Of a DNA stretch of 64,000 nt, positions 1 through 64,000 are shown piece by piece. The stretch is from Porphyromonas vaginalis (GTDB lineage: Bacteria > Bacteroidota > Bacteroidia > Bacteroidales > Porphyromonadaceae), in contig NZ_CATQJU010000001.1 in NCBI RefSeq assembly GCF_958301595.1, forward strand, positions 62,001 to 126,000, given 5' to 3'. The translations under genes were made by a program, and so were the position numbers. Position 1 is the stretch's first letter. The number at the start of each line of letters is the position of its first letter. The notes under the pieces are model-generated. The model did not search any database, was not told the DNA's origin, and worked only from the letters and a program-made list of their open reading frames with translations.

Positions 1-879
1 TCGTGGCACGAAGATCTGCTAGCGTGCATGCGCTTGATGCCGGATCTGCAGATTATCTACACCACCTCGATCGTACAATACGACTCGGCACTCCCCATCG
101 AGGAGCAGCTGCCAGGAGCTGTCTACCGACTAGACGGCTTCTCGCTCCGTGAGTTCATACAGCTCAAGACGGGGCTTAACCTCCCGCAGGTCACGCTCGA
201 GGAGATACTGAAGGATCACGAGACCATCTCTCGCGAGATCATGGGGATGGTCAATCCGCTCAACTACTTGGCGGACTACACGCACCACGGCTACTACCCC
301 TTCTTCCTCGAGGATCGCAACTACTCGGAGAATCTACTGAAGAATATCAACATGATGCTGGAGGTCGATGTGAGCTTCCTACGCAACCTCGACCAGCGTC
401 TCCTACCCAAGCTACGCAGGCTACTCTACGAGCTGGGGCGCACGGCACCTACCTCGCCCAATATCTCGCAACTCTCGCAGATGATCAGTGCCTCACGCGC
501 TACCATCTCCAACTATATGCACATCCTCTCCGACGCAGGTCTCGTCACGCAGCTATACCGTGTAGGCTCTGAGGCGACCACCCGTAAGCCGGCTATGTGC
601 TATCTGCAAAACACCAATATAGGCTACGCCCTCGTCCCCGAGCCAGTGACCAGTCCTGAGCTTTACTCCACCTTCTTCCTGACGCACCTACATCATGCAC
701 ACCAAGTCAATGCAGGGGGGCGGGCACAGGTACACTTCGTACTGGACGAGACTTATGAATTTCGCATTGATAAGGAGCTGGGCGGGCGCTATCGTCCCGA
801 CCGCTACTACGCAGTGCAAGGCATCCCCATGGGGCATGACAATGTCATCCCGCTATGGCTCTTCGGCTTTATCTACTAA
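1..879 (+). CDS. AAA-type ATPase with DUF4143-like C-terminus, 5' end missing
   Basis: The frame is open from base 1 (it begins S-W-H-E-D-L-L), so the gene starts outside the window and only about 292 C-terminal residues are present. The text resembles the COG1373 group of predicted ATPases: the end of an AAA module (IIYTTSIVQYD, then LPGAVYRLDGFSLREF) followed by a winged-helix stretch (SQLSQMISASRATISNYMHI) and a C-terminal nuclease-like DUF4143 region (VHFVLDETYEFRIDKE). In this family the N-terminal Walker A ATPase would lie upstream and cannot be checked. The physiological role of these proteins is not established. Assignment rests on the winged helix and overall layout; the exact family name is moderately sure. 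Confidence 0.7.
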   Translation, partial: SWHEDLLACMRLMPDLQIIYTTSIVQYDSALPIEEQLPGAVYRLDGFSLREFIQLKTGLNLPQVTLEEILKDHETISREIMGMVNPLNYLADYTHHGYYPFFLEDRNYSENLLKNINMMLEVDVSFLRNLDQRLLPKLRRLLYELGRTAPTSPNISQLSQMISASRATISNYMHILSDAGLVTQLYRVGSEATTRKPAMCYLQNTNIGYALVPEPVTSPELYSTFFLTHLHHAHQVNAGGRAQVHFVLDETYEFRIDKELGGRYRPDRYYAVQGIPMGHDNVIPLWLFGFIY

Positions 880-924
880 AGCAACATACTAACAACAACA
901 CACAAGGAATATCAATACATAGAA

Positions 925-3900
925 ATGGCTAATCCAACTAAAAAGACAATGACCTGTGACGGCAACCAAGCGGCCGCACATGTCGCCTACATGTTTAGCG
1001 AGGTAGCTGCTATCTACCCTATCACCCCCTCCTCCACGATGGCGGAGTATGTCGATGAGTGGGCAGCTGCAAAGCGTAAGAACATCTTCGGAGAGATCGT
1101 CGAGGTACAGGAGATGCAGAGCGAGGCTGGTGCTGCTGGCGCTATGCACGGTGCTCTACAGGCTGGTGCTCTCGGTGTCACCTTTACCGCTTCTCAGGGA
1201 CTACTCCTGATGCTTCCTAATATGTACAAAGTGGCTGGTGAGCTACTCCCAGGCGTCTACCACGTCGCTGCTCGTACGATTGCATCGCAAGCACTCTCTA
1301 TCTTCGGTGATCACCAGGACGTGATGAGTGCTCGTATGACGGGTCTCGCACAGCTCTGCACGGGCTCTGTACAGGAGGTCATGGACCTCGCTGCTGTAGC
1401 CCACCTCACAGCTATCAAGAGCCGCATACCTTTCATACACTTCTTCGATGGCTTCCGCACATCACACGAGATCCAGAAGATCGAGTACCTCTCTAACGAG
1501 GACCTCGAGCCACTCATCGACCAGAAGGCTCTGCGTCAGTTCCGTGAGCGTGCACTCAGTGCGCATGCTCCAGTAGTACGTGGTACTGCTCAGAACGGCG
1601 ACATCTTCTTCCAGGCTCGTGAGGCTTCCAACCCCTTCTACGATGCAGTCCCCGCTATCGTACAGGACTATATGGATCAGCTAGCTAAGATCACGGGACG
1701 TCACTACCACCTCTTCGACTACTACGGAGATCCCGAGGCTGAGCATGTTGTTATCGCTATGGGCTCTGCCACAGAGGCCATCCGCGAGTCTATCGACTAC
1801 CTACGCGCTCAGGGCAAGAAGGTAGGACTGGTAGCCGTACACCTCTATCGTCCATTTAGCGTAGAGCACTTCCTCGGTGCACTGCCTAAGAGCGTCAAGC
1901 GTATCGCTGTCCTCGACCGCACTAAGGAGCCAGGAGCTGCTGGCGATCCGCTTTACCTCGATGTCAAGAACGCTCTCTACACACAGCCCAATGCTCCGCT
2001 CGTCGTAGGCGGTCGCTACGGTCTATCGAGCAAGGACACGACACCCGCTCAGATCATCGCCGTCTTTGACAATCTAGCGATGAACGAGCCAAAGGATCAG
2101 TTTACCGTTGGCATCGTCGACGACGTCACCTTCAAGTCTCTACCACTAGGCAAGGAGGTCGAGCTCGAGAGCGATGCTTACGAGGCTAAGTTCTTCGGAC
2201 TAGGTGCTGATGGTACGGTCGGTGCTAACAAGAACTCCGTCAAGATCATTGGCGACAACACCAACAAGTACTGCCAGGCTTACTTCGCATACGACTCTAA
2301 GAAGAGCGGTGGCTTTACCGCCTCTCACCTACGCTTTGGCGATCAGCCCATCCGTAGTACCTATCTAGTCGTACGCCCCAACTTCGTCGCTTGCCACGTA
2401 CCTGCTTACCTACGCATGTACGACGTCCTCGCTGGTCTTCGCAAGGGTGGTACGTTCCTCCTAAACTCTGTCTGGGATCTAGACAGCATCGAGGAGCACC
2501 TACCTAACCACATCAAGCGTTACCTCGCTGAGAATGAGATCTCCTTCTACATGATCAATGCTACCGAGATTGCTCAGCGCATTGGTCTAGGCAACCGCAC
2601 GAACACGATCCTGCAGAGCGCCTTCTTCAAGATCTCTGGCGTCATCCCTTACGATCTAGCCGTAGAGCAGATGAAGAAGTTCATCGTCAAGTCTTACTCT
2701 CGCAAGGGTGAGGAGATTGTCAATAAGAACTTCGCAGCCGTCGACGAGGGAGCCAACGTCATCCAGGTTCCCGTCAAGGCTGAGTGGGCTAACCTACCCG
2801 ACGAGCCTGCTGTCAAGCATACTGGCGACACCGACTTCGTACAGAACGTAGTACGTGTCATCAACGCGCAGAAGGGTGATACACTCCCCGTCTCTGCCTT
2901 CGCAGGTCGCGAGGATGGTACCTGGGACTCTGGTACGGCTGACTCGGAGAAGCGTGGTGTCTCTGACCTCGTACCGGTATGGATCGAGGACAACTGTATC
3001 CAGTGCAACCAGTGCGCCTTCGTCTGTCCTCACGCTACGATCCGTCCATTCCTACTCAACGAGCAGGAGGCTCAGGGTACCGATGTAGCGCTACTTGATG
3101 CTACGGGCAAGGGCTTCAAGGAGGCTGGCCTCAAGTTCCGCATTCAGGTCAACTACCTCGACTGTCTCGGTTGCGCCAACTGCGTCAACACCTGTCCAGG
3201 CAATAAGCAGGGCAAGGCGCTCAAGATGGTGCACCTCAACGAGGTTCGCGACAAGCAGTGCGACTGGGACTACATGCGTCATCAGGTGACCAACAAGTCT
3301 TACATGGTCGACGTACAGTCCAACGTCAAGAACTCACAGTTTGCACAGCCACTCTTTGAGTACTCTGGAGCTTGCTCTGGTTGTGGTGAGACTCCTTATG
3401 TCAAGCTACTAACGCAGCTCTTCGGCACTCGCCAGGTAGTGGCAAACGCTACCGGATGCTCCTCTATCTACTCAGCTTCAGCCCCTTCTACTCCCTACAC
3501 GACCAATGACCGTGGCGAGGGTCCCGCATGGGCTAACTCTCTCTTTGAGGACAATGCTGAGTTTGGTATGGGTATGTACATCGCCTCTAGCTCGAACCGC
3601 AACCGCCTCGTACACCTCGTCAAGGAGGTTCTAGAGGAGGGTAAGGAGCCTATTAGCGATGAGCTACGCCAGCTACTCAGCGAGTGGGTCGAGCAGCGCT
3701 TCGATGGCGATGCTTCACAGCAGCTCAGCTACAAGATCCTACCTCTGCTCGATGCTGAGGCTAAGGGTCACATGCACTACATCTACAACCTGCGTCACTA
3801 CTTCGTCAAGCCCTCACAGTGGATCATCGGTGGTGACGGATGGGCATACGATATCGGCTTCGGAGGTCTCGACCACGTACTCGCTTCGGGCAAGAACGTC

Positions 3901-4554
3901 AACGTCCTCGTACTCGATACGGAGGTCTACTCTAATACGGGTGGACAATCCTCTAAGAGTACACCTCTGGGCGCTATCGCTAAGTTTGCCGCATCAGGTA
4001 AGCGTGTCCGCAAGAAGGATCTAGGTCTCATCGCAACCACCTACGGTTACGTCTATGTAGCTCAGATCGCTATGGGCGCCAACCCCGCTCAGACGCTCAA
4101 GGTACTCCGCGAGGCTGAGGCTTACGAGGGTCCATCACTCGTGATCGCTTACTCACCCTGTATCTCACACGGACTCAAGGGTGGTATGGGCAATGCACAG
4201 AACGAGCAGAAGCGCGCCGTAGAGTGTGGTTACTGGCACCTCTGGCATCACGACCCACGTCTTGAGCAGGAGGGCAAGAACCCCTTCGTACTCGACAGCA
4301 AGGAGCCAGACTTCTCAAAGTTCAAGGACTTCCTCAAGGGCGAGGTACGCTACGCTTCACTCTTCAAGATGTACCCAGAGATTGCTGAGGAGCTAGCCAA
4401 CGAGTCACTCCGCTCCGCTTACAAGCGCTACAGCACCTACGTACGTATCTCATCTACCGAGTGGGAAAACAACTACGGTCCTCTCGCTGACATCCTCGAT
4501 GCCAAGCCCGAGCCCACCACGCCTGAGGAGGTACATGCCGTAGACCTCACCTAG
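925..4554 (+). CDS. nifJ: Pyruvate:ferredoxin (flavodoxin) oxidoreductase
   Basis: A single-chain homodimeric PFOR of 1209 residues, the usual length. It oxidises pyruvate with CoA to acetyl-CoA and CO2 and passes the electrons to ferredoxin, a central step in anaerobic Bacteroidetes. Visible signs: the N-terminal pyrimidine-binding domain I (YPITPSSTMAEY near residue 31); two ferredoxin-type clusters, CIQCNQCAFVCPH from residue 691 and CLGCANCVNTCPG from about 747; a third cluster region beginning ACSGCGETPYV near 816; and the thiamine diphosphate motif GDGWAYDIGFGGLDH near 970, followed by SNTGGQSSKSTP. The start ATG follows a 45-base leader. A strong terminator follows the stop. The last ~57 bases and the downstream DNA are repeated 3.6 kb further on. 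Confidence 0.97.
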   Translation: MANPTKKTMTCDGNQAAAHVAYMFSEVAAIYPITPSSTMAEYVDEWAAAKRKNIFGEIVEVQEMQSEAGAAGAMHGALQAGALGVTFTASQGLLLMLPNMYKVAGELLPGVYHVAARTIASQALSIFGDHQDVMSARMTGLAQLCTGSVQEVMDLAAVAHLTAIKSRIPFIHFFDGFRTSHEIQKIEYLSNEDLEPLIDQKALRQFRERALSAHAPVVRGTAQNGDIFFQAREASNPFYDAVPAIVQDYMDQLAKITGRHYHLFDYYGDPEAEHVVIAMGSATEAIRESIDYLRAQGKKVGLVAVHLYRPFSVEHFLGALPKSVKRIAVLDRTKEPGAAGDPLYLDVKNALYTQPNAPLVVGGRYGLSSKDTTPAQIIAVFDNLAMNEPKDQFTVGIVDDVTFKSLPLGKEVELESDAYEAKFFGLGADGTVGANKNSVKIIGDNTNKYCQAYFAYDSKKSGGFTASHLRFGDQPIRSTYLVVRPNFVACHVPAYLRMYDVLAGLRKGGTFLLNSVWDLDSIEEHLPNHIKRYLAENEISFYMINATEIAQRIGLGNRTNTILQSAFFKISGVIPYDLAVEQMKKFIVKSYSRKGEEIVNKNFAAVDEGANVIQVPVKAEWANLPDEPAVKHTGDTDFVQNVVRVINAQKGDTLPVSAFAGREDGTWDSGTADSEKRGVSDLVPVWIEDNCIQCNQCAFVCPHATIRPFLLNEQEAQGTDVALLDATGKGFKEAGLKFRIQVNYLDCLGCANCVNTCPGNKQGKALKMVHLNEVRDKQCDWDYMRHQVTNKSYMVDVQSNVKNSQFAQPLFEYSGACSGCGETPYVKLLTQLFGTRQVVANATGCSSIYSASAPSTPYTTNDRGEGPAWANSLFEDNAEFGMGMYIASSSNRNRLVHLVKEVLEEGKEPISDELRQLLSEWVEQRFDGDASQQLSYKILPLLDAEAKGHMHYIYNLRHYFVKPSQWIIGGDGWAYDIGFGGLDHVLASGKNVNVLVLDTEVYSNTGGQSSKSTPLGAIAKFAASGKRVRKKDLGLIATTYGYVYVAQIAMGANPAQTLKVLREAEAYEGPSLVIAYSPCISHGLKGGMGNAQNEQKRAVECGYWHLWHHDPRLEQEGKNPFVLDSKEPDFSKFKDFLKGEVRYASLFKMYPEIAEELANESLRSAYKRYSTYVRISSTEWENNYGPLADILDAKPEPTTPEEVHAVDLT

Positions 4555-4758
4555 TCAATCTGACTATCCCGAGCCTGCGGCGTAAGCTCAGCAGGCTCCC
4601 CAACATAGCAAAGCCGTGTAGCCATCCGAGCTACACGGCTTTTGTTGTGCTTACGCTCCGCATCTCTTCCACCCTCTTCCGCCCCCTCCCGCACAAACGG
4701 TTTGTAGCCAGCTCCCAAAGGCATGGGAGCAAATCGTTCCACCACGCATGGAATAAAA
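4498..4758 (+). repeat. nifJ 3' end plus terminator and downstream DNA, direct repeat copy 1
   Basis: The last codons of nifJ (from GATGCCAAGCCCGAGCCC), the terminator, and the ~115 bases after it (GTTGTGCTTACGCTCCGCAT to ACGCATGGAATAAAAAA) recur in the same order and orientation at 8096-8290 and 8867-8985. The copies are not identical: there are substitutions throughout, and the second copy has about 35 extra bases between stop and terminator. The two copies flank the AT-richer island, so one end of the island was probably brought in on a related nifJ-linked fragment. Confidence 0.9.
4611..4643 (+). terminator. nifJ terminator
   Basis: A 12-bp perfect stem, AAGCCGTGTAGC / GCTACACGGCTT, with a 7-base loop and a short T run, 56 bases after the nifJ stop. 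A copy with the same stem lies at 8250-8282. Confidence 0.85.
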
Positions 4759-4760
4759 AA

Positions 4761-5116
4761 TTATTGCTGTCCGATAAAAGTTTTTCAGAGAAAGAAAAGC
4801 TTCCTATTTCATCGGACAGCCGAGTTCCCAGCTTGTCAGATCTCTGATGATAGCAGAGAGTCCATCAAATATCTATTATAAAGGATTTCTCCCTAATATA
4901 GAGCTAATCAGACGGTGAAAAGGATGTCTATCTTTATCGGACAGCCGATTTACTCGCTGAAAGACATTTGCTTAGGAGGCGACACTGTTGAAAAACTAGT
5001 GATATTTGGAGTTCAAGAAGGTGTTTTACTCAAAAGGGGGCTTGGAAATCAAAAATAGAAAGCTCAACCGCTTCAATTCTACAGTTGAGCCCCCTCGAGA
5101 TGTCCTTTCTGACTTC
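4761..5116 (+). mobile_element. MITE-like element family 1, right end lost
   Basis: The left terminus TTATTGCTGTCCGATAAAAG and the ~350 bases after it match the complete element at 21439-21806 almost base for base, including an internal inverted copy of the terminus (CTATCTTTATCGGACAGC near 4929-4945). The match stops at CCTTTCTGACTT, where the complete copy has its right terminal repeat CTTTTATCGGACAGCA; here island DNA follows instead. It carries no transposase. The short open frame at 5006-5260 lies partly inside it and is probably not a gene. Confidence 0.8.
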
Positions 5117-5321
5117 GCAAATTCCACCGTAAGAAGTGATATTTTCGGTTTTAATTGCTACCTTTGTTATGTCGAATTTTTGCTTACTTGTTATGTTTGC
5201 AGCACCAAGATAGGTGAGATTTCTGACATATCCAAGTGTTTTGAGAACTTTGTTTCTTAGGCACTTGTAGTTCTCACAAGAATTTATGTTGCGGAATTAA
5301 GGGAATTAAACTATTATCGTT

Positions 5322-6614
5322 ATGTGGCCTTTTGATTATTTCAAAAAGAAGCGTGAAAAGGAAGAACAAGAACGCCGTCGCGCTGAAGAACAAGCTCGCC
5401 AGCAAAAGCTGGAGGAAGAGCGAATTGCACGTGAAAGAGAACGTAGGTTGGAAGAGAACCGTCGTAAAGAACTTGAACGTCAAGCCAAACTGAAAGCAGA
5501 ACGTGAGCAGAAAGAGTCTATACAGCCTTTCACATTCCGTTCCAATTGCCATCAGCGTTATGAAAATGACAATCCTGTAATGGGTTTACAGGAGTGTATT
5601 CGTACTGTCAGTTTGGTAAAGAATACTGATGGTTGCCCTGGTTACAAACTAGAACCAGGCGTTGGTTATATCGTAAAGATATACAATGATGACCTTGGTA
5701 AGCCGAATATGTCAGACAAACCAATGAAGGTCGTAACAAAATCGGCAGACATGGTAGAATTGCGAGGTTTTCCTATCGAGGCACGTTCTCCTTTTGGTTG
5801 GCAAGAAGTAGATTACAGCGACTATGGTTTTGTAGTTTATTATAAAAACGGACAGGTTGAAAAATGTGTTCTGCATATGTATGACAGAAACATTAGATTG
5901 GAGTATATGACAAAATCTGAATCCGCTTCAACAACTAAGACTAATTCGTCTATTGCAAATGCTTCAGAGTCTTATAAACTTACAGAAACTGAAACACTTG
6001 TTAAAGAAGCTTTGTCCAATCTTAGGGCAGGAAGGGATGGTGACGATACCTATCATCCTTTATTTAAGGCTTGGCGTTCCTTCCAACGTGACCCCGAACA
6101 ATTGCAAAGAATCCAAGATGAAGGCTCTTTCGGTATGGCTTTCATGATTTTTTTGTCGTTCGGAACAGTTTCTGATATAGATGACAAGCAGCAACTTGCA
6201 AGCATTGCATATCTTTTCCTTAGCAAGGCTATTGAAAAGAATAGTAATGATGTCAACCTCTATAAGAACCGCATATTGCTGATGATGTTGAATAACGAAG
6301 CATTTGGCTATACGGTTTCATCTGCAATTAACCCAGGTGGAGGTTTCGATATTTTCAGTATGAATCTACACCCATTCGAGTCAAGAGACGCTATGTATAA
6401 AATGGAATATGCGGATCTTATGAAGAGCCCTCAGCTTCTAAGTGTAGACATATTAAGCCAAAGATACTCAGATTTGAAGTACAAAATTGCCAATGGTTTC
6501 TTTGGTCAAAACCAAACAAGCCAAACAATTATAGAAAAGGGGCGCGAATTACATAAAAAGGTACTGGATTACATTAGCAAGAAAGTATTGACAGAAGAAG
6601 ATATTGATTTTTAG
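5322..6614 (+). CDS. Hypothetical protein with charged N-terminal coiled coil
   Basis: A 430-residue protein I do not recognise. After MWPFDYFKKKR, residues 8-66 are almost entirely E, K, R, Q and A with heptad spacing, predicting a long coiled coil. A compact middle part (about 68-200: YKLEPGVGYIVKIYNDD, FGWQEVDYSDYGFVVYY) is followed by a helical C-terminal half (HPLFKAWRSFQRD). No signal peptide or membrane segment is seen. The base composition is clearly more AT-rich than nifJ, with many AAA/GAA and TTT codons, indicating foreign origin. A TACCTTTG box at 5159-5166 could be its promoter. It is the only apparently intact gene of the island and is followed four bases later by the truncated DUF1848 frame. 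Confidence 0.7.
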   Translation: MWPFDYFKKKREKEEQERRRAEEQARQQKLEEERIARERERRLEENRRKELERQAKLKAEREQKESIQPFTFRSNCHQRYENDNPVMGLQECIRTVSLVKNTDGCPGYKLEPGVGYIVKIYNDDLGKPNMSDKPMKVVTKSADMVELRGFPIEARSPFGWQEVDYSDYGFVVYYKNGQVEKCVLHMYDRNIRLEYMTKSESASTTKTNSSIANASESYKLTETETLVKEALSNLRAGRDGDDTYHPLFKAWRSFQRDPEQLQRIQDEGSFGMAFMIFLSFGTVSDIDDKQQLASIAYLFLSKAIEKNSNDVNLYKNRILLMMLNNEAFGYTVSSAINPGGGFDIFSMNLHPFESRDAMYKMEYADLMKSPQLLSVDILSQRYSDLKYKIANGFFGQNQTSQTIIEKGRELHKKVLDYISKKVLTEEDIDF

Positions 6615-6618
6615 TAAT

Positions 6619-6798
6619 ATGGCATCTTGGGAACATACAGACATAATCGTTGATGGGCAGCCTGTGAAAGCGCAGGCTCCCATCATCGTTTCGGCAAGTA
6701 GAAGTACGGATATTCCTGCATTCTATGCCGATTGTTTTTTTGACCGCTTAAAGAAAGGTTACTCAGCTGAAATAATGAGAACAAAAGTAATACCCTGA
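6619..6798 (+). pseudogene. DUF1848 family protein, N-terminal fragment
   Basis: From ATG at 6619 the frame reads MASWEHTDIIVDGQ, then IIVSASRSTDIPAFYADCFF and DRLKKGYS, which is the conserved start of DUF1848 proteins (often annotated as radical-SAM-like). Family members run for about 300 residues; here the match ends after KGYS and is followed by ten unrelated residues and a stop. The break falls just before the decarboxylase-like frame, which itself lacks its first codons, so one deletion or recombination event probably removed the end of this gene and the beginning of the next. Confidence 0.7.
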
Positions 6799-7588
6799 TG
6801 CTTCTGCTCACGGCAGTCATCGCAAACGGACAGACAAAGATGGAAAGGAAAGAAATCAAGCAGACCGCAGGACGTACCGCCCTCGGAGAGTTCGCACCAG
6901 AATTTGCCCATCTCAACGATGACATTCTTTTCGGTGAAGTGTGGAACCGTCAGGAAGAGATGAGCCTGCATGACCGCTCGCTTACCACAATTCTCTCACT
7001 CGTGGCGCAAGGCATCACCGACTCATCGCTCAAATATCACCTGAATACGGCCAAAGCCAATGGCGTGACCCGACAGGAATTTTCGGAGATGATCACTCAC
7101 GCCGCTTTCTATGTAGGCTGGCCTAAGGCATGGGCGGTGTTCAACATGGCCAAGGAGGTGTGGACTTCAGACATACAGACCAAAGAAGAATTTCAGGCAA
7201 GCACACCCTATCCCATTGGCGAGCCTAACACGGGCTATGCCAAATACTTCATAGGGCTGAGTTATCTCGCTCCGATGGAGGCTGACAAGGGGGCGTGGTA
7301 AATGTAACGTTTGAACCCCGTTGCCGCAACCACTGGCACATTCATCACAAAGCCGTTCAGGTGCTCATCTGCGTTGCCGGCCGTGGCTGGTACCAAGAGT
7401 GGGGCAAGACACCTGTAGAGCTTTGCCCCGGTGTTGTCATTGCCATCCCTGCCGAAACCAAACACTGGCACGGAGCCGCCAGAGACAGTTGGATGCAGCA
7501 CCTGACTTACAATACTCACGTTGAGGATAGCTCATCGAACGAATGGTTGGAACCTGTCACTGATGACATCTACGACAAACTCAAATAA
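6798..7588 (+). pseudogene. Carboxymuconolactone decarboxylase-cupin protein, split by a frameshift
   Basis: Two adjacent frames make one recognisable protein. The first (6798-7301) is a carboxymuconolactone decarboxylase/AhpD-like domain (ALGEFAPEFAHLNDDILFGE, ITHAAFYVGWPKAWAVFNMA). The second (from 7295, nominal GTG start) is a small cupin (HWHIHHKAVQVLICVAGRGW, IPAETKHWHGAARDSW). In Bacteroidetes relatives I know these domains as one chain reading KGAWVNVTFEP; here GCGTGGTAAATG gives KGAW-stop, and adding one G after GTGG restores the fusion. The cupin metal motif also looks shortened (HIHHKAVQ). The N-terminal signal peptide starts abruptly at MLLLTAV. I read this as a decaying gene; a sequencing error at the G run cannot be excluded. 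Confidence 0.7.
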
Positions 7589-7797
7589 GGCATTGCTTTC
7601 CTTATAGAAAGTTTATTTCGCGAGTTATTAGCCTACAATCATGCATTTTGAACTAACTAATGTAGAATGTAGTCAAGAAGTAGTGATTTCTATCCGCTGC
7701 CTCTGACTACATCCTAATTCTTTCTCTTTCACCGTATTACCCCTTGTTGAAGTAATGTAGTAGGATAATATCGGTGAAAGAAAAAGATAGGAATAAA

Positions 7798-8094
7798 TCA
7801 ATGGTGTGTACCTCCAAACAGGAATATCGGTGTTATAGAAGTTGCGGGTTGCTGTACCTTATGGCAGACATACTTTCTGAACAAGTGAGCTTCCATGCTG
7901 TCCAGCAGAAAGGCGAGGGCGATGATTGCCGAGAGAGGATAAAGCGGTGCATAACCTGTCAATTCATTATCTCTGACCATTGCCTTCTCACCTGCACACA
8001 TTTCATCAAGGTGCAGGTTGGAAGATTTCTGTATCACTTGTAGCGTGCCGAACGGATGTCTTGCACAGTGCCAAGTCAACGGAGTACGGATGCC
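7798..8094 (-). pseudogene. Fragment of unknown protein at island edge
   Basis: The minus-strand frame reads PLTWHCARHPFGTLQVIQ, then NELTGYAPLYPLSAIIALAF and LLDSMEAHLFRKYV. It has protein-like composition but no start of its own: upstream it runs into the antisense of the nifJ 3' repeat. I do not recognise the family. It is probably the C-terminal remnant of a gene cut by the island boundary. The overlapping plus-strand frame at 7774-8043 looks less protein-like. Between 7589 and 7797 I see only an inverted pair TTTCACCG...CGGTGAAA. Confidence 0.3.
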
Positions 8095-8095
8095 A

Positions 8096-8290
8096 CATGC
8101 CAACCCCGAGCCCGAGCCCACTACGCCTGAGGAGGTACATGCCGTAGACCTCACCTAGTCTGTCTGACTATCCCGAGCCTGCGGCGTAAGCCCAGCAGGC
8201 TCCATCCTTACGGAGGCTCACTCTACTAACGAGCCTCTCCAACATAGCAAAGCCGTGTAGCCATCCGAGCTACACGGCTTTTGTTGAGCT
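8096..8290 (+). repeat. nifJ 3' end direct repeat copy 2, part 1
   Basis: This matches the nifJ C-terminal codons from GATGCCAAGCCC through the stop and terminator, with scattered substitutions, a 6-base CCCGAG duplication at the start, and ~35 extra bases (8203-8238) that make another small hairpin (GGAGGCTC/GAGCCTC). It encodes no complete gene. It continues at 8867 after a MITE-type insertion. Confidence 0.9.
8250..8282 (+). terminator. Copy of the nifJ terminator
   Basis: The same 12-bp stem AAGCCGTGTAGC / GCTACACGGCTT with loop CATCCGA and TTTT tail as at 4611, inside the duplicated segment. Confidence 0.7.
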
Positions 8291-8291
8291 T

Positions 8292-8865
8292 TATTGCTGT
8301 CCGATAAAAGTCCGACCTCCCACGAGGGGAGGTCGTTATGCGGGGTGTACCCATCGGCGCCCCCAGTCGTTCGGGCTACGCCCTCCGACTGGGGTCTAGG
8401 ATCCGTCCGACCGCGCTGCGGTCGTTCCTCCCTAAGCCTGAGAGCGAAACGTCATTGTCATCTGTTGTGACCTCCACAGGAGGTGATACGAAGGATCCAT
8501 ATTGCGGATACACATCGTTTGTGACCTCCGCAGGAGGTCAGACGAATCATAGCCCCCAGTCGGAGGGCGTAGCCCGAACGACTGGGGGAACAAGACGTCG
8601 CCCATTGATCGACCCCTTGTGGGTCGGACTAGGAACAGCAAACACATTTGACTCGATCGAGGGGTCAATAAACTGGCGCATTGCTGTCCGATAAAGATAG
8701 ACATCCTTTTCACCGTCTGATTAGCTCTATATTAGGGAGAAATCCTTTATAACAGACATTTGATGGACTCTCTGCTATCATCAGAAATCTGACAAGCAGG
8801 GAACTCGGCGATCCGATGAAATAGGAAGCTTTTCTTTCGCCGAAAAACTTTTATCGGACAGCAAT
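8292..8865 (+). mobile_element. Composite MITE-like element family 1 with hairpin-rich cargo
   Basis: Bounded by ATTGCTGTCCGATAAAAG at the left and the inverted CTTTTATCGGACAGCAAT at the right. The right part, 8680-8865, is a ~186-bp reverse-oriented copy of the unit seen at 4761 and 21439. The left part, 8310-8670, is a separate hairpin-rich stretch. The flanks GTTGAGCTT (8283-8291) and GTTGTGCTT (8867-8875) look like a target duplication with one change, and removing the element rebuilds the sequence found after the first nifJ copy. No transposase frame is present. Confidence 0.75.
8360..8588 (+). repeat. 35-bp perfect inverted repeat pair with clustered hairpins
   Basis: The 35 bases at 8360-8394 (CCCCCAGTCG...CGACTGGGG) are repeated as an exact reverse complement at 8554-8588, and each arm is itself palindromic at its ends. 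Around and between them are small hairpins: GACCTCC/GGAGGTC at 8314-8334, and similar GACCTCC-CNC-GGAGGT hairpins near 8468 and 8523. As RNA this would fold into a branched structure. Confidence 0.8.
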
Positions 8866-8866
8866 A

Positions 8867-8985
8867 GTTGTGCTTACGCTCCGCATCTCTTCCACCCTCT
8901 TCCACCCCCTCCCGCACAAACGGCTTGTCGCCAGCTCCCAAAGGCATGGAAGCAAATCGTCCCTCCACGCATGGGATAAAAAAAT
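8867..8985 (+). repeat. nifJ-downstream direct repeat copy 2, part 2
   Basis: GTTGTGCTTACGCTCCGCAT through CACGCATGGGATAAAAAAAT matches 4645-4758 and continues part 1 at 8290 across the MITE insertion. Here the sequence runs on into the short-palindrome array, whereas at 4758 it runs into a MITE. Confidence 0.85.
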
Positions 8986-9210
8986 CCCGCCGTGGGGAGC
9001 AAATCGTCCCTCCGTGGGGATCAAATCGTCCCTCCCGAGGGATTTCTTCGTCCCGCCCTAGGGATCGAAAAATTCCTACCTAGGAAAAATAGATTTCCAA
9101 CGCTGGAAATTTTATTTTCCACCGTTGGAAACTGACCGTTCCTCCGCTGGAACTGAAAAGTTCCTCCCTTGGAACTAAAAAGTTCCAAAGGAGGAACAAC
9201 TTTTGGAACT
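8969..9210 (+). repeat. Array of about ten drifting short palindromes
   Basis: Successive 14-bp imperfect palindromes of the form TTCC-N6-GGAA or TCCC-N6-GGGA lie about 22-24 bases apart: TCCCGCCGTGGGGA, TCCCTCCGTGGGGA, TCCCTCCCGAGGGA, TCCCGCCCTAGGGA, TTCCTACCTAGGAA, TTCCAACGCTGGAA, TTCCACCGTTGGAA, TTCCTCCGCTGGAA, TTCCTCCCTTGGAA, TTCCAAAGGAGGAA. The arms shift from CCC/GGG to TTCC/GGAA along the array while complementarity holds. No protein-coding frame explains this. Confidence 0.85.
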
Positions 9211-9268
9211 CGTCTCTACTACGATACCAGCACGATACGAGCAGGCAAAGATAGAGCGACGTAGTCGT

Positions 9269-9532
9269 CTAGTCGAACGGTAGGAGACGCACCACGTCGC
9301 CCAGTATCGGATAGAAGATGAGTTGATCGAGGACCCTCTGGCCATACGCTTCGATGGCGCGCTGGTAACAGTCGAGCTGTCCCTTATAGCGACCAGCGTA
9401 GTGCGGGTTCGTGGGGTCTAGTAGCTGCTGCGTCGTACCCGAGTAGGTCTTGAAGTCTATCAAGACACCCCCCTCGGCCGTCTTCCCATAGCATATCGTG
9501 ATGGGCAGACCAGTCAATATATACATGTCCAC
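9269..9532 (-). pseudogene. C-terminal fragment of a RecB/UvrD-type helicase-nuclease
   Basis: The frame reads VDMYILTGLPITIC, then GGVLIDFKTYSGTTQQ and YKGQLDCYQRAIEAYGQRVL, the layout of a PD-(D/E)XK nuclease domain at the end of RecB/AddA-like helicases: D of VDMY, then D-x-K in IDFKTY, then Q-x-x-x-Y. Only about 87 residues remain (nominal GTG start), and the frame upstream is closed by a TGA at 9559-9557. The helicase part is absent from the window, so this is a gene remnant or transferred fragment. Confidence 0.6.
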
Positions 9533-9594
9533 TGTACTCTGGACTAAAGTAAATCTTCATATCTCGTATCTCAAACTATTAGACTTCTCTGATA

Positions 9595-10296
9595 TCACTG
9601 CCTTAGGAAGAGGTCGTAGTGCGTCCCATATAGCTGCGCCCGACATATACGGTGTGAGCGAAGCATCAGTTTGGTATCCATACTCTTCTGGACCAAGTAA
9701 TCGTAGTGCTGAGCATACAGCTCGTGTAGCCGACAGCGGGTATCGATAAAGTCGTTGAACGCTCGAACCGACTCAGCAAAGTTATCAAAAGGGATAGACA
9801 AACTGTGCCACTCACAAACGTGGCAAAAGCTCTCCAGACTCCTACAGATCACGCGCTCGCCAGCTTGTCTATAAAGGCTCCCCTTAGAATCGAAACGACT
9901 CCTTACCGCCTCGCTACCTAGCGTCTGAAAGCAGGTGAGCGTCATACTTCTAGGCGAGTCTCCCAGCGGAGCAAGCTCCACTAGGAGAAAACGATCTAGA
10001 TCGACACTCTGCCAGATAAAGCCCACATCGTCTGGCCCCACGTTGTAAACCAGGCCGAGTGTCTCCTTAGCCCTCGTGTGCTGCTCTAGGACTGCGTAAG
10101 CGTACTGTTCGCTGCGCAAGAAGGCTGCCAACTGATCACCACCACTCGTCAGCTCTTGCGAGTCGGACGGCTCTACAACAGAGTTATCTGTCGTAACCAG
10201 CGCAAAGGTCCTCACACGGCTCTCAGTGCCTAGGAGGAGTTGCGCTAAGGCGGTTAACTTATGATCCATTATATCGCTCATCTTATTTCGATCCAT
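9595..10296 (-). CDS. Hypothetical protein
   Basis: A 233-residue soluble protein with no motif I recognise. It starts MDRNKMSDIMDHKLTALAQL and ends THYDLFLRQ; several Cys and His residues (FCHVCEWHSLSIPF) could bind a metal, but the spacing matches no standard finger. There is no signal peptide or membrane segment. It starts two bases after the stop of the SprT-like gene and is probably co-transcribed with the upstream minus-strand genes. A second in-frame ATG at residue 6 or 10 could be the true start. Confidence 0.6.
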   Translation of the reverse strand: MDRNKMSDIMDHKLTALAQLLLGTESRVRTFALVTTDNSVVEPSDSQELTSGGDQLAAFLRSEQYAYAVLEQHTRAKETLGLVYNVGPDDVGFIWQSVDLDRFLLVELAPLGDSPRSMTLTCFQTLGSEAVRSRFDSKGSLYRQAGERVICRSLESFCHVCEWHSLSIPFDNFAESVRAFNDFIDTRCRLHELYAQHYDYLVQKSMDTKLMLRSHRICRAQLYGTHYDLFLRQ

Positions 10297-10298
10297 AG

Positions 10299-10733
10299 CT
10301 AATAGCGGAGCGTAGTAAAGAAGGCCGCTATCCGTGGCAGTATGGGCGACCCCTTAGCTACCTTGAACTTATCTATATCTGTGACCACCGTGATGTTTAG
10401 GTCATACTTCTCATTTAGCTCATTCATCTTATTGGTAAAGAGCTCCCCATGCTGCGGTTGACCATTGTGAAAGTAGTTGCGCTCCACATAGTAGTGTATC
10501 ATCTCATGCACGAGTACGCTACGTAGCTGCTCTTCCGTCCAGTCATAGTAGCAAGAGATCAGGATCTTCACATACTTGATCTTACGTCTACTTGGTATCT
10601 CAATGAAGCGAAACATACCCAGCTTGGAGTATGACTTCAGCAGAAAAAAGTCTGGCGTAGGTAGCTCATCATCAAAGTACAGCTTGTTGTACTCCTCAAA
10701 GCGCTCTGCAAGTATATCTGTCGTTATAATCAT
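10299..10733 (-). CDS. SprT-like zinc metalloprotease domain protein
   Basis: From ATG 10733 (MIITTDILAERFEEYN) the protein has 144 residues, the size of small SprT-like proteins. The zinc metallopeptidase motif HEMIH is at residues 76-80, and a later HGELF (His 95) supplies the likely third ligand, as in the SprT/Spartan family. The open frame extends 18 codons further upstream, but that part overlaps the end of the preceding gene; ATG 10733 follows that gene's stop by four bases and begins the family-like sequence. Substrates are unknown; eukaryotic relatives cut DNA-protein crosslinks. A truncated second copy lies at 12021-12092. Confidence 0.8.
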   Translation of the reverse strand: MIITTDILAERFEEYNKLYFDDELPTPDFFLLKSYSKLGMFRFIEIPSRRKIKYVKILISCYYDWTEEQLRSVLVHEMIHYYVERNYFHNGQPQHGELFTNKMNELNEKYDLNITVVTDIDKFKVAKGSPILPRIAAFFTTLRY

Positions 10734-10737
10734 AGCT

Positions 10738-11895
10738 TTAGTAGTTATTAGTTGTGTCACTTTCCACCTTATCCTTGTTCTCGACATAGGCGCATATATC
10801 CTGGATGCTTATCACCCCGCGACCACGAAGTCGCTCATTGGCTTTGTAGCCGAAGACCCTCAACTGCTCCTCCAGCTGATAAATCTGCTCTCTCACAGTC
10901 TTGAGAGCATCTTGATAGCTACGAGGCGCGAGCTGACCGCTCTTGAACTGCCTCTTCAAGCTCTGCTTCTGAGACCTCAGCTCCTCGATCTGAGGCACCA
11001 CTCGCTGCTCTAGAGCCTTATAGTCAGCATAGATCTGGCGCACCTCATCGTCATGAAGTCGCATCATCGCACTAGCCCACATATTTTGCCAGCTACTAAG
11101 CTCGTTGCGCAGATTCGTTATGTAGGCATTCTGCTGTGCTATACGATGTTCTAGGAAGTGCTCTCTCACATTGCTCGTAAAGTCCTTCTCCCCGCCATCC
11201 TCCTCATGCAGGATGTCCAGTAGCTCTTGGAGCGTATAGGCTTGGTAGATCTCCTTAGCTTCGTTGTAGCGCATATTGATCTCCATCAGTGAATCCCAGT
11301 AGCGGGCAAAGTAGTAAAGATGTATAGGCTCTGTCTCACCATCCTCGTACAGCTGTCTACAGATAGCAAATTTTGAGTGCGGACTCCCCGTGAGCTCATA
11401 GATGAGACTCAGACGGCCACTATCAGAGATCACCATAGAGCCTAAGCAACTACTCCACCACTCTAGATAGACACCAATCGTCGGGGCATCCATGCCTGGA
11501 GACTCCGTGTAGGCCAACTTATTCTGGACACTTACAGGCGTGAGAAACATACGACTATCCTGCAGTATGCGCTCTCGATGCGCTAGCAGATAGAAGGCAT
11601 TGTCGATAAAGAGCTGACGAAGCACCTCCTTCGCTTCAGGCTTCGGAGCTATCCTCCTCCGCCCCATGCCGAAGTGTCGTTCCATCGTCTCTAGCGGTAG
11701 CTCATCAGCAACCACCTCCTCAGTTTGTTGCATCTCCTCCTCAGGCTGAGACTCATTAGACGGTTGTTCCTCCCGCTCAGGCTTCGGATAGCACGTCAGG
11801 ATCGTGCCATCCATCAGTCGGATAGCACCCTCTGGGTGTCTCTCCTCCACAGACTCCTCACGAGATGATGGTTCATAAGATTGTTGTACTGTCAT
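10738..11895 (-). CDS. Hypothetical coiled-coil protein, paralogue B
   Basis: A 385-residue protein without a recognised domain. It has an acidic low-complexity N-terminus with IRLMDGTILTCYPKPE, a conserved middle (DNAFYLLAHRERILQDSRMF, LEWWSSCLGSMVISDSGRLS, YTLQELLDILHEEDGGEKDF), and a C-terminal coiled coil rich in E, Q, R and L (about 270-345). It is a tandem paralogue of the gene at 12090-13310: the start, middle and coiled-coil blocks match closely and the 5' leader is duplicated as well. It ends four bases before the SprT-like gene, indicating co-transcription. Confidence 0.75.
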   Translation of the reverse strand: MTVQQSYEPSSREESVEERHPEGAIRLMDGTILTCYPKPEREEQPSNESQPEEEMQQTEEVVADELPLETMERHFGMGRRRIAPKPEAKEVLRQLFIDNAFYLLAHRERILQDSRMFLTPVSVQNKLAYTESPGMDAPTIGVYLEWWSSCLGSMVISDSGRLSLIYELTGSPHSKFAICRQLYEDGETEPIHLYYFARYWDSLMEINMRYNEAKEIYQAYTLQELLDILHEEDGGEKDFTSNVREHFLEHRIAQQNAYITNLRNELSSWQNMWASAMMRLHDDEVRQIYADYKALEQRVVPQIEELRSQKQSLKRQFKSGQLAPRSYQDALKTVREQIYQLEEQLRVFGYKANERLRGRGVISIQDICAYVENKDKVESDTTNNY

Positions 11896-12010
11896 AATTT
11901 GGTTTTTAACTAGTTGGTTTATAGGTTAAACGTCTAATTCGCATCCATTCCTCCCACCGTGACCATTATGCGGGGCTCGGTTGGGGCGGTCCGTAGACCG
12001 GCTCTTGATG
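11896..12010 (-). repeat. Duplicated leader of the paralogous coiled-coil genes, copy B
   Basis: The ~115 bases upstream of the gene at 10738-11895 (CATAATTTGGTTTTTAACTA through GTAGACCGGCTCTTGATGCT) are nearly identical to 13311-13425 upstream of its paralogue. The duplicated block therefore includes the promoter-proximal leader but, in this copy, not the TTG/TATGTTTG promoter seen at 13558-13588. Confidence 0.85.
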
Positions 12011-12020
12011 CTAATTGTTC

Positions 12021-12092
12021 TTGTATTGCAATAAGAAAAAGTCTAGCGTAGGTAGATCATCCTCAAAGTACAGCCGGTTATGCTCCTTCTTA
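12021..12092 (-). pseudogene. SprT-like gene remnant
   Basis: On the minus strand this encodes KKEHNRLYFEDDLPTLDFFL, which aligns with EEYNKLYFDDELPTPDFFLL near the start of the SprT-like protein at 10299-10733. It begins directly at the stop of paralogue A and breaks off before any catalytic residue. It shows that the duplicated unit was coiled-coil gene plus SprT-like gene, with the first SprT copy later deleted. Confidence 0.8.
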
Positions 12093-13310
12093 GAGATCCA
12101 ATCTTACATACTCCTCCCCATCGACACTCCTTGCCTGTCCATTGTTCTGGACATAGAAACGTATATCATACAGTTCTATCCCCTCATCACTAAATCGCTC
12201 TTTGACATTGTATTCGAAGCCATACAACTGACTCTTTAGCTGATCGATTTGCTTGTTTAGAGGCTTGAGGGCAAACTGATAGCTACGAGGCGTCAGCTGC
12301 TCGCTCCGGAGCTGCCGCTTCAAGCTCTGCTTCTGTCGCCTCAGCTCCTCGATCTGCGCCTTCACCCGCTGCTCTAGATCCTCATAGTCGGCATAGATCT
12401 GGCGCACCTCACTGTCATGCAGCCGTAGCACCGCATGCTCATATTTATATCTCCATCTCCGCTCCTCCCTGTAGTGATGCTCCACCCGCTCGGTCAGTTG
12501 CTCTATACGATGATGTAGAAATAGCTCTCTCACATTGCTCGTAAAGTCCTTCTCACCGCCATCCTCCTCATGCAGGATGTCCAGTAGCTCTTGGAGCGTA
12601 TAGGCTTGGTAGATCTGCTTAGCTTCATCATAGCGCGTATTGATCTGCATCAGCGACTGCCAGTATTTGGAAAAGCTAGAGAGCCGTATAGGAGCCGACT
12701 CACCACGCTCATAGAGTTGACCACAGCTATTAGACCCCGTGAGCGGACTCCCCGCAATCTGATAAACGAGACTCATACGGCCACCATCAGAGATCACCAT
12801 AGTGCCTAGGCAATGACTCCACCACTCTAGGTAGATGCCGATAGTCGGATGGTGAAAACCTGACGTGCCCGTGTAGGCCAAGCCATTGTGCGCCACGATG
12901 GGTGTGAGAAACATACGACTATCCTGCAGTATGCGCTCTCGATGCGCTAGCAGATAGAAGGCATTGTCCTTAAAGAGCTGACGAAGCTCCTCTTGCTCTT
13001 CCTGCACCACAGGCTTCGGAGCTATCCTCCTCCGCCCTATGCTGAAGTATTCCCCCGTCCTGTCTAGCTGTAGCTCATCAGCTACCACCTCCTGTGACAT
13101 CTCCTCCTCGGGCTTCGGATAGCACGTCAGGATCGTGCCATCCATCAGGCGAATAGCACCCTCTGGATGCGTCTCCTCCTCAGACTCGTCAGTAGCAGAT
13201 GGTACCCTCGTCTCACTCTGTGGCTCAGATGAGGACATAGCAATAGCGTGAGAAGTTACCTCTGGCAACTCCTCACGAGACGATGGTTCATAAGATTGTT
13301 GTGCTGTCAT
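12090..13310 (-). CDS. Hypothetical coiled-coil protein, paralogue A
   Basis: A 406-residue paralogue of the gene at 10738-11895, sharing MT-QQSYEPSSREE at the start, IRLMDGTILTCYPKPE, FYLLAHRERILQDSRMFLTP, and the YTLQELLDILHEEDGGEKDF block. The N-terminal acidic tail is longer, and the region after residue 280 (LTERVEHHYREERRWRYKYE) differs most. The C-terminal coiled coil is retained. No known domain, signal peptide or membrane segment is seen. It is first in the minus-strand group and has a well-formed promoter about 250 bases upstream. Confidence 0.75.
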   Translation of the reverse strand: MTAQQSYEPSSREELPEVTSHAIAMSSSEPQSETRVPSATDESEEETHPEGAIRLMDGTILTCYPKPEEEMSQEVVADELQLDRTGEYFSIGRRRIAPKPVVQEEQEELRQLFKDNAFYLLAHRERILQDSRMFLTPIVAHNGLAYTGTSGFHHPTIGIYLEWWSHCLGTMVISDGGRMSLVYQIAGSPLTGSNSCGQLYERGESAPIRLSSFSKYWQSLMQINTRYDEAKQIYQAYTLQELLDILHEEDGGEKDFTSNVRELFLHHRIEQLTERVEHHYREERRWRYKYEHAVLRLHDSEVRQIYADYEDLEQRVKAQIEELRRQKQSLKRQLRSEQLTPRSYQFALKPLNKQIDQLKSQLYGFEYNVKERFSDEGIELYDIRFYVQNNGQARSVDGEEYVRLDL

Positions 13311-13425
13311 AATTTGGTTTTTAACTAGTTGGTTTATAGGTTAAACGTCTAATTCGCATCCATTCTTCCCACCGTGACCATTATGCAAGGCTCGGTTGGG
13401 GCGGTCCGTAGACCGGCTCTTAATG
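13311..13425 (-). repeat. Duplicated leader, copy A
   Basis: This matches 11896-12010 with only a few changes (for example CATTCTTCCC against CATTCCTCCC, and GCAAGGCTCG against GCGGGGCTCG). Between 13426 and 13792 there is only the promoter at 13558 and a short heptamer tract at 13758. Confidence 0.85.
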
Positions 13426-13557
13426 CTAAACTAATCGCAACTCAGCTATCGATGGTGTCACGCACGAGTAGAAGTTTACCGCGATACAACTACAAAGTAG
13501 TAGCGATACGACCACAAACTAATCGTGAATCGACCTCTCCGATCTTGAATTGCAGTG

Positions 13558-13588
13558 CAAACATACGTATAATTTTCGAGATATGCAA
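13558..13588 (-). promoter_or_regulatory. Bacteroidetes-type promoter
   Basis: The minus strand reads TTG, 20 bases, TATGTTTG, matching the -33/-7 consensus (TTTG, 19-21, TAnnTTTG) of the Bacteroidetes housekeeping sigma factor. It points toward the coiled-coil gene starting at 13310. Confidence 0.6.
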
Positions 13589-13792
13589 GTTTTTCGTGTT
13601 AAGGAACGCTACGAAATCCGTTAAGAAGTCTGAATGTCGGAAGTTATCTCGGACTCAAATATCATCCTCCGCACAGAAAGAAGCACCCCTCCGACGAGGA
13701 AATATCATTTGCCACGTGAGCTATTTGAAAATTCCTACCTCTATATAATGTGTCAGCTCTGCCCTCTAATCTCTAACCTCTAATCTCTATTT

Positions 13793-14085
13793 ACATATCT
13801 TTACGGGGAAATTTGTCCGATCCCCGCCTTTCTCGAATATCCACGTGGGGAATCTCAAATCTCCACGTGGAAGTTTTTTATTTTCCACGTGGGCGTGAAA
13901 TAAAACTTCGGAGGAATCAAATGAAACTTCGGAGGAAACGAATGAAACTTCGGAGGAATTTTTTCTTTCTCACGTGGGGATTTCAAAATATCCACGTGGA
14001 AATCACTTTTCCCCGACACAGCTCCGTTTTGATATGTAGTCGGCTCTAAATTATTGTTATGAGTCGACGTTGAATTTGCCCAGCC
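13793..14085 (+). repeat. Palindrome-rich dispersed element, copy 1
   Basis: It begins ACATATCTTTACGGGGAAAT, has three CCACGTGG-type palindromes, a central block of three ACTTCGGAGGAA units about 22 bases apart, two more CACGTGG palindromes, then TTTTCCCCGACACAGCTCCG and AAATTATTGTTATGAG. The same order occurs at 27331-27618 (reverse), 47073-47366, and 60903-61013 plus 62587-62772. In this copy the central block is inverted relative to copy 3. Open frames across it (for example 13813-14049) are by-products. Confidence 0.9.
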
Positions 14086-14118
14086 TGGGCTGACACATCA
14101 TAATCGTTTTTTTCAGGA

Positions 14119-14192
14119 GCTACAGATCAGCGACAAACGAAAAGTCGAGAGGTAAATGAGCTCATTGTATATAATGCGTCGACCCTGACAGC
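14119..14192 (+). repeat. AT-palindrome module, copy 1
   Basis: AGCTACAGATCAGCGACAAA ... ATGAGCTCATTGTATATAAT followed by GCGTCGACCCTGAC. Similar sequences lie at 27085-27151, 27742-27816, 46857-46945 and 62822-62886, usually next to a palindrome-rich element. Confidence 0.7.
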
Positions 14193-14234
14193 CTCCTCTC
14201 AGCAACCGTTTTTTCAATACCTTTGATCCATATA

Positions 14235-14259
14235 AGACTGTTGCAAAAGTCAACAGTCT
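14235..14259 (+). repeat. Residual terminal-repeat palindrome of MITE family 2
   Basis: AGACTGTTG-CAAAAGT-CAACAGTCT joins the two ends (GAGACTGTTGC / CAACAGTCTC) of the element seen at 27152-27305 with nothing in between. It is either an internal-deletion remnant or a simple hairpin upstream of the 14329 gene. Confidence 0.5.
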
Positions 14260-14328
14260 CCGTATACAGATTGTTGGCACCGTCCACAATCCCCAACTCA
14301 CTAAGTAACACAGCAAAGATCAAAGCGT

Positions 14329-15231
14329 ATGACGACAGAGAACTTAACAGCTAAGAGGCAAGAACTAAAGGCCCTGAAGGATCAACTGAACCACATCTGG
14401 GAGGAGTACAAAAAAGCACGAGAGGAGCTGATACCCCAGGTCACCACACTCCTCGCAGACTATCTCGAGAGTCATCAGCTGGAAGAGCTGACATGGGATC
14501 TCCCCACCTCCCCCTATGACCACGACGAAGAGCAAACGATCCTGCGCGCCTTTGACCTACACCCGGATGGGTATAGCGTACATAATCTATATCCTGTCGC
14601 TGGAGTGAAGCGTAGCGAGACGGGCGTCAACCTCATCCTCTGTCGTAATTGGCGCCTGACCGAACGCTTTGAGTACCCTCTCTCCACTCAAAACTTCATT
14701 AGAGATCCTCAAGACTCATCTGTTTTCGTCGGGATCAACTTTTGCAATCACGACTTCATCACGGCCTTGCTCAAGAAAGCCCTCGACAAAGAGACCCTAG
14801 AGCGACAGAGCGACATCCTCAGCCTCACGACAAAGATGTCCGAATGGTATCAAGAGCTCATGGACCTTCGCAAATCATTTGTCTCCGTCCTCAACCGCCT
14901 TTTTCTGGACCTACTAGGCGAGGAGGGCGAGGTCTCGTGGAGCGAAGAGGAGATAGCCCCAGAGCTCAAGTCTAGCCTGACCCTCTATCAGGATCGGTAT
15001 GACTGGAGCTATCGCGAAGAGTACCCCATAGTGGGCGTTCACACGTATGATGGAGAAGCTTACCTCGACATAGACGATGGCTGGGAGGGGTACGAACTCA
15101 CTTTCGGACCCGAGATCAGCGACGAGCCTGAAGAGATGTACTACCTTCACTACAACGATTATCTCTGCCTGCCAGACATCTACGAGTCGCTCATCACGGC
15201 CGTCGAGCAAGCCCTCGCCAGAAACGCGTAA
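14329..15231 (+). CDS. Hypothetical acidic protein
   Basis: A 300-residue soluble protein that I do not recognise. Residues 1-45 form a predicted coiled coil (KRQELKALKDQLNHIWEEYK), followed by two similar-looking halves, each ending in an acidic aromatic-rich segment (LTWDLPTSPYDHDEEQTI near 55; VSWSEEEIAPELKSSLTLYQ near 205) and a YP-VGV/VAGVK strand (LYPVAGVKRSETG; YPIVGVHTYDGEAY). This suggests internal duplication. No signal peptide or membrane segment is present. It is flanked by repeats on the left and has its own transcription unit. Confidence 0.65.
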   Translation: MTTENLTAKRQELKALKDQLNHIWEEYKKAREELIPQVTTLLADYLESHQLEELTWDLPTSPYDHDEEQTILRAFDLHPDGYSVHNLYPVAGVKRSETGVNLILCRNWRLTERFEYPLSTQNFIRDPQDSSVFVGINFCNHDFITALLKKALDKETLERQSDILSLTTKMSEWYQELMDLRKSFVSVLNRLFLDLLGEEGEVSWSEEEIAPELKSSLTLYQDRYDWSYREEYPIVGVHTYDGEAYLDIDDGWEGYELTFGPEISDEPEEMYYLHYNDYLCLPDIYESLITAVEQALARNA

Positions 15232-15267
15232 ACACGGGATAGAGGCGTAGAATTACCCTTTCGGGTA

Positions 15268-15298
15268 TTGTACGGAGCGTAAAGGCTGACTACCTTTG
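15268..15298 (+). promoter_or_regulatory. Bacteroidetes-type promoter for the TonB-type gene
   Basis: TTG (15268-15270), exactly 20 bases, then TACCTTTG (15291-15298). It lies about 95 bases upstream of the outer-membrane receptor-like gene at 15392. Confidence 0.65.
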
Positions 15299-15391
15299 CG
15301 GGTGTGTAAAGGAGGGGTCTTTGGGGAGAGGTTCTTTTCGTAAGGGCTACACCCAAACACCCTCATATCTCTATCAAGACAACAAGAAGCG

Positions 15392-17743
15392 ATGACCGAA
15401 AGCCACCTCCCTGCGAAGGATCGTAAAGCGATGACCGAAAGCTCTTTCCCTGTGATGGATCGTAAGACGACGTTCGTGAGACTCATACTTTCACTTCTCC
15501 TCGTGGTGTCCTCGACCGTGGCATCGATCGCACAAGAGCGCATCGGCACCGTGACTGGGGAGGTGACCACGACAACGGGCGAGGCTCTGGTCAATGCTGT
15601 GGTTCTCTTCACCAGTAGTCAGGACTCCACGCACTGCTTCCCCGCTGTCTGTGATGGGAATGGGCACTTTTACCAAGAGCTACCCCTCGGAGCTTATTCG
15701 TATAGAGTCTCTTACCTCGGCGCCAATTATACCCCTGAGCGAAATCAAGTAGAGGTGAGCAAGGAGCCTACAAACCCTCTGAGCATCGTCATAGCGCCTG
15801 CCGCTCAAGCACTCGATGAGGTGGTCGTAGTTGCCAAGCGTCCATTTGTCTCATATAGTGGCGGTGTGGCTCGCTATAACCTTTTGGCTAATCCAGCAGC
15901 CATCGGCGGGAATCTTTTGGACGGGCTCAAGCTAATCCCTGGAGTACAAGTGGAGGAGCGTGGAGGGCTCTCTGTCTATGGCTTCTACACACTCACGGTA
16001 GCTGTCAATGGTCGTATACTACGACTCTCCCCTGAGGAGGTCCAAGCTTACCTCAGCTCTCTGAGCGTGGAGGATGCCGAGCGGATCGAGCTCATTCGCC
16101 ATCCAGGACCCGAGTATGGTGTGCAGAGCGGTGCCATCCTCAACGTCATCACAAAGGGAAACCCTCGAGAGGGGCTCAATGCTTTTATCTCGGCCGACGC
16201 AAGCTATCGGAGGAAGGTGTCGGAGGGCGGTCGGCTCAAGCTCAACTATAATAAGGATAACAAGCGAAGCTACGTAGCGTACCAAGTCTTTGACAATCGT
16301 CGTCTAGAGTCCCTCACGACTACGTTAGGTGCTGACACAACGAGCACATCGCCTCATCGTGGACAGGCTATGCAGGCGGGCTTTGAGTGGCAGATCTCTC
16401 CACAGCAGCTCTTTGACATACGGCTGCACGGATCGCTCTCTGATGAGCATATAGACTATAGTCGGGGGTATCACACCGATATGAGACGTATGGTCGGGGC
16501 CGTCAATCTCTATCACTCCCTCTCTGCAGATAGTTGGGTCTGGAAGAGCTACGCCGACTACACCTCCAGTAGCAATCATCGCACCTACTCTCACAGTGAC
16601 AGCGAGCTACAAGATCGGTATCACTACCTTCGTCTATCAACGAACTATACCTACCGCTTTACCCCTTCACTAGTCGGACTCCTCGGGGTAACGCAAAACA
16701 ATATCTGGTTTGCGACACAAGCCCCCACAGCTCCCAACAAAGTCAATGAGCGATACTATGAGAGCAACAGCTCTGCTTATGTCACGCTGCGCTACCACAA
16801 AGGAGCACTCGACAGCTACGGTGGAGTACAGCTCAACTACGACCACCGTACGAGCCAAGCTCAGGGGACTCGCCTACTATCTGACCAAGCGGTGCGCTGG
16901 CAACCCTACCTCAATGTTGCCTACGAAATAGCGCGCAACCATCGTCTAGCACTCTCCTTGCAAACTTACTACCAGCGTCCTGCGCTAAGAGATTTGATGC
17001 CGTATACCTCCTATGCGGGATTTCTCTATCGTGTCGGCAATGATCGTCTGCAAAGTAGTATGCGCCACAACCTTGCGCTCAACTACAGCTACCGACGGGC
17101 TGCGATGCTAGAGGTAAACCTCTCCAACGAGCAGCGCCCCATCGTCGAGTATTTGACGCCATATCAAGGAGGCTATGCCATTACCAAAGGGAATCTAGAT
17201 TATAGTCGCTACCTGCGTATCGTAGCGGGGGCACCCATACCTATCATCTACCGAGACAACGGCTTGCAGTGGATGGCCACCACTTATCTAGCTTGGCACT
17301 TGCAGCGTGACAAGGGGACTATAGACGGGAGCGAGTGCGACCGCACCTTTCACGCATACTATCTCCAGCACAAGCAGTCGCTCAACTTCCCTGCTCAGTG
17401 GTACCTTGACGCTCAGATCACCTACTACAGTCCGCTATTTGTCGGAGTCTACAAGACTCAGAGCCAGTGGTGGATCAATCTATCTATTAGCAAGCGCATC
17501 GCCTCTTGGAAGCTCTCCCTCTCGTGCTACGACCTGCTGAATAGCAATGTGGCACGGGGCGAAATCATGGGGCTCTCCCAGCCGATAGCCTTCGTCCAGA
17601 ACTGGTACAGTCCGAAAGTCACGCTTAGCATCAGTTGTACGCTAGGCAATAAGCGCCTCAAGAGCTCTAGCCGTCAGACAGTCAATAGCGAGTCTCGTCT
17701 CACCGACTCGGCCAACGAGGGGCTCTCATTTAGCAAGCCTTAA
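15392..17743 (+). CDS. TonB-dependent receptor-like outer-membrane beta-barrel protein
   Basis: A 783-residue outer-membrane protein: signal peptide (FVRLILSLLLVVSSTVASIA), a carboxypeptidase-regulatory-like beta-sandwich (GTVTGEVTTTTGEALVNAVV), a plug domain (VARYNLLANPAAIGGNLLDG, then HPGPEYGVQSGAILNVITKG), and a barrel of roughly 500 residues of the outer-membrane beta-barrel family. It probably imports an unknown ligand using TonB energy; no substrate-binding lipoprotein partner is adjacent. The N-terminus is odd: ATGACCGAAAGC occurs twice, 39 bases apart, as an imperfect tandem duplication, so translation may really begin at the second ATG (15431), which puts the signal peptide nearer the start. 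Confidence 0.85.
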   Translation: MTESHLPAKDRKAMTESSFPVMDRKTTFVRLILSLLLVVSSTVASIAQERIGTVTGEVTTTTGEALVNAVVLFTSSQDSTHCFPAVCDGNGHFYQELPLGAYSYRVSYLGANYTPERNQVEVSKEPTNPLSIVIAPAAQALDEVVVVAKRPFVSYSGGVARYNLLANPAAIGGNLLDGLKLIPGVQVEERGGLSVYGFYTLTVAVNGRILRLSPEEVQAYLSSLSVEDAERIELIRHPGPEYGVQSGAILNVITKGNPREGLNAFISADASYRRKVSEGGRLKLNYNKDNKRSYVAYQVFDNRRLESLTTTLGADTTSTSPHRGQAMQAGFEWQISPQQLFDIRLHGSLSDEHIDYSRGYHTDMRRMVGAVNLYHSLSADSWVWKSYADYTSSSNHRTYSHSDSELQDRYHYLRLSTNYTYRFTPSLVGLLGVTQNNIWFATQAPTAPNKVNERYYESNSSAYVTLRYHKGALDSYGGVQLNYDHRTSQAQGTRLLSDQAVRWQPYLNVAYEIARNHRLALSLQTYYQRPALRDLMPYTSYAGFLYRVGNDRLQSSMRHNLALNYSYRRAAMLEVNLSNEQRPIVEYLTPYQGGYAITKGNLDYSRYLRIVAGAPIPIIYRDNGLQWMATTYLAWHLQRDKGTIDGSECDRTFHAYYLQHKQSLNFPAQWYLDAQITYYSPLFVGVYKTQSQWWINLSISKRIASWKLSLSCYDLLNSNVARGEIMGLSQPIAFVQNWYSPKVTLSISCTLGNKRLKSSSRQTVNSESRLTDSANEGLSFSKP

Positions 17744-17759
17744 ATAGCCATTTAGAAGG

Positions 17760-17880
17760 CTCTACGGGCGTAGAGCTTCCCTCTCCGTACGGGCGCAATC
17801 TATGTCCATACGGGTGGCAATTTATTTTTCATCCAGAGGAAACTCCAGTTTCATACGGAGGAAACTACTCGCCTTAGGGG
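17760..17880 (+). repeat. Short palindrome array
   Basis: Imperfect palindromes spaced 20-odd bases apart (CCGTACGGG, CCATACGGG, TTTCATCCAGAGGAAA, GTTTCATACGGAGGAAAC), of the same kind as 8969-9210 and 39476-39567, between the receptor-like gene and ahpC. Confidence 0.6.
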
Positions 17881-17933
17881 AGAATACCTTGTTCTAGGTA
17901 TGCGGTTTGCTTTTTATTTTGGGTGCTTACCCC

Positions 17934-17941
17934 TATCTTTG
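17934..17941 (+). promoter_or_regulatory. ahpC -7 box
   Basis: TATCTTTG, matching TAnnTTTG, 57 bases upstream of the ahpC start; the -33 element is only a T run. Confidence 0.4.
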
Positions 17942-17997
17942 CTGGTGTTGGTGGGGATGTCCTACCGACGATCAACCAATCTTTATCTAAAACTTAA

Positions 17998-18579
17998 ATG
18001 CAAATGACTATGCAACCTATTATCAATAGCAACTTACCTGAGTTCAAAGTACCCGCATATACCAAGTCCAAGGGCTTCCACGAGGTCTCTAACGAGGACC
18101 TCAAGGGGCGCTGGAGCGTACTCTTCTTCTATCCTGGCGACTTCACCTTCGTATGTCCTACGGAGCTAGCTGACCTCGCCGACAACTATGCTGAGTTTCA
18201 GCAGATCGGCGTGGACATCTACTCTGTGAGCACTGACTCGCACTTCGTTCACAAGGCTTGGCAGGATGCCAGCGAGGCGGTCAAGAAGGTTCAGTACACG
18301 ATGCTCGCTGATATGCGCTTCGAGCTGGCTCGCGCCTTCGGCGTGATGATCGAGGAGGCTGGACAGGCTTACCGTGGCACTTTCCTCATTGATCCAGACG
18401 GCAAGGTGCGTGTGGCTGAGATCCATGACAACGGCATAGGCCGTGACGCTCAGGAGCTACTGCGCAAGGTGCGCGCGGCTCAGTTTATCTATGAGCACCC
18501 AGGCGAGGTGTGCCCCGCTAAGTGGAGACAAGGCGATGCCACTCTCAAGCCTAGCATAGACCTAGTTGGTAAGATCTAA
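17998..18579 (+). CDS. ahpC: Alkyl hydroperoxide reductase peroxiredoxin subunit
   Basis: A 2-Cys peroxiredoxin that reduces H2O2 and organic peroxides in the cytoplasm and is recycled by AhpF. The 193 residues contain the peroxidatic motif FYPGDFTFVCPTE (Cys 53) and the resolving Cys in GEVCPAKW (about 172), with the usual length and C-terminal tail. Two in-frame ATGs (17998, 18010) lie close together; MQPIINSNLPEF at 18010 resembles the usual family start. It lies directly upstream of ahpF, but a 175-bp MITE-like element sits in the gap. Control by OxyR is usual in Bacteroidetes, though I see no clear site. Confidence 0.96.
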   Translation: MQMTMQPIINSNLPEFKVPAYTKSKGFHEVSNEDLKGRWSVLFFYPGDFTFVCPTELADLADNYAEFQQIGVDIYSVSTDSHFVHKAWQDASEAVKKVQYTMLADMRFELARAFGVMIEEAGQAYRGTFLIDPDGKVRVAEIHDNGIGRDAQELLRKVRAAQFIYEHPGEVCPAKWRQGDATLKPSIDLVGKI

Positions 18580-18594
18580 CACCTAGATCCACAA

Positions 18595-18769
18595 GAGACT
18601 GTTGCATAAAGGCGAATCGCTGTGTTGCTTTCGGGATTCGGCTTCGGTCACATACGTAGGTATGCTCCCTTCAGACCTCACCCTCAGCGCCTTGCGCTTC
18701 ATCCTTTCTGCAAAGTCTAGACAATCTTGCAAGCAAGATTGTGAGACTGTAGACTTTTGCATCAGTCTC
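18595..18769 (+). mobile_element. MITE-like element family 2, between ahpC and ahpF
   Basis: The termini GAGACTGTTGCATAAAGGCG and GACTTTTGCATCAGTCTC are inverted, and the interior (GGATTCGGCTTCGGTCACAT, CTTTCTGCAAAGTC, CAATCTTGCAAGCAAGATTG) matches the copy at 27152-27305. No transposase is present. The ends resemble those of IS5-type elements, but I cannot name a parent. It separates two genes that are normally co-transcribed and carries an internal stem-loop. Confidence 0.75.
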
Positions 18770-18851
18770 ACATATCAAGACGAGAGGGTTGTGTCGTATA
18801 CTCACACGAGCGGCACAGCCCTCTACTCTTTCTAAAAAAAACAGCACAATC

Positions 18852-20405
18852 ATGAGACTAGACCAAGATACCTTACAGCAACTGCAAAGCATCTTTGCCT
18901 CGCTAAAGCACCGATACACGCTCAGAGCGAAGGCTCCCGAGGGTGATCACTACGGAGAGCTAGAGCAGCTCCTCGGCGACTTTGCCTCAACCTCTCCGCA
19001 GCTATCGCTAGAGATGAGCGTGGGCGACAAGCTGAGCGTGGAGATACTGCGTGACGACCAGCCCACGGGGATAACCTTTAGGGCGATCCCCTCGGGGCAT
19101 GAGTTTAGCAGTCTGATACTAGCCATATACAATGCGGATGGTCAGGGGAAGAACCTCCCCGATGCGGCTATCTGCGACAAGATCCGTTCGCTACGCAAGC
19201 CTATTCATCTGCGTAGCTACATTTCGCTCAGCTGTACCAACTGCCCCGACGTGGTGCAGAGCCTTAACCTAATCACGCTCATAGCGGGTGAGGGGGTGAC
19301 CCATGAGATGGTCGACGGAGCTCTCTACACAGAGGAGGCTAAGGAGCTAAACATATCGGCCGTACCGACGGTCTACCTGGGAGATCAGGTGCTACATATA
19401 GGCAAGAGTTCGCTGGGTGAACTACTCGGCAAGCTAGCCGACGCTGTCGGTGTGGAGCCATCGTCCGCCACGGCAGCGCGCAAGGAGTACGACCAGATCG
19501 TCATCGGTGGAGGCCCGGCTGGCGCAGCTGCTGCGCTATACTCGGCTCGCAAGGGACTGCACGTGGCACTTGTGGCGGACCGCATGGGTGGTCAGGTGAA
19601 TGAGACGACGGCTATCGAAAACGTCCCCTCCGTGCTTCACACGACAGGTACGCAGCTCGCCGAAGATCTGCGCCAGCATGTGCTACACTACCACGTAGAG
19701 ATACTAGAGCAGAGACATGTCGAGCAGATCAAGCTGGTCGATACCCAAAAGGAGGTAGTCACCTCACTCGGTGAGACGCTCGTAGCACCGCAAGTGATCA
19801 TTGCCACTGGAGCCTCCTGGCGCAAGCTGGGTGTACCAGGCGAGGCGGAGCATATTGGTCGCGGGGTGGCCTTCTGCCCGCACTGCGACGGACCATTCTT
19901 CAAGGGCCAAGATATAGCGGTCGTGGGCGGTGGTAACTCAGGCATTGAGGCAGCTATCGACTTAGCGGGCATTTGCAAGCATGTGACTGTCTTGGAGTTT
20001 ATGGAGAGCCTCAAGGCAGACACCGTACTGCAGGAGCAGCTGGCCAAGCTACCGAACGTGACCGTCCACACGAACGTGGCAACGGAAGAGGTCATCGGTG
20101 ACGGTAGCAAGGTGTCCGCACTGCGCATAGCTCCTCGTGACGGGAGTGCTCCCTTCGAGCTCGCTGTAGCTGGGGTCTTTGTGCAGATCGGACTCAAAGC
20201 GAATACGGATGTCTTCGACGGGCTGGTCGAGCGCAACCGTATGGGCGAGATCGTCATCGACGACCACTGCCGTAGCTCAGTGCCTGGCATCTACGCCGCA
20301 GGCGACTGTGCCAACATCCCCTACAAGCAGGTGGTGATCGCTATGGGCGAGGGTGCCAAGGCTGCTCTATCCGCCTTCGATGATCGCATTCGCACGAAAG
20401 GGTAA
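18852..20405 (+). CDS. ahpF: Alkyl hydroperoxide reductase flavoprotein subunit
   Basis: AhpF transfers electrons from NADH through FAD and two disulfides to AhpC. The 517 residues hold an N-terminal pair of thioredoxin folds with CTNC (128-131), an FAD-binding motif IGGGPAGAAAALY (about 218-230), the redox centre FCPHCDG (Cys 342, 345), the nucleotide-binding GGGNSGIEAAIDLAG (about 359), and the C-terminal GIYAAGDCANIPYKQ. The open frame begins at 18789, but the 21 extra residues come from the end of the MITE-like sequence; ATG 18852 gives the family-length N-terminus MRLDQDTLQQL. Confidence 0.96.
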   Translation: MRLDQDTLQQLQSIFASLKHRYTLRAKAPEGDHYGELEQLLGDFASTSPQLSLEMSVGDKLSVEILRDDQPTGITFRAIPSGHEFSSLILAIYNADGQGKNLPDAAICDKIRSLRKPIHLRSYISLSCTNCPDVVQSLNLITLIAGEGVTHEMVDGALYTEEAKELNISAVPTVYLGDQVLHIGKSSLGELLGKLADAVGVEPSSATAARKEYDQIVIGGGPAGAAAALYSARKGLHVALVADRMGGQVNETTAIENVPSVLHTTGTQLAEDLRQHVLHYHVEILEQRHVEQIKLVDTQKEVVTSLGETLVAPQVIIATGASWRKLGVPGEAEHIGRGVAFCPHCDGPFFKGQDIAVVGGGNSGIEAAIDLAGICKHVTVLEFMESLKADTVLQEQLAKLPNVTVHTNVATEEVIGDGSKVSALRIAPRDGSAPFELAVAGVFVQIGLKANTDVFDGLVERNRMGEIVIDDHCRSSVPGIYAAGDCANIPYKQVVIAMGEGAKAALSAFDDRIRTKG

Positions 20406-20474
20406 AGTTGGCTGTTGGCTGTTAGCTGTTAGCCGACGCACGCAAGGGTTAGGGCCACACACCTACACAAAGAA

Positions 20475-20519
20475 GAGACTCCCCCGTAGCTGGACACGAT
20501 CCAACTGGAGGGGAGTCTC
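20475..20519 (+). terminator. Stem-loop after ahpF
   Basis: GAGACTCCCC pairs with GGGGAGTCTC around a 25-base loop, about 70 bases after the ahpF stop. There is no T run, so termination activity is uncertain. A GCTGTTAGCTGTTAGC-type tract lies just before it (20408-20435). Confidence 0.4.
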
Positions 20520-20619
20520 ACACATGAATCCTAAAATGCCACAAATCATAACTCGACTTGCGGAATCTAGATCCTAACTATCGCCCACTAACCTACTCAG
20601 CGACCACCTGAGATCGCTC

Positions 20620-21219
20620 TCAGATCTCAAGCAGCCGAGGAGCATTGAGCGAGCGATTGCTTTCGTTCATCATGGCGCCGTTCGAATAGATCGTCTCACC
20701 TCTTTTCAGCACGCCATACTGCTGATGGATATGCCCGAAGAGGTGCAGGCGGGGCTTGATATCATGCACTCGACGCAGGAGTGTGGCAGAGCCGTAGTTG
20801 GTCTGGTCGGCATAGTCCAAAATGCCATAGGGCGGACGATGCGTGACCAAGACATCTGTGTCTAGCGGTATATCCGCCTCGTATTGCTCCTGGCGGCCAT
20901 CGGCACAGTCTGGCACAAACAGCGGGACTCCGTAAAACTTCACCCCTTCGATCTCTACCCCAGAGTTGTAGAGCAGGTGTACCGTGTCACTGAGTCCGCT
21001 CACAGTAGCCCTGTACATACAGAAGTCGTGATTGCCGCAGGTGAAGAGCTTGTACCGGTAGTCCAAGTCGCACAGCCAGTTGATAAAGTCCTCTGCTTCG
21101 TCTGCACTACCATGCATAGTAAAGTCTCCAGAGTGCACTACGACGTCTGCCGCTGGCAAATCCCGCAGCCGCCTGTGATAGCCATGCGTATCAGATAGAT
21201 GTAGTATCCTCATAGTCAT
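20620..21219 (-). CDS. Calcineurin-like metallophosphoesterase
   Basis: A 199-residue phosphoesterase with the complete set of metal-binding motifs: D-x-H in HLSDTHGYH, GDF in VVHSGDFTMHG, GNHDF, and the terminal VTHRPPYG and GHIHQQYG. Such proteins are cytoplasmic two-metal hydrolases of phosphodiesters or phosphomonoesters; the substrate cannot be told from sequence. Two ATGs lie at the start (MTMRILHLSDTHG); MRILHLSDTHG, two codons in, is the more family-like start. It stands between ahpF and the McrBC operon and reads convergently with ahpF. Confidence 0.88.
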   Translation of the reverse strand: MTMRILHLSDTHGYHRRLRDLPAADVVVHSGDFTMHGSADEAEDFINWLCDLDYRYKLFTCGNHDFCMYRATVSGLSDTVHLLYNSGVEIEGVKFYGVPLFVPDCADGRQEQYEADIPLDTDVLVTHRPPYGILDYADQTNYGSATLLRRVHDIKPRLHLFGHIHQQYGVLKRGETIYSNGAMMNESNRSLNAPRLLEI

Positions 21220-21267
21220 TATAAATGCGTGAGAGTTACTTCAAGAGTCCCTTTTATCTTGTCTGAA

Positions 21268-22961
21268 CTATGTAAAGCTAGGCGATAAGTTAGTCTCAGA
21301 GTCATTAAGAGTCGGTAAGGGGACTGCTATTCGATAAAATCCGAGCAAGAGCCTGTCTTCATCCTCCGCCAAGAGCTCTTCCAGGCTCTTATCTTTGAAA
21401 GGATTCTGCACTTCTCCTTCCTTAGGATAGATAACAATTATTGCTGTCCGATAAAAGTTTTTCGGCTAAAGAAAAGCTTCCTATTTCATCGGACAGCTGA
21501 GTTCCCAGCTTGTCAGATCTCTGATGATAGCAGAGAGTCCATCAAATGTCTATTATAAAGGATTTCTCCCTAATATAGAGCTAATCAGACGGTGAAAAGG
21601 ATGTCTATCTTTATCGGACAGCCGATTTACTCATTGAAGGACACTTGTTTGAAAAACGGAACTCTTGAAAAACCAGTGATATTTGAAGGTCAAGAAGGCG
21701 TTTTGCTCAAAAGGGGGGCTTGGAAATCAAAAATAGAAAGTCCAACCGCTTCAATTCTACCGTTGAGCCCCCTCGGTATGCCCTTTCTGACTTTTATCGG
21801 ACAGCAATAGATAACAATACAAGGGATTACCTCACTGGCTGGAAGCCGAAAAAGCTTTCGATCTCGAGCATATCCAGCTAATTGCCTTGCAATCGCTATG
21901 TCAATACCACCTTGCTGAAAGCGTGGTATATACTTAGTATCCATAACGAGTTTGGGATCATAACAGATAAAGTCCGGATAGCCCGTATAGCCCTTGGCTT
22001 GATACTTGATCTTCTCCCCATAGGCCTCTCGTAATAGTCCTAACACGTAATGCTCATACAGCAACGACATATCTAGCCAAAAGACAGGGCAAGGGCTCTC
22101 CGCAGCAGGACGGATGCTCGTGATACTATAGTCACACCATCTCAAGATCATCTGAGCAATCTGCACAGCCTCTTCATACCCTCGGAAGAGTTTGTGACGC
22201 TTCATGCTTTTGATCTCCCACACCTCTATCTGGTCACTGACATCACAAAAGGCTGAGACACATTGATTGATCGCATGATGTAGAGCGTGCAGGCTTTTGT
22301 TTTCTTGTGCGATCTGAGCTATGATCTGACGAGAGAAGAGCAGAGCTTTCTTGATCAAGCGATTCTCTGGCGTATCTGCAGAGTATTCTTGGTATTTGCA
22401 ATACACCCTCTCACAACGCTTACGCATCACGTTGTAATGCTCGTTTTGGGAGATAGCGATGCGTCCCCTCACCTTCTTTAGATTGCTCTCTCGTGACACA
22501 TAGCTCTTTTTCAGTCCACGCTTGATGATCTCCCGCACCAGAGATATGAAGTGAACTATAATCAACGGACTCAGCACAGAGTTGAGTTCGGGAGCTTCAA
22601 TCCGGGGCTGCTCTAGATCGACACCATAAATCTTAGATAGCTCCTTCGACTCTATGCCACTGTTGAGGCATGTAGCAAGCATCTTGAGGTAGTCTATCTT
22701 GTCACACCCACCCTTGGGTGTAATAACTAGAGGAGTCGAGTCGATCCATTGAGCCCCTATCACATAAGAGGCATAATAGCCCACCCCAGAATACTCTTCA
22801 CTAGAAGAGGCTAGTGGTGAAGCAGCACCCCACTGCCAGCGAAAGAACCACCTATCTAAGCCTTCCGACTGTGCAGGTAGCCGCATGCCCTCTTGCCAAA
22901 CAGGCAGAGAGATCTCTAGGGGGATTAGCTCATGCTCCTGTACTTGTATTAGCTTTGGCAT
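21268..22961 (-). pseudogene. mcrC: McrC-type nuclease subunit, C-terminus interrupted by a MITE
   Basis: McrC is the PD-(D/E)XK endonuclease partner of the McrB GTPase in modification-dependent restriction. The frame as it stands (to 21690) has 423 residues: a DUF2357-like N-terminal part, then the nuclease motif GYPDFICYDPKLVMDTKYIP with D...D-x-K, and DIAIARQLAGYAR. After EVIPCIVIY it enters the MITE and gains 38 foreign residues (CCPIKVRKG...). Removing 21439-21806 and one copy of the 12-bp target duplication restores a continuous frame (YPKEGEVQNPFKDKSLEELL, then LLLGFYRIAVPLPTL) ending at TAG 21268, for 437 residues. The catalytic core is upstream of the break, so partial function is possible. 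The start ATG overlaps the mcrB stop (TAATG). Confidence 0.9.
21439..21806 (+). mobile_element. Complete MITE-like element family 1 inserted in mcrC
   Basis: A 368-bp non-coding element with inverted ends (TGCTGTCCGATAAAAGT-type) flanked by a perfect 12-bp direct repeat, ATAGATAACAAT, at 21427-21438 and 21807-21818. Removing the element and one repeat restores the mcrC frame, which fixes the boundaries well. It contains an internal inverted copy of the terminus at 21609-21624 and matches 4761-5116. A 10-12 bp duplication is known for IS4/IS231-type transposases, so such an enzyme may have moved it; none is encoded in the window. Confidence 0.93.
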
Positions 22962-24652
22962 TACTCTACTAAGTCCTCACTATCTTCTGACAGCTTAGGC
23001 AGATAGCACTTCGCATCCATCCAACTGTCGAAGTAGTGCTCATCGTCTTTCTTGCCTCTCAAGATACCATCCTTGATGTATTCCTTGATCAGAGGCACCA
23101 CTTCATAGCGCATCTTGAGCCGGAGCGACTCGATATCATCTGCCATAAAGTAGCTGTGTCCTATCATCAAGTCTTCAAGCTCAAAGTCGCCACTCTTGTG
23201 TTGATAAATAAATGAATTCTGATCATCTCTAGACTTGCCATTTATCTCCTCAAAGAGAGCTGTAGCGAGGTCACGCACAGACTCATCAACGTGCGTCCTG
23301 ATAACCTCAGCACTAGCCTCCAACGTGACGAAGGAAAAACGACGACGTACGGCGTAATCAATACTACCCGTAGAGCGGTCCGTCGTATTCATCGTGCCAA
23401 TGATGTAGAGATTGGCAGGGACAGCGAAGGACTCCTTAGAGTATGGTAGCGTCAAGCGGATGTGATGATCACCGCCTCCGCAACGCTTATCAGCCTCTAG
23501 CAAGGTAATCAGCTCTCCAAATATCTTAGACACATTACCTCGATTGATCTCATCGATAATAAGAACGTATGGCTTACTAGATATTTGATTCTCTAGCTGA
23601 TACTCTCTCTTTACAGCATTGATAAAAGCGGCCGCATAGCTTGGCCAGTTGTTTTCTCTTCCTTCACCGATCGCTTGCAGCTTGACCTTTTCAATATTGA
23701 GCGGAGAGGGCGAATAGTCCTCCTCTTTTTCACTCTGTGAGAATGCACTGCGCGAACTAATTGTTTTATTACCCTCTTTCCACCAGACGTTCAGTTGTGA
23801 CTTGCCCGTGAGCGTTGGGATCGTTTTTCGATTCTCATATCCCTTCATTGACTTCAGATAAGTATCTATACAAGAGATGATATCAGCACCTTCTTTCATT
23901 TGAGCCCTTTGGCAAAGACTCTTGAAGAGCCCATCCTCCACTTCGTACGTGATGCCACCCCCATCTTCACTGACTATAGGTTTAAGCCCCTCGACAAAGT
24001 CTTCATAATCCATCGACTGGTGAAAGGTGCAAAAAGCTATCCGCCCCTCGTTCTGTAGTCTTTCATACTCCGCCATCACCTTGCTATGGTCTGAGAAGTC
24101 GGTAAAATCTTTATTGCACAAGCGCACAGCGATAGAGGCTGTCGTATAGGTCTTGCCAGTCCCTGGTGCTCCCTGCAAAATGATGTTTTTCTTTAGCTCT
24201 AGGAGCCGAGCATAGTTGTCTATCTCTTCTTTCATCTCCAGCTTTGAAATGATTTTGTCAATATACTTCCACTGATCAGTCCAGGGACCACATGGGCTTA
24301 GTACCTTTTGAGAAAATAACTGGCTAGGGGGTTGATCCTCTTCTGATATATAGCTTAGTACCTTTACATTACGATAGTTGATATGGTAGTATTTCTCTTC
24401 CAGTTCTGAACTCCTATAGCTCTCGCTCAAAATTTTGCAAAGAGCAATCGCTCTGTTACCCCTTCTTACCAATACAATAGTTCCTATTGGAAGGTTTTTG
24501 AAGTTTTCGCACCCCTTGCCGTTCCATTCACCTGTGCCGATGACAGGCTGTGGCAAAGACAGCATTTCTTCTGAATCAACCTCGGGACTGAGATTAGGAT
24601 AGTCTGGAGCATGCATTTGGATATGCCAATGATTGTCTGAGTAGTAGTTCAT
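22961..24652 (-). CDS. mcrB: McrB-type GTPase of modification-dependent restriction
   Basis: A 563-residue AAA+ motor that would form hexamers, bind modified DNA through its N-terminal domain and drive the McrC nuclease. Visible: an N-terminal sensor-like domain (GEWNGKGCENFKNLPIGTIV at 41-60, EVE-like in outline), Walker A QGAPGTGKTYT (160-170), Walker B VLIIDEINRGNVSK (363-376), the McrB signature GTMNTTDRS (419-427), and the arginine finger region VRRRF. A ~130-residue insertion separates Walker A from Walker B. It overlaps mcrC by one base and follows the exonuclease gene by 18 bases. The N-terminal domain is the likely determinant of which base modification is recognised. Confidence 0.93.
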   Translation of the reverse strand: MNYYSDNHWHIQMHAPDYPNLSPEVDSEEMLSLPQPVIGTGEWNGKGCENFKNLPIGTIVLVRRGNRAIALCKILSESYRSSELEEKYYHINYRNVKVLSYISEEDQPPSQLFSQKVLSPCGPWTDQWKYIDKIISKLEMKEEIDNYARLLELKKNIILQGAPGTGKTYTTASIAVRLCNKDFTDFSDHSKVMAEYERLQNEGRIAFCTFHQSMDYEDFVEGLKPIVSEDGGGITYEVEDGLFKSLCQRAQMKEGADIISCIDTYLKSMKGYENRKTIPTLTGKSQLNVWWKEGNKTISSRSAFSQSEKEEDYSPSPLNIEKVKLQAIGEGRENNWPSYAAAFINAVKREYQLENQISSKPYVLIIDEINRGNVSKIFGELITLLEADKRCGGGDHHIRLTLPYSKESFAVPANLYIIGTMNTTDRSTGSIDYAVRRRFSFVTLEASAEVIRTHVDESVRDLATALFEEINGKSRDDQNSFIYQHKSGDFELEDLMIGHSYFMADDIESLRLKMRYEVVPLIKEYIKDGILRGKKDDEHYFDSWMDAKCYLPKLSEDSEDLVE

Positions 24653-24670
24653 ATATTGTTTTAGTTTTGA

Positions 24671-25192
24671 TTAGTTGTCAAAGCTACTGTCTTGTAGCTC
24701 ACGTAGATAGAGGCGGGCGCACATCTCGGCGTCGTCGCCTGCGCGGTGGTGCGTCCCCTCGGGGATGGATAGTTGCTCGCAGAGGTAAGCGAGCGTATGG
24801 CAGCCGTAGTCGTAGATCTGACGCGCACGGCGTAGCGAGCAGTCCCACTGCAACTCGGGGAGTGTGAGTTCGTAGAGCTGTGCCGCCTGCTCCAGGCAAC
24901 TTCGATCAAACGGGACATTGTGCGCTACCAGCAGGTCTCCATCGCCTAAGTATTGCGCAGCTATCTCTTGCCAAACCTCGGCAAACGATGGTGCCATCTC
25001 CGTATCCTCCGGACGGATGCCATGGCACTGCATGTTCCAGTAGCTGTATCGGTTGCCCTCAGGTTGTACCAGCCAGGAGCGTGTCTCAACGATCTCGCCG
25101 TTGCGGACCACACAGATTCCCACCTCACAGATGGAGGTGCGCTGTCCCGTGGCGGTTTCAAAGTCTATCGCTATAAAGTCTAAGGTATTCAT
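24671..25192 (-). CDS. DEDDh 3'-5' exonuclease (DnaQ-like)
   Basis: A 173-residue exonuclease of the DnaQ superfamily: ExoI motif AIDFETATG (Asp 10, Glu 12), ExoII VAHNVPFDRSCLE, and ExoIII HHRAGDDAEMCARLY, giving a complete DEDDh set. It would remove nucleotides from 3' ends in the cytoplasm. ATG 25192 overlaps the stop of the WYL regulator gene (TGATG); the longer reading begins one GTG codon earlier. It is sandwiched between the WYL regulator and mcrB, so it may degrade the products of McrBC cleavage; a housekeeping role is also possible. Confidence 0.9.
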   Translation of the reverse strand: MNTLDFIAIDFETATGQRTSICEVGICVVRNGEIVETRSWLVQPEGNRYSYWNMQCHGIRPEDTEMAPSFAEVWQEIAAQYLGDGDLLVAHNVPFDRSCLEQAAQLYELTLPELQWDCSLRRARQIYDYGCHTLAYLCEQLSIPEGTHHRAGDDAEMCARLYLRELQDSSFDN

Positions 25193-26157
25193 CACGCTTC
25201 AGTTGTTGGCTCGTAGTATGCCATAAGATTCTTGGCAAAGTTATACATCTCCTCTCGTACGGACTGAGGCTCCAGCACCTCAATCTGATCGCCCATTGCT
25301 AATAGAGCTTGATAAAGATCATAGGTTGGACAGACCTCCAGCTCAAAGCAAGCCACACCCTCCACCTCTGAGGGTAGCTCTCTCTGCGACTCATGTATCG
25401 GTAGCGTGCGGAGGTAATCCGCCCCCTGACCATAGGCATTGACTAGCAGACGCACAGGCTCCTCCTCAGAGTGAATCACCCCACAACAGCCTCGGTAGTA
25501 AGCCTCTATGTCAAAAGACTCATCCATCTCAAAGCTCTCCTCAAGCGGTTCGCACGCTAAGATGCGATCCAGAGCATAGACTAGATAGACATCCTTGGGG
25601 CGCGAGCCCCCGTCCTCAGCATTGAGCTCCTCATTGCGAGCTGAGTAGTAAGGACTGCGAGCCAGGAGATACCATCTACGATTCGCCACTTTGAGATAGT
25701 AAGGCTCCGCCTCGAAGCTGTAAGCCTCGGGTCTGCCAAACGCCTGGTAAGTCATCTGGATAACCTTGCCGTGACGCATCGCCTCGGCAATCACGTTGAG
25801 CCACTTACGGCCAGAGGGGACATGCTCGAAGAGTATCCGTCCCTGGAGCTTGCTGTCGGCTTGTATCTGATTCATCGCCGTGTAGGAGTCTATGAGCCAG
25901 CTACGCAGGTTGTCCTGCTCCAGCTCCTCAGGATTGTCAATGTAGTAGCGGTAACCATCTTGGGGGTCACATAAGATATCCACCTGAAAGATATCGAGGA
26001 TCGCTGCCCGATGATTGTGAAAGGTGCGCTTCGGCAGAGGCTCCTCGTAGCTCAACCCGCTATCCACCCAGTGGCGACTAATCTCCTCAAAGGTCAGTCG
26101 TCCGTACTGGCGAAATTGCTCGATCAGCCAGACATATCGTCCGAATTTGTTTGCCAT
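25192..26157 (-). CDS. WYL-domain transcriptional regulator
   Basis: A 321-residue regulator: an N-terminal winged helix (MANKFGRYVWLIEQFRQYGR, LTFEEISRHWVDSG), a central WYL domain (MRHGKVIQMTYQAFG, then YLKVANRRWYLLARSPYYS and LVYALDRI), and a C-terminal WCX-type domain. WYL proteins of the BrxR/CapW kind repress phage-defence operons and sense nucleic acid or a ligand, so its place at the head of the McrBC operon fits autoregulation. The open frame begins at 26220, but the extra 21 residues precede the family start and cover the promoter; ATG 26157 is preferred. Confidence 0.9.
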   Translation of the reverse strand: MANKFGRYVWLIEQFRQYGRLTFEEISRHWVDSGLSYEEPLPKRTFHNHRAAILDIFQVDILCDPQDGYRYYIDNPEELEQDNLRSWLIDSYTAMNQIQADSKLQGRILFEHVPSGRKWLNVIAEAMRHGKVIQMTYQAFGRPEAYSFEAEPYYLKVANRRWYLLARSPYYSARNEELNAEDGGSRPKDVYLVYALDRILACEPLEESFEMDESFDIEAYYRGCCGVIHSEEEPVRLLVNAYGQGADYLRTLPIHESQRELPSEVEGVACFELEVCPTYDLYQALLAMGDQIEVLEPQSVREEMYNFAKNLMAYYEPTTEA

Positions 26158-26184
26158 ACAACTATTAGTCTCTTTCTCTAAGGG

Positions 26185-26219
26185 CAAAGATACAACATTA
26201 GCTCTGCCAAACCATGGCA
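26185..26219 (-). promoter_or_regulatory. Candidate promoter and operator of the WYL-McrBC operon
   Basis: The minus strand carries TATCTTTG (26192-26185), a -7 box about 28 bases upstream of the WYL gene start. Twelve bases further upstream is the perfect inverted repeat TGCCA-N5-TGGCA (26205-26219), placed between the -33 and -7 positions where a dimeric repressor would block transcription. No good -33 TTG is seen. Confidence 0.4.
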
Positions 26220-26360
26220 CAGTGCATCGCTTTTCAGTCTAAAACTGCAATGGCTTTCACATAGAACCCTTTGGTTGCTATATGAAAGCGCACACTATTG
26301 CTTATTGCATAGAGGCTAACGCTCTAGCCTCTAACTTCTAAACTCTAATTCTCTAGCGAG

Positions 26361-26897
26361 CTACACCTCTCCGCAGGCGATCTGGCGACGTAGTGCTTTC
26401 CTGCGCTGCTCTTTGATGGCGTACCATAGCTGAGACTCTTCCAGCGCATCTGCGGGGATTCGGCTAGCGTAGCGCTCTAGGAATTCATAGCTGTACAGAT
26501 GCGATGCTCCAAGGTCTTTATCCCTCCAGCTACTGTGATCTATCAGCCCGGCCCAGTCCCACTTGTCGATGAAGCGATCTATCGTATCATAGTCCAGTGG
26601 TAGGGAGTCGTTTCCGGATAATTTATTCCAGTCCCAGTAGTCTGCAAACCGCTCCAAGCATGCTACTGTTAGAATGGTGTCGCACTCTGTCTGAGAGAGC
26701 TTCGTCCAGGTTATCCAATTCTTGAACTCCTCGAGCATCTCGGGCGTCCATAGGATCTCGGTGTTGTTAGAGACGATATCCCAGTCTAGCTTCTTACCAT
26801 ACTTCCTGAGGGTCTCTAATGTCCAGGGGAACTCATCTGTGATTTCTCTCCAAGCAGCTTCGTCCAGCTGCCTCTTTAGTAAGTCATTTGTATCCAT
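26361..26897 (-). CDS. Hypothetical tryptophan-repeat protein
   Basis: A 178-residue protein made of degenerate repeats centred on W-D/T-W: FPWTLETLRKYGKKLDWDIV, then ILWTPEMLEEFKNWITWTKL, DYWDWNKLSGNDSLPLDYDT and DRFIDKWDWAGLIDHSSW. Each unit joins a short helix to a W-x-W-x-x-(L/I/V) turn, about 30-40 residues apart. Similar repeats occur in Bacteroidetes proteins of unknown function. There is no signal peptide or membrane segment. It lies upstream of the WYL-McrBC operon but is separated from it by ~200 bases, so membership in that system is doubtful. The heptamer tract 26305-26352 follows its stop. Confidence 0.65.
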   Translation of the reverse strand: MDTNDLLKRQLDEAAWREITDEFPWTLETLRKYGKKLDWDIVSNNTEILWTPEMLEEFKNWITWTKLSQTECDTILTVACLERFADYWDWNKLSGNDSLPLDYDTIDRFIDKWDWAGLIDHSSWRDKDLGASHLYSYEFLERYASRIPADALEESQLWYAIKEQRRKALRRQIACGEV

Positions 26898-27084
26898 AGT
26901 TCTTTATCTGATTTGTTGAACACAGTGCAAAGATACACCGCAGGGTGTGCCATATTGAAGCACAGGTCTGAAGAATCTCTCGACTTCCTCAAAAGTCCCG
27001 ACAGTTTCATAGGTAAGAAACTCCAGTGCCATACGGGTGAAATTCTAGTTTCATCGGGAGAGCTGATTCCCAGGGTTGAAGCAC

Positions 27085-27151
27085 TATACATAATGAGTTC
27101 ATCCAAGCCTCGCTTGTCGCTATGTGTAGCTCTTGGCAGAACGATTATAAT
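27085..27151 (+). repeat. AT-palindrome module, interrupted copy
   Basis: ATACATAATGAGTTCATCCA ... CTTGTCGCTATGTGTAGCTC ... ACGATTATAATG matches 27742-27816. Where the other copy continues GCGTCAG, this one is joined to the MITE family 2 element at 27152. Confidence 0.65.
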
Positions 27152-27305
27152 GAGACAGTTGCATAAAGGCGAATCGCTGTATTGCTTTCGGGATTCGGCT
27201 TCGGTCACATACGGAGGTATACTTCCTTCAGGCCTTGCGCGTCATCCTCTCTGCAAAGTCAGTACAATCTTAGATTGTGAGACTGTTGACTTTTGCAACA
27301 GTCTC
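27152..27305 (+). mobile_element. MITE-like element family 2, second copy
   Basis: GAGACAGTTGCATAAAGGCG at the left and GACTTTTGCAACAGTCTC at the right form inverted ends, and the 154-bp interior matches 18595-18769 with a ~20-base deletion. No coding frame is present. No clear target duplication is visible. Confidence 0.75.
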
Positions 27306-27330
27306 CTCATTGATTTGCAGAGTCTGTCTG

Positions 27331-27618
27331 GACAAATTAGACGCAGGCTCGTTACAATAATTTAGAGTCGACTATATATCAAAACGGAGCTGTGTCGGGG
27401 AAAAGTGATTTCCACGTGGATATTTCAAAATCTCCACGTGGAGAATAAAAAATTCTTCGGAGGAATGAAATGAAACTTCGGAAGAATCAAATGAAACTTC
27501 GGAAGAAATGAATCGCGCCTACGTGGAGAATAAAAAACAGCCACGTGGAGATTCGAGATTCCCCACGTGGATATTCGAGAAAGGAGAGAATAGGACGAAT
27601 CCCCCCGTAAAGAAGTGT
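27331..27618 (-). repeat. Palindrome-rich dispersed element, copy 2 (reverse)
   Basis: The reverse complement reads in the same order as copies 3 and 4: TCTTTACGG leader, CCACGTGG palindromes, CTTCCGAAG units (three, about 22 bases apart), CCACGTGG palindromes, TTTTCCCCGACACAGCTCCG, AAATTATTGTAACGAG. It keeps the uninterrupted GCGCGATTCATTTCTTCC junction at which the IS3 element entered copy 4. The rest of 26898-28003 holds a heptamer tract (27623-27664), a GCTAACAGCCAATAGCTAAC-type tract (27686-27732) and the AT-palindrome modules; I see no gene. Confidence 0.9.
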
Positions 27619-27741
27619 AAACAGAGATTAGAGGTTAGAAGTTAGAGATTAGAGGTTAGAGATCCGATCACTCTGATAGCTCCGATGGTTCCGATAGCTA
27701 ACAGCCAATAGCTAACAGCCAACAGCTAATCCATGGCGGAT

Positions 27742-27816
27742 ACACTATATAATGAGCTCATCTATTCCTCCCTTGTCGCTAATCTGTAGCTTCTGACATA
27801 GCGATTATAATGCGTC
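27742..27816 (-). repeat. AT-palindrome module
   Basis: TATATAATGAGCTCATCTAT ... CCTTGTCGCTAATCTGTAGC ... AGCGATTATAATGCGTCAGTC, the reverse orientation of the modules at 14119 and 62822. Confidence 0.7.
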
Positions 27817-27907
27817 AGTCCTGGGCTGATTCCTGCGTTGAGGAGTTGGGAGAGATTTTAGGCTGGTGTACTTTACGAGACTGAGACAACGGCTGGCTGC
27901 GCTTACG

Positions 27908-27951
27908 AAAAAAGAGGGGGCGGATACGACCGTATCCACTCCCTCTTTTTA
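27908..27951 (-). terminator. Bidirectional terminator downstream of the LRR protein gene
   Basis: AAAGAGGG(G)GCGGATAC pairs with GTATCC(A)CTCCCTCTTT around a short loop, with A and T runs on the two sides. It lies 53 bases after the stop of the minus-strand gene at 28004. Confidence 0.8.
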
Positions 27952-28003
27952 TCTTTGAGCTAGACTGATGTCTGGGCATCAGTCTCTATGTGAAGAGTAG
28001 TCT

Positions 28004-30385
28004 CTACCTCTTGATGATGCGCTGACTCTCTGTGCCTACTCGGAGGATATAGGTACCGGCTGTGAGTGCGGTCATATCAATCGTAGCCTCTCCCGTAGCA
28101 GTAGCTTGTGTCTGGTGTAGTAGCTGTCCGTCGATCGTGTATAGAGATACAAGAGTCTCAGCGACAGCACCCATGACGTAAACGTGATCTGCTGTAGGAT
28201 TGGGGTAGATGTTTAGGTGGCTAGAGATAACGCCCTCGATAGCTACATCGCTACCTAGGAATGGGCGCCCCTCTCGTCCGAACTCTTCATTACCGAAGTC
28301 TGTGACTTGCCAGTTCTTGTCAAGGAACTTATCTACGGTACTCTTCAGGCATACGTTCTTATCCTTAGGCGAGCACTTGGTGTCTATGAGCATGATTACA
28401 GCTTGCTCTTCGCTCTCTGTCATGTCTGGCAGAGCCTTGGCAAGCTTCTGGAAGGCATCGTCACTAATATTATTCCTCATGCAGTCCACATAGGTGATCT
28501 TGGGGCAGTTAGTCAGGTTGATGCTCTGTAGATTATTGCCCCAGAGAGATAGACTCTGGAGTTTACTACAGTCAGAGACAGAGACTTCAGATAGCTTGTT
28601 CTCGCTCAGGATGAGTCTCTTGATGTTGCTGTGGTTAGCTATTGTGAAGCTTGTTAGCTCATTTTTGTATGCGTGGAGATACTCTAGATCTGGGTTCTTA
28701 GAGATATCGATCTTTTGGATCTTTTGGCCACCACATACGAGTACCTTGACAGCACCCTGGATTGTAATCTTTGTATCCTTGATCGTGTACTCCTTGTAAA
28801 ACTCCTCAAAAGGCTCTAGGACACCCGTTATGAGCACCTTGTCCGTACCGCTGATCTCTAGAGCTATCTTATCACCCACCGCTAGTCCGGTCTCGAGCGT
28901 GATGACGTCGTCTGTCATCGCAGTCGTGGAGATGGGCACTGCAGCACCAGCAGCCCAGTCGTATACCTCCCAGTTCTTACTACGAGCCAGCTCGACTGTC
29001 TCCTTAGTGATTTGATTGAACTCTTTGAGCCGACTATTCTTGGTGTCGACGACGATCAGGACGCCTGGAGTGCTTTCATCACACGTGCGGAGTGCCTTGA
29101 TGAAGGCATCCATAGACTCCTCAGAGATGCTGTTGAGATAGATATCGCAGCGAGCGAGCTGAGCGTTGTCTTGAGCTGTGAGCTGAGTGATCTTATTGTT
29201 AGAGCAGTTAAAGTCTGCCAAGTTGGGTAGGTTGTTTAGGCTCAGCTGAGTGATCTGGTTGTTGAGACAGTAGAGCTTCTTGAGCTTAGGCGTATTAGAT
29301 AGGTCTAGCGCTGTAAGGCTATTGTAGCTACAGTCGAGGTTGGTGAGCGAAGTAGCCTGTGAGAGGTCTAGCTTGGTCAGACCGAGGATAGAGCAAGTCA
29401 GGTCAGTGACCTCTCCATGTATGGTGACCTCTTGCTGTGTGAAGGTGTAGCTCGAGCGGTTAGGATCATACTGCTCCGCTACGCCATCGATGGTGATATC
29501 ACCGCCCCCCTTGATGGTTAAGGACTTGTTTTGCCCTACGAGGTCGCTACCTATGGTCATTGATATCTGCTGAGCGGGTACCTCGGGGTCATCTTCGCCC
29601 TCATATTGAGTTACTCTACCATTAATAAGGGCATTGCATAGATACCCTTTAGCCCTGAGGGCAGCTACGTCTGACTTGTAGACTTTGTTTTGCTCCGTAG
29701 TCCTATCCTTGTTGACTAGTAGTATCGTCCCATACTCAGATGCGTTGTTGACATCTGGGAGCGACTTTACCATAGCCTTCATAGCAGCACCTTGGATCTG
29801 ATTATCTCGGCAGAGTATCTCTGTAAGCTCTGTAGCCCCTGAGGGGAATGTGAGTGACTTGAGCTGGTTGTCCGAGACGTTGACAAATTTAAGAGCATTA
29901 CACCCCTCTATATTGACCGTCTCTAGAGCATTCCTATCAGCATAGAGTGTCTCTAGCTTGGGGCAGTTAGATAGATTGATGTGCGAGAGGATGTTTTTAG
30001 TCACGACAAAGGCTTTGAGCTCTGGAGCTCCAGAGAGATCGATAGAGCCTGTTATCTTGTTGAAGTTACCCCACACCTCACGTATCGTGCTGTGCTTAGG
30101 GGAGAAGGAGACCTCCTTGATACCACAGTTTACGAAGCGTATCGTCGTGACGTCACCGATGATGGAGAAGGTACGTTCAGCAACCTTGTAACCACCACTA
30201 GGATCCTCCTCGAGACCCTTAAACTGTAGAGAGGCTCCAGGTACAGACTTGATCTCTAGTCTGATCGACTCTCCGATCAGCTTGTCGGTTTTCATCGTGA
30301 TTTTGTTCTGCCCATGTAGCGGGATACACATTCCACAGCATAGCAGGAGCAGTGTCATGAGTAAAGAAGTAGTTCTTTGCACCAT
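28004..30385 (-). CDS. Secreted leucine-rich-repeat protein with T9SS C-terminal sorting domain
   Basis: A 793-residue exported protein. It has a signal peptide (LLMTLLLLCCGMCIPLHGQ), then three blocks of bacterial leucine-rich repeats (LSNCPKLETLYADRNALETV; LDLSNTPKLKKLYCLNNQIT; CSKLQSLSLWGNNLQSINLT), each ending in a conserved NxIS/Q-x-x-M/F...LVDTKxS-like element, and a C-terminal type IX sorting domain (LNIYPNPTADHVYVMG to GTYILRVGTESQRIIKR). T9SS substrates are moved across the outer membrane and often anchored to A-LPS. The repeats suggest binding or adhesion. A second secreted protein follows upstream on the same strand, but each may have its own promoter. Confidence 0.88.
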   Translation of the reverse strand: MVQRTTSLLMTLLLLCCGMCIPLHGQNKITMKTDKLIGESIRLEIKSVPGASLQFKGLEEDPSGGYKVAERTFSIIGDVTTIRFVNCGIKEVSFSPKHSTIREVWGNFNKITGSIDLSGAPELKAFVVTKNILSHINLSNCPKLETLYADRNALETVNIEGCNALKFVNVSDNQLKSLTFPSGATELTEILCRDNQIQGAAMKAMVKSLPDVNNASEYGTILLVNKDRTTEQNKVYKSDVAALRAKGYLCNALINGRVTQYEGEDDPEVPAQQISMTIGSDLVGQNKSLTIKGGGDITIDGVAEQYDPNRSSYTFTQQEVTIHGEVTDLTCSILGLTKLDLSQATSLTNLDCSYNSLTALDLSNTPKLKKLYCLNNQITQLSLNNLPNLADFNCSNNKITQLTAQDNAQLARCDIYLNSISEESMDAFIKALRTCDESTPGVLIVVDTKNSRLKEFNQITKETVELARSKNWEVYDWAAGAAVPISTTAMTDDVITLETGLAVGDKIALEISGTDKVLITGVLEPFEEFYKEYTIKDTKITIQGAVKVLVCGGQKIQKIDISKNPDLEYLHAYKNELTSFTIANHSNIKRLILSENKLSEVSVSDCSKLQSLSLWGNNLQSINLTNCPKITYVDCMRNNISDDAFQKLAKALPDMTESEEQAVIMLIDTKCSPKDKNVCLKSTVDKFLDKNWQVTDFGNEEFGREGRPFLGSDVAIEGVISSHLNIYPNPTADHVYVMGAVAETLVSLYTIDGQLLHQTQATATGEATIDMTALTAGTYILRVGTESQRIIKR

Positions 30386-30432
30386 AGTTTTTTTCTAGTT
30401 GAGTTGGTATGATTTGTTAGTTAAGTGACTTG

Positions 30433-32103
30433 TTAGGGTAGTACGAGCTTGTGGTAGCAGCTATCGCCTGCACTGGTCGTAATGGAGAGTATATAAAGCC
30501 CCTGAGGCAGAGCCTCTGCGATGAGCTGGTGTCGTCCCTCTGGCATGAGTCCCTCTGCTTGCAATACGCCTGAAGGTGTGTACAGTCGCCACTCGATAGG
30601 AGTAGCCGTCTCTACATAGGGGACACCATCTAGGAGCATGACACGACAATCGTATGTAGAGGGTGAGTCAGTAGCGTTATGCTCTGCCGTCTCAATGGTG
30701 AGATCGTCGATCAATAAGCCCGTAGCAAAAGAAGTCTGGTGAGCTAGTATGAGCTGTATCTCTTGTCCTCGTAGGGAGGAGAGGTCGCACTCTATCTTTT
30801 GCCAATTGTATGAGATAGGGGCCTTCTTCAGCAGAGGCTTAACCCCCGACTCCCATGCCTTAGGATCTATTGGAGCTACGACTGATAGGATCGTCAGTGA
30901 GTCTAGTCTCTTAAACTGCTTGCTAAACGAGCGTGCATATAGCGTGAGCTTTGTATCTAACGTCTCAGCTTCAGGCACCTTGATGACTGGCGATATAAGC
31001 CAGTTGTTACTCTGCAGTGCATACCCTCTCAAGTCGGTATACCTCTTAAATATAGTCGGGTAAAAAGACCACGACAGGAGACAGTCCTCACCAGAGCGAG
31101 ACATCGTCTTTGCTGACAGCTCGGTTGCAGGGACATTGAGACGCTTGAGTTCTGTAGCTAGCGAAGTCCATCCAATATGATCGCCATCTACATCGGCATG
31201 ACTCCAACCTAGTAGACCGTCAGCCTCAAAGGACTCTTGGAGCGGGAGCTGTATAGCCCCCTGATGTGCAGCTCTCACCTGTATTCGCTGTGATAGCGGA
31301 GCACTGGCACCATTTCGATTGACCGCTATCAGTGAGAGCTCTACCTCGCCAGCCGTTGCCCAGGTCAAGGCGAGACGAGGTTCGTGAGTCGTTGCATAGT
31401 CAGTACCATTGACCTGCCAGCGATACTCCGTGACAGGAGGTACAGAGCCCACGTATGCTTGTATCTCTGAGGGCGTGTCTGCTGTGATCCCCCAGTTAGG
31501 TGTATAGAGATCACGTACTACGGGTGCATCTTGTGACGAGAGACACTCTTTGCTCTTGTTGTATACCCCCTCTTCGCTGATATAGAGTATCTCCTGCACC
31601 TCTGTGTAGGTACCAGCTGCTGAGAGGAGTACAACTTTCGGGACAGTTGTTATGGGGATGCCTAGCGCATCAGCCATATAAGCATCAGACACTATAGGAT
31701 AAGGTACCGTACCACCATTGGTCCAGTCCCCTTGCGTTCCGCTTCCTCGGCCCTCTATCTTATCTCGCGAAGCTCCAGTCGCCTCGACCCAGATGAAGTA
31801 TAGCTCGTTGCTACCATCGGGACCATACTTCTGCCAGAGTTTCTCTGCAGTGCCTCGCTTGTGTATCGCCCAGCAGGGGCCACAGTACGTACCCGAGAAG
31901 TCTATGACCACTTTCTTCCCTGCTCTAATGAGAGAGTCTATGCTGATCCGCTCTCCGTTGATGGTCTCGGCGGTGTAGACAAGACTCTTGAGGGGCATCC
32001 ACCCATCACCTATTCCTTGCCCTCTGGCAGGTAGTGCAGTGGTTAAGTAGAGCGAGCTTAGTAAGAGTCCTAAGATAAGATGTAGCGTATTTGTCTTTTT
32101 CAT
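30433..32103 (-). CDS. Secreted thioredoxin-fold / cleaved-adhesin-like protein with T9SS-type C-terminus
   Basis: From ATG 32103 (MKKTNTLHLILGLLLSSLYL) the protein has 556 residues. After the signal peptide comes a thioredoxin-like domain with CGPC (VVIDFSGTYCGPCWAIHKRG), then a PKD-like segment (YRWQVNGTDYATTHEPRLAL), a cleaved-adhesin/jelly-roll-like domain (QESFEADGLLGWSHADVDGD, NNWLISPVIKVPEAET), and a C-terminal strand set ending GLYILSITTSAGDSCYHKLV, resembling T9SS sorting domains. It probably works outside the cell or on its surface; redox activity is suggested by CGPC. The open frame starts 14 codons earlier, but ATG 32103 begins the signal peptide. Confidence 0.82.
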   Translation of the reverse strand: MKKTNTLHLILGLLLSSLYLTTALPARGQGIGDGWMPLKSLVYTAETINGERISIDSLIRAGKKVVIDFSGTYCGPCWAIHKRGTAEKLWQKYGPDGSNELYFIWVEATGASRDKIEGRGSGTQGDWTNGGTVPYPIVSDAYMADALGIPITTVPKVVLLSAAGTYTEVQEILYISEEGVYNKSKECLSSQDAPVVRDLYTPNWGITADTPSEIQAYVGSVPPVTEYRWQVNGTDYATTHEPRLALTWATAGEVELSLIAVNRNGASAPLSQRIQVRAAHQGAIQLPLQESFEADGLLGWSHADVDGDHIGWTSLATELKRLNVPATELSAKTMSRSGEDCLLSWSFYPTIFKRYTDLRGYALQSNNWLISPVIKVPEAETLDTKLTLYARSFSKQFKRLDSLTILSVVAPIDPKAWESGVKPLLKKAPISYNWQKIECDLSSLRGQEIQLILAHQTSFATGLLIDDLTIETAEHNATDSPSTYDCRVMLLDGVPYVETATPIEWRLYTPSGVLQAEGLMPEGRHQLIAEALPQGLYILSITTSAGDSCYHKLVLP

Positions 32104-32276
32104 ATAGCCTGTAATTGCAATGTGTACGTATGTAAGAAGGATCAAAAGGGGGGGGTGAGCAGAGTGCTCTTCCTATATCAGAGCATCGTGACACAGTGCT
32201 ACTGTGAGATCGTCTCACCCACGTCCTTGATCTTATATTTTGTCTAGCTTGATATTCCTAAGAGGAATTGCGCTAG

Positions 32277-32307
32277 CAAAGGTAGGTTTTATTTCTAAAT
32301 CCTACAA
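32277..32307 (-). promoter_or_regulatory. Bacteroidetes-type promoter
   Basis: The minus strand has TTG (32307-32305), exactly 20 bases, then TACCTTTG (32284-32277), directed toward the secreted protein gene at 32103, with a ~170-base leader. Confidence 0.6.
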
Positions 32308-32375
32308 CAGTCTGTAAAAGCTTCTATAAAAAAACAAGCATAGCTCTAACCTCTAACTTCTAATCTCTAATTCAG

Positions 32376-32383
32376 TACCTTTG
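32376..32383 (+). promoter_or_regulatory. -7 box of the TonB receptor operon
   Basis: TACCTTTG, 88 bases upstream of ATG 32471, directly after a CTCTAAC-type heptamer tract (32341-32373). No clear -33 TTG. The rest of the gap 32104-32470 shows only this tract and the divergent promoter. Confidence 0.45.
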
Positions 32384-32470
32384 TAGCGTTTAACGGCGGG
32401 AGTGGGGCGTGAACTGACAGTCGCTGACTACGCTTTAAACTCTCATTTAGCAACGTATAGCAACCTTCTT

Positions 32471-34909
32471 ATGACCTATTTACGTCGATATGACTTTACC
32501 GTGGGGCTACTGGCTCTCCTACTGATGATGCTCGCCACGCCACTGAGCGGGCAAGCACACAAGCAAGCACCTCGACAAGCGCAGAGCAAGTTCACGATCA
32601 ATGGCTTCGTGCATGATGCGCAGAGTGGCGAGACGCTGATCGCTGCTAATGTGATGGAGCTCAACAGCCGCTCAGGTGCCGTGACCAATGAGTTCGGCCA
32701 CTACTCGCTGACGCTCCCTGCGGGGGAGGTGCTCCTGCAGTTTTCCTACGTAGGCTATCAGAGCGATACGATACGTCTGCAGCTCTCGTCGGATACGACG
32801 CTCTCGGCTTCTCTCATCGAGGGTCAACTCCTCGGCGAGGTGGTCGTGGTGGGTAGTCCGAACCCCTCGGGCGTCGAGACAGCCACAATCGGCGCGCAGC
32901 ACATATCGGCGAGCGAGATCAAGCGACTGCCCGCTTTCTTTGGCGAGCAGGATGTGATCAAGGCGCTGCAGCTACTACCTGGCGTGCAGAGCGGTTCGGA
33001 GGGTTCGTCGGGACTCTTCGTGCGTGGTGGCGATCCGGACCAGAACTTGATCCTTATGGACGGCATCTCGCTCTACAATCCGAATCACATGCTGGGAGCT
33101 TTCTCGACCTTCAACCCTGATGCGGTGAAGTCGGTGACGCTGTACAAAGGCACCTTCCCCGCTCGTTACGGGGGCCGTCTCTCGTCGGTCGTGGACGTGC
33201 GTCTCAAGGATGGCGACATGCAAGAGTACCACGGCAATGTGAGCGTGGGGCTGATCTCCTCGAAGATCAATGTGGAGGGACCGATCATCAAGGATCGCAC
33301 CACCTTCAACTTCTCGGCACGGCGCACCTACCTAGACCTGCTGGCTGCGATGGCTTTTGCTATACGTAATCGCCAGGAGGGTGAGGATGGCGAAAAGATG
33401 AAGGGTGGATATAACTTCCACGACCTGAACCTGAAGGTGACGCACCGCTTCTCAGATAGAGACCAGCTGTACCTCTTCGGCTATTACGGCAACGACCGTG
33501 TCTGGACACGCTATACTAATAGAGATGACAAGCAGCAGATGTCTTGGTTGTGGGGCAATGCGATGGGTTCGCTGCGGTGGAACCATGTCATCAACGGACA
33601 GCTCTTTCTCAACACCACAGCCTCCTATACGCAGTACCGCTCTAGGCTACGCATGAAGATGCAGGAAGACAAAGATCAGCCACCCGTAGCGATGAACTAC
33701 GACTCGGGCATCCGTGACTGGCTCCTGACGAGCGAACTGCACTACTCGCCAGTCGAGCAGCACCAGTTGCTCTTCGGTGCGAACTACACCTTCCACACCT
33801 TTCGCCCTGAGATGACTTCGATCAAGGTAAACGGCAAGGATCTCTCGGACTTCACTGGGACGGACTTTGATGTCTTCGGAAACAATCCCAATATCTATGC
33901 TCATGAGGCTTCGCTCTATGCTGAGGATGAGATCAAGCTGGGGGATAAGTGGACCTTTAATGCGGGACTGCGCTACAGCTTCTACCATGTGCGGGGCAAG
34001 GGGTACCATAATGTGGAGCCTCGTGTGAGTGCTGCTTGGCGCATCACACCTACCCTAACGGCCAAGGTGGGCTACGCCCTGATGACGCAGCATGTGCACC
34101 TCCTAACGAACAATAGTCTGAGCCTGCCTACGGATCTGTGGGTGCCCTCGACGGACCGCATCAAGCCGATGCACGTGCACCACTTTACGGCGGGGCTATT
34201 CCTCCATGTGCCACAGTGGGGCGACTTCTCGGTAGAGGGCTACTACAAGCCTCTGAGCAATGTACTGGAGTACAAGGAGGGTTCTTTCTTCTATGGTGTC
34301 TCAACAAACTGGGAGCAGATGGTTGCCATGGGTCGTGGCACGGCTTACGGCCTAGAGCTGCTCTGGCAGCGTAAGGTGGGCAAGCTGACGGGCTGGGTAA
34401 GCTACGCCTGGGCTCGCACATGGCGCACCTTCGACCAGCCGGGTGAGGAGCTCAACTTCGGGCGTACCTTCCCCGCTAAGTATGACCGCATCCACGACTT
34501 TAAGATTACTGCGATGTATCAGCTGGGCAAGAGCTGGGACTTTGCCGCGACCTGGGTCTTTGCCTCGGGCCAGACGGGCACCATTGCAACGCACGAGTAC
34601 GATGGCATGAGAGACCCACTGGCTCCATCGATGTATGGCGCCGCGGGGTCGCTCAAGCATGTGTCTGAGCGCAATAATTACCGCTTCAAGCCTTACCACC
34701 GACTGGATCTCAGCGTCACCTACACGAAGCATCATAAGCGGGGCAAGAGTTTGTGGAACCTAAGCGTCTACAACGTCTACAACAATATGAACCCCTTCAT
34801 TGTTACGCCTGTGAGCCAGAAGACGGACGAACACACTTACCGTACCGTACTGCAGCAGGTGACAATCTTCCCGATCCTGCCAAACATCAGTTACACCTAC
34901 TCCTTCTAA
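32471..34909 (+). CDS. TonB-dependent outer-membrane receptor
   Basis: From ATG 32471 the protein has 812 residues: a signal peptide (TVGLLALLLMMLATPLSGQA), a carboxypeptidase D-regulatory-like domain (INGFVHDAQSGETLIAANVM), a plug (IKALQLLPGVQSGSEGSSGL, then FVRGGDPDQNLILMDG and KGTFPARYGGRLSSVVDVRL), and a long barrel ending in ILPNISYTYSF with terminal Phe. It imports an unknown ligand in partnership with the DUF4249 lipoprotein encoded 12 bases downstream. The open frame extends 23 codons upstream from a GTG, but the signal peptide begins at 32471. Confidence 0.93.
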   Translation: MTYLRRYDFTVGLLALLLMMLATPLSGQAHKQAPRQAQSKFTINGFVHDAQSGETLIAANVMELNSRSGAVTNEFGHYSLTLPAGEVLLQFSYVGYQSDTIRLQLSSDTTLSASLIEGQLLGEVVVVGSPNPSGVETATIGAQHISASEIKRLPAFFGEQDVIKALQLLPGVQSGSEGSSGLFVRGGDPDQNLILMDGISLYNPNHMLGAFSTFNPDAVKSVTLYKGTFPARYGGRLSSVVDVRLKDGDMQEYHGNVSVGLISSKINVEGPIIKDRTTFNFSARRTYLDLLAAMAFAIRNRQEGEDGEKMKGGYNFHDLNLKVTHRFSDRDQLYLFGYYGNDRVWTRYTNRDDKQQMSWLWGNAMGSLRWNHVINGQLFLNTTASYTQYRSRLRMKMQEDKDQPPVAMNYDSGIRDWLLTSELHYSPVEQHQLLFGANYTFHTFRPEMTSIKVNGKDLSDFTGTDFDVFGNNPNIYAHEASLYAEDEIKLGDKWTFNAGLRYSFYHVRGKGYHNVEPRVSAAWRITPTLTAKVGYALMTQHVHLLTNNSLSLPTDLWVPSTDRIKPMHVHHFTAGLFLHVPQWGDFSVEGYYKPLSNVLEYKEGSFFYGVSTNWEQMVAMGRGTAYGLELLWQRKVGKLTGWVSYAWARTWRTFDQPGEELNFGRTFPAKYDRIHDFKITAMYQLGKSWDFAATWVFASGQTGTIATHEYDGMRDPLAPSMYGAAGSLKHVSERNNYRFKPYHRLDLSVTYTKHHKRGKSLWNLSVYNVYNNMNPFIVTPVSQKTDEHTYRTVLQQVTIFPILPNISYTYSF

Positions 34910-34921
34910 CCTAAGACCACT

Positions 34922-35950
34922 ATGAGACCTATACAATATATACAGTTGGCCAGCAGTGCACTACTCATCACGCTCCTCGCAGGCTGTCAGACGCTCATAC
35001 CCCTCGACCTAGGCGACAACACGCCTCGCATCGTCATCAACGCGGTCGCCACAGAGCAACAAGGCATCGACATTTCGCTCTCCGAGAGCAAGCCGACGGG
35101 GGTTGCCTCGTCCAGTACGAATGTTTACTATCCCTACGACCACCCCGACTGCCCCTATCGTATGACACTTAGGGTCAACGATCAGCTCGTACCGCTCAGC
35201 GAGGTGGCGCAATACAAGCCCCAGACGGGCGACCGCATAGCGATCTCGGTGGAGAAGCCGGGACTCAAGGCAGCTTCAGCCGTTACCACCGTACCCGCAC
35301 AGCCTCAGCTCGGCACCGTAGAGGTCAAAACGCTGGACAAGAATCGTCGCACCTCGAGGGTGAGCAACGCTTCAGACGTAAATCTTCAGAAAGGGCAGTA
35401 CCTAGAGGTTCAAAACTACGAACTATCCATCCCGCTCCAAGGCATCACGAAGGACAGCTACTACCGTATCATCGTAGAGCGGCAAGCAGTAATGCGAGGA
35501 GAGGGCATCCAGCCAGAGGGCTACAGATGGTATCAGGAGCAGCTGCAGGACCCAAGCCTAGCACAGTTTAACAGTAGTGACCTGATATTCGAGTCGGCCA
35601 AAGCCTATCCGATGAATCTGCTGGCTGGCTCTAACGTCTCGACAAGCGACTACACGCTCAGGACGTCGCTCGCCTTTGCCACACGGGTCTGCAATGCCGA
35701 TGGCTCTACAGATGAGGCGCAGACTAAGAACGCTGTCTCGGACTATGTCGCTCTGCGTGTCACCGTTTATGCGATCACGGGCGACCTCTATCACTACTGG
35801 CAGACGGTTACCTCAGACCGCTACAACAGTGTGAGTGAGACGGGCCTCACGGAGCCTATCCTCATCTACAACAACATCCACGATGGTCTCGGCATACTGG
35901 GCAGCATGGCTGCGACCCAGCGACAAGACTTTAAGATCGTGACACACTAA
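34922..35950 (+). CDS. DUF4249 lipoprotein, TonB receptor partner
   Basis: A 342-residue lipoprotein with a clear lipobox (SALLITLLAGC, Cys 22). The mature part starts LIPLDLGDNTPRIVINAVAT, typical of DUF4249 proteins, which are nearly always encoded just after a TonB-dependent receptor in Bacteroidetes and are thought to act as its surface partner. Here the genes are 12 bases apart. The ligand is unknown. The C-terminal part (GDLYHYWQTVTSDRYNSVSE) also fits the family. No polysaccharide-degrading enzymes lie nearby, so this is not a glycan utilisation locus. Confidence 0.88.
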   Translation: MRPIQYIQLASSALLITLLAGCQTLIPLDLGDNTPRIVINAVATEQQGIDISLSESKPTGVASSSTNVYYPYDHPDCPYRMTLRVNDQLVPLSEVAQYKPQTGDRIAISVEKPGLKAASAVTTVPAQPQLGTVEVKTLDKNRRTSRVSNASDVNLQKGQYLEVQNYELSIPLQGITKDSYYRIIVERQAVMRGEGIQPEGYRWYQEQLQDPSLAQFNSSDLIFESAKAYPMNLLAGSNVSTSDYTLRTSLAFATRVCNADGSTDEAQTKNAVSDYVALRVTVYAITGDLYHYWQTVTSDRYNSVSETGLTEPILIYNNIHDGLGILGSMAATQRQDFKIVTH

Positions 35951-35965
35951 GGCAGTGAGAGACCC

Positions 35966-37036
35966 ATGACACAAGAGACTATACAGATGCTCCCCGAGTG
36001 GGTGCCACAAGATGCTATCCTCCTCGCCTGGCCACACAGCCAGAGCGACTGGGCTCCGATCCTACACGAGGTACAGCGCACCTACTGCAACATTATCGAG
36101 CAGGTGACACGCTTCGAGCCTGTCGTGCTAATTGTACCTGAGGATCCAGCGGAGTATGCCTCTCTGCCGTCGGAGCTACGCTCGCGCTGTCTACTCGTCC
36201 CCTGCCCTACCAATGATACGTGGTGCCGTGACTACGGTCCTTTGGCTCTCCAGAGTCCTAGTGGCGCACGCGTCCTCGTTGACTTCACCTTCAACGCATG
36301 GGGCGGTAAGTTTGTCTCAGCACTTGACAATCTAGTGGTACGTCGCCTCATGATGAAGGATCTCTTTGCGCTGGATGTCGCTTACTTTGAGGCGTCAAGC
36401 TTAACCTTCGAAGGGGGAGCTTTGGAGTGCAATGGCGAGGGCCTTCTCTTGACCACCAAGTCCTGCGTAGAGGACCCGCTCCGCAATCCACATCTCTGCG
36501 AGACTCCTTATATATATGAGGCACTGCTACAATGTCTCGGCCTGACCGACTACTGCTCACTAGAGGTCGCTCCCCTACCAGGCGACGACACCGATGGGCA
36601 TATAGACACGATCGCCCGCTTCGTCGACCCAGACACCATTATATATATCTCCCCGAGCGACCCTACGGCGCAGAGCTTCGCTGCTTTGGCAGAGCTAGAG
36701 CGTCAGCTTCAAGAGCTGTCTCGTCTGCGTCCCAACTTGCGACTGATCGCTCTGCCCGACGTGGGCGACTACCCCTCACGCTATGAGACCGACTGCCTCA
36801 TACCAGCCACCTATGCGAACTTCCTCCTCGTCAACGGCGCACTCCTGCTCCCGATATACGGGCGTAGCACCGACAGCGAGGCGCAACGCATCCTCCAGCA
36901 AGCACTGCCTCACCTCGAGATTGTGCCGATCGACTGCTCCATACTGGTCGAGCAGCACGGCAGCCTACACTGCATCTCCATGCAGATACCGCAAGGCTTC
37001 CTCAACCCTTCACTTCTAGACACCATAACAAGATGA
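35966..37036 (+). CDS. aguA: Agmatine deiminase
   Basis: A 356-residue member of the guanidino-group modifying superfamily (PPAD/AguA type) that converts agmatine to N-carbamoylputrescine and ammonia. Motifs: WPHSQSDW, NDTWCRDYGPL, NAWGGKF, FEGGALECNGEG, DDTDGHIDTIARF, and the catalytic Cys in HGSLHCISMQIP (about 336). The absence of a signal peptide argues against the secreted peptidyl-arginine deiminase of P. gingivalis. It overlaps aguB by four bases, giving a two-gene polyamine route. It begins 15 bases after the DUF4249 gene, so read-through from the receptor operon is possible. Confidence 0.92.
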   Translation: MTQETIQMLPEWVPQDAILLAWPHSQSDWAPILHEVQRTYCNIIEQVTRFEPVVLIVPEDPAEYASLPSELRSRCLLVPCPTNDTWCRDYGPLALQSPSGARVLVDFTFNAWGGKFVSALDNLVVRRLMMKDLFALDVAYFEASSLTFEGGALECNGEGLLLTTKSCVEDPLRNPHLCETPYIYEALLQCLGLTDYCSLEVAPLPGDDTDGHIDTIARFVDPDTIIYISPSDPTAQSFAALAELERQLQELSRLRPNLRLIALPDVGDYPSRYETDCLIPATYANFLLVNGALLLPIYGRSTDSEAQRILQQALPHLEIVPIDCSILVEQHGSLHCISMQIPQGFLNPSLLDTITR

Positions 37037-37908
37037 AAGTAGGAATCATACAGCAGCACAACGGTGCTGACCATGTAGACAATATCCATCGCCTCCAAGA
37101 GCGCATCCGCCAGCTAGCCCACGAAGGGGCCGAGCTAATCGTGCTACAGGAGCTACACAACGGACTATACTTCTGCCAGACAGAAGATGTCGCACTCTTT
37201 GACCAAGCGGAGACAATACCTGGCCCCTCGACCGAAAGCTTCGGCGCCTTAGCGCGTGATCTGGGCGTGGTAATCGTCCTCTCACTCTTTGAGAAGCGCG
37301 CCACGGGCCTCTACCACAACACCGCCGTAGTGCTAGAGCGTGACGGCTCCATAGCGGGTCGCTATCGCAAGATGCACATACCGGACGACCCCGCCTACTA
37401 CGAGAAGTTTTACTTCACCCCAGGCGACCTAGGCTTCGAGCCGATCGACACCTCCGTGGGTCGCCTCGGCATCCTCATCTGCTGGGATCAGTGGTACCCC
37501 GAGGCTGCACGGCTTATGGCGCTCAAGGGTGCCGAGCTACTCATCTACCCAACCGCCATCGGCACCGCCGCCTACGACACGCCCGAAGAGCAGCAGCGAC
37601 AGATCGATGCGTGGCAACTGGTGCAGCGTGGTCATGCTGTCGCCAACAACCTCCCCGTCATTGCGGTGAATCGTGTCGGCTACGAGCCCGACCCGTCAGG
37701 CGTCACCGAGGGGATACAGTTTTGGGGTCATAGCTTCGTCACAGGTCAGCAGGGCGAGATGCTTTGCGATCTAAGCCAGACAGAGGAGGCTGGCGCCGTC
37801 GTGGAGCTCGATCTCGAGCGCACTGAGCTAGTCCGACGCTGGTGGCCTTACCTGCGTGATCGGCGCATAGACAGCTACGGAGAGATCACTCGTCGCTACA
37901 TCGATTGA
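37033..37908 (+). CDS. aguB: N-carbamoylputrescine amidase
   Basis: A 291-residue nitrilase-superfamily enzyme that hydrolyses N-carbamoylputrescine to putrescine, CO2 and ammonia, completing the AguA pathway. The catalytic triad is visible: Glu 40 (IVLQELHNG), Lys 113 (YRKMHIPDDP) and Cys 150 (LGILICWDQWYPEAAR). The family-typical GLYHNTAVV and EKFYFTPGD are also present. ATG 37033 overlaps the aguA stop (ATGA), indicating translational coupling. Confidence 0.95.
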   Translation: MKVGIIQQHNGADHVDNIHRLQERIRQLAHEGAELIVLQELHNGLYFCQTEDVALFDQAETIPGPSTESFGALARDLGVVIVLSLFEKRATGLYHNTAVVLERDGSIAGRYRKMHIPDDPAYYEKFYFTPGDLGFEPIDTSVGRLGILICWDQWYPEAARLMALKGAELLIYPTAIGTAAYDTPEEQQRQIDAWQLVQRGHAVANNLPVIAVNRVGYEPDPSGVTEGIQFWGHSFVTGQQGEMLCDLSQTEEAGAVVELDLERTELVRRWWPYLRDRRIDSYGEITRRYID

Positions 37909-37961
37909 GCCTTTTGTGAAGGTCAAAAAGGCAAAAAGGTGATTTATTCCTCCGAAACTGC

Positions 37962-37969
37962 TAACTTTG
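37962..37969 (+). promoter_or_regulatory. -7 box upstream of the TPR membrane protein gene
   Basis: TAACTTTG, matching TAnnTTTG, 51 bases upstream of ATG 38020; no obvious -33 element. Confidence 0.35.
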
Positions 37970-38019
37970 CAGGCAATAGTTCATTCCACAGATAACTACA
38001 TAAAACGAATTGATATAGT

Positions 38020-38709
38020 ATGGCATTAAAAGAATCCGGGTCACAAGGCTCTCACCGCTCAGAGGAGATCGTGTCTCGTAGCGAGCAATTCATTGAGAAG
38101 TACAGCAAGACCATCATCTGGTGCGTGCTGGGCGTCATCGTGCTAGGTGTGGGCATCTGGCTCTACATAGACAAGGTAGTCAAGCCCCGTGGCGACAAGG
38201 CAGCAGCACAGCTATACCTTGCAGAGGAGCAGTTTATGGCAGGTGCTGATAGTGCTGCGCTCAACGCTCCCGCAGCTGGAGCTATGGGACTTCTAGAGAT
38301 TGCAGACAAGTACAGCAACACTGACGCTGGCAAGCTGGCTCACGCTTACGCTGGTATCATCTACTACGACGAGGGCAAGTACGAGGAGGCTATCCGCGAG
38401 CTCAAAGAGTTCAAGGCTAAGGAGAAGATGGTCGCACCCTCTATCACCCGTCTCATCGGCGACTGCTACGTAGAGCTAGGTCAGTATGACAAGGCTGCTA
38501 AGTACTTTATGGACGCTGCCAAGGCTGCCGACAACCCCGTCATCTCTCCGAGCTGTCTCATCAAGGCAGGCCATGTCTACGAGGAGCTAGGCAAGTATGA
38601 CGAGGCGCTCAAGGCTTACAAAGAGATCCAGGAGAAGTACTACACAGCGCCTGAGTCTGAGAGCATCGAGGCTTCGATCATCCGCGTAGAGGCTCAGCTT
38701 AAGAAGTAG
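38020..38709 (+). CDS. Membrane-anchored TPR protein (YfgM-like)
   Basis: 229 residues: a short cytoplasmic N-terminus, one transmembrane helix (TIIWCVLGVIVLGVGIWLYI, about 31-50), and a helical-repeat domain with TPR-like units (GIIYYDEGKYEEAIRELKEF; CYVELGQYDKAAKYFMDAAK; VYEELGKYDEALKAYKEI). The layout resembles YfgM/periplasmic TPR proteins that assist envelope protein assembly, but the precise role is unknown. It is directly upstream of ribH, separated by a repeat tract. Confidence 0.8.
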   Translation: MALKESGSQGSHRSEEIVSRSEQFIEKYSKTIIWCVLGVIVLGVGIWLYIDKVVKPRGDKAAAQLYLAEEQFMAGADSAALNAPAAGAMGLLEIADKYSNTDAGKLAHAYAGIIYYDEGKYEEAIRELKEFKAKEKMVAPSITRLIGDCYVELGQYDKAAKYFMDAAKAADNPVISPSCLIKAGHVYEELGKYDEALKAYKEIQEKYYTAPESESIEASIIRVEAQLKK

Positions 38710-38712
38710 ATT

Positions 38713-38847
38713 TTTAGAGTTTAGAAGTTAGAGATTAGAGGTTAGAGATAACTAGTGGCTCTAGTGCTTCTAGTGGCTCTAGGGTCTAATCTCTAACTTT
38801 TAACCTCTAAAGTCTAACCTCTAATCTCTAACATCTAAAGTCTAATC
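38713..38847 (+). repeat. Heptamer-type repeat tract forming a large inverted repeat
   Basis: The left part reads AGAAGTTAGAGATTAGAGGT and the right part reads CTCTAATCTCTAAC in several 7-base variants, so the two arms can pair around CTAGTGGCTCTAG. Similar CTCTAAC/CTCTAAT tracts lie at 13758-13793, 26305-26352, 27623-27664, 32341-32373, 39587-39678, 47023-47074 and 60876-60902. Confidence 0.75.
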
Positions 38848-38850
38848 CCC

Positions 38851-39357
38851 ATGTCCTCACAACTCCATAGCCAGCAGACACCGGCTCACTACACGCTCCA
38901 GCACAGACGCACCGCAGACGTACATCGCATCGCTGTCGTTTACTCGGAGTGGAATGCTGAGATCACCCACGCCCTCCGCGACGGAGCTGTCACGACACTC
39001 TTAGAGTGCGGACTAGAGCGTCAGCAGATCGAGACCTTCTCCGTGCCAGGTGCCTTCGAGCTCACCTATACGGCGACCCTACTCAGTGAGGCGACTCAGC
39101 CCTACGATGCTATCATCATCATCGGCTGCGTCATACGTGGCGAGACCTCGCACTACGACCTCATCTGCAACAGCGTCACCGAGGGAGCTACCGAGCTCAA
39201 CCTACGTGGCAAGGCACCCGTCATCTTCGGGCTCGTCACCGTTGAGAACATCGAGCAGGCTCGTGCCCGCTCTGGTGGAGCCGTAGGCAACAAAGGCTCC
39301 GAGTGCGCCATCGCTGCGCTCCAGATGATCGACATCAGAGCTGCAATACAAGGGTAA
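38851..39357 (+). CDS. ribH: 6,7-dimethyl-8-ribityllumazine synthase
   Basis: Lumazine synthase of 168 residues, the penultimate step in riboflavin synthesis, joining the ribityl-amino-uracil with dihydroxybutanone phosphate; normally assembles into pentamers or icosahedra. Family motifs are present: VYSEWNAEIT, VPGAFELTYTA, IIGCVIRGETSHYDLICN, and GLVTVENIEQARARSGGAVGNKGSECA. No FMN riboswitch fold is evident upstream, where the heptamer tract lies instead. A strong terminator follows. Confidence 0.96.
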   Translation: MSSQLHSQQTPAHYTLQHRRTADVHRIAVVYSEWNAEITHALRDGAVTTLLECGLERQQIETFSVPGAFELTYTATLLSEATQPYDAIIIIGCVIRGETSHYDLICNSVTEGATELNLRGKAPVIFGLVTVENIEQARARSGGAVGNKGSECAIAALQMIDIRAAIQG

Positions 39358-39378
39358 CGCCCCAACACATATCATGAC

Positions 39379-39416
39379 AAGTCCCTAGTGCTATCTCTAG
39401 CGCTAGGGACTTTTTC
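39379..39416 (+). terminator. ribH terminator
   Basis: AAGTCCCTAG-TGCT pairs with AGCGCTAGGGACTTTTT (one wobble) and ends in five Ts, 22 bases after the ribH stop. Confidence 0.85.
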
Positions 39417-39475
39417 ATTTTAGAGCACATAGAGACTCGCTCGTATCACGCTGTATCCATAGCACATACGAGTTC

Positions 39476-39567
39476 CAAAACTAGTTCCCCTCTTGGAACT
39501 TTTTAGTTCCAAGGGAGGAACTTTTTAGTTCCAGTGTTGGAACTTTTCGGTTCCTACGTAGGAACAA
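39476..39567 (+). repeat. Short palindrome array
   Basis: Four 14-bp palindromes about 22 bases apart: TTCCCCTCTTGGAA, TTCCAAGGGAGGAA, TTCCAGTGTTGGAA, TTCCTACGTAGGAA, joined by CTTTTTAG or CTTTTCGG. Same architecture as 8969-9210. The remaining gap to typA holds a long CTCTAAC heptamer tract (39587-39678) and a promoter box. Confidence 0.85.
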
Positions 39568-39697
39568 GCCACAAACTCTGGTCCCAATCTCCAACTTCTA
39601 AACTCTAATCTCTAACATCTAACCTCTAATCTCAACCCTCTCACCTCTAATCTCTAACTTCTAAACTCTAACCTCTATCTCTCCCCGTCGTTTTTCG

Positions 39698-39705
39698 TAC
39701 CTTTG
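39698..39705 (+). promoter_or_regulatory. typA -7 box
   Basis: TACCTTTG, 32 bases upstream of the typA ATG; no clear -33 TTG because the upstream position is filled by the heptamer tract. Confidence 0.45.
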
Positions 39706-39736
39706 CACCAACTAATAAGGACACGACTCCACACAC

Positions 39737-41539
39737 ATGCAAGAATTACGAAACATCGCTATCATCGCCCACGTCGACCACGGTAAGACGACCCTTGTCG
39801 ACAAAATGCTCCTCGCAGCTAAGCTCTTTCGAGAGGACAAGGCTGCAGAGGTCGACACCTTTCTAGACAATAACGACCTAGAGCGAGAGCGAGGCATCAC
39901 GATCGTTTCGAAGAATGTCAGCATAACTTACAAAGGGGTCAAGATCAACGTCATCGACACCCCAGGACACGCCGACTTCGGCGGTGAGGTGGAGCGCGTG
40001 CTCAACATGGCCGACGGTTGCCTACTACTGGTAGATGCCTTCGAGGGGCCAATGCCTCAGACCCGCTTCGTACTGCAGAAAGCCCTCGCCATAGGGCTCA
40101 AGCCGATCGTCGTCATCAACAAGGTAGACAAGCCCAACTGCCGCCCCATGGAGGTGCAGGACATGGTCTTTGACCTGATGGCTTCGCTAGAGGCTACCGA
40201 TGATCAGCTCGACTTCGTCACCCTTTTCGGTAGTGCCAAGCAGGGCTGGATGAGCCGTGACGTGGAGAAGCCAACGGAAGACATCACCCCCCTACTTGAT
40301 GCGATCATCTCTGAGATCCCCGCACCACAACAGCTAGACGGTCCTCTGCAGATGCTCATCACCTCGCTGGACTACAGCTCCTACGTAGGACGTATTGCCG
40401 TGGGACGCGTGCATCGTGGCACCATACACAACGGCGACACCGTGCTCCTCTGCCACAAAGATCGTGAGCCACATCGAGAGAAGGTCAAGGAGCTCTACAC
40501 CTTCGAGGGCATTGGCAAGGCAAAAGCAGACTCCGTGTCTAGTGGCGACATTTGCGCCATCGTAGGCTTTGACCACTTTGAGATTGGAGACACCATCGCT
40601 GACCCAGAGCATGCCGAGGCGCTAGACACGATCTCCGTCGATGAGCCGACCATGTCGATGCTCTTTACGATCAATAACTCCCCCTTCTACGGCCGAGAGG
40701 GCAAGTTTGTCACCTCCCGCCACATCCATGAGCGCCTGATGCGTGAGCTGGACAAAAACCTCGCTCTGCGTGTCGAGACGACCGACCAAGCAGACTCGTG
40801 GAACGTCTTCGGCCGTGGCGTGCTGCACCTCTCCGTGCTGATCGAGACGATGCGCCGTGAGGGTTACGAGCTACAGGTGGGTCAGCCCCAAGTCATTATC
40901 AAAGAGATCGACGGCGTACAGTGCGAGCCTATCGAAGAGCTCACGATCAATCTCCCCGACGAGACCAGTAGCCGTATCATCGATATGGTCATACAACGCA
41001 AGGGCGAGATGACCGCCATGGAGAGTAAGAACGGTCGTACACACCTCGTCTTCACAATCCCTTCGCGTGGTATCATCGGACTCAACAATAGTGTCCTAAC
41101 CGCTTCGGCTGGTGAGGCTGTTATGGCACACCGCTTCCTGGAGTTTGGTCCTTGGCGTGGCGACATCGAGCGACGCAACAATGGTAGCATCATAGCGGGT
41201 GAGAGCGGTACCGCCTTTGCCTATGCGCTCAACAACCTCCAGAGCCGCGGACGCTTCTTCATCGCTCCCCAAGAGGAGGTCTACGCTGGTCAGGTAATCG
41301 GCGAGCATACGAAGGACAACGACCTGACGGTCAACGTCTGCAAGAGCAAGAAGCTCACCAACATGCGTGCTGCCGGTAGTGATGACAAGGTAGCTCTCGC
41401 ACCGCCCGTCATCTTCAGCCTAGAGGATGCGCTGGAGTATATCAAGGCAGACGAGTATGTGGAGGTCACGCCTAAGTCTATGCGCCTGCGCAAGATCCTG
41501 CTCAACGAGCTAGACCGCAAGCGCGCCAACAAAGCATAA
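39737..41539 (+). CDS. typA: Ribosome-associated GTPase TypA/BipA
   Basis: A 600-residue translational GTPase that binds the ribosome and aids 50S assembly and stress adaptation. G1 [10 protein letters not shown] (11-20), G2 RERGITI, G3 [12 protein letters not shown]4 [10 protein letters not shown] are all present, followed by EF-G-like domains and the BipA-specific C-terminus ([18 protein letters not shown], then [20 protein letters not shown]). Full family length. A small secreted barrel gene follows after 32 bases and may be co-transcribed. Confidence 0.97.
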
Positions 41540-41571
41540 TCAATCCAATCACTTCATAAACACAACAAACT

Positions 41572-42126
41572 ATGAAAAGAATCGCACTACTCATCATCGC
41601 CATGCTCACGCTTGGCTTTGCAGCTCAGGCTCAGTCCACTTTTAGCAAGGGGACGACGACCGCCAACCTCGGGCTCGGTATCGGAGGAACCCTCTTCAAC
41701 GACACCTATAGTGTCCTCCTACCTCCAGTCTCTCTAGGAATTGACCACAGCGTAGTCAGTGGTCTTTTTGACGGCAACGGCTCTATCGGTGTAGGTGGTT
41801 ACATAGGCTCTGAGGTCTATCGCTACAAAGGCTTCGACAAGTCTGTATGGAGCCAGACACTCATCGGACCACGTGGCTCTCTGCACTATCAGTTTGTAGA
41901 CAAGCTCGACACCTACTTTAGCTTGATGCTCGGTGTAGATATCATCAGCTGGAACTATAATATGAAGGTGGCTGATATGGCAATCAAGGACAAGGACACT
42001 TCAGTTGGCTTTGGTTGGGGCGCACACTTTGGCGCTCGCTATTATCTCTCCGACCGCTGGGCTCTTATGGGTGAGTTGGGTTATGGACTAACCTTCCTCA
42101 CACTCGGCGCTACCTATCGCTTCTAA
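41572..42126 (+). CDS. Small outer-membrane beta-barrel protein
   Basis: 184 residues with a signal peptide (MKRIALLIIAMLTLGFAAQA, then QS) and alternating strands ending in TFLTLGATYRF, whose terminal Phe is typical of outer-membrane barrels. Glycine-rich strands (GLGIGGTLFNDTYSV; VGFGWGAHFGARYYLSDRWA) support an 8-stranded OmpX/OmpW-like fold. The function is unknown. Followed by a strong terminator shared with xerD. Confidence 0.8.
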   Translation: MKRIALLIIAMLTLGFAAQAQSTFSKGTTTANLGLGIGGTLFNDTYSVLLPPVSLGIDHSVVSGLFDGNGSIGVGGYIGSEVYRYKGFDKSVWSQTLIGPRGSLHYQFVDKLDTYFSLMLGVDIISWNYNMKVADMAIKDKDTSVGFGWGAHFGARYYLSDRWALMGELGYGLTFLTLGATYRF

Positions 42127-42154
42127 GTCTTAGCGAAGCGCTATAACACAATCA

Positions 42155-42190
42155 AAGCAGGAGACGGTTCACGAGCTGTCTCCTGCTTTT
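42155..42190. terminator. Bidirectional terminator between barrel gene and xerD
   Basis: AAGCAGGAGAC pairs with GTCTCCTGCTT around a 12-base loop, with T runs available on both strands; it lies between convergent genes. Confidence 0.9.
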
Positions 42191-42210
42191 GCATTTAAAA
42201 CTGTGTAGGG

Positions 42211-43140
42211 TCACTCGGTATCGTGCGGTGTAGGGTGCTGCTGATTGCGAGGATGGTAGCGCAAGACGTCGGCACGGAGTGCGGTGCGATCGACGTGGGT
42301 GTAGACCTCTGTCGTCGCTATACTCTCGTGTCCCATCATCAGCTGGATAGCGTGCAGGTCGGCACCGCCCTCGAGTAGGTGTGTGGCAAAGCTATGTCGC
42401 AGCGTGTGCGGACTAATCTCCTTCTGTATGCCCGCCAGCTCAGCAAGCGTGCGGATCAGACAGAAGACCGTGATACGAGAGATCGGTTGACCACGACGTG
42501 AGATGAAGATATACTGATCATACTCCGGCTTCGCATTATAGCGACAGGGATCATTGAGATAGCGCTGCACGTCAGAGACTGCCTTCGGACTCATCGGCAC
42601 CAGTCGCTCTTTGCGTCCCTTGCCCCAGACGTGCAGATAGCCTTCGTCGAGGAAAACATCCGAATAGGTCAGCCCGCAAAGCTCCGACACACGTAGCCCG
42701 CAGCTGTAGAGGACCTCTATGATCGCCGTGTCTCGTGAAGCCTCGATACGATCCTCGTCGATAGCTCCGAGGAGGCTGTCTATCTCTGCGAGCGTGAGCA
42801 CCTCAGGGAGCTTCTTATGTATGGGCGGGGTCTGTAGCATATCTGTCGGGTCATGCTCTATCTCCTCCTCTAGCGTTAGGAAGCGAAAGAAACTCTTAAC
42901 CCCGCTCAGCACACGCGCCAGCGAACGCATCGAGATACCTAAGTCTAGCAAATGCGCCGCAAAGTTGTTGAGATGTTGCAGCGTTACCTCCCGCAGACTC
43001 AGCCCCATATCGTCTATGTAGGTGTAGAGCTTGTCCACGTCGTAGAGGTAGGAGTCGATGCTATTGTCCGAGAGGTGCTGCTCCAGCCTCAGATAAGTTT
43101 TGTAGCGCTGTATCAGTTGCTGTCTTGGTTCTAGACTCAT
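42211..43140 (-). CDS. xerD: Tyrosine recombinase XerD
   Basis: A 309-residue tyrosine recombinase that resolves chromosome dimers at dif together with XerC. N-terminal core-binding domain (YKTYLRLEQHLSDNSIDSYL), and the full catalytic set: Arg 150 (SCGLRVSEL), Lys 174 (VWGKGRKERLVP), His 245 and Arg 248 (SPHTLRHSFATHLLEGGADL), His 271 (MGHESIATTEVYTHV) and nucleophile Tyr 280. Length and lack of adjacent phage or integron genes indicate the housekeeping enzyme. XerC cannot be wholly excluded. Confidence 0.92.
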   Translation of the reverse strand: MSLEPRQQLIQRYKTYLRLEQHLSDNSIDSYLYDVDKLYTYIDDMGLSLREVTLQHLNNFAAHLLDLGISMRSLARVLSGVKSFFRFLTLEEEIEHDPTDMLQTPPIHKKLPEVLTLAEIDSLLGAIDEDRIEASRDTAIIEVLYSCGLRVSELCGLTYSDVFLDEGYLHVWGKGRKERLVPMSPKAVSDVQRYLNDPCRYNAKPEYDQYIFISRRGQPISRITVFCLIRTLAELAGIQKEISPHTLRHSFATHLLEGGADLHAIQLMMGHESIATTEVYTHVDRTALRADVLRYHPRNQQHPTPHDTE

Positions 43141-43158
43141 TGCAAGGGAGTTTCTTAC

Positions 43159-43166
43159 TATCTTTG
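43159..43166 (+). promoter_or_regulatory. -7 box upstream of the DUF5053-like gene
   Basis: TATCTTTG, about 20 bases before the first copy of the 24-bp repeat at 43187. The second copy of that repeat also has such a box upstream (TACCTTTG, 43639-43646). Confidence 0.4.
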
Positions 43167-43186
43167 CGCTACGAAGTTAGCCATTT

Positions 43187-43210
43187 GCATCTTAACCGAC
43201 AAGTTCACTA
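43187..43210 (+). repeat. 24-bp direct repeat, copy 1
   Basis: GCATCTTAACCGACAAGTTC+ACTA is repeated exactly at 43718-43741, where its last base is the A of the aroQ start codon. The two copies enclose the small DUF5053-like gene. Confidence 0.95.
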
Positions 43211-43273
43211 AATGGCATTCGACTTCTGCACATTCTAGTATCAAGAAAAATACCTTTCAAACACTACAGCACA

Positions 43274-43528
43274 ATGGAAACAATAATCACTACGCCAGAA
43301 CTCATCACTGATATGAAAAAGAAGATGCAAGGGATACTACAAGCGATTTCGTGGAGAGACTTTGCAAACACATACTTCCACCGATCTTCATCGTGGTTCT
43401 ACCACAAGATGGACGGCATTGACGGAAACGGCAATCAAGGGGGCTTCAATCAAGAAGAAGCCTCACAGATGCGAGATGCGCTCCTCGACCTAAGCGAACG
43501 TATTAGACAAGCAGCCGAAAGTATATAG
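43274..43528 (+). CDS. DUF5053-like small protein
   Basis: 84 residues, with the recognisable core ISWRDFANTYFHRSSSWFYH, then KMDGIDGNGNQGGFN and LLDLSERIRQAAESI, matching what I know as DUF5053, a family of short Bacteroidetes proteins of unknown function with a helix-turn-helix-like look (ANTYFHRSSSWFYHKM). It may bind DNA. It sits between two exact copies of a 24-bp sequence that forms the aroQ leader and is followed by a terminator, so it looks like a self-contained cassette placed upstream of aroQ. Confidence 0.7.
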   Translation: METIITTPELITDMKKKMQGILQAISWRDFANTYFHRSSSWFYHKMDGIDGNGNQGGFNQEEASQMRDALLDLSERIRQAAESI

Positions 43529-43586
43529 GCGGGACCTCATCGTACCCTTATTGACAAAAGTCGCTCTAGCCTATAGAGCGCACACC

Positions 43587-43621
43587 AGCCCCCACTAGCC
43601 GACTAGCCCGTGGGGGCTATT
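43587..43621 (+). terminator. Terminator of the DUF5053-like gene
   Basis: AGCCCCCAC pairs with GTGGGGGCT around a 14-base loop, followed by ATTTG, 59 bases after the stop. Confidence 0.7.
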
Positions 43622-43717
43622 TGTATAGCCAAAATCACTACCTTTGCGAACAGAGTGAGCGACACCCAAGGTCCCTAGTTTGTACGCTTTTGATGCTCAC
43701 TTGTTGCTCACTAAAGA

Positions 43718-43741
43718 GCATCTTAACCGACAAGTTCACTA
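43718..43741 (+). repeat. 24-bp direct repeat, copy 2 (aroQ leader)
   Basis: An exact second copy of 43187-43210, ending in the first base of the aroQ ATG. Confidence 0.95.
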
Positions 43742-44220
43742 TGTCTACAAATAGTTTGATCGAACCTCTCTCTACCCCGACCTCGGGCAAGCCAGCCATA
43801 CTCATCCTCAATGGTCCTAACCTGGTCAACGTGGGTCAGCGCGAAGCTGAGATCTACGGATCGACGCCGTTAGTCCCCTACTTGGAGCAACTCGCCCACG
43901 ACACCACCGAGGCGACAGTTGCCATCCGCTACTCACACTACGAGGGCGCACTCATCGAGTACCTCTACATGGCTCAGGAGCTAGGCTATCAGGCGATCAT
44001 ACTCAATGCGGGGGGCTACACGCACACCTCCGTAGCTATCGCAGACGCGATACGCGCCATCGCACTACCAGTCATCGAAGTGCATATCTCCCAGCCACTA
44101 GCCCGTGAGTCTTACCGCCACACCTCGCTCATAGCACCCTACTGCCGTGGTAGCATCGCCGGCTTTGGCGTAGCCAGTTACGACTTAGCCGTACGGGCTG
44201 CCATTCTGCTGAGCCGTTGA
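43741..44220 (+). CDS. aroQ: Type II 3-dehydroquinate dehydratase
   Basis: The third step of the shikimate pathway, 3-dehydroquinate to 3-dehydroshikimate. 159 residues with type II motifs: ILNGPNLVNVGQREAEIYGS (catalytic Arg and Tyr; usually N-L-G-x-R-x-x-x-Y), SHYEGALIEYLY, ILNAGGYTHTSVAIADAI, VEVHISQPLARE. Type II enzymes form dodecamers. The open frame starts at 43621, but the preceding 40 residues cross the promoter and the 24-bp leader repeat; ATG 43741 gives the family start. The O-methyltransferase gene follows after 20 bases. Confidence 0.93.
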   Translation: MSTNSLIEPLSTPTSGKPAILILNGPNLVNVGQREAEIYGSTPLVPYLEQLAHDTTEATVAIRYSHYEGALIEYLYMAQELGYQAIILNAGGYTHTSVAIADAIRAIALPVIEVHISQPLARESYRHTSLIAPYCRGSIAGFGVASYDLAVRAAILLSR

Positions 44221-44240
44221 CACCTTATACTATATAGACT

Positions 44241-44888
44241 ATGGACGCAGAGCTAGAGCTTTATGCCCAGCAGCACAGCTCCTTCGGGCATCCCCTACTA
44301 GACGAATTGCTACGCACTGCTTATGTGCGACTCTTACAGCCGAGGATGGTGTGTGGTGCTACACAGGCGGGACTACTCTCGATGCTCATTAAGCTCAGTG
44401 GTGCCCAGCGTGTCCTAGAGCTGGGAGCTTATAGTGGCTACTCAACGATCGCCATGGCGATGGCACTAGAGCCGGTGGCGGGTGAGATCGACTCCATCGA
44501 GTGCGATGCCGAGATGATCCACTTCCTCTCCCCCTTTGTAGCACGTAGCGGCTGTGCCGAGCGCATTCATGTGCACCATGGTCAGGCTCTAGAGCTGATG
44601 CCCGCACTACTCGCGCAGCACGATTACGACCTCGTCTACATCGATGCCAACAAACGTCAGTACCCCGACTACTACCAGCTACTGCGCAAGCAACTACGCC
44701 CCGGAGCGATTATCCTTGCGGACAATACCCTCTGGGACGGTAAAGTAACCGCCCCAACGACCCACCACGACCTGCAGCTCGAGGGGATCCAGCACTTCAA
44801 CGAACTAGTCGCTCAGGACAGCGGCGTGGAGCAGCTCCTCCTACCGCTCCGCGATGGGCTGACGATCATTCGCATCCTACCAGCTTAG
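44241..44888 (+). CDS. Class I O-methyltransferase
   Basis: 215 residues, SAM-dependent, of the caffeoyl-CoA/catechol O-methyltransferase-like family (COG4122). SAM motif RVLELGAYSGYSTIAMA (about 57-73), then acidic IDSIECDAEMI, DYDLVYIDANKRQYPDYY with the metal-binding Asp, and ILADNTLWDGKV. The bacterial substrate is not known. It forms a pair with aroQ, and its stop overlaps that of the convergent membrane-protein gene (CTTAG). Confidence 0.88.
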   Translation: MDAELELYAQQHSSFGHPLLDELLRTAYVRLLQPRMVCGATQAGLLSMLIKLSGAQRVLELGAYSGYSTIAMAMALEPVAGEIDSIECDAEMIHFLSPFVARSGCAERIHVHHGQALELMPALLAQHDYDLVYIDANKRQYPDYYQLLRKQLRPGAIILADNTLWDGKVTAPTTHHDLQLEGIQHFNELVAQDSGVEQLLLPLRDGLTIIRILPA

Positions 44889-45520
44889 TCAGGCTGAGCC
44901 GGAGCGATAGGCTTTGCCTCTTGTGCAGCAGACTCTGCTGGTGCAGGCATCGCCTTAGGCGCATCAGCCGTTGTAGGCTGAGCGTTGCCACTCTTTGCTT
45001 GCATCTTATGCGAGGTCACCTCGTTGCGAAGCTTGATCAACTCCTCACGCTGCTCAGCCGTGAGCTTGTTGAGCTTGAGCCACTCTAGGAGGGCACGCAC
45101 CGCAAGTCCGATCGTGATGACCGTAACCGCACCGATAGCACCCGACCAAGAGACCGTGACAAAAGGCAGATCCTGCGTAGGCGTACGCCACCCGAAGAGC
45201 GCCTTGCAGAGGATCGGCATAAAGAGCGCGACCACCGCCACGATCACCACAAAAGCGATATAGCCACCGAAGTGACGACGACGCATCATGTGCCCAGCCA
45301 CATAGTAGTAGTTGAGATAGAAGATCGCAATCAGAAAGATGTCGAGTAGCCACGTAGAGAGATAGTGTGATGGAGCCTGGAAGAAGGACTTAGCCATCGT
45401 GCTACTCTGCCCGATCAGTATGGACTGTATCAGCACGATGACGAGCCATGCCGCCAGATAGATAAGCCAAGTATAACTCTTCGTCGAGTTTTGCTTTGCA
45501 GCAGTAGCGTCTTGTTTCAT
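44885..45520 (-). CDS. Membrane protein resembling a LytS-type sensor without kinase domain
   Basis: From ATG 45520 the protein has 211 residues: four predicted membrane helices (YLAAWLVIVLIQSILIGQ; WLLDIFLIAIFYLNYYYVAG; YIAFVVIVAVVALFMPILC; SGAIGAVTVITIGLAVRAL), a short coiled coil (LKLNKLTAEQREELIKLRNE), and an Ala/Pro-rich tail. The helix layout with LNYYYVAGHMMRRRH and the following coiled coil look like the sensor part of Bacteroidetes LytS-type histidine kinases, but the His_kinase and ATPase domains are absent. Whether this reflects family kinship or only similar membrane layout is uncertain. Confidence 0.65.
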   Translation of the reverse strand: MKQDATAAKQNSTKSYTWLIYLAAWLVIVLIQSILIGQSSTMAKSFFQAPSHYLSTWLLDIFLIAIFYLNYYYVAGHMMRRRHFGGYIAFVVIVAVVALFMPILCKALFGWRTPTQDLPFVTVSWSGAIGAVTVITIGLAVRALLEWLKLNKLTAEQREELIKLRNEVTSHKMQAKSGNAQPTTADAPKAMPAPAESAAQEAKPIAPAQPD

Positions 45521-45605
45521 AGTATAGGTAGACTTATAGTTATTACACCACAAAGATACAACAGGATAATGAAAGAAGCCTATGTGTCCACTCTCATAAA
45601 TGAAC

Positions 45606-45613
45606 TATATTTG
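45606..45613 (+). promoter_or_regulatory. -7 box upstream of TPR protein gene
   Basis: TATATTTG, 27 bases upstream of ATG 45641; only a weak GTG is found at the -33 position. Confidence 0.4.
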
Positions 45614-45640
45614 TAGCATCAACAACAATCAATCAAATCT

Positions 45641-46825
45641 ATGAAGCGATTAGGAATCGGTCTAGTGATCTTGCTAGGTCTAGTGATGATCAGCTTAGGT
45701 CTAGTGAGGGCCAGCACGCGAAGCCAGAGCAAAGGACTTCTCACGCCCCAAGATAGCATCTTAACTCTTGCGCCCACTCCCGCTAAGGCATATCACCAAG
45801 CCGCAGAGGATCTTCGTATGGGTGGAGACTGGGATGAGGCGATGGACCTTGCTATAGAGGGGTTAAGCCGATATGGTGACGATAAGGATCACACGCTCTA
45901 TCACTATCTATGTTTTTTGTTGACTCGTTCTGACTATGACGCAAGATTGATCTCTAAGCTCCAAGAGAAGATACACAAGCAGCCCAAACGCCCCGAGTGG
46001 GTGCTCCTGCTCGCGACCCTATACGATAGCTCGTGTCATGCCGATTGTGAGCAAGCTGTTCACTACTTTCAGAAAGCTCTAAAAGCGGTGCCCCAAGGTG
46101 GTTTCTTTTACCTATCTACTATTGAGCAGATGGCAATATGCTACGTAGAGTTGGGAAGTCTAGACTCCGCTCTATTGTACACAGATATGGCGATCGAGAC
46201 AGACCCTTCCTTCGCGGGCTATCACTACAACAAGGCGCTGATGCTCCACGCTTTTGGAGATACAAGAGCTGCCATCACAGAGCTCAATAACTACTTCGCA
46301 CATCCCAATAGAAACAAGGACGACGCTCATGCTTACTACAAGCGAGCTTACTACAAGAGTGAGATCAAAGACCTCTCTGGCGCACTCGCTGATGTAGAGC
46401 GAGCAATGGCTAAAGACTCCCATCCCGACCCCTCAGCCTACCTCCTCCGTGGAGACATCTATGCTGCTCAAGGTAAGAGCACGCAGGCCAAAGCTGACTA
46501 CAAGACCGTACTGGAAAACACATCTAGTGGTGATCCCCGTACACGCATCTTTGCTCTCGTAGGTTTGGGAAATAAGAAACAAGCGATGCAAATCCTAACC
46601 GATCAAGTCAACTTCTATAAAGAATACGATGACTTAAACGATAGCAACTTCTATCTCCTGCTTCGTTCGCTCATAAAGTATAGGCAGGTAGAGCTAGCAC
46701 GCTACTTCTGGGAGATCTCTACGGAGTGGGGTTATCCCTATCCTTGCATCGGTGAAAACATACAAGTTGTGAAAAACAATCCAAAGTACAAGGAGCTACA
46801 AAAGAGAGGGGTCAACATCCTGTAG
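45641..46825 (+). CDS. Exported TPR-repeat protein
   Basis: 394 residues with an N-terminal signal or anchor helix (LGIGLVILLGLVMISLGLV) and about six tetratricopeptide-like units (GDWDEAMDLAIEGLSRYGDD; CEQAVHYFQKALKAVPQGGF; GSLDSALLYTDMAIETDPSF; KDLSGALADVERAMAKDSHP; GKSTQAKADYKTVLENTSSG). It probably acts as an envelope-side protein scaffold. It is a distant relative of the TPR proteins at 58882 and 63039. Ends with a short conserved-looking tail NPKYKELQKRGVNIL, similar in placement to TPQYKALVQQY in the 58882 protein. Confidence 0.78.
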   Translation: MKRLGIGLVILLGLVMISLGLVRASTRSQSKGLLTPQDSILTLAPTPAKAYHQAAEDLRMGGDWDEAMDLAIEGLSRYGDDKDHTLYHYLCFLLTRSDYDARLISKLQEKIHKQPKRPEWVLLLATLYDSSCHADCEQAVHYFQKALKAVPQGGFFYLSTIEQMAICYVELGSLDSALLYTDMAIETDPSFAGYHYNKALMLHAFGDTRAAITELNNYFAHPNRNKDDAHAYYKRAYYKSEIKDLSGALADVERAMAKDSHPDPSAYLLRGDIYAAQGKSTQAKADYKTVLENTSSGDPRTRIFALVGLGNKKQAMQILTDQVNFYKEYDDLNDSNFYLLLRSLIKYRQVELARYFWEISTEWGYPYPCIGENIQVVKNNPKYKELQKRGVNIL

Positions 46826-46856
46826 TCCTACTGCTGGTTATGGTCCAGCCAGAAAG

Positions 46857-46945
46857 GGCTGACGCATTATGATTGCTCTCTCGGGAGCTACACATAGCAA
46901 CAAGCCAGAGAATAGATGAGGGTACTATATATATTATAATGTGTC
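46857..46945 (-). repeat. AT-palindrome module
   Basis: GCTGACGCATTATGATTGCT ... GAGCTACACATAGCAACAAG ... ATATATATTATAATGTGTCA, a diverged copy of 27742-27816. It is followed by a GGCTGTTAGCTGTTAGCTAT-type tract (46963-46991) and a heptamer tract (47023-47074). Confidence 0.65.
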
Positions 46946-47072
46946 ACCCCTGGATTGGCTGTTAGCTGTTAGCTATTGGCTGTTAGCTATCGGAACCTTC
47001 GGAGCTATCAGAGTGATCGGATCTCTAATCTCTAGCTTCTAATTTCTAATCTCTAACCTCTAATCTCTAATT

Positions 47073-47366
47073 ACATATCTTTACAGGGAAATTTGTCCGA
47101 TTCCCTCCTTTATCGAATATCCACGTAGGAAATCTCAAATCTCCACGTGGATATTTTTTCTTCCCCACGTGGGGGCGTTTTGATTCTTCCGAAGTTTCAT
47201 TTCATTCTTCCGAAGTTTCATTTGATTCCTCCGAAGAATTTTTTATTCTCCACGTGGAGATTTTGAAATATCCACGTGGAAATCAGTTTTTCCCGACACA
47301 GCGTCGTATCAATATGTAGTCAGCTATAAATTATTGTAACGATCCGGAGTTAAATTTGCCAGCCAG
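47073..47366 (+). repeat. Palindrome-rich dispersed element, copy 3
   Basis: ACATATCTTTACAGGGAAAT, three CCACGTGG-type palindromes, three TTCCGAAG units (CTTCCGAAGTTTCATTTCAT), two CCACGTGG palindromes, TTTTTCCCGACACAGCGTCG, AAATTATTGTAACGAT and AAATTTGCC. The whole gap 46826-47439 contains no gene. Confidence 0.9.
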
Positions 47367-47402
47367 GGTTAACCAATCTACAACGATTTGAAAACTATTC
47401 GC

Positions 47403-47410
47403 TACCTTTG
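47403..47410 (+). promoter_or_regulatory. -7 box upstream of the barrel protein gene
   Basis: TACCTTTG, 29 bases before ATG 47440 and just downstream of palindrome-rich copy 3. Confidence 0.45.
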
Positions 47411-47439
47411 ACTTTACAAGCAAGTATAACCTATCAAAT

Positions 47440-48063
47440 ATGAGTACCCTTATGAACAACTTACTCAGAAAAGCCTTCGCGCTCTGCGCCCTCATCCTCG
47501 CTACGGGATACTGTCTCTCAGCACAAGTAGTCGTCGTACAGGGCGAGCCAGAGGCTCCACTGCCACAGACGCTCAACGAGGTGCGCCTCAACCTCTTAGC
47601 ACCCGTAGCCTTCAAGGCTATATCATTGGAGTACGAGCGCTCCACGGCGAAGATGAAAGACCTAGGCTTCGGAGCTGCCATCAGCGCCTGCTTTGCCCAT
47701 ACGGGAGACTTTGGCACTACGATCTTTCCCACTTTTGGGGTGATGCCATACGCACGTTGGTACTTCGGCGGCAAGAAGCTCGCAGCCACAAGACTGAACT
47801 CAGGCTTCTTTATCGAGGCAAATACTGCGATCAACTACTATCAGTTTACTAGAGAGAGCACCAAAGATTACAGCGGTACGCAGATGACCGAGACAAAGCA
47901 AGGTGTCTCTTGGGGCATCGGCCTCGGCGGTGGCTGGAAGCTAGTCTCTCGCAGCAATTGGAGTGGCGAGATCAGTCTGCGTGTAGGTCGCAACCTCGTG
48001 AAAGGCGATGATGCTGACGACATGTACGTCTACCCCGCTATCTCTGTGGGCTACCGCTTCTAG
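47440..48063 (+). CDS. Outer-membrane beta-barrel protein (DUF3575-like)
   Basis: 207 residues: a signal peptide (AFALCALILATGYCLSAQ), then a region starting LNEVRLNLLAPVAFKAISLE with the look of DUF3575/outer-membrane barrel proteins, and a C-terminal strand VYPAISVGYRF ending in Phe. MPYARWYFGGKK also fits this group. The role is unknown. Two in-frame ATGs (47440 and 47452) could serve as start. Own promoter and terminator, so monocistronic. Confidence 0.78.
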   Translation: MSTLMNNLLRKAFALCALILATGYCLSAQVVVVQGEPEAPLPQTLNEVRLNLLAPVAFKAISLEYERSTAKMKDLGFGAAISACFAHTGDFGTTIFPTFGVMPYARWYFGGKKLAATRLNSGFFIEANTAINYYQFTRESTKDYSGTQMTETKQGVSWGIGLGGGWKLVSRSNWSGEISLRVGRNLVKGDDADDMYVYPAISVGYRF

Positions 48064-48086
48064 TCATCCACCCACTAACTTTTTTA

Positions 48087-48125
48087 GAGAGGGCATCTAG
48101 AAAAGATGTCCTCTCTCCTTTTTTC
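48087..48125 (+). terminator. Terminator after the barrel protein gene
   Basis: GAGAGGGCATCT / AGATGTCCTCTC with a 5-base loop followed by TCCTTTTTT. Confidence 0.9.
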
Positions 48126-48180
48126 TACGCATATCGTATTCCGAAGTTTCTCACCCTCTGCGGTATTTGTAAAAAGTGAG

Positions 48181-48188
48181 TATCTTTG
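48181..48188 (+). promoter_or_regulatory. M16 peptidase -7 box
   Basis: TATCTTTG, about 155 bases before ATG 48343, giving a long leader. The -33 position is unconvincing. Confidence 0.4.
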
Positions 48189-48342
48189 CATTTGGGTGTG
48201 TGGGCTAGGTCTAAATAAAGATCTCTTGCAACATATACGAGGCAGCCTCGTCTACATAGTAAAGGCGTGTGTGTCTGGTATTACACCTACGCTCTTTGAA
48301 CAGACAACTAGAAATACATCAATAACTTTTAGACAACTAGAT

Positions 48343-51180
48343 ATGAATCTAAAGCGAATGCTGTCTATGACTGTGGTCCTCCTGACCCTGTTGCTACCTC
48401 GTGTAGCCTTTGCTCAGGATATGAGTCAACCACTACCCATAGACCCACAAGTCCGTACGGGCAAGCTCGACAACGGGCTGACTTACTTCATCCGTCACAA
48501 TGAGCAACCAAAGAATCGTGCTGAGTTTTACATCGCACAGCGTGTCGGCTCTATCCTCGAGGAGGAGAACCAGCGCGGTCTAGCACACTTCCTAGAGCAC
48601 ATGTGCTTCAACGGAACAAAGAACTTCCCCGACAAGACACTCATCAGCTACCTCGAGTCAAATGGTATGCGTTTCGGCTACAACCTCAACGCCTATACCG
48701 GTATCGATGAGACGGTCTACACCCTCATGGAGGCTCCCACAGAGCGTCAGGGCTTCATCGACAGCTGCCTACTCATCCTACACGACTGGAGTGGCTTCGT
48801 CACACTAGCCGACGATGAGATAGACAAGGAGCGTGGCGTCATCACCGAGGAGTGGCGCTCGCGTGACAATGCTCAGATGCGTATGCTCAATACGGCACTC
48901 CCCAAGATCTACCCCAACAACCGCTATGGTGTACGTATGCCTATCGGTCTGATGAGCGTAGTCAACGGCTTTAAGTACAACGAGCTACGCGACTACTACC
49001 ACAAGTGGTATCGCCCCGACCTACAGGCTATCATCGTGGTCGGTGATGTCGATGTAGACTATGTGGAGAAGAAGATCAAGGAGATGTTTGCCGACATACC
49101 TGCACCAGTCAATGCCGCAGAGCGTGTCTACTTCCCCGTAGAGGACAATGATGAGCCACTCGTAGCTATCGAAAAGGACAAGGAGGCTACCAGCACCGAT
49201 CTGATGGTTATGTTCAAGACAGATGCTATGCCTGTCGAGATGACCCGCACCATAGCTGGCGTCATGAAGGACTACCTATATGGCATCACAAACCGCATCC
49301 TCGGTGAGCGCTTTACAGATCTCATGCACAAGCCTAACCCCGCCTTTACCAGTGTGAGTGGCTATCTGAGCAACTACTTCCTCTCTCAAACCAAGGATGC
49401 TCTAACCTTTAATGCTACGGCACGTGAGGGCGAGCTAGACGCAGCACTCAAGGCACTGATGGCAGAGATTGAGCGTGTACGCCAGTACGGCTTTACGCAG
49501 GGTGAGTATGATCGTGCTCGCACGGATCTACTCAAGGGCTATGAGAATAGCTATAACGAGCGTGAGACTCGCAAGAATAGCTCTTACGCTAACGAGTACA
49601 AGGACTACTTCACCACGGGTGGATACATCCCTGGCATCGAGATGGAGAAGGCTATGATGGAGCAGGTCGCTGCTAACATACCTCTAGAGGTAGTCAACCA
49701 GATGGTACAGTCTATCATCGGTGACAAGAACATGGTACTTATGCTCATGGCTCCCGACAAGGCAGGGCTCGTACTACCTACCGAGGCTGAGCTAGTCGCT
49801 AAGGTCAATGAGTACCGCAAGCTACCCGTAGAGCCTATCAAGGACGCTGTCTCTGATATGAAGCTGATGGAGAAGGCTCCCAAGGCTGGCAAGGTTACCA
49901 AGCGTGAGGACAACCTCAAGTTTGGCACCACTCGCCTCACACTGAGCAATGGTATGGTAGTCTATCTCAAGACGACCGACTACAAGAAGAATCAGCTCTC
50001 ACTCACAGCTGTCGCTCCTGGTGGCACCAACGCTTACCTCAAGAACGCTAAGGATCTACCCAACATCAAGAACCTCAGCAGCGTCATCTCGCTAGGTGGT
50101 GTAGGCAAGTTTGACAATCCCACCCTCTCTAAGGCACTGACAGGTCGTAGCGTCTCAGCTTCTGGCTCTATGCGTGGCACACGCACCTTCTTTAGCGGTT
50201 TGTCTACGCTTGAGGATATGGAGACTTTCTTCCAGCTTCTCTACCTAAACATGACGCAGCCTAGACAGGATGCTGATGCTTTTGCCAACTGGCGCACCAA
50301 CATGATCGAGCAGATCAAGAACATGGAGTCCAATCCATTGGTTTCATTCCAGGACTCTCTCCTCTATGCGCTCTACAACAACGATCCTCAGATGCGACGC
50401 GCTACTATTGCTGAGATCGAGGCTGTCAACTACGATCGCGTGATGCAGATCTGGAAAGAGCGCATCGCTGATCTAGGAGACCTACAGCTCTACTTCATCG
50501 GTAATGTAACTCCTGAGCAGTTGATTCCTTACCTAGAGAAGTATGTAGCCTCTGTACCTACCAAGGGGCGCAAGCACGACATGCACAAGGAGCTAGTACC
50601 CGCAGTACGTATGGCTTCGATGCACATTGACTTCAAGAAGGAGCTAGCTACTCCTATGGCTATGGTCATAGCAGCCTACACAGGCAAGCTTCCCTACACA
50701 CTCCACAACAATCTAGCCATGGAGGTGCTTGGTGCTGTCATGGATCAGGTCTACACGGCTACGGTACGTGAGGACGAGGGTGGCACCTATGGTGTTAGCT
50801 CGGGAGGCTCTATCAGCGACAATCCAGAGGGCGAGACTGTCTTCCAGATCTTCTACCAGACAGATCCTGAGAAGGTAGACAAGCTCAACAAGATCATCTA
50901 CGCTGAGCTCGACAAGGTGGCTAAGAATGGTCCCGAGAAGGAGATGTTTGACAAGACTATCCTCAACATGAAGAAGGACTATGCTGAGAACCTTAAGAAG
51001 AACGGCTACTGGCTCAACTACATGATCGACTTCTTCTTCGATGGTCGTGACTTCCAGACCGACTACGAGAAGACGCTCAACGGCATCACGCCTGCAGACG
51101 TACAGAAGATCGCTCAGGAGCTCCTCAAGCAGGACAACCACATCGAGGTGATCATACGTCACGCTGAGGGCGCTAAGTAA
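48343..51180 (+). CDS. M16 family zinc metallopeptidase, exported
   Basis: From ATG 48343 (MNLKRMLSMTVVLLTLLLPR) the protein has 945 residues: signal peptide, then two pairs of M16 domains. The inverted zinc motif HFLEH is at residues 82-86, with the distal Glu in EEWRSRDN. The second half (from about 530: FGTTRLTLSNGMVVYLKTTD) is the inactive partner. The layout resembles the pitrilysin-like M16 proteins of Porphyromonas (PqqL type) that cut peptides in the periplasm. The open frame begins at 48106, but the extra 79 residues cross the terminator, promoter and leader and are not protein-like. Confidence 0.93.
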   Translation: MNLKRMLSMTVVLLTLLLPRVAFAQDMSQPLPIDPQVRTGKLDNGLTYFIRHNEQPKNRAEFYIAQRVGSILEEENQRGLAHFLEHMCFNGTKNFPDKTLISYLESNGMRFGYNLNAYTGIDETVYTLMEAPTERQGFIDSCLLILHDWSGFVTLADDEIDKERGVITEEWRSRDNAQMRMLNTALPKIYPNNRYGVRMPIGLMSVVNGFKYNELRDYYHKWYRPDLQAIIVVGDVDVDYVEKKIKEMFADIPAPVNAAERVYFPVEDNDEPLVAIEKDKEATSTDLMVMFKTDAMPVEMTRTIAGVMKDYLYGITNRILGERFTDLMHKPNPAFTSVSGYLSNYFLSQTKDALTFNATAREGELDAALKALMAEIERVRQYGFTQGEYDRARTDLLKGYENSYNERETRKNSSYANEYKDYFTTGGYIPGIEMEKAMMEQVAANIPLEVVNQMVQSIIGDKNMVLMLMAPDKAGLVLPTEAELVAKVNEYRKLPVEPIKDAVSDMKLMEKAPKAGKVTKREDNLKFGTTRLTLSNGMVVYLKTTDYKKNQLSLTAVAPGGTNAYLKNAKDLPNIKNLSSVISLGGVGKFDNPTLSKALTGRSVSASGSMRGTRTFFSGLSTLEDMETFFQLLYLNMTQPRQDADAFANWRTNMIEQIKNMESNPLVSFQDSLLYALYNNDPQMRRATIAEIEAVNYDRVMQIWKERIADLGDLQLYFIGNVTPEQLIPYLEKYVASVPTKGRKHDMHKELVPAVRMASMHIDFKKELATPMAMVIAAYTGKLPYTLHNNLAMEVLGAVMDQVYTATVREDEGGTYGVSSGGSISDNPEGETVFQIFYQTDPEKVDKLNKIIYAELDKVAKNGPEKEMFDKTILNMKKDYAENLKKNGYWLNYMIDFFFDGRDFQTDYEKTLNGITPADVQKIAQELLKQDNHIEVIIRHAEGAK

Positions 51181-51252
51181 ATAATCCTAGCAGCTATACA
51201 GGACCTATCGCATGTGCGACATGGCTCTGTAAGCAGCTAACAGACTAACTGC

Positions 51253-51297
51253 GAGAGCGAGTAACTCTAGAGGTGATCCTCTGAGTTGCTCGCTCTC
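51253..51297 (+). terminator. Long stem-loop after the M16 gene
   Basis: GAGAGCGAGTAACTC pairs with GAGTTGCTCGCTCTC (one G-T pair), with further pairing AGAGG/CCTCT inside. There is no T run, so it may be an RNA-stabilising or rho-type end. Confidence 0.55.
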
Positions 51298-51364
51298 ACT
51301 ATGCTTGGCAAGCTCTAGATAGACTGGTATAACAAAATTGTTTCGTCTCGATTACGATAGAGTA

Positions 51365-51395
51365 TTGCATATATGAAGAATAAGTCTTACCTTTG
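51365..51395 (+). promoter_or_regulatory. Bacteroidetes-type promoter of the candidate small RNA
   Basis: TTG (51365-51367), exactly 20 bases, TACCTTTG (51388-51395). It matches the -33/-7 consensus at ideal spacing and is followed by an intrinsic terminator only ~45 bases later, without an intervening gene. Confidence 0.65.
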
Positions 51396-51401
51396 CATCG
51401 T

Positions 51402-51467
51402 GTTTTTCATGGTGTTAGATTTTAAGGTTAATGAGAAGGGGCTGTCGTACTGACAGCCCCTTTTTTA
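51402..51467 (+). ncRNA. Candidate small RNA of about 65 nt
   Basis: The start is inferred from the promoter. The transcript would read CATCGTGTTTTTCATGGTGT, then TAGATTTTAAGGTTAATGAG, and end in a strong intrinsic terminator AGGGGCTGTC-GTACT-GACAGCCCC with six Ts (stem at 51438-51460). No open reading frame of useful size fits. The single-stranded 5' half could be a target-pairing region. I have the impression that similar short promoter-terminator units occur in other Bacteroidales, but cannot name an Rfam family. Confidence 0.55.
51436..51467 (+). terminator. Intrinsic terminator of the candidate small RNA
   Basis: AAGGGGCTGTC pairs with GACAGCCCCTT around GTACT, followed by TTTTTT. Confidence 0.9.
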
Positions 51468-51556
51468 TGGTCACTGACATCATCGATTCTAGTCCTTCTT
51501 ACGAAGGGGGCTGCTGGCTATGCGCGTGAAGTCGTGGCAGTCTCATCTTTTTGTAT

Positions 51557-51564
51557 TACATTTG
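51557..51564 (+). promoter_or_regulatory. -7 box of the radical SAM/lipoprotein operon
   Basis: TACATTTG, 24 bases upstream of ATG 51589; the -33 position has only GTG. Confidence 0.45.
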
Positions 51565-51588
51565 CTGTAGTATCAAAGTGATCACACT

Positions 51589-52038
51589 ATGAAAAGAGTT
51601 TATCTATCCGTACGCTCGCTCCTATCCGCTGGAGCTTCTCTCCTACTTGGATGGCTGGGATTCGCTAGCTGTGATGATGTCGGTATGGCTGAGTACGGCA
51701 CGCCTACGGTCGATTATGAGTTTAAGGTGCATGTCACCGACCAAGACGCTAAGCCTGTCGAGGGACTTCAAGTAGACCTACGCAACAGCCATGGAGTCGA
51801 AAAGGAACTCACCGATGCTCAGGGCAATGCTGAGCTAGATGGGAGCTACACAGGCTTTCACAGAGATCATCAGGTAGTCCTAGAGGTGAAGGACATCGAT
51901 GGCGAGAAGAATGGCGTCGTTGCAGACAAGCAGGTCACCGTAGAGGTCAAGGAGAGCGACTTCGTCAGCAAAGGCTCTAAAAGGTGGAACAATGGTAAGG
52001 TCAAGAAGGAGATAGAGATCCAAGTGGAGCGTAAGTAG
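51589..52038 (+). CDS. Radical SAM-associated lipoprotein, long form
   Basis: 149 residues: positively charged start, hydrophobic stretch and lipobox (LLLGWLGFASC, Cys 28), then DDVGMAEYGTPTVDYEFK and a single Ig/transthyretin-like beta domain (FKVHVTDQDAKPVEGLQVDL, GNAELDGSYTGFHRDHQVVL). This matches the lipoprotein of the rSAM/lipoprotein system (TIGR04134-type), whose hallmark is a C-x-x-x...YG-x-P motif shortly after the lipidated Cys and a neighbouring radical SAM enzyme. YGTPT is the likely site recognised or modified by the enzyme, but this is inference. It is followed by a second such lipoprotein after 37 bases. Confidence 0.85.
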   Translation: MKRVYLSVRSLLSAGASLLLGWLGFASCDDVGMAEYGTPTVDYEFKVHVTDQDAKPVEGLQVDLRNSHGVEKELTDAQGNAELDGSYTGFHRDHQVVLEVKDIDGEKNGVVADKQVTVEVKESDFVSKGSKRWNNGKVKKEIEIQVERK

Positions 52039-52075
52039 TCGGGACAGACCACTTACCTGTCACTCCTATTATAAT

Positions 52076-52333
52076 ATGAAGCGAACTCTCTCAAATATCT
52101 TTTCGAACCTAATCGTTGGCACGCTACTCGCACTGATCGGTTGCTTAGGCTTCTCCAGCTGTAAGACGCGCACAACGCATAGGACGAGCGAAGGCGACAA
52201 GGCGGAGCAGCCCGACACGACTACGCTCGTCAAGCCCAGGCCTAGACCAGACGGCATGGGCATGGTGATGTATGGCACGCCTACGACAACTTTCGAGCCC
52301 AAGCAGATAGTGATCCCTGAGGAGCAGGAGTAA
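52076..52333 (+). CDS. Radical SAM-associated lipoprotein, short form
   Basis: 85 residues. Signal and lipobox (LLALIGCLGFSSC, Cys 29) are closely similar to the long form, but the YGTPT motif (VMYGTPTTTFEPKQIV) lies far from the Cys, near residue 67, after a Thr/Pro/Arg-rich linker, and the beta domain is missing, leaving only ~20 residues after the motif. It looks like a minimal substrate: lipid anchor, linker, motif, short tail. It lies between the long lipoprotein and the radical SAM gene with gaps of 37 and 22 bases, so the three are probably one transcript. Confidence 0.82.
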   Translation: MKRTLSNIFSNLIVGTLLALIGCLGFSSCKTRTTHRTSEGDKAEQPDTTTLVKPRPRPDGMGMVMYGTPTTTFEPKQIVIPEEQE

Positions 52334-52355
52334 GTCATACCTTGTGATCCCGTCA

Positions 52356-53495
52356 ATGAAACTGAGCAAGCATAAGTCCGTCGGGCAGACGCTCTTACGT
52401 CCAGCATTCAAGCAGCGCATCGCACTAGACCTGCATCGTATCTTGCAGGCGGAGAATGTGCGCCGGCATCCGATGACGACGCTCTTCTGGGAGTGCACGC
52501 TGCGCTGCAACCTGCACTGCGGGCACTGCGGCAGCGACTGCCGTGTGGAGAGTGGTGTCGACGAACTATCGGTCGCTGACTTCATACAGATCATTGATGG
52601 GCTGACACCTCACGTCGATCCCAACAAGCTACTAGTCATCTTCACGGGTGGCGAGGCACTCGTGCGGAAAGACATCGAGGAGGCGGGGCTAGCGCTCTAC
52701 CGTCGTGGCTACCCTTGGGGCATCGTGACCAATGGGATGCTACTCGACGCACAGCGCTTGGATAGCTTGCGCCGTGCCGGACTACACACAGCGACGGTGA
52801 GCCTCGATGGCTTTGCCGAGGCACACAACGCTCTGCGTGGACATCCGCTCAGCTACGAGCGAGCTTGGCGGGCGATACAACTACTCACACAGGCCGAAGA
52901 CTTGGTCTGGGACGTGGTGACCTGTGTCAATCCGATGAACTTTGACACGCTCCCCGCCTTTCGTCAGCAACTGGTCGATGCGGGTGTGAAGCGATGGCGA
53001 CTCTTCTCGATCTTCCCCGTGGGGCGTGCTGCGGAGAATAAGCAGCTCCAGCTCTCCGACAGTCAGTACTACCAGATGATGCAGTTCATCATCGAGACGA
53101 ACGAGGCGGGAGAGATCGAGGCGCAGTATGGTTGCGAGGGCTATCTAGGCGCCTTCGAGGGGCGTACGCGTCAGCAGTTTTACCAATGTCGTGCAGGCGT
53201 AAACATAGCCTCTATCCTATGCGACGGCTCTATCAGCGCCTGCCCGAGTATTCGCTTTGACCACAAGCAGGGCAACGTGCATCACGACGACCTGTGGCAG
53301 GTGTGGGAGGAGCGCTTCGAGAGTTATCGTGATCGCTCGTGGGCTAAGACAGGTCCCTGTGCCGACTGCAAGAGCTGGAAGTACTGTCTGGGCAATGGTA
53401 TGCACCTACGAGACGATGAGGGCAAGCTCCTCGTCTGCCACCTCCAGCGTCTTGAAGCCGGGGCCGAGGCACTACATGCCTCTAGAGCAAGATGA
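52356..53495 (+). CDS. Radical SAM/SPASM enzyme of the rSAM/lipoprotein system
   Basis: From ATG 52356 the protein has 379 residues. The radical SAM cluster motif is CTLRCNLHCGHC (C-x3-C-x2-C plus one), followed by the SAM-binding GGEALVRKD. The C-terminal SPASM region binds auxiliary clusters: CRAGVNIASILCDGSISACP, then GPCADCKSWKYCLGNGMHLR and LLVCHLQR. Family TIGR04133 radical SAM enzymes occur beside the YG-x-P lipoproteins, as here; the modification is not known to me. An upstream GTG (52344) is possible, but ATG is preferred. Its stop overlaps the queG start (ATGA). Confidence 0.9.
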   Translation: MKLSKHKSVGQTLLRPAFKQRIALDLHRILQAENVRRHPMTTLFWECTLRCNLHCGHCGSDCRVESGVDELSVADFIQIIDGLTPHVDPNKLLVIFTGGEALVRKDIEEAGLALYRRGYPWGIVTNGMLLDAQRLDSLRRAGLHTATVSLDGFAEAHNALRGHPLSYERAWRAIQLLTQAEDLVWDVVTCVNPMNFDTLPAFRQQLVDAGVKRWRLFSIFPVGRAAENKQLQLSDSQYYQMMQFIIETNEAGEIEAQYGCEGYLGAFEGRTRQQFYQCRAGVNIASILCDGSISACPSIRFDHKQGNVHHDDLWQVWEERFESYRDRSWAKTGPCADCKSWKYCLGNGMHLRDDEGKLLVCHLQRLEAGAEALHASRAR

Positions 53496-54448
53496 CCCAT
53501 CAGTCGCTGTCGCCTACGGAGCTGATCGTGCACTATGCACACGATGAGCTACGCTTGAGTGCCGTAGGCTTAGCCCCAGCTGGGGCCGTTCCATCAGAGG
53601 TGTGGCAGGCTTACCAGCAGACCATCACGGGAGAAGCTTACGCTGGCCTAGACTACCTACAGCGTTACGATGATGTGCGGTCGGATCCACGCAAATTACT
53701 CCCCGAAGCTAAGTCGATCATCGTCGTGGCGCAGAGCTATTACCCGCCTGTCAAGCAGCCACTATCGGCACCCCAAGTAGCTTACTACGCTTACGGACGC
53801 GACTACCACAAGGTGGTGCGCAAAAAGCTCGAGCGTCTCCTCGCATTCATCCAGTCAGAGGTGGACTCAAGTGCCACGGGGCGTGTCTGCTGCGACACGG
53901 CTCCGCTACTGGAGCGTTACTGGATCATGCAGAGCGGACTAGCCTATCAGGGCCGCTCGAAGATGATGATCATACCTCGTCTAGGCACATTCTTTATCTA
54001 TGGCTTCCTCGTTGTATCCCTACCGCTAGAGTACGGCGCAGCGATAGATCGTAGCTACTGTGGTCGCTGTCGGAGATGTATCGACCATTGTCCTGGAGGA
54101 GCTTTGCAGGTCGACGGCACTTTCCTCGCCGATCGCTGCCTGAGCTACCTAACGATCGAGCATCGGGGGGCGTGGCCCGAAGGCGTTGCTGAGCGTCTAG
54201 GTAATAGACTCTTCGGCTGTGACGTCTGCCAAACGGTCTGTCCGCACAATGCGCACTGCGCACCACACGACGAACCAGACTTTATGATCCGCCCCGCCAT
54301 TGCCCAGCTAACTTATGAGCAGCTGGCAAACTTTACACCACAGCTCTACGAAACCTTAACGATAGGCTCCTCGATGCGACGATGCGCCTACGAAGACCTC
54401 CTCCGCAATGCCCAGGCGGTCTTAGCCAACCATACCACTTCCCTATGA
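53492..54448 (+). CDS. queG: Epoxyqueuosine reductase
   Basis: 318 residues; a cobalamin-dependent, two-[4Fe-4S] enzyme that reduces epoxyqueuosine to queuosine in tRNA anticodons. Cluster motifs CGRCRRCIDHCPGGAL and CDVCQTVCPHN are visible, with KSIIVVAQSYYP, RDYHKVVRKKLE and CDTAPLLERYWIMQSGLAYQ (catalytic Asp region) as in QueG. Its start overlaps the radical SAM stop and its stop overlaps the transporter start, so it is translationally linked to both. The pairing with a lipoprotein-modifying enzyme may be mere operon neighbourhood. Confidence 0.94.
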   Translation: MTHQSLSPTELIVHYAHDELRLSAVGLAPAGAVPSEVWQAYQQTITGEAYAGLDYLQRYDDVRSDPRKLLPEAKSIIVVAQSYYPPVKQPLSAPQVAYYAYGRDYHKVVRKKLERLLAFIQSEVDSSATGRVCCDTAPLLERYWIMQSGLAYQGRSKMMIIPRLGTFFIYGFLVVSLPLEYGAAIDRSYCGRCRRCIDHCPGGALQVDGTFLADRCLSYLTIEHRGAWPEGVAERLGNRLFGCDVCQTVCPHNAHCAPHDEPDFMIRPAIAQLTYEQLANFTPQLYETLTIGSSMRRCAYEDLLRNAQAVLANHTTSL

Positions 54449-55428
54449 CAAGACACTATAATATAGCAGACCTACGAGGACGCTTCATGCGCCGACTGAA
54501 AGACTACGGTCTCCCCCTCTCCATACTCATCGGCATCGTTGGCTATCGCCCGCTCTCCACGCTGAGTCCCGCCATCCCCTATATGCTGATGCTGATGCTC
54601 TTCTTTAGCTTTCTCAAGCTCACCCCTAGAGACCTGCGCATACGACCCATCCACTTCCTCCTACAGCTCATACAGATCGTGCTAGCTGTGGGCGGCTACC
54701 TACTGGTGCGCTACTCGGGCATCTCCGAGAGCACGCTCCTCGCCGAGGGACTCATGATCTGCTTCTTCTGCCCCGCAGCCTCCGCGTCACCCGTGGTCAT
54801 CGGCTTCCTCGGGGGCAATGTAGCCCTAGGCACCACCTACGTCCTGCTCACCAGTGTGGGGGTCATCGCCTTAGCGCCGCTCCTGCTAGGCTTCTTCGGC
54901 AGTAGTGCGATGGACTACGGAGCCACCTTTGTGCAGATCTTCTACCGCGTGCTACCCGTCATCACGCTGCCCCTACTCGTCGCTTGGGCCGTCCGCTACG
55001 GCGTCAAACCCGTCTATCGGGTACTCACGAAGATCCCCTCAGCCAGCTTTTGGGTCTGGCTCCTCTGCCTCTCACTCATCATGGCCAATACGGTGCACTT
55101 CATTGCTGAGGAGCCACGAGAGATGATCCCTACGATGATCCTGCTAGGCGTCATGGGGCTGATCGCCTGCATCGTTCAGTTTGCCCTCGGCAAGTGGCTC
55201 AGCAAGCGAATCCTCGGCGAGAGCATCACCCTCGGGCAGAGCTTAGGACAGAAAAACTCAACCATCGCCATCTGGCTAGCGCAGAGCTACCTCAACCCGC
55301 TCTCCTCCGTCGCTATGGCCGCCTACTCCATCTGGCAAAACCTCCTCAACGCCTACCAGATACACCGCGCCACGCAGCGCTCCAACCAAAAGCCCTCCCA
55401 TAAGCGAAAGTCTAAACAAAACGATTAG
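54445..55428 (+). CDS. Bile acid:sodium symporter-family transporter
   Basis: 327 residues from ATG 54445, with about nine membrane helices (YMLMLMLFFSFLKLTP; IQIVLAVGGYLLVRYS; GLMICFFCPAASASPVVIGF; VLLTSVGVIALAPLLLGFFG; FWVWLLCLSLIMANTVHFIA). The helix pattern and the paired motifs CPAASASPVVIGFLGGN and LGQSLGQKNSTIAIWLAQSY correspond to the two crossover regions of BASS/SBF transporters. The substrate is unknown. ATG overlaps the queG TGA; the longer frame starting at 54382 reads through queG and is unlikely. Confidence 0.85.
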   Translation: MTRHYNIADLRGRFMRRLKDYGLPLSILIGIVGYRPLSTLSPAIPYMLMLMLFFSFLKLTPRDLRIRPIHFLLQLIQIVLAVGGYLLVRYSGISESTLLAEGLMICFFCPAASASPVVIGFLGGNVALGTTYVLLTSVGVIALAPLLLGFFGSSAMDYGATFVQIFYRVLPVITLPLLVAWAVRYGVKPVYRVLTKIPSASFWVWLLCLSLIMANTVHFIAEEPREMIPTMILLGVMGLIACIVQFALGKWLSKRILGESITLGQSLGQKNSTIAIWLAQSYLNPLSSVAMAAYSIWQNLLNAYQIHRATQRSNQKPSHKRKSKQND

Positions 55429-55440
55429 AGGCCCCTCCTT

Positions 55441-56223
55441 ATGACTAGACGAAAGAAGACGGTGCTACTGGTCATCGGGGCTATGGCTCTGGTGATGCTG
55501 CTCTGCGGACTATGGCTATGGCGCTCTATGCGCACGAGCAATCCGTGGGGCGCTCAGACTATTGGCGACATAGCCACCCCCGCAGGCTACAGCCGTGTGG
55601 AGGCTCCCGCAGGGAGCTACACGGCTTATCTACGCGCTCTACCCTTGAAGCCTTGGGGTGCTAGGGTGCAGCTATACACGGGAGGCGATGCACGCTTGCA
55701 GTTTCTCTCCACAGCGGTGATCGACCAGGACATACTCAGCAATGATGAGCAGTGTGCCGATGTGACTATGCGTCTGCGGGCTGAGTACCTTTGGCAGAAG
55801 GGACGCTACCGAGAGATCAGCTTTCGCAATGTCCATGGCAAGACGATGCGCTACTCTGGCGGAGCGTCTCGTAGTGCCTTCGAGCGGTATATGCGAGGCG
55901 TCTATGGCGCTTGCAGTACCTTCTCGCTCTATCAGGAGACCAAGCCCCGTGCTATACAAGATGTGATGCCAGGCGATGTGCTCGTCTACCCGGCACGGCC
56001 AGGGCGCAAGTACGGTCATGCCGTTATGGTGGTCGATGTGGCACGGAGCAGATCGGGCAAAGTGGCGATCATGTGCATAGAGGGCAATACCCCCGCTCGT
56101 GAGAAGCACCTCGTGCGCAATCCCAACCCACTGCATAACCCGTGGTTTATACTCAATGAGGGAGACGAAGCGATACAGATCTCAGTCTTCCGCTTTAACA
56201 AATACGAGCTCAGACATTACTAA
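55441..56223 (+). CDS. DUF4846 protein, membrane-anchored
   Basis: 260 residues: one N-terminal membrane helix (VLLVIGAMALVMLLCGLWLW), then IATPAGYSRVEAPAGSYTAY and LRALPLKPWGARVQLYTG, which is the start of DUF4846. Later RAEYLWQKGRYREISF, VMPGDVLVYPARPGRKYGHA (similar to NlpC/CHAP-like Cys/His folds in layout) and GHAVMVVDVA are also typical. Enzyme activity is not demonstrated for the family as far as I know. It follows the transporter after 12 bases and precedes the repeat protein by 12. Confidence 0.85.
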   Translation: MTRRKKTVLLVIGAMALVMLLCGLWLWRSMRTSNPWGAQTIGDIATPAGYSRVEAPAGSYTAYLRALPLKPWGARVQLYTGGDARLQFLSTAVIDQDILSNDEQCADVTMRLRAEYLWQKGRYREISFRNVHGKTMRYSGGASRSAFERYMRGVYGACSTFSLYQETKPRAIQDVMPGDVLVYPARPGRKYGHAVMVVDVARSRSGKVAIMCIEGNTPAREKHLVRNPNPLHNPWFILNEGDEAIQISVFRFNKYELRHY

Positions 56224-56235
56224 CTCCATAATAAT

Positions 56236-56733
56236 ATGAGACGAGCCCTCTTACTCCTCACCCTACTCCTCAGCAGCCTCCTCACCCTCTCAGCTCAAAC
56301 CTATATTTATAGCGGAGATAAGCGGTACGACTACGACTCACAGGTCATCGCCACGTGGGACGGCACCTGCCTCTACAGCGGAGACAAGCGATACGATTAC
56401 AATTCACGAGTCATCGCCACGTGGGACGGAACCCGACTCTACAGCGGGGATAAGCGATACGACTACGACTCACGGGTCATCGCCACGTGGGACGGAACCC
56501 GACTCTACAGCGGGGACAAGCGATACGACTACAATTCACGAGTCATCGCCACCTGGGACGGCACCCGCATCTACAGTGGCGACAAGCGATACGACTACGA
56601 CTCACGAGTCATCGCCACCTGGGACGGTCCCCGCATCTACAGCGGCGACAAGCGGTACGACTACGACTCCCGAGTCCGCTACACCATCGAGGGGCACCTC
56701 CCCGTTGCCGTTGCCATCTACCTCATCTTGTGA
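56236..56733 (+). CDS. Secreted 22-residue tandem-repeat protein
   Basis: 165 residues: signal peptide (LLLLTLLLSSLLTLSAQ), six tandem repeats of about 22 residues (YSGDKRYDYDSRVIATWDGT plus two residues), and a short hydrophobic tail (GHLPVAVAIYLIL). The repeats are nearly identical; D/N alternation at one site (YDYD/YDYN) follows an every-other-unit pattern in units 1-4. Bacteroides has similar short secreted proteins built on a Y-S/R-G-(D/N)-S-x-Y-S-S-D pattern and ending in PVEIAAFLL-type tails, so this looks like a divergent relative of unknown function. The hydrophobic tail may be a membrane or surface anchor. Confidence 0.8.
   Translation: MRRALLLLTLLLSSLLTLSAQTYIYSGDKRYDYDSQVIATWDGTCLYSGDKRYDYNSRVIATWDGTRLYSGDKRYDYDSRVIATWDGTRLYSGDKRYDYNSRVIATWDGTRIYSGDKRYDYDSRVIATWDGPRIYSGDKRYDYDSRVRYTIEGHLPVAVAIYLIL
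56308..56700 (+). repeat. 66-bp coding tandem repeat, six units
   Basis: Units begin at the Tyr codons at 56308, 56374, 56440, 56506, 56572 and 56638, exactly 66 bases apart. Neighbouring units differ by only a few bases, so unit number could change by slippage or recombination without disturbing the frame. Confidence 0.9.
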
Positions 56734-56786
56734 TCCTTTTGGAGAGAGCAACATAAACATTGCCATAGCCCCACACCACATACCTT

Positions 56787-57704
56787 ATGCTACTCATATC
56801 TCTACTCCTCTGTAGCCTCTCAGCCCTCTACCCGTGCTATAGAGCCTGGGAGCGACTGAAGCACTCCTTTAGCGAGCCTGCCTTGGCGCTCTTTATGGCG
56901 ATGGCGCTCTATGCGCTCTTTCTCCTGTATGGCACCGTGTTGCGGGTCTTTGGTGGCAGTACTGTCAACGCAACGTATAGTGATATGGTTGCCAAGACGG
57001 GGATTGGGTTTGACCTTTTCATCTTGCTACTCACTGGGGTCACCGCAGGGCTGATTCCCGTCAATCTCCTCATGGGGCGCATCATCAGGAGGTACCGACG
57101 GGCGGGCATCATCATCGTAGGGGGTATCATCCTCCTTTTGGCCATCCTGAGCATCCCAGTCAGTATGATGATAGGCGATCTAGGGCAGCTAGCCCCTGAG
57201 ATGGACTCGTTCGGCAGTAGCTTGGTGGGGTGCTTCTTCCTTGAGTGCTGTGGGGTGATGGCTTACTTTGCTTGGTTGCTCGGCTTGACCTATCAGGAGT
57301 TTTGCGTCATCGGCAATATCTACATGCAGGGCGCCATCTGCCTACTCGCAGCTCTAGCGCCGCTCCTCCTCTGTATACGTACGAAGCAAGCCCCGTGGAA
57401 GTGGCTCCTCAGCGGGGGCAATGCGCTCCTACACCTCGTCATCATCTCACTCTTTTTCGGCCACTACTGGATGCCCTTGGAGAGCGCTTTCGACCTCTGT
57501 GTCCAAGACCTCAACCACATCGGCGCCCTCTTTGGTAGCTCCTATGTGATGGTCAATATCATAATCTTCGTCATACTCTTTGTGGTCGACCTCGCTCTCA
57601 ACGCCCTACTCTACCTACTCCTAGCAGGCAAGCTTACCGCTACACAAGCTGGCGAAAAGAGTTCGCAGCAGGACCACAGGACAAGCTCTCAAGACAATTG
57701 CTAA
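56787..57704 (+). CDS. Hypothetical multi-pass membrane protein
   Basis: 305 residues with about eight membrane helices (MLLISLLLCSLSALYPC; LALFMAMALYALFLLYGTVL; FDLFILLLTGVTAGLIPVNL; GIIIVGGIILLLAILSIPVS; QGAICLLAALAPLLLCI; VNIIIFVILFVVDLALNALL) and a short polar C-terminus. No family motif is recognised. The layout, loop lengths and Gly/Arg patches (GRIIRRYRRAG) do not point to a specific transporter class. It lies in the same direction as its neighbours, 53 bases after the repeat protein and 24 before the hydrolase. Confidence 0.7.
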   Translation: MLLISLLLCSLSALYPCYRAWERLKHSFSEPALALFMAMALYALFLLYGTVLRVFGGSTVNATYSDMVAKTGIGFDLFILLLTGVTAGLIPVNLLMGRIIRRYRRAGIIIVGGIILLLAILSIPVSMMIGDLGQLAPEMDSFGSSLVGCFFLECCGVMAYFAWLLGLTYQEFCVIGNIYMQGAICLLAALAPLLLCIRTKQAPWKWLLSGGNALLHLVIISLFFGHYWMPLESAFDLCVQDLNHIGALFGSSYVMVNIIIFVILFVVDLALNALLYLLLAGKLTATQAGEKSSQQDHRTSSQDNC

Positions 57705-57728
57705 GCCCCTTTCATCAGATACATCCCT

Positions 57729-58811
57729 ATGAAAAAGAAGATCCTCACGGCCCTGCTCCTCTTACTCCTCGTCCTGTCAGCAACTTGGTTCTACAAGCTA
57801 CTCTTCCTATGGCTCGCCCTACTCCTCTGGCGCAAAGAGCTCCTGAGCAAGATCCCCTACCGTCATGCTAACCGCATCATGATCGCGCTAATGGTGGTCA
57901 CACTCTTTATCGCTATGCCCCGCTACCGCACGAACTCCTCCGATCGTATCCAGCTCATCTACCAAGACAGCGAGGGGCATGCTACCACGCCACCACTCTA
58001 CCAGTACCTAGCCAATACGATCGTCCCCGAGGAGGAGGCTATGAGCTGGGGACTACGCGTAGCAGCCATCTTACCGCGGGAGGCTATGTCGTCGCTCTCC
58101 AAGAGCCTCATCAATCAGTACAAAGATGAGTACCGTTCCTGTGGCAATCGTTGCTTTACACGTCCCATAAGGAGCTTGAGATGGTCCACCTCCAACCCCA
58201 TGTCGGGTGTCTGCTCCCAGTTTTTCAATAGCTTTGCAGCCCCTCATCAGGCGGTCTATCTGATTCGTCCTAAGCAGTATCAACGCGACAAGAGCTATCC
58301 GCTCGTTGTCTTTTGCCATGGAGGGCTGGGCAACTGGAAGCTCTACACCAGCATACTCAGTCAGCTGGACAACTGCGTCGTCCTAGCCATCCCCTCGCAC
58401 GACCTCACGGGCTTCTTCAGTCCGAGCGACATCGCTGGGATCTTTGACCGTCAGATCCCCTTCCTCGAGGAGCGGGGCTACCATATAGACCGCAGCCAGT
58501 TGCACCTCATGGGACTCTCCAACGGCTTCACCGCCAGCGACATCGCCTATCGCAACTACGGTAAGCGCTTCAAGAGCATCACCTACATCTCCTGTCAGCC
58601 TAGTCAGACGAAGCGCATCGGTGCCAAGATCATACTAATCGGTGGGGGCAAAGATGAGACCGCTGCCAACCAGCCCGCTCTAGCTAAGCGAATGCGTGCC
58701 AATGGCATGCAGACGGCACTCTACTGGGACGCTGCAGACACGCACTACACGCTCCTGCACAACCGCAAGGCGATCGTTGCCTTACTCAACAAAGAGCTAG
58801 AGCTATCCTAG
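57729..58811 (+). CDS. Alpha/beta hydrolase with N-terminal membrane helices
   Basis: 360 residues: two hydrophobic segments at the start (ILTALLLLLLVLSATWFYKL; IMIALMVVTLFIAMP), then an alpha/beta hydrolase fold: the oxyanion strand LVVFCHGGLGNW, nucleophile elbow LMGLSNGFTAS (G-x-S-x-G), and the late HYTLLHNRKA His with preceding Asp (DAADTH). This is consistent with an esterase or dienelactone-hydrolase-like enzyme facing the periplasm. Substrate unknown. Last gene of the co-directional run that starts at 51589. Confidence 0.82.
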   Translation: MKKKILTALLLLLLVLSATWFYKLLFLWLALLLWRKELLSKIPYRHANRIMIALMVVTLFIAMPRYRTNSSDRIQLIYQDSEGHATTPPLYQYLANTIVPEEEAMSWGLRVAAILPREAMSSLSKSLINQYKDEYRSCGNRCFTRPIRSLRWSTSNPMSGVCSQFFNSFAAPHQAVYLIRPKQYQRDKSYPLVVFCHGGLGNWKLYTSILSQLDNCVVLAIPSHDLTGFFSPSDIAGIFDRQIPFLEERGYHIDRSQLHLMGLSNGFTASDIAYRNYGKRFKSITYISCQPSQTKRIGAKIILIGGGKDETAANQPALAKRMRANGMQTALYWDAADTHYTLLHNRKAIVALLNKELELS

Positions 58812-58843
58812 CTGCCAGAGCTTATCCTCTCAAAAGAAATAGC

Positions 58844-58851
58844 TACATTTG
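58844..58851 (+). promoter_or_regulatory. -7 box upstream of the TPR protein gene
   Basis: TACATTTG, 30 bases before ATG 58882; the -33 position reads CTT. Confidence 0.4.
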
Positions 58852-58881
58852 TAACAACAAACCAGCAACTTACTCAATACG

Positions 58882-60555
58882 ATGAAGCGAATCATGGCTC
58901 TACTGCTAAGCCTTGTCTGCTTAGCCACTATGCTGTCCGCTCAGGAGCAGGACACGACAGCTCTCTCTGCACAAGACTTGCCCACCTTGGAGCGAACCTT
59001 TGACACATTCTCACCCGACCTCCAGGATACCCTAGGGATCATCATGTCTGAACCTGAGGATCAGGCAGCGTTCCTCGAGCACGTCCAGAAAGCACTCCAG
59101 AGCGAGCCAAACAATGGTGTCGCTTGGGCTTACGTCGCCACCATTTACCGTATGCAGCGCAAGCCCGAGCAAGCTCTAGAGGCTGCCACCAAGGCGATCA
59201 CACTCCTACAGGCGAAGCCCGCACGTAGAGCTATGGTCTACAGCCTCCGCTCAGACATCTACTCCGACCTTGATGATGGTGTCAAGGCACTTATGGACCT
59301 GCACTCAGCTATCAAGGATGCTCCCGACACGCCTGATCTATACTTAAAGCGTGGAAATCTCTATGGCGCTATGGAGCAGTACGACCTCGCAGAGGTGGAT
59401 ATGCGTAAGGTCGCTTCACTCGATCCTAAGAACCCAACGGGCTATATCGGATTGGCCGTGATTGCGATGCTACAAGAGAGGCTGGAGGATGCCATACAGA
59501 ACCTGAACGAAGCTATCAAGGTTGCCCCAGACGAAAGCATTCTCTACTATCTGAGAGCTAATGTATACATCAAACTAGAGCACTACAATGAGGCGATGGA
59601 TGACATTATCTATACCATTGCAAACAGCCTTGCAAACGAAGACACCTATACCCTCCTCAATATCATCGCAGCTCAGGCAATGCCTACTCTCGAAGCTAAG
59701 CTCAAGGCTGTAGAGTCCGTGAGCAAAACGGGAGAGTACCTCTTCCTTATCGGTTTGGCACATCAAAACATCGGAGATGACAAAGGTGCGCTGGAGTACT
59801 ACCTGCAAGTCACAGAGAGACAAGAACTAACCGATTTCGTAGCCAGCCACATAGCGACTGCCTATCAGATGATAGGCGACTACAGCTCGGCACTCAAGTA
59901 TATCGACGAAGCTATCTCGCTAGACCCTACGGACCAAACCTACATTTACAGCAAGGCTCAGATGCTCTTTGAGGATGGCAATTTCCGAAGAGCTCTCGCA
60001 GAGTCGAATAAATATGTCTCCCTTGTACCTGACGACCTTGATGGCTACTATCAGCGTGCTCAGATCAAGAGTAAGCTCCAGGACCTCCAGGGGGCCATCG
60101 ATGACTACTCCAAGGCGATCGAGCTAAGCGACACATTCTTATGGGCTTACCTCAAGCGAGCAGATCGCTACACAGCATTGGGACACAAGGACACCGCCAC
60201 GGCCGACTATCGCAAGGTGATAGATATCCTACAGGAGCACGATGCGACAGACATAACTATGGCTTACGCTTACCAGTCTCTAGGCGAGCAGGAGCAGGCC
60301 ATCGCGGCCATCGCTAAGTGTATTGAGGAGGACCCAGACGATGCCGACCTCTACTACAGCATCTCAGGGGTCTATGGTCGAATGGGCAATACAGAGCAAG
60401 CACTGGACAACCTACGCATCGCCTTCGAAAAGGGATACAACAGCTTTTCATTCATCGAGCAGGACGACGACCTTGCCGCCCTACGAGACACCCCGCAGTA
60501 CAAAGCACTCGTGCAGCAGTACAAGGAGAAGCTCGGCTACAAGATGCCCCAATAA
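58882..60555 (+). CDS. Exported TPR-repeat protein
   Basis: 557 residues with a signal peptide (MKRIMALLLSLVCLATMLSA) and at least ten tetratricopeptide units (for example NNGVAWAYVATIYRMQRKPE; AEVDMRKVASLDPKNPTGYI; DYSSALKYIDEAISLDPTDQ; DLQGAIDDYSKAIELSDTFL; EQAIAAIAKCIEEDPDDADL). It ends GYNSFSFIEQDDDLAALRDT and PQYKALVQQYKEKL, a tail shared with many Bacteroidetes TPR proteins. It should act in the periplasm or on the outer membrane as a protein-binding scaffold; partners unknown. Confidence 0.85.
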   Translation: MKRIMALLLSLVCLATMLSAQEQDTTALSAQDLPTLERTFDTFSPDLQDTLGIIMSEPEDQAAFLEHVQKALQSEPNNGVAWAYVATIYRMQRKPEQALEAATKAITLLQAKPARRAMVYSLRSDIYSDLDDGVKALMDLHSAIKDAPDTPDLYLKRGNLYGAMEQYDLAEVDMRKVASLDPKNPTGYIGLAVIAMLQERLEDAIQNLNEAIKVAPDESILYYLRANVYIKLEHYNEAMDDIIYTIANSLANEDTYTLLNIIAAQAMPTLEAKLKAVESVSKTGEYLFLIGLAHQNIGDDKGALEYYLQVTERQELTDFVASHIATAYQMIGDYSSALKYIDEAISLDPTDQTYIYSKAQMLFEDGNFRRALAESNKYVSLVPDDLDGYYQRAQIKSKLQDLQGAIDDYSKAIELSDTFLWAYLKRADRYTALGHKDTATADYRKVIDILQEHDATDITMAYAYQSLGEQEQAIAAIAKCIEEDPDDADLYYSISGVYGRMGNTEQALDNLRIAFEKGYNSFSFIEQDDDLAALRDTPQYKALVQQYKEKLGYKMPQ

Positions 60556-60631
60556 GCTTCCCATATACGCACCCGATCCCTACAAAGGGTTACTCGTATC
60601 ATCGTTACACGTCATCGGTTACACGTATCGC

Positions 60632-60752
60632 TTTGACACAACGGACGCCGTGACGTGTAATGATTTGTAGGGACGCTCGATCTGAGCGTCCGTCCCCGTT
60701 AAAACCACGATGCTGTAACTTTTGACACAACGGACGCACAGATCGTGCGTCC
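60632..60752 (+). repeat. REP-like hairpin pair
   Basis: TTTGACACAACGGACGC occurs twice, 89 bases apart (60632, 60721). Each is followed by a hairpin: GGACGCTCG-ATC-TGAGCGTCC (60671-60691) and GGACGCAC-AGATC-GTGCGTCC (60732-60752). Similar GGGACGCAC...GTGCGTCCCTACA hairpins are familiar from other bacterial intergenic regions. The remainder of 60556-60902 holds GGGATG-rich sequence and a heptamer tract, without a gene. Confidence 0.65.
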
Positions 60753-60902
60753 CTACAGGACGATGTGGGGATGACGAGGACGAAAACAGGACGACGTGGG
60801 GATGGAGGGAGAGGGACGCACTATGACACGATACTAACCGTGACTGAATCCTGTAGGGAGGGTATCCTCCGATCTCTAACCTCTAACCTCTAATCTCTAA
60901 TA

Positions 60903-61013
60903 ACATATCTTTACAGGGAAATTCGTCCGATTTCCCACTTTCTCGAATATCCACGTGGGAAATCTCAAATCTCCACGTGGATATTTTTCTTTTTCCACGT
61001 GGGCGCGATTCAT
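60903..61013 (+). repeat. Palindrome-rich dispersed element, copy 4, left part
   Basis: ACATATCTTTACAGGGAAAT followed by three CCACGTGG-type palindromes up to GGGCGCGATTCAT, where the IS3 element is inserted. Continues at 62587. Confidence 0.9.
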
Positions 61014-61061
61014 TGTCCTCTCCTGAAATAGTACACAGTTGGGAAGCCAACCCCAACAACT

Positions 61062-61442
61062 ATGAAAGAAGAAAAAAGTAACCGAGGACGAAAGGGATAT
61101 CCCCTAGATTTCAAGTGGAGAGTCATTGATGACCTCCTAGCCACTGGCGAGAGCATCGCCACGACCAGCCAGCGCTACGGCATTACCACACGCACCATTC
61201 GAAATTGGTTGCGTACCTTTGGAGTAGAGTTACCCAACCAAAGCAGCAGTAGCACTATGAGCAAGACAAACAAGAACAAAGACGTAGATCCAGAGTACGC
61301 AGAACTCAAGCGCGAAAACGCTCGCCTCAAAGCAGCCCTCTTCCAGGCTGAGAGCAAGGCATTAGTCAACAAGACACTACTCGAAGTGGTCTTGAATCGC
61401 TACCACATTGATCTAAAAAAAAAGACCGATTTGCAGCCGTGA
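61062..61442 (+). CDS. IS3-family transposase OrfA
   Basis: 126 residues: a helix-turn-helix DNA-binding domain (YPLDFKWRVIDDLLATGESI, ATTSQRYGITTRTIRNWLRT) and a leucine-zipper-like segment (PEYAELKRENARLKAALFQA) for multimer formation. It ends by overlapping OrfB. The run A9-G at 61415-61424 lies in the correct phase (A AAA AAG) for a programmed -1 shift: the OrfB frame is open from there (KKDRFAAVRQLEHAK), so an OrfAB fusion transposase can be made. Confidence 0.92.
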   Translation: MKEEKSNRGRKGYPLDFKWRVIDDLLATGESIATTSQRYGITTRTIRNWLRTFGVELPNQSSSSTMSKTNKNKDVDPEYAELKRENARLKAALFQAESKALVNKTLLEVVLNRYHIDLKKKTDLQP

Positions 61443-62479
61443 GACAGCTTGAACACGCCAAAGTGAGAGATCAAAAGCTCTCCATAACCTACCTTTGTCA
61501 GCTACTAGAAGTCAGCCGCAAAGGCTACTACAAGCACACCTTCACCGAGCAAGACGAAGATGTCAAAGTAGCCTCCGTCCTACACTATTGCCAGTATGTG
61601 CGAAGTAAGCTCCACAGGGCAGGCGTAGACACCCTTCAGCAGTGTGCCAACGAATACTTCGAAGGAACCTTCCAAGTAGGTCGCGACTGGCTGTACAAAG
61701 TCTTAGGAGCCAACGATATGCTGCTGAGAAGTCGCAAGCGCAAGCGTCCACCCCAGACGACCAAAGGCGTGGTCAATCACGGCTTCCAAGATCACCTGAA
61801 CACCACCCCTAAATACATTGCCACTGACCATTGCCGGCTCACCGTCTCAGACATAACCTACGTCAAATGTTTAGGGGGCTTCGCATATCTCTCCCTGACG
61901 ATGGACGCTTATAGCCGCATCATCACCGGCTTTGACCTGCAGCCCACGCTCTCCACAGAGGGCCCCTACAACGCACTAAGACAGACCGTTGACTTCTACC
62001 AGAAGCATGGCTTTGACCTCAAAGGGCTCATCTTCCATAGCGACCGAGGCTGTCAATATGTCTCCAAGCAGATGACCGACTACGAGGCCAGCCTAGGCAT
62101 CGTAACCAGTGTCACCCAGACAGGCAACCCTCTCCACAACGCTATGGCAGAGCGACTTAACGGGATCATCAAGAACGACTGGCTCTACAACTTCGAGGAT
62201 AAGCCCATAGATCAAGTTCGAGAGATCCTCTCGCAAACGATTGCTCTCTATAACACAGCGCGTCCTCATCGAGCCATCAACAAGAAGACTCCGATGCAGA
62301 TGCTCATACCAGATTACCCCAACCCTATAACCACACAACCCTCTAAGAAACAGACATCTAAGAACAATTCACCAAAAGCTCCGAGCCTCAAATCTCCGAG
62401 CTCATGCCGCTTAACTCCACACAAAGACCTATCTTTGTGTACCTCCGCAGTAAAAACGACCACAAGTCGTGTACCCTAG
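61439..62479 (+). CDS. IS3-family transposase OrfB
   Basis: 346 residues with the retroviral-integrase-type catalytic core: first Asp in LTVSDITYVKCLGGFAYLSL, second Asp in LIFHSDRGCQYVSKQM, Glu in NAMAERLNGIIKNDWLYNFE (DDE). The nominal start is GTG inside OrfA; expression probably relies on the frameshift. The C-terminal part after KKTPMQMLIPDYP is Lys/Ser/Pro-rich and probably dispensable. The frame appears intact, so the element may be active. Confidence 0.93.
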   Translation: MRQLEHAKVRDQKLSITYLCQLLEVSRKGYYKHTFTEQDEDVKVASVLHYCQYVRSKLHRAGVDTLQQCANEYFEGTFQVGRDWLYKVLGANDMLLRSRKRKRPPQTTKGVVNHGFQDHLNTTPKYIATDHCRLTVSDITYVKCLGGFAYLSLTMDAYSRIITGFDLQPTLSTEGPYNALRQTVDFYQKHGFDLKGLIFHSDRGCQYVSKQMTDYEASLGIVTSVTQTGNPLHNAMAERLNGIIKNDWLYNFEDKPIDQVREILSQTIALYNTARPHRAINKKTPMQMLIPDYPNPITTQPSKKQTSKNNSPKAPSLKSPSSCRLTPHKDLSLCTSAVKTTTSRVP

Positions 62480-62586
62480 CAGGAGCAAAACTAACAAATG
62501 AGTACACTCACAGGACTAACAAAAATGACCCGAGTACCATCTCAGTAATACCTTCCCAACTGTGTACTTTTTTCAGGAAGAGGACA

Positions 62587-62772
62587 CATTTCTTCCGAAG
62601 TTTCATTTCATTCCTCCGAAGTTTCATTTGATTCCTCCGAAGAATTTTTTATTCTCCACGTGGGAATTTCGAAATATCCACGTGGAAATCACTTTTCCCC
62701 GACACGGCACCGTTTCGATATGTAGTCAGTTCTAAATTATTGTAGCAATCCAGCGTCAAATTTGCCCAGCCA
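62587..62772 (+). repeat. Palindrome-rich dispersed element, copy 4, right part
   Basis: CATTTCTTCCGAAGTTTCAT and two further TTCCGAAG units, two CCACGTGG palindromes, TTTTCCCCGACACGGCACCG, AAATTATTGTAGCAAT and AAATTTGCCCAGCC. It continues 60903-61013 across the IS3 element. Confidence 0.9.
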
Positions 62773-62821
62773 AGAGCACTAGCACTACTAGCTAACAGCT
62801 AACAGCCAATAGCTAACAGCT

Positions 62822-62886
62822 ACACATTAGCGACAAACGAGGAGTAGAGAGGTCGATGAGCTCATTATATATAATGCGTCAGCCCT
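62822..62886 (+). repeat. AT-palindrome module
   Basis: CACATTAGCGACAAACGAGG ... GATGAGCTCATTATATATAA followed by TGCGTCAGCCCTG, close to the copies at 14119 and 27742. A GCTAACAGCTAACAGCCAAT-type tract lies just upstream (62790-62821). Confidence 0.7.
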
Positions 62887-62939
62887 GTCAAAGAGTCTAG
62901 TGAGGCGTTGTGGCTTCGCTAGAGTTTTGTATCTTTGGA

Positions 62940-62947
62940 GATATGAA
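62940..62947 (+). promoter_or_regulatory. -7 box upstream of the last TPR-like gene
   Basis: TATCTTTG, 92 bases before ATG 63039; no -33 TTG at the right distance. Confidence 0.4.
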
Positions 62948-63038
62948 GGAGATGAGACGGCTCTTCGGGGAGTTCTTTTCTCCAGCTATTCCGCACTGTG
63001 GGATAGCTTTCGTTGATAACTAGACAAACAGAGATCGT

Positions 63039-63794
63039 ATGAAACAGAGACAGAGACAGATATTGGGACTTTTGCTCTTCGTACTCCTCTTGGGAGCGGG
63101 AAGTAGCTGGGCACAGACGGCAGACCAACAGCAGGTCTACGAGGCGTATGTAAAGCGTGACATCAACAGCTGGAAGCGGGTCGTAGACCGTATGCACGCT
63201 GAGCCTAACAAGAGCTATGCGCGTATTGCCGAGCTGGTCGAGTATGAGTACGGCTACATCGCTGAGTGCATGCTGCGCGACAGGAACAATGAGGCGGAGC
63301 AGTACCTCAAGCGCTACAAAGCACACGTGGACTACCTCCTAGAGTGTGACTATAAGACCGCCGAAATGACCGCCTACCTATCGGCTTACTACACTTACCG
63401 CATCGGCATATCGTGGCTACGTGCTCCGCTGGTGGGCAATAAGAGCATTAGTCTGATGAATCGCTCGATCAAGATGGACCAGCAAAACGCTATCGGCCTG
63501 ATCCAGCGAGGCAATGCACAGTACTTCGCACCAGCTTTCTTCAAGGGAGATGCTAAGCGTGGAGCTATCGACTACTTTCTTCGTGCTGAGCGTGCGATGG
63601 TTTCGCAGGGCAAGAGCAAGGGGTCGTGGCTTTACTTGAGTCTCCTGATCCAGATTGCCGAGTGCTACGTAGGTGTCGGGGAGCAGACGCAGGCTGAGAC
63701 GTGGTATCGCAAGGTTATCGCACTAGAGCCTCGGCTCACCTGGGCACTCGATAGTAAGTACCTAGAGAACAAGCAGAAGCGCGGACAGCATTAG
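63039..63794 (+). CDS. Exported TPR-like protein
   Basis: 251 residues: a signal peptide (ILGLLLFVLLLGAGSSWA, cleaved near QT), then helical repeats (AEPNKSYARIAELVEYEYGY; NNEAEQYLKRYKAHVDYLLE; NAIGLIQRGNAQYFAPAFFK; CYVGVGEQTQAETWYRKVIA). The final unit is clearly TPR-like; the rest is more diverged. It probably acts in the cell envelope. The uvrB gene starts 15 bases after its stop, so they may share a transcript. Confidence 0.78.
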   Translation: MKQRQRQILGLLLFVLLLGAGSSWAQTADQQQVYEAYVKRDINSWKRVVDRMHAEPNKSYARIAELVEYEYGYIAECMLRDRNNEAEQYLKRYKAHVDYLLECDYKTAEMTAYLSAYYTYRIGISWLRAPLVGNKSISLMNRSIKMDQQNAIGLIQRGNAQYFAPAFFKGDAKRGAIDYFLRAERAMVSQGKSKGSWLYLSLLIQIAECYVGVGEQTQAETWYRKVIALEPRLTWALDSKYLENKQKRGQH

Positions 63795-63809
63795 AGTCGA
63801 GTAGGTGCC

Positions 63810-64000
63810 ATGTCCTTCCAACTGACCTCAAAGTATAAGCCGACGGGCGACCAGCCAGAGGCTATTGCTCAGCTCTCGCAGGGAGTGCGTGATGGGTTGC
63901 CTCATCAGACGCTCCTCGGTGTGACGGGCTCGGGCAAGACCTTTACGATCGCCAATGTGATCCAGCAGGTAGACCGCCCGACTCTGGTCATTAGCCACAA
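63810..64000 (+). CDS. uvrB: Excinuclease ABC subunit B, N-terminal part
   Basis: UvrB is the damage-verifying helicase of nucleotide excision repair. From ATG 63810 the frame reads [20 protein letters not shown], then [18 protein letters not shown] with Walker A (GVTGSGKT) and PTLVISH, the standard start of UvrB. The window ends after 63 codons, so the rest lies outside. There is no separate promoter box in the 15-base gap. Confidence 0.95.

Follow-up and report, generated by a model that had tools for sequence, protein, structure and literature searches.

Two lipoproteins and a radical SAM/SPASM enzyme

Three consecutive genes on the forward strand of the window, by which we mean the whole 64,000-nucleotide stretch of Porphyromonas vaginalis DNA analyzed here, encode two lipoproteins and a radical SAM enzyme. 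Lipoprotein 1 (51589..52038, + strand; 149 residues) matches the TIGR04134 profile with 135.5 bits, above its cut-off of 39.8. Its lipid-bearing Cys is residue 28, and a transthyretin/CarboxypepD_reg-like beta domain starts at residue 40. Between the two lies YGTP (residues 36 to 39; 51694..51705, + strand), in the context YGTPTVDYEFK, with E-Y-G as the predicted substrate site. In the AlphaFold model (mean pLDDT 77.6), the first strand, E40-50, begins right behind this motif, and Foldseek returns a loose likeness to transthyretin-like, CnaB and SusC N-terminal-extension domains (TM-scores by query, 0.28 to 0.47). Lipoprotein 2 (52076..52333, + strand) has only 85 residues and consists of an anchor (Cys 29), a Thr/Pro/Arg linker, the motif and a short tail. 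Here, YGTP occupies residues 66 to 69 (52271..52282, + strand) in the context YGTPTTTFEPK, and the predicted site is M-Y-G. This protein reaches 17.5 bits with TIGR04134, under the cut-off of 39.8, and its best-matching stretch is the motif region itself (residues 61 to 84).

The enzyme gene follows directly (52344..53495, + strand; 383 residues with Radical_SAM and SPASM domains). Its product scores 560.8 bits against TIGR04133, above the curated cut-off of 425. It shares 97 percent identity with the enzymes of two P. uenonis records and 99 percent with that of an uncultured Porphyromonas. Because the two P. uenonis matches start at residue 5, translation probably begins at ATG 52356 rather than at GTG 52344. 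The first-pass annotation had described two lipoproteins sharing an LGF-A/S-SC lipobox and a YGTPT followed by an aromatic residue, E and K, with a SPASM radical SAM enzyme next to them; all of this is found at 51589-53495. It also called the lipoproteins otherwise dissimilar, with a beta domain after the motif in one of them only.

In NCBIfam terms, the enzyme and lipoprotein 1 thus belong to the pair TIGR04133/TIGR04134 (rSAM_w_lipo/lipo_with_rSAM), whereas lipoprotein 2 falls under the cut-off of the lipoprotein model. Both models are typed as hypothetical, and neither assigns a reaction. YGTP is encoded at 43 places in the window's own genome; of the 30 that were read, only those in lipoproteins 1 and 2 come after a lipobox, and no additional YGTP lipoprotein was seen. 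The YGTP pattern itself is no more frequent in this genome than a control pattern (43 versus 40).

Linkage of the motif to the enzyme

Among 393 sampled genomes of the order, with the enzyme called at E <= 1e-60 and TIGR04134 at E <= 1e-6, the enzyme is present in 97 and TIGR04134 in 68. The lipoprotein family occurs in 63/97 enzyme-positive genomes versus 5/296 enzyme-negative ones (Fisher 1.4e-41). At the level of single loci, we counted signal-bearing ORFs with YG.P around 114 enzymes of the order, in a region reaching 3.5 kb upstream and 2.5 kb downstream. Such an ORF lies on the enzyme's strand at 100/114 enzymes and on the opposite strand at 3/114, and none of twelve substituted motifs (FG.P, WG.P, HG.P, NG.P, YA.P and others) exceeds 12/114. 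When Pro is not required, YG occurs at 106/114 enzymes on their own strand versus 37/114 on the opposite strand; as the latter count shows, a YG that lacks Pro often arises by chance. With a stricter filter, YG.P is present in 107/161 lipoprotein-like ORFs lying within 3 kb upstream on the enzyme's strand versus 7/289 elsewhere in the same loci.

Eight of the 114 enzymes were counted without YG. Four of them are near contig ends (L114, L141, L163 and L183), and L170 has a C-YGTPQ that the filter missed; at L117, L122 and L148, no YG protein lies nearby and no contig end accounts for its absence. Three more divergent enzymes outside the 114 (L187-L189) have no YG.P carrier, L187 showing one chance-looking YG, and their inclusion brings the YG.P count to 100/117. 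Likewise, no YG.P carrier was seen at six loci of other genomes whose enzymes score 154 to 171 bits. Clustering, which was limited to proteins of at least 90 residues, yielded no third gene family conserved beyond 9/112 loci. Outside the order the enzyme is rare: in a phylum sample, TIGR04133 exceeds its cut-off in 2/198 genomes, one of which is the window's own, while the other (G552) has PEYGVREP upstream of the enzyme.

It had been proposed in the first-pass annotation that YGTPT-x-x-(Y/F)-E is the site of recognition or modification. We compared 160 proteins picked because YG follows a signal in them, a set that includes some chance ORFs, counts near-copies separately and contains Tyr and Gly by selection. 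Pro occupies position +3 in 124/160 of them; the fifth motif position holds many residue types, and an aromatic residue is present at +7 in 87/160. The conserved core in these sequences is Y-G-x-P, and the Thr at the fifth position is not conserved. The proposal stands insofar as a motif links unlike proteins to the enzyme, and the site is shortened to YGxP. The residue X before Tyr is highly varied (Cys in 38, Glu in 34, Lys in 22, Met in 18, Gln in 12, and others).

The carriers of the motif share no common domain. They include beta-domain, short-tail and coiled-coil-like proteins, proteins with a non-lipid signal and proteins with YG at the lipid Cys. Those of L105, L107 and L112, coiled-coil-like as judged from sequence, repeat YG[STV]P two or three times; others have signal-peptidase-I-like ends, with AQYGAP (L118 and L128) or AQYGSW (L138). 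In 38/160 proteins, YG directly follows a Cys, as in C-YGTPQ, and 37 of these 38 have a lipobox-like sequence at that Cys. Coiled-coil-like or other short carriers also lie beside the enzyme in G003, G101 and G201, genomes that are not among the 68 positive for TIGR04134. The motif thus appears as the common denominator of the enzyme and of proteins otherwise unlike each other, as supported by these sequence comparisons. Because some carriers lack the domain, we rejected the idea that it belongs only to the TIGR04134 fold.

The short architecture of lipoprotein 2 recurs. In L038, L039, L042 and L043, a protein made of anchor, linker and motif is the only YG lipoprotein among those listed upstream of the enzyme. 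When eight short proteins of this kind are aligned, M-Y-G (M65, Y66 and G67 in the numbering of lipoprotein 2) is the sole invariant run past the signal region; P69 is also invariant, but in L042 (MYGVRNPVP) only by means of an insertion. Because the short type is the sole listed YG lipoprotein at these four loci and keeps M-Y-G invariant, the earlier suggestion that the 85-residue protein is a minimal substrate gains support, and we predict lipoprotein 2 to be one.

Motif and enzyme also covary, as the first-pass annotation would have it. In 107 TIGR04134-like ORFs, in which YG was sought up to residue 110 of the open frame, it is present in 97/101 with the enzyme in the genome and in 3/6 with the enzyme absent or broken (p 0.003). 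The four ORFs of enzyme-positive genomes counted without YG comprise one cut short by the end of its contig (G164), a paralogue in G129, a loose match (G288) and one in G113 that was missed because of an in-frame stop, although EYGTP is present there. Among enzyme-negative genomes, G306 has AGNGSPYAKF versus IEYGSPYATF in, e.g., L085; G369, whose genome is 75 percent complete, has DNKTPHADY; and the ORF of G086 has no YG. The G369 protein resembles the YG-less paralogue (ENKMPHADY) of the enzyme-bearing G129 from the same genus, so its loss of YG need not follow loss of the enzyme. G022, placed among the enzyme-absent genomes, has a YG lipoprotein beside fragments of a broken enzyme and another enzyme fragment at a contig end; leaving it out gives 2/5. 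The enzyme-absent sample is small, and some of its losses could have causes other than the missing enzyme. One further genome, G516, belongs to the phylum sample and lies outside both the order set and these six; its TIGR04134 match is just above the cut-off, and it has neither YG nor enzyme.

These data bear on whether YGxP could be a structural or sorting feature, the neighboring enzyme acting on something unrelated. The motif abuts the first strand of modeled lipoprotein 1, so conservation for folding or export is thinkable, and G227 keeps YG in two proteins with the enzyme undetected (its genome is 94 percent complete, and one of the proteins lies at a contig start). We regard such a role as highly improbable, since the motif is also found where the domain is lacking, in proteins of coiled-coil-like type and next to signal peptides of the non-lipid kind, and is missing from half of the six ORFs whose enzyme is absent or broken. 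Very probably, to judge from the linkage in these genomes, the YGxP proteins are the substrates of the enzyme.

Kinship of the enzyme

The enzyme carries the radical SAM cluster motif C55-x3-C59-x2-C62, followed by G63-S64 (52506..52535, + strand), the sequence GYLGAFE at residues 266 to 272 (53139..53159, + strand) and a SPASM region (53187..53438, + strand) with Cys 282, 300, 339, 342, 348 and 365. The seventh Cys of the usual SPASM pattern is missing, the window enzyme having CLGNG versus CRGGC in the Nostoc enzyme. Three extra cysteines (66, 194 and 264) are nearly invariant and specific to the TIGR04133 family. Since three near-invariant Cys have been added and one usual SPASM Cys is missing, the chemistry may have diverged.

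Other residues tie the family to its relatives. In counts that leave out the fragmentary L044 enzyme, GS follows the cluster motif in 127/127 family rows and in 5/5 PlpX/GDL rows, whereas none of 17 other rows has the G and about a quarter have the S. G63, S64, W218, A229, G266, G269, E272 and D294 are each kept in at least 85 percent of the 127 family rows and at least 80 percent of five sister rows, versus at most a quarter of the 17 others. Thus, CGS, W218 and GY.G.[YF]E are common to TIGR04133 and the five TIGR04103/TIGR03913-type rows, four of which have GYYGPYE as the counterpart of GYLGAFE; at most a quarter of the 17 others share these features.

In a tree of 68 rows, TIGR04133 groups with the TIGR04103/TIGR03913-type and Agathobacter rows (support, 100/98). 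With NirJ, AhbD-like and other outgroups (52 rows), the same grouping receives only 91/82; without four long-branch outgroup rows (48 rows), it returns to 100/96.5, and both alternatives are rejected (p-AU 0.024). The sister rows are one TIGR04103 enzyme (Nostoc, L196), four of TIGR03913 type and one from Agathobacter. Of the TIGR03913-type rows, L202 is above the cut-off, L203 is assigned by annotation, and L200 and L204 are below it, while the Agathobacter row is below both cut-offs. The trees were built without PlpX itself and without most cyclophane and thioether maturases; the L044 fragment and one AhbD-like row were also left out. Within this sampling, the nearest rows are splicease-type families, not heme, TIGR04053, MftC or PqqE rows. 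The grouping of TIGR04133 with TIGR04103 is deep (branch, 1.7 to 1.8), and the window and Nostoc enzymes are 27.7 percent identical. Because the window enzyme scores 121.6 bits against TIGR04103, below the curated cut-off of 725, it is a relative of that family and not a member.

By sequence, solved structures yielded only the distant matches BlsE, SkfB and PqqE; by fold, Foldseek placed SkfB first, followed by BlsE, viperin, SuiB and anSME, all distant, with a weak model of the enzyme (mean pLDDT 69.8). Such distant matches do not tell chemistries apart.

The first-pass annotation held the chemistry of this family to be undescribed. This agrees with our search by family names, which, in the library covered, returned no paper naming TIGR04133 or TIGR04134 and no description of the system. 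It does not extend to the relatives of the enzyme, because for the splicease family, with which it groups, chemistry at X-Y-G has been published. Neither "lipoprotein" nor "splice" appears in the main text of a survey of RiPP clusters in Bacteroidales (PMC10352776).

A candidate reaction at the motif

The splicease reaction is marked by loss of C8H9NO and leaves a ketoamide at X. We take InterPro IPR026482 to be equal to TIGR04103 (rSAM_nif11_3); our search of the literature linking the two found no paper with both. PlpX is a member of IPR026482 (PMC11002830) and works together with PlpY (PMC10373908). The pair excises a tyramine equivalent at X-Y-G, with MYG and LYG as native sites; LYGLPI, GYGLPI and GYGVVFP are among the splice tags tried with it, and with FtsZ the tag was accepted at some of the positions only (PMC10533398).

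The system described here resembles PlpX/PlpY in pairing a radical SAM/SPASM enzyme with a short X-Y-G site and in the possibility of multiple sites per precursor. At the Nostoc TIGR04103 locus (L196; enzyme, 853 bits; cut-off, 725), a neighboring Nif11-domain peptide ends in ALYGLPPELF, and this YGLP, like that of some published splice tags, is reminiscent of YGxP. The Nostoc enzyme also shares the CGS and GY.G.[YF]E motifs and groups with TIGR04133 in the trees. By contrast, the predicted substrates of TIGR04133 have no Nif11 leader and are either lipoproteins that are exported or secreted proteins, and the enzyme has three extra near-invariant Cys and one SPASM Cys fewer. The tag GYGVVFP lacks Pro at +3, whereas 124/160 carriers have it; this conserved Pro is not explained by X-Y-G alone. 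A search of 16,080 ORFs at E 0.1 for a PlpY-type partner found no relative of the small protein neighboring the Nostoc enzyme, whose likeness to PlpY we assumed. The TIGR03913 "GDL motif peptide-associated" maturases, which form one clade with TIGR04103 in the trees, lie next to small DUF1843 peptides. Some of these have YG (RPYGPA and QPYGAG), but no signal peptide or lipobox was seen in the five read, and three of those five, from two sister loci, have YA or no YG (three more peptides in L203 are outside this count).

Because the enzyme is kin to spliceases and its putative substrates carry the motif, we favor, with moderate confidence and by extrapolation from sequence, tyramine excision at X-Y-G as the likeliest change. 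The enzyme and a YGxP precursor would then make up a two-component system by which exported proteins are matured. The radical SAM/SPASM enzyme would meet the unfolded, still cytosolic precursor and recognize X-Tyr-Gly-x-Pro; we infer a cytosolic meeting because no export signal was noted on this iron-sulfur enzyme. The motif would be changed first, and export and, mostly, lipidation of the precursor would follow. In the carriers, the motif lies in the flexible stretch that runs from anchor to domain or makes up nearly the whole protein. For the two lipoproteins of the window, X would correspond to Glu35 (lipoprotein 1) and Met65 (lipoprotein 2). Several splicing events are possible in one precursor (PMC10373908), which would fit the multi-copy proteins of L105, L107 and L112. 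Against splicing stand the missing partner, the changed set of Cys, the deep split between the families and the YG-less peptides beside related enzymes.

The enzyme might instead carry out another radical reaction at YGxP, such as a C-C or C-O cross-link at Tyr of the three-residue cyclophane type, a dehydrogenation or an oxidation of Gly or Pro. SPASM enzymes carry out many such reactions, SkfB, the top Foldseek match, is a RiPP maturase, and the three family-specific Cys suggest a changed chemistry, while the frequent Pro at +3 is more than X-Y-G splicing demands. Nevertheless, the nearest rows in the trees, from which most cyclophane and thioether maturases are absent, are of splicease type. 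The residue between Gly and Pro is of 12 types in the 124 YG.P proteins, including Gly (3) and Pro (2); therefore, a side-chain cross-link to this residue would not be general, and a Tyr cyclophane with it is ruled out as a general rule. Altogether, we consider a different reaction at the motif possible though unlikely.

YGxP might also serve for docking only, with the modification made elsewhere in the lipoprotein, e.g., at the +7 aromatic residue or in the linker. There are maturases that bind a leader but modify a different place, and the +7 aromatic is found in 87/160 proteins. This is improbable in our view: the eight short proteins keep M-Y-G as their sole invariant run past the signal region, many members of the C-YGTPQD class are without the +7 aromatic, and the multi-copy proteins repeat the motif.

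Should tyramine excision be correct, the hypothetical enzyme of 97/393 sampled genomes of the order would gain a substrate site and a concrete reaction that can be tested by mass, and ribosomal beta-amino acids would be extended to lipid-anchored envelope proteins of host-associated bacteria. Like those of its relatives that cut out a tyrosine fragment at Tyr-Gly, the enzyme may alter the backbone of proteins at the bacterial surface. The work of Scott et al. 2022 (Chem) may already include the TIGR04133 group. Protease inhibition has been reported as an effect of the beta-residues in splicease products (PMC10373908, citing Scott et al. 2022), which would make the biology accessible to study. 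If it needs neither leader nor partner and accepts a substrate of 85 residues or fewer, such a splicease would also serve as a protein-labeling tool.

Taking these elements together, we tentatively, and with more doubt than confidence, picture a splicease branch in Bacteroidales and on a Treponema plasmid that rewrites lipoprotein backbones without leader or partner, on carriers that can be as short as about 50 residues. In the C-YG class, the lipid-bearing Cys itself would be rewritten, so that a reactive ketoamide would end up at the surface of the membrane, where it might act as a covalent trap or as a protease inhibitor held by its anchor. The plasmid in question, from Treponema saccharophilum, encodes a C-YGMP lipoprotein together with a TIGR04133 enzyme scoring 451.4 bits.

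A small RNA ahead of the first lipoprotein gene

On the plus strand of the window, a FopS small RNA lies at 51400-51470 (Rfam RF04319, 69 bits for a gathering threshold of 56), and the 149-residue TIGR04134 lipoprotein that carries the YGTP motif (51589..52038) starts about 120 bases downstream of it. By eye, the RNA ends in a terminator-like GGGGCTGTC-GTACT-GACAGCCCC-TTTTTT, which is absent from the scan's list. A second Porphyromonas also has an RF04319 match, at 4934-5004 of locus L108; besides this locus and the window, the model was above threshold in none of the 12 further loci searched. The same strand of the window also holds a repeat open reading frame (56236-56733), in which 5.5 copies of a 66-base unit, SGDKRYDYDSRVIATWDGTRLY, lie behind a signal-like start.

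Enzyme and lipoprotein arrangements in other genomes

Two loci, L144 and L154, contain a tandem pair of different TIGR04133 radical SAM/SPASM enzymes with one lipoprotein per enzyme, the motifs being C-AKYGDI and C-YGTPHD. Several short lipoproteins stand in series upstream of a single enzyme in L115 and L127, and in some of them lysine replaces glutamate or methionine ahead of YG (KYGIP, KYGCI, KYGTP, KYGGP, and KYGVP). In genome G022, a TIGR04133 enzyme is in fragments (L223, 9780-10215), its middle missing and its cluster motif degraded; an intact C-YGTPQD lipoprotein adjoins these fragments, close to the contig end.

Divergent and related enzymes

The more divergent TIGR04133-like enzymes of L187-L189 and L264-L269, which score approximately 150 to 250 bits against the model, probably belong to another family; no YG.P lipoprotein was seen near them. 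In Tropicibacter oceani, a radical SAM enzyme resembling TIGR03913 and TIGR04103 (L204) falls under both cut-offs. At 2174-4982 of this locus, its gene adjoins that of a trypsin-like peptidase, and these neighbors possibly represent a protease/ketoamide pairing.
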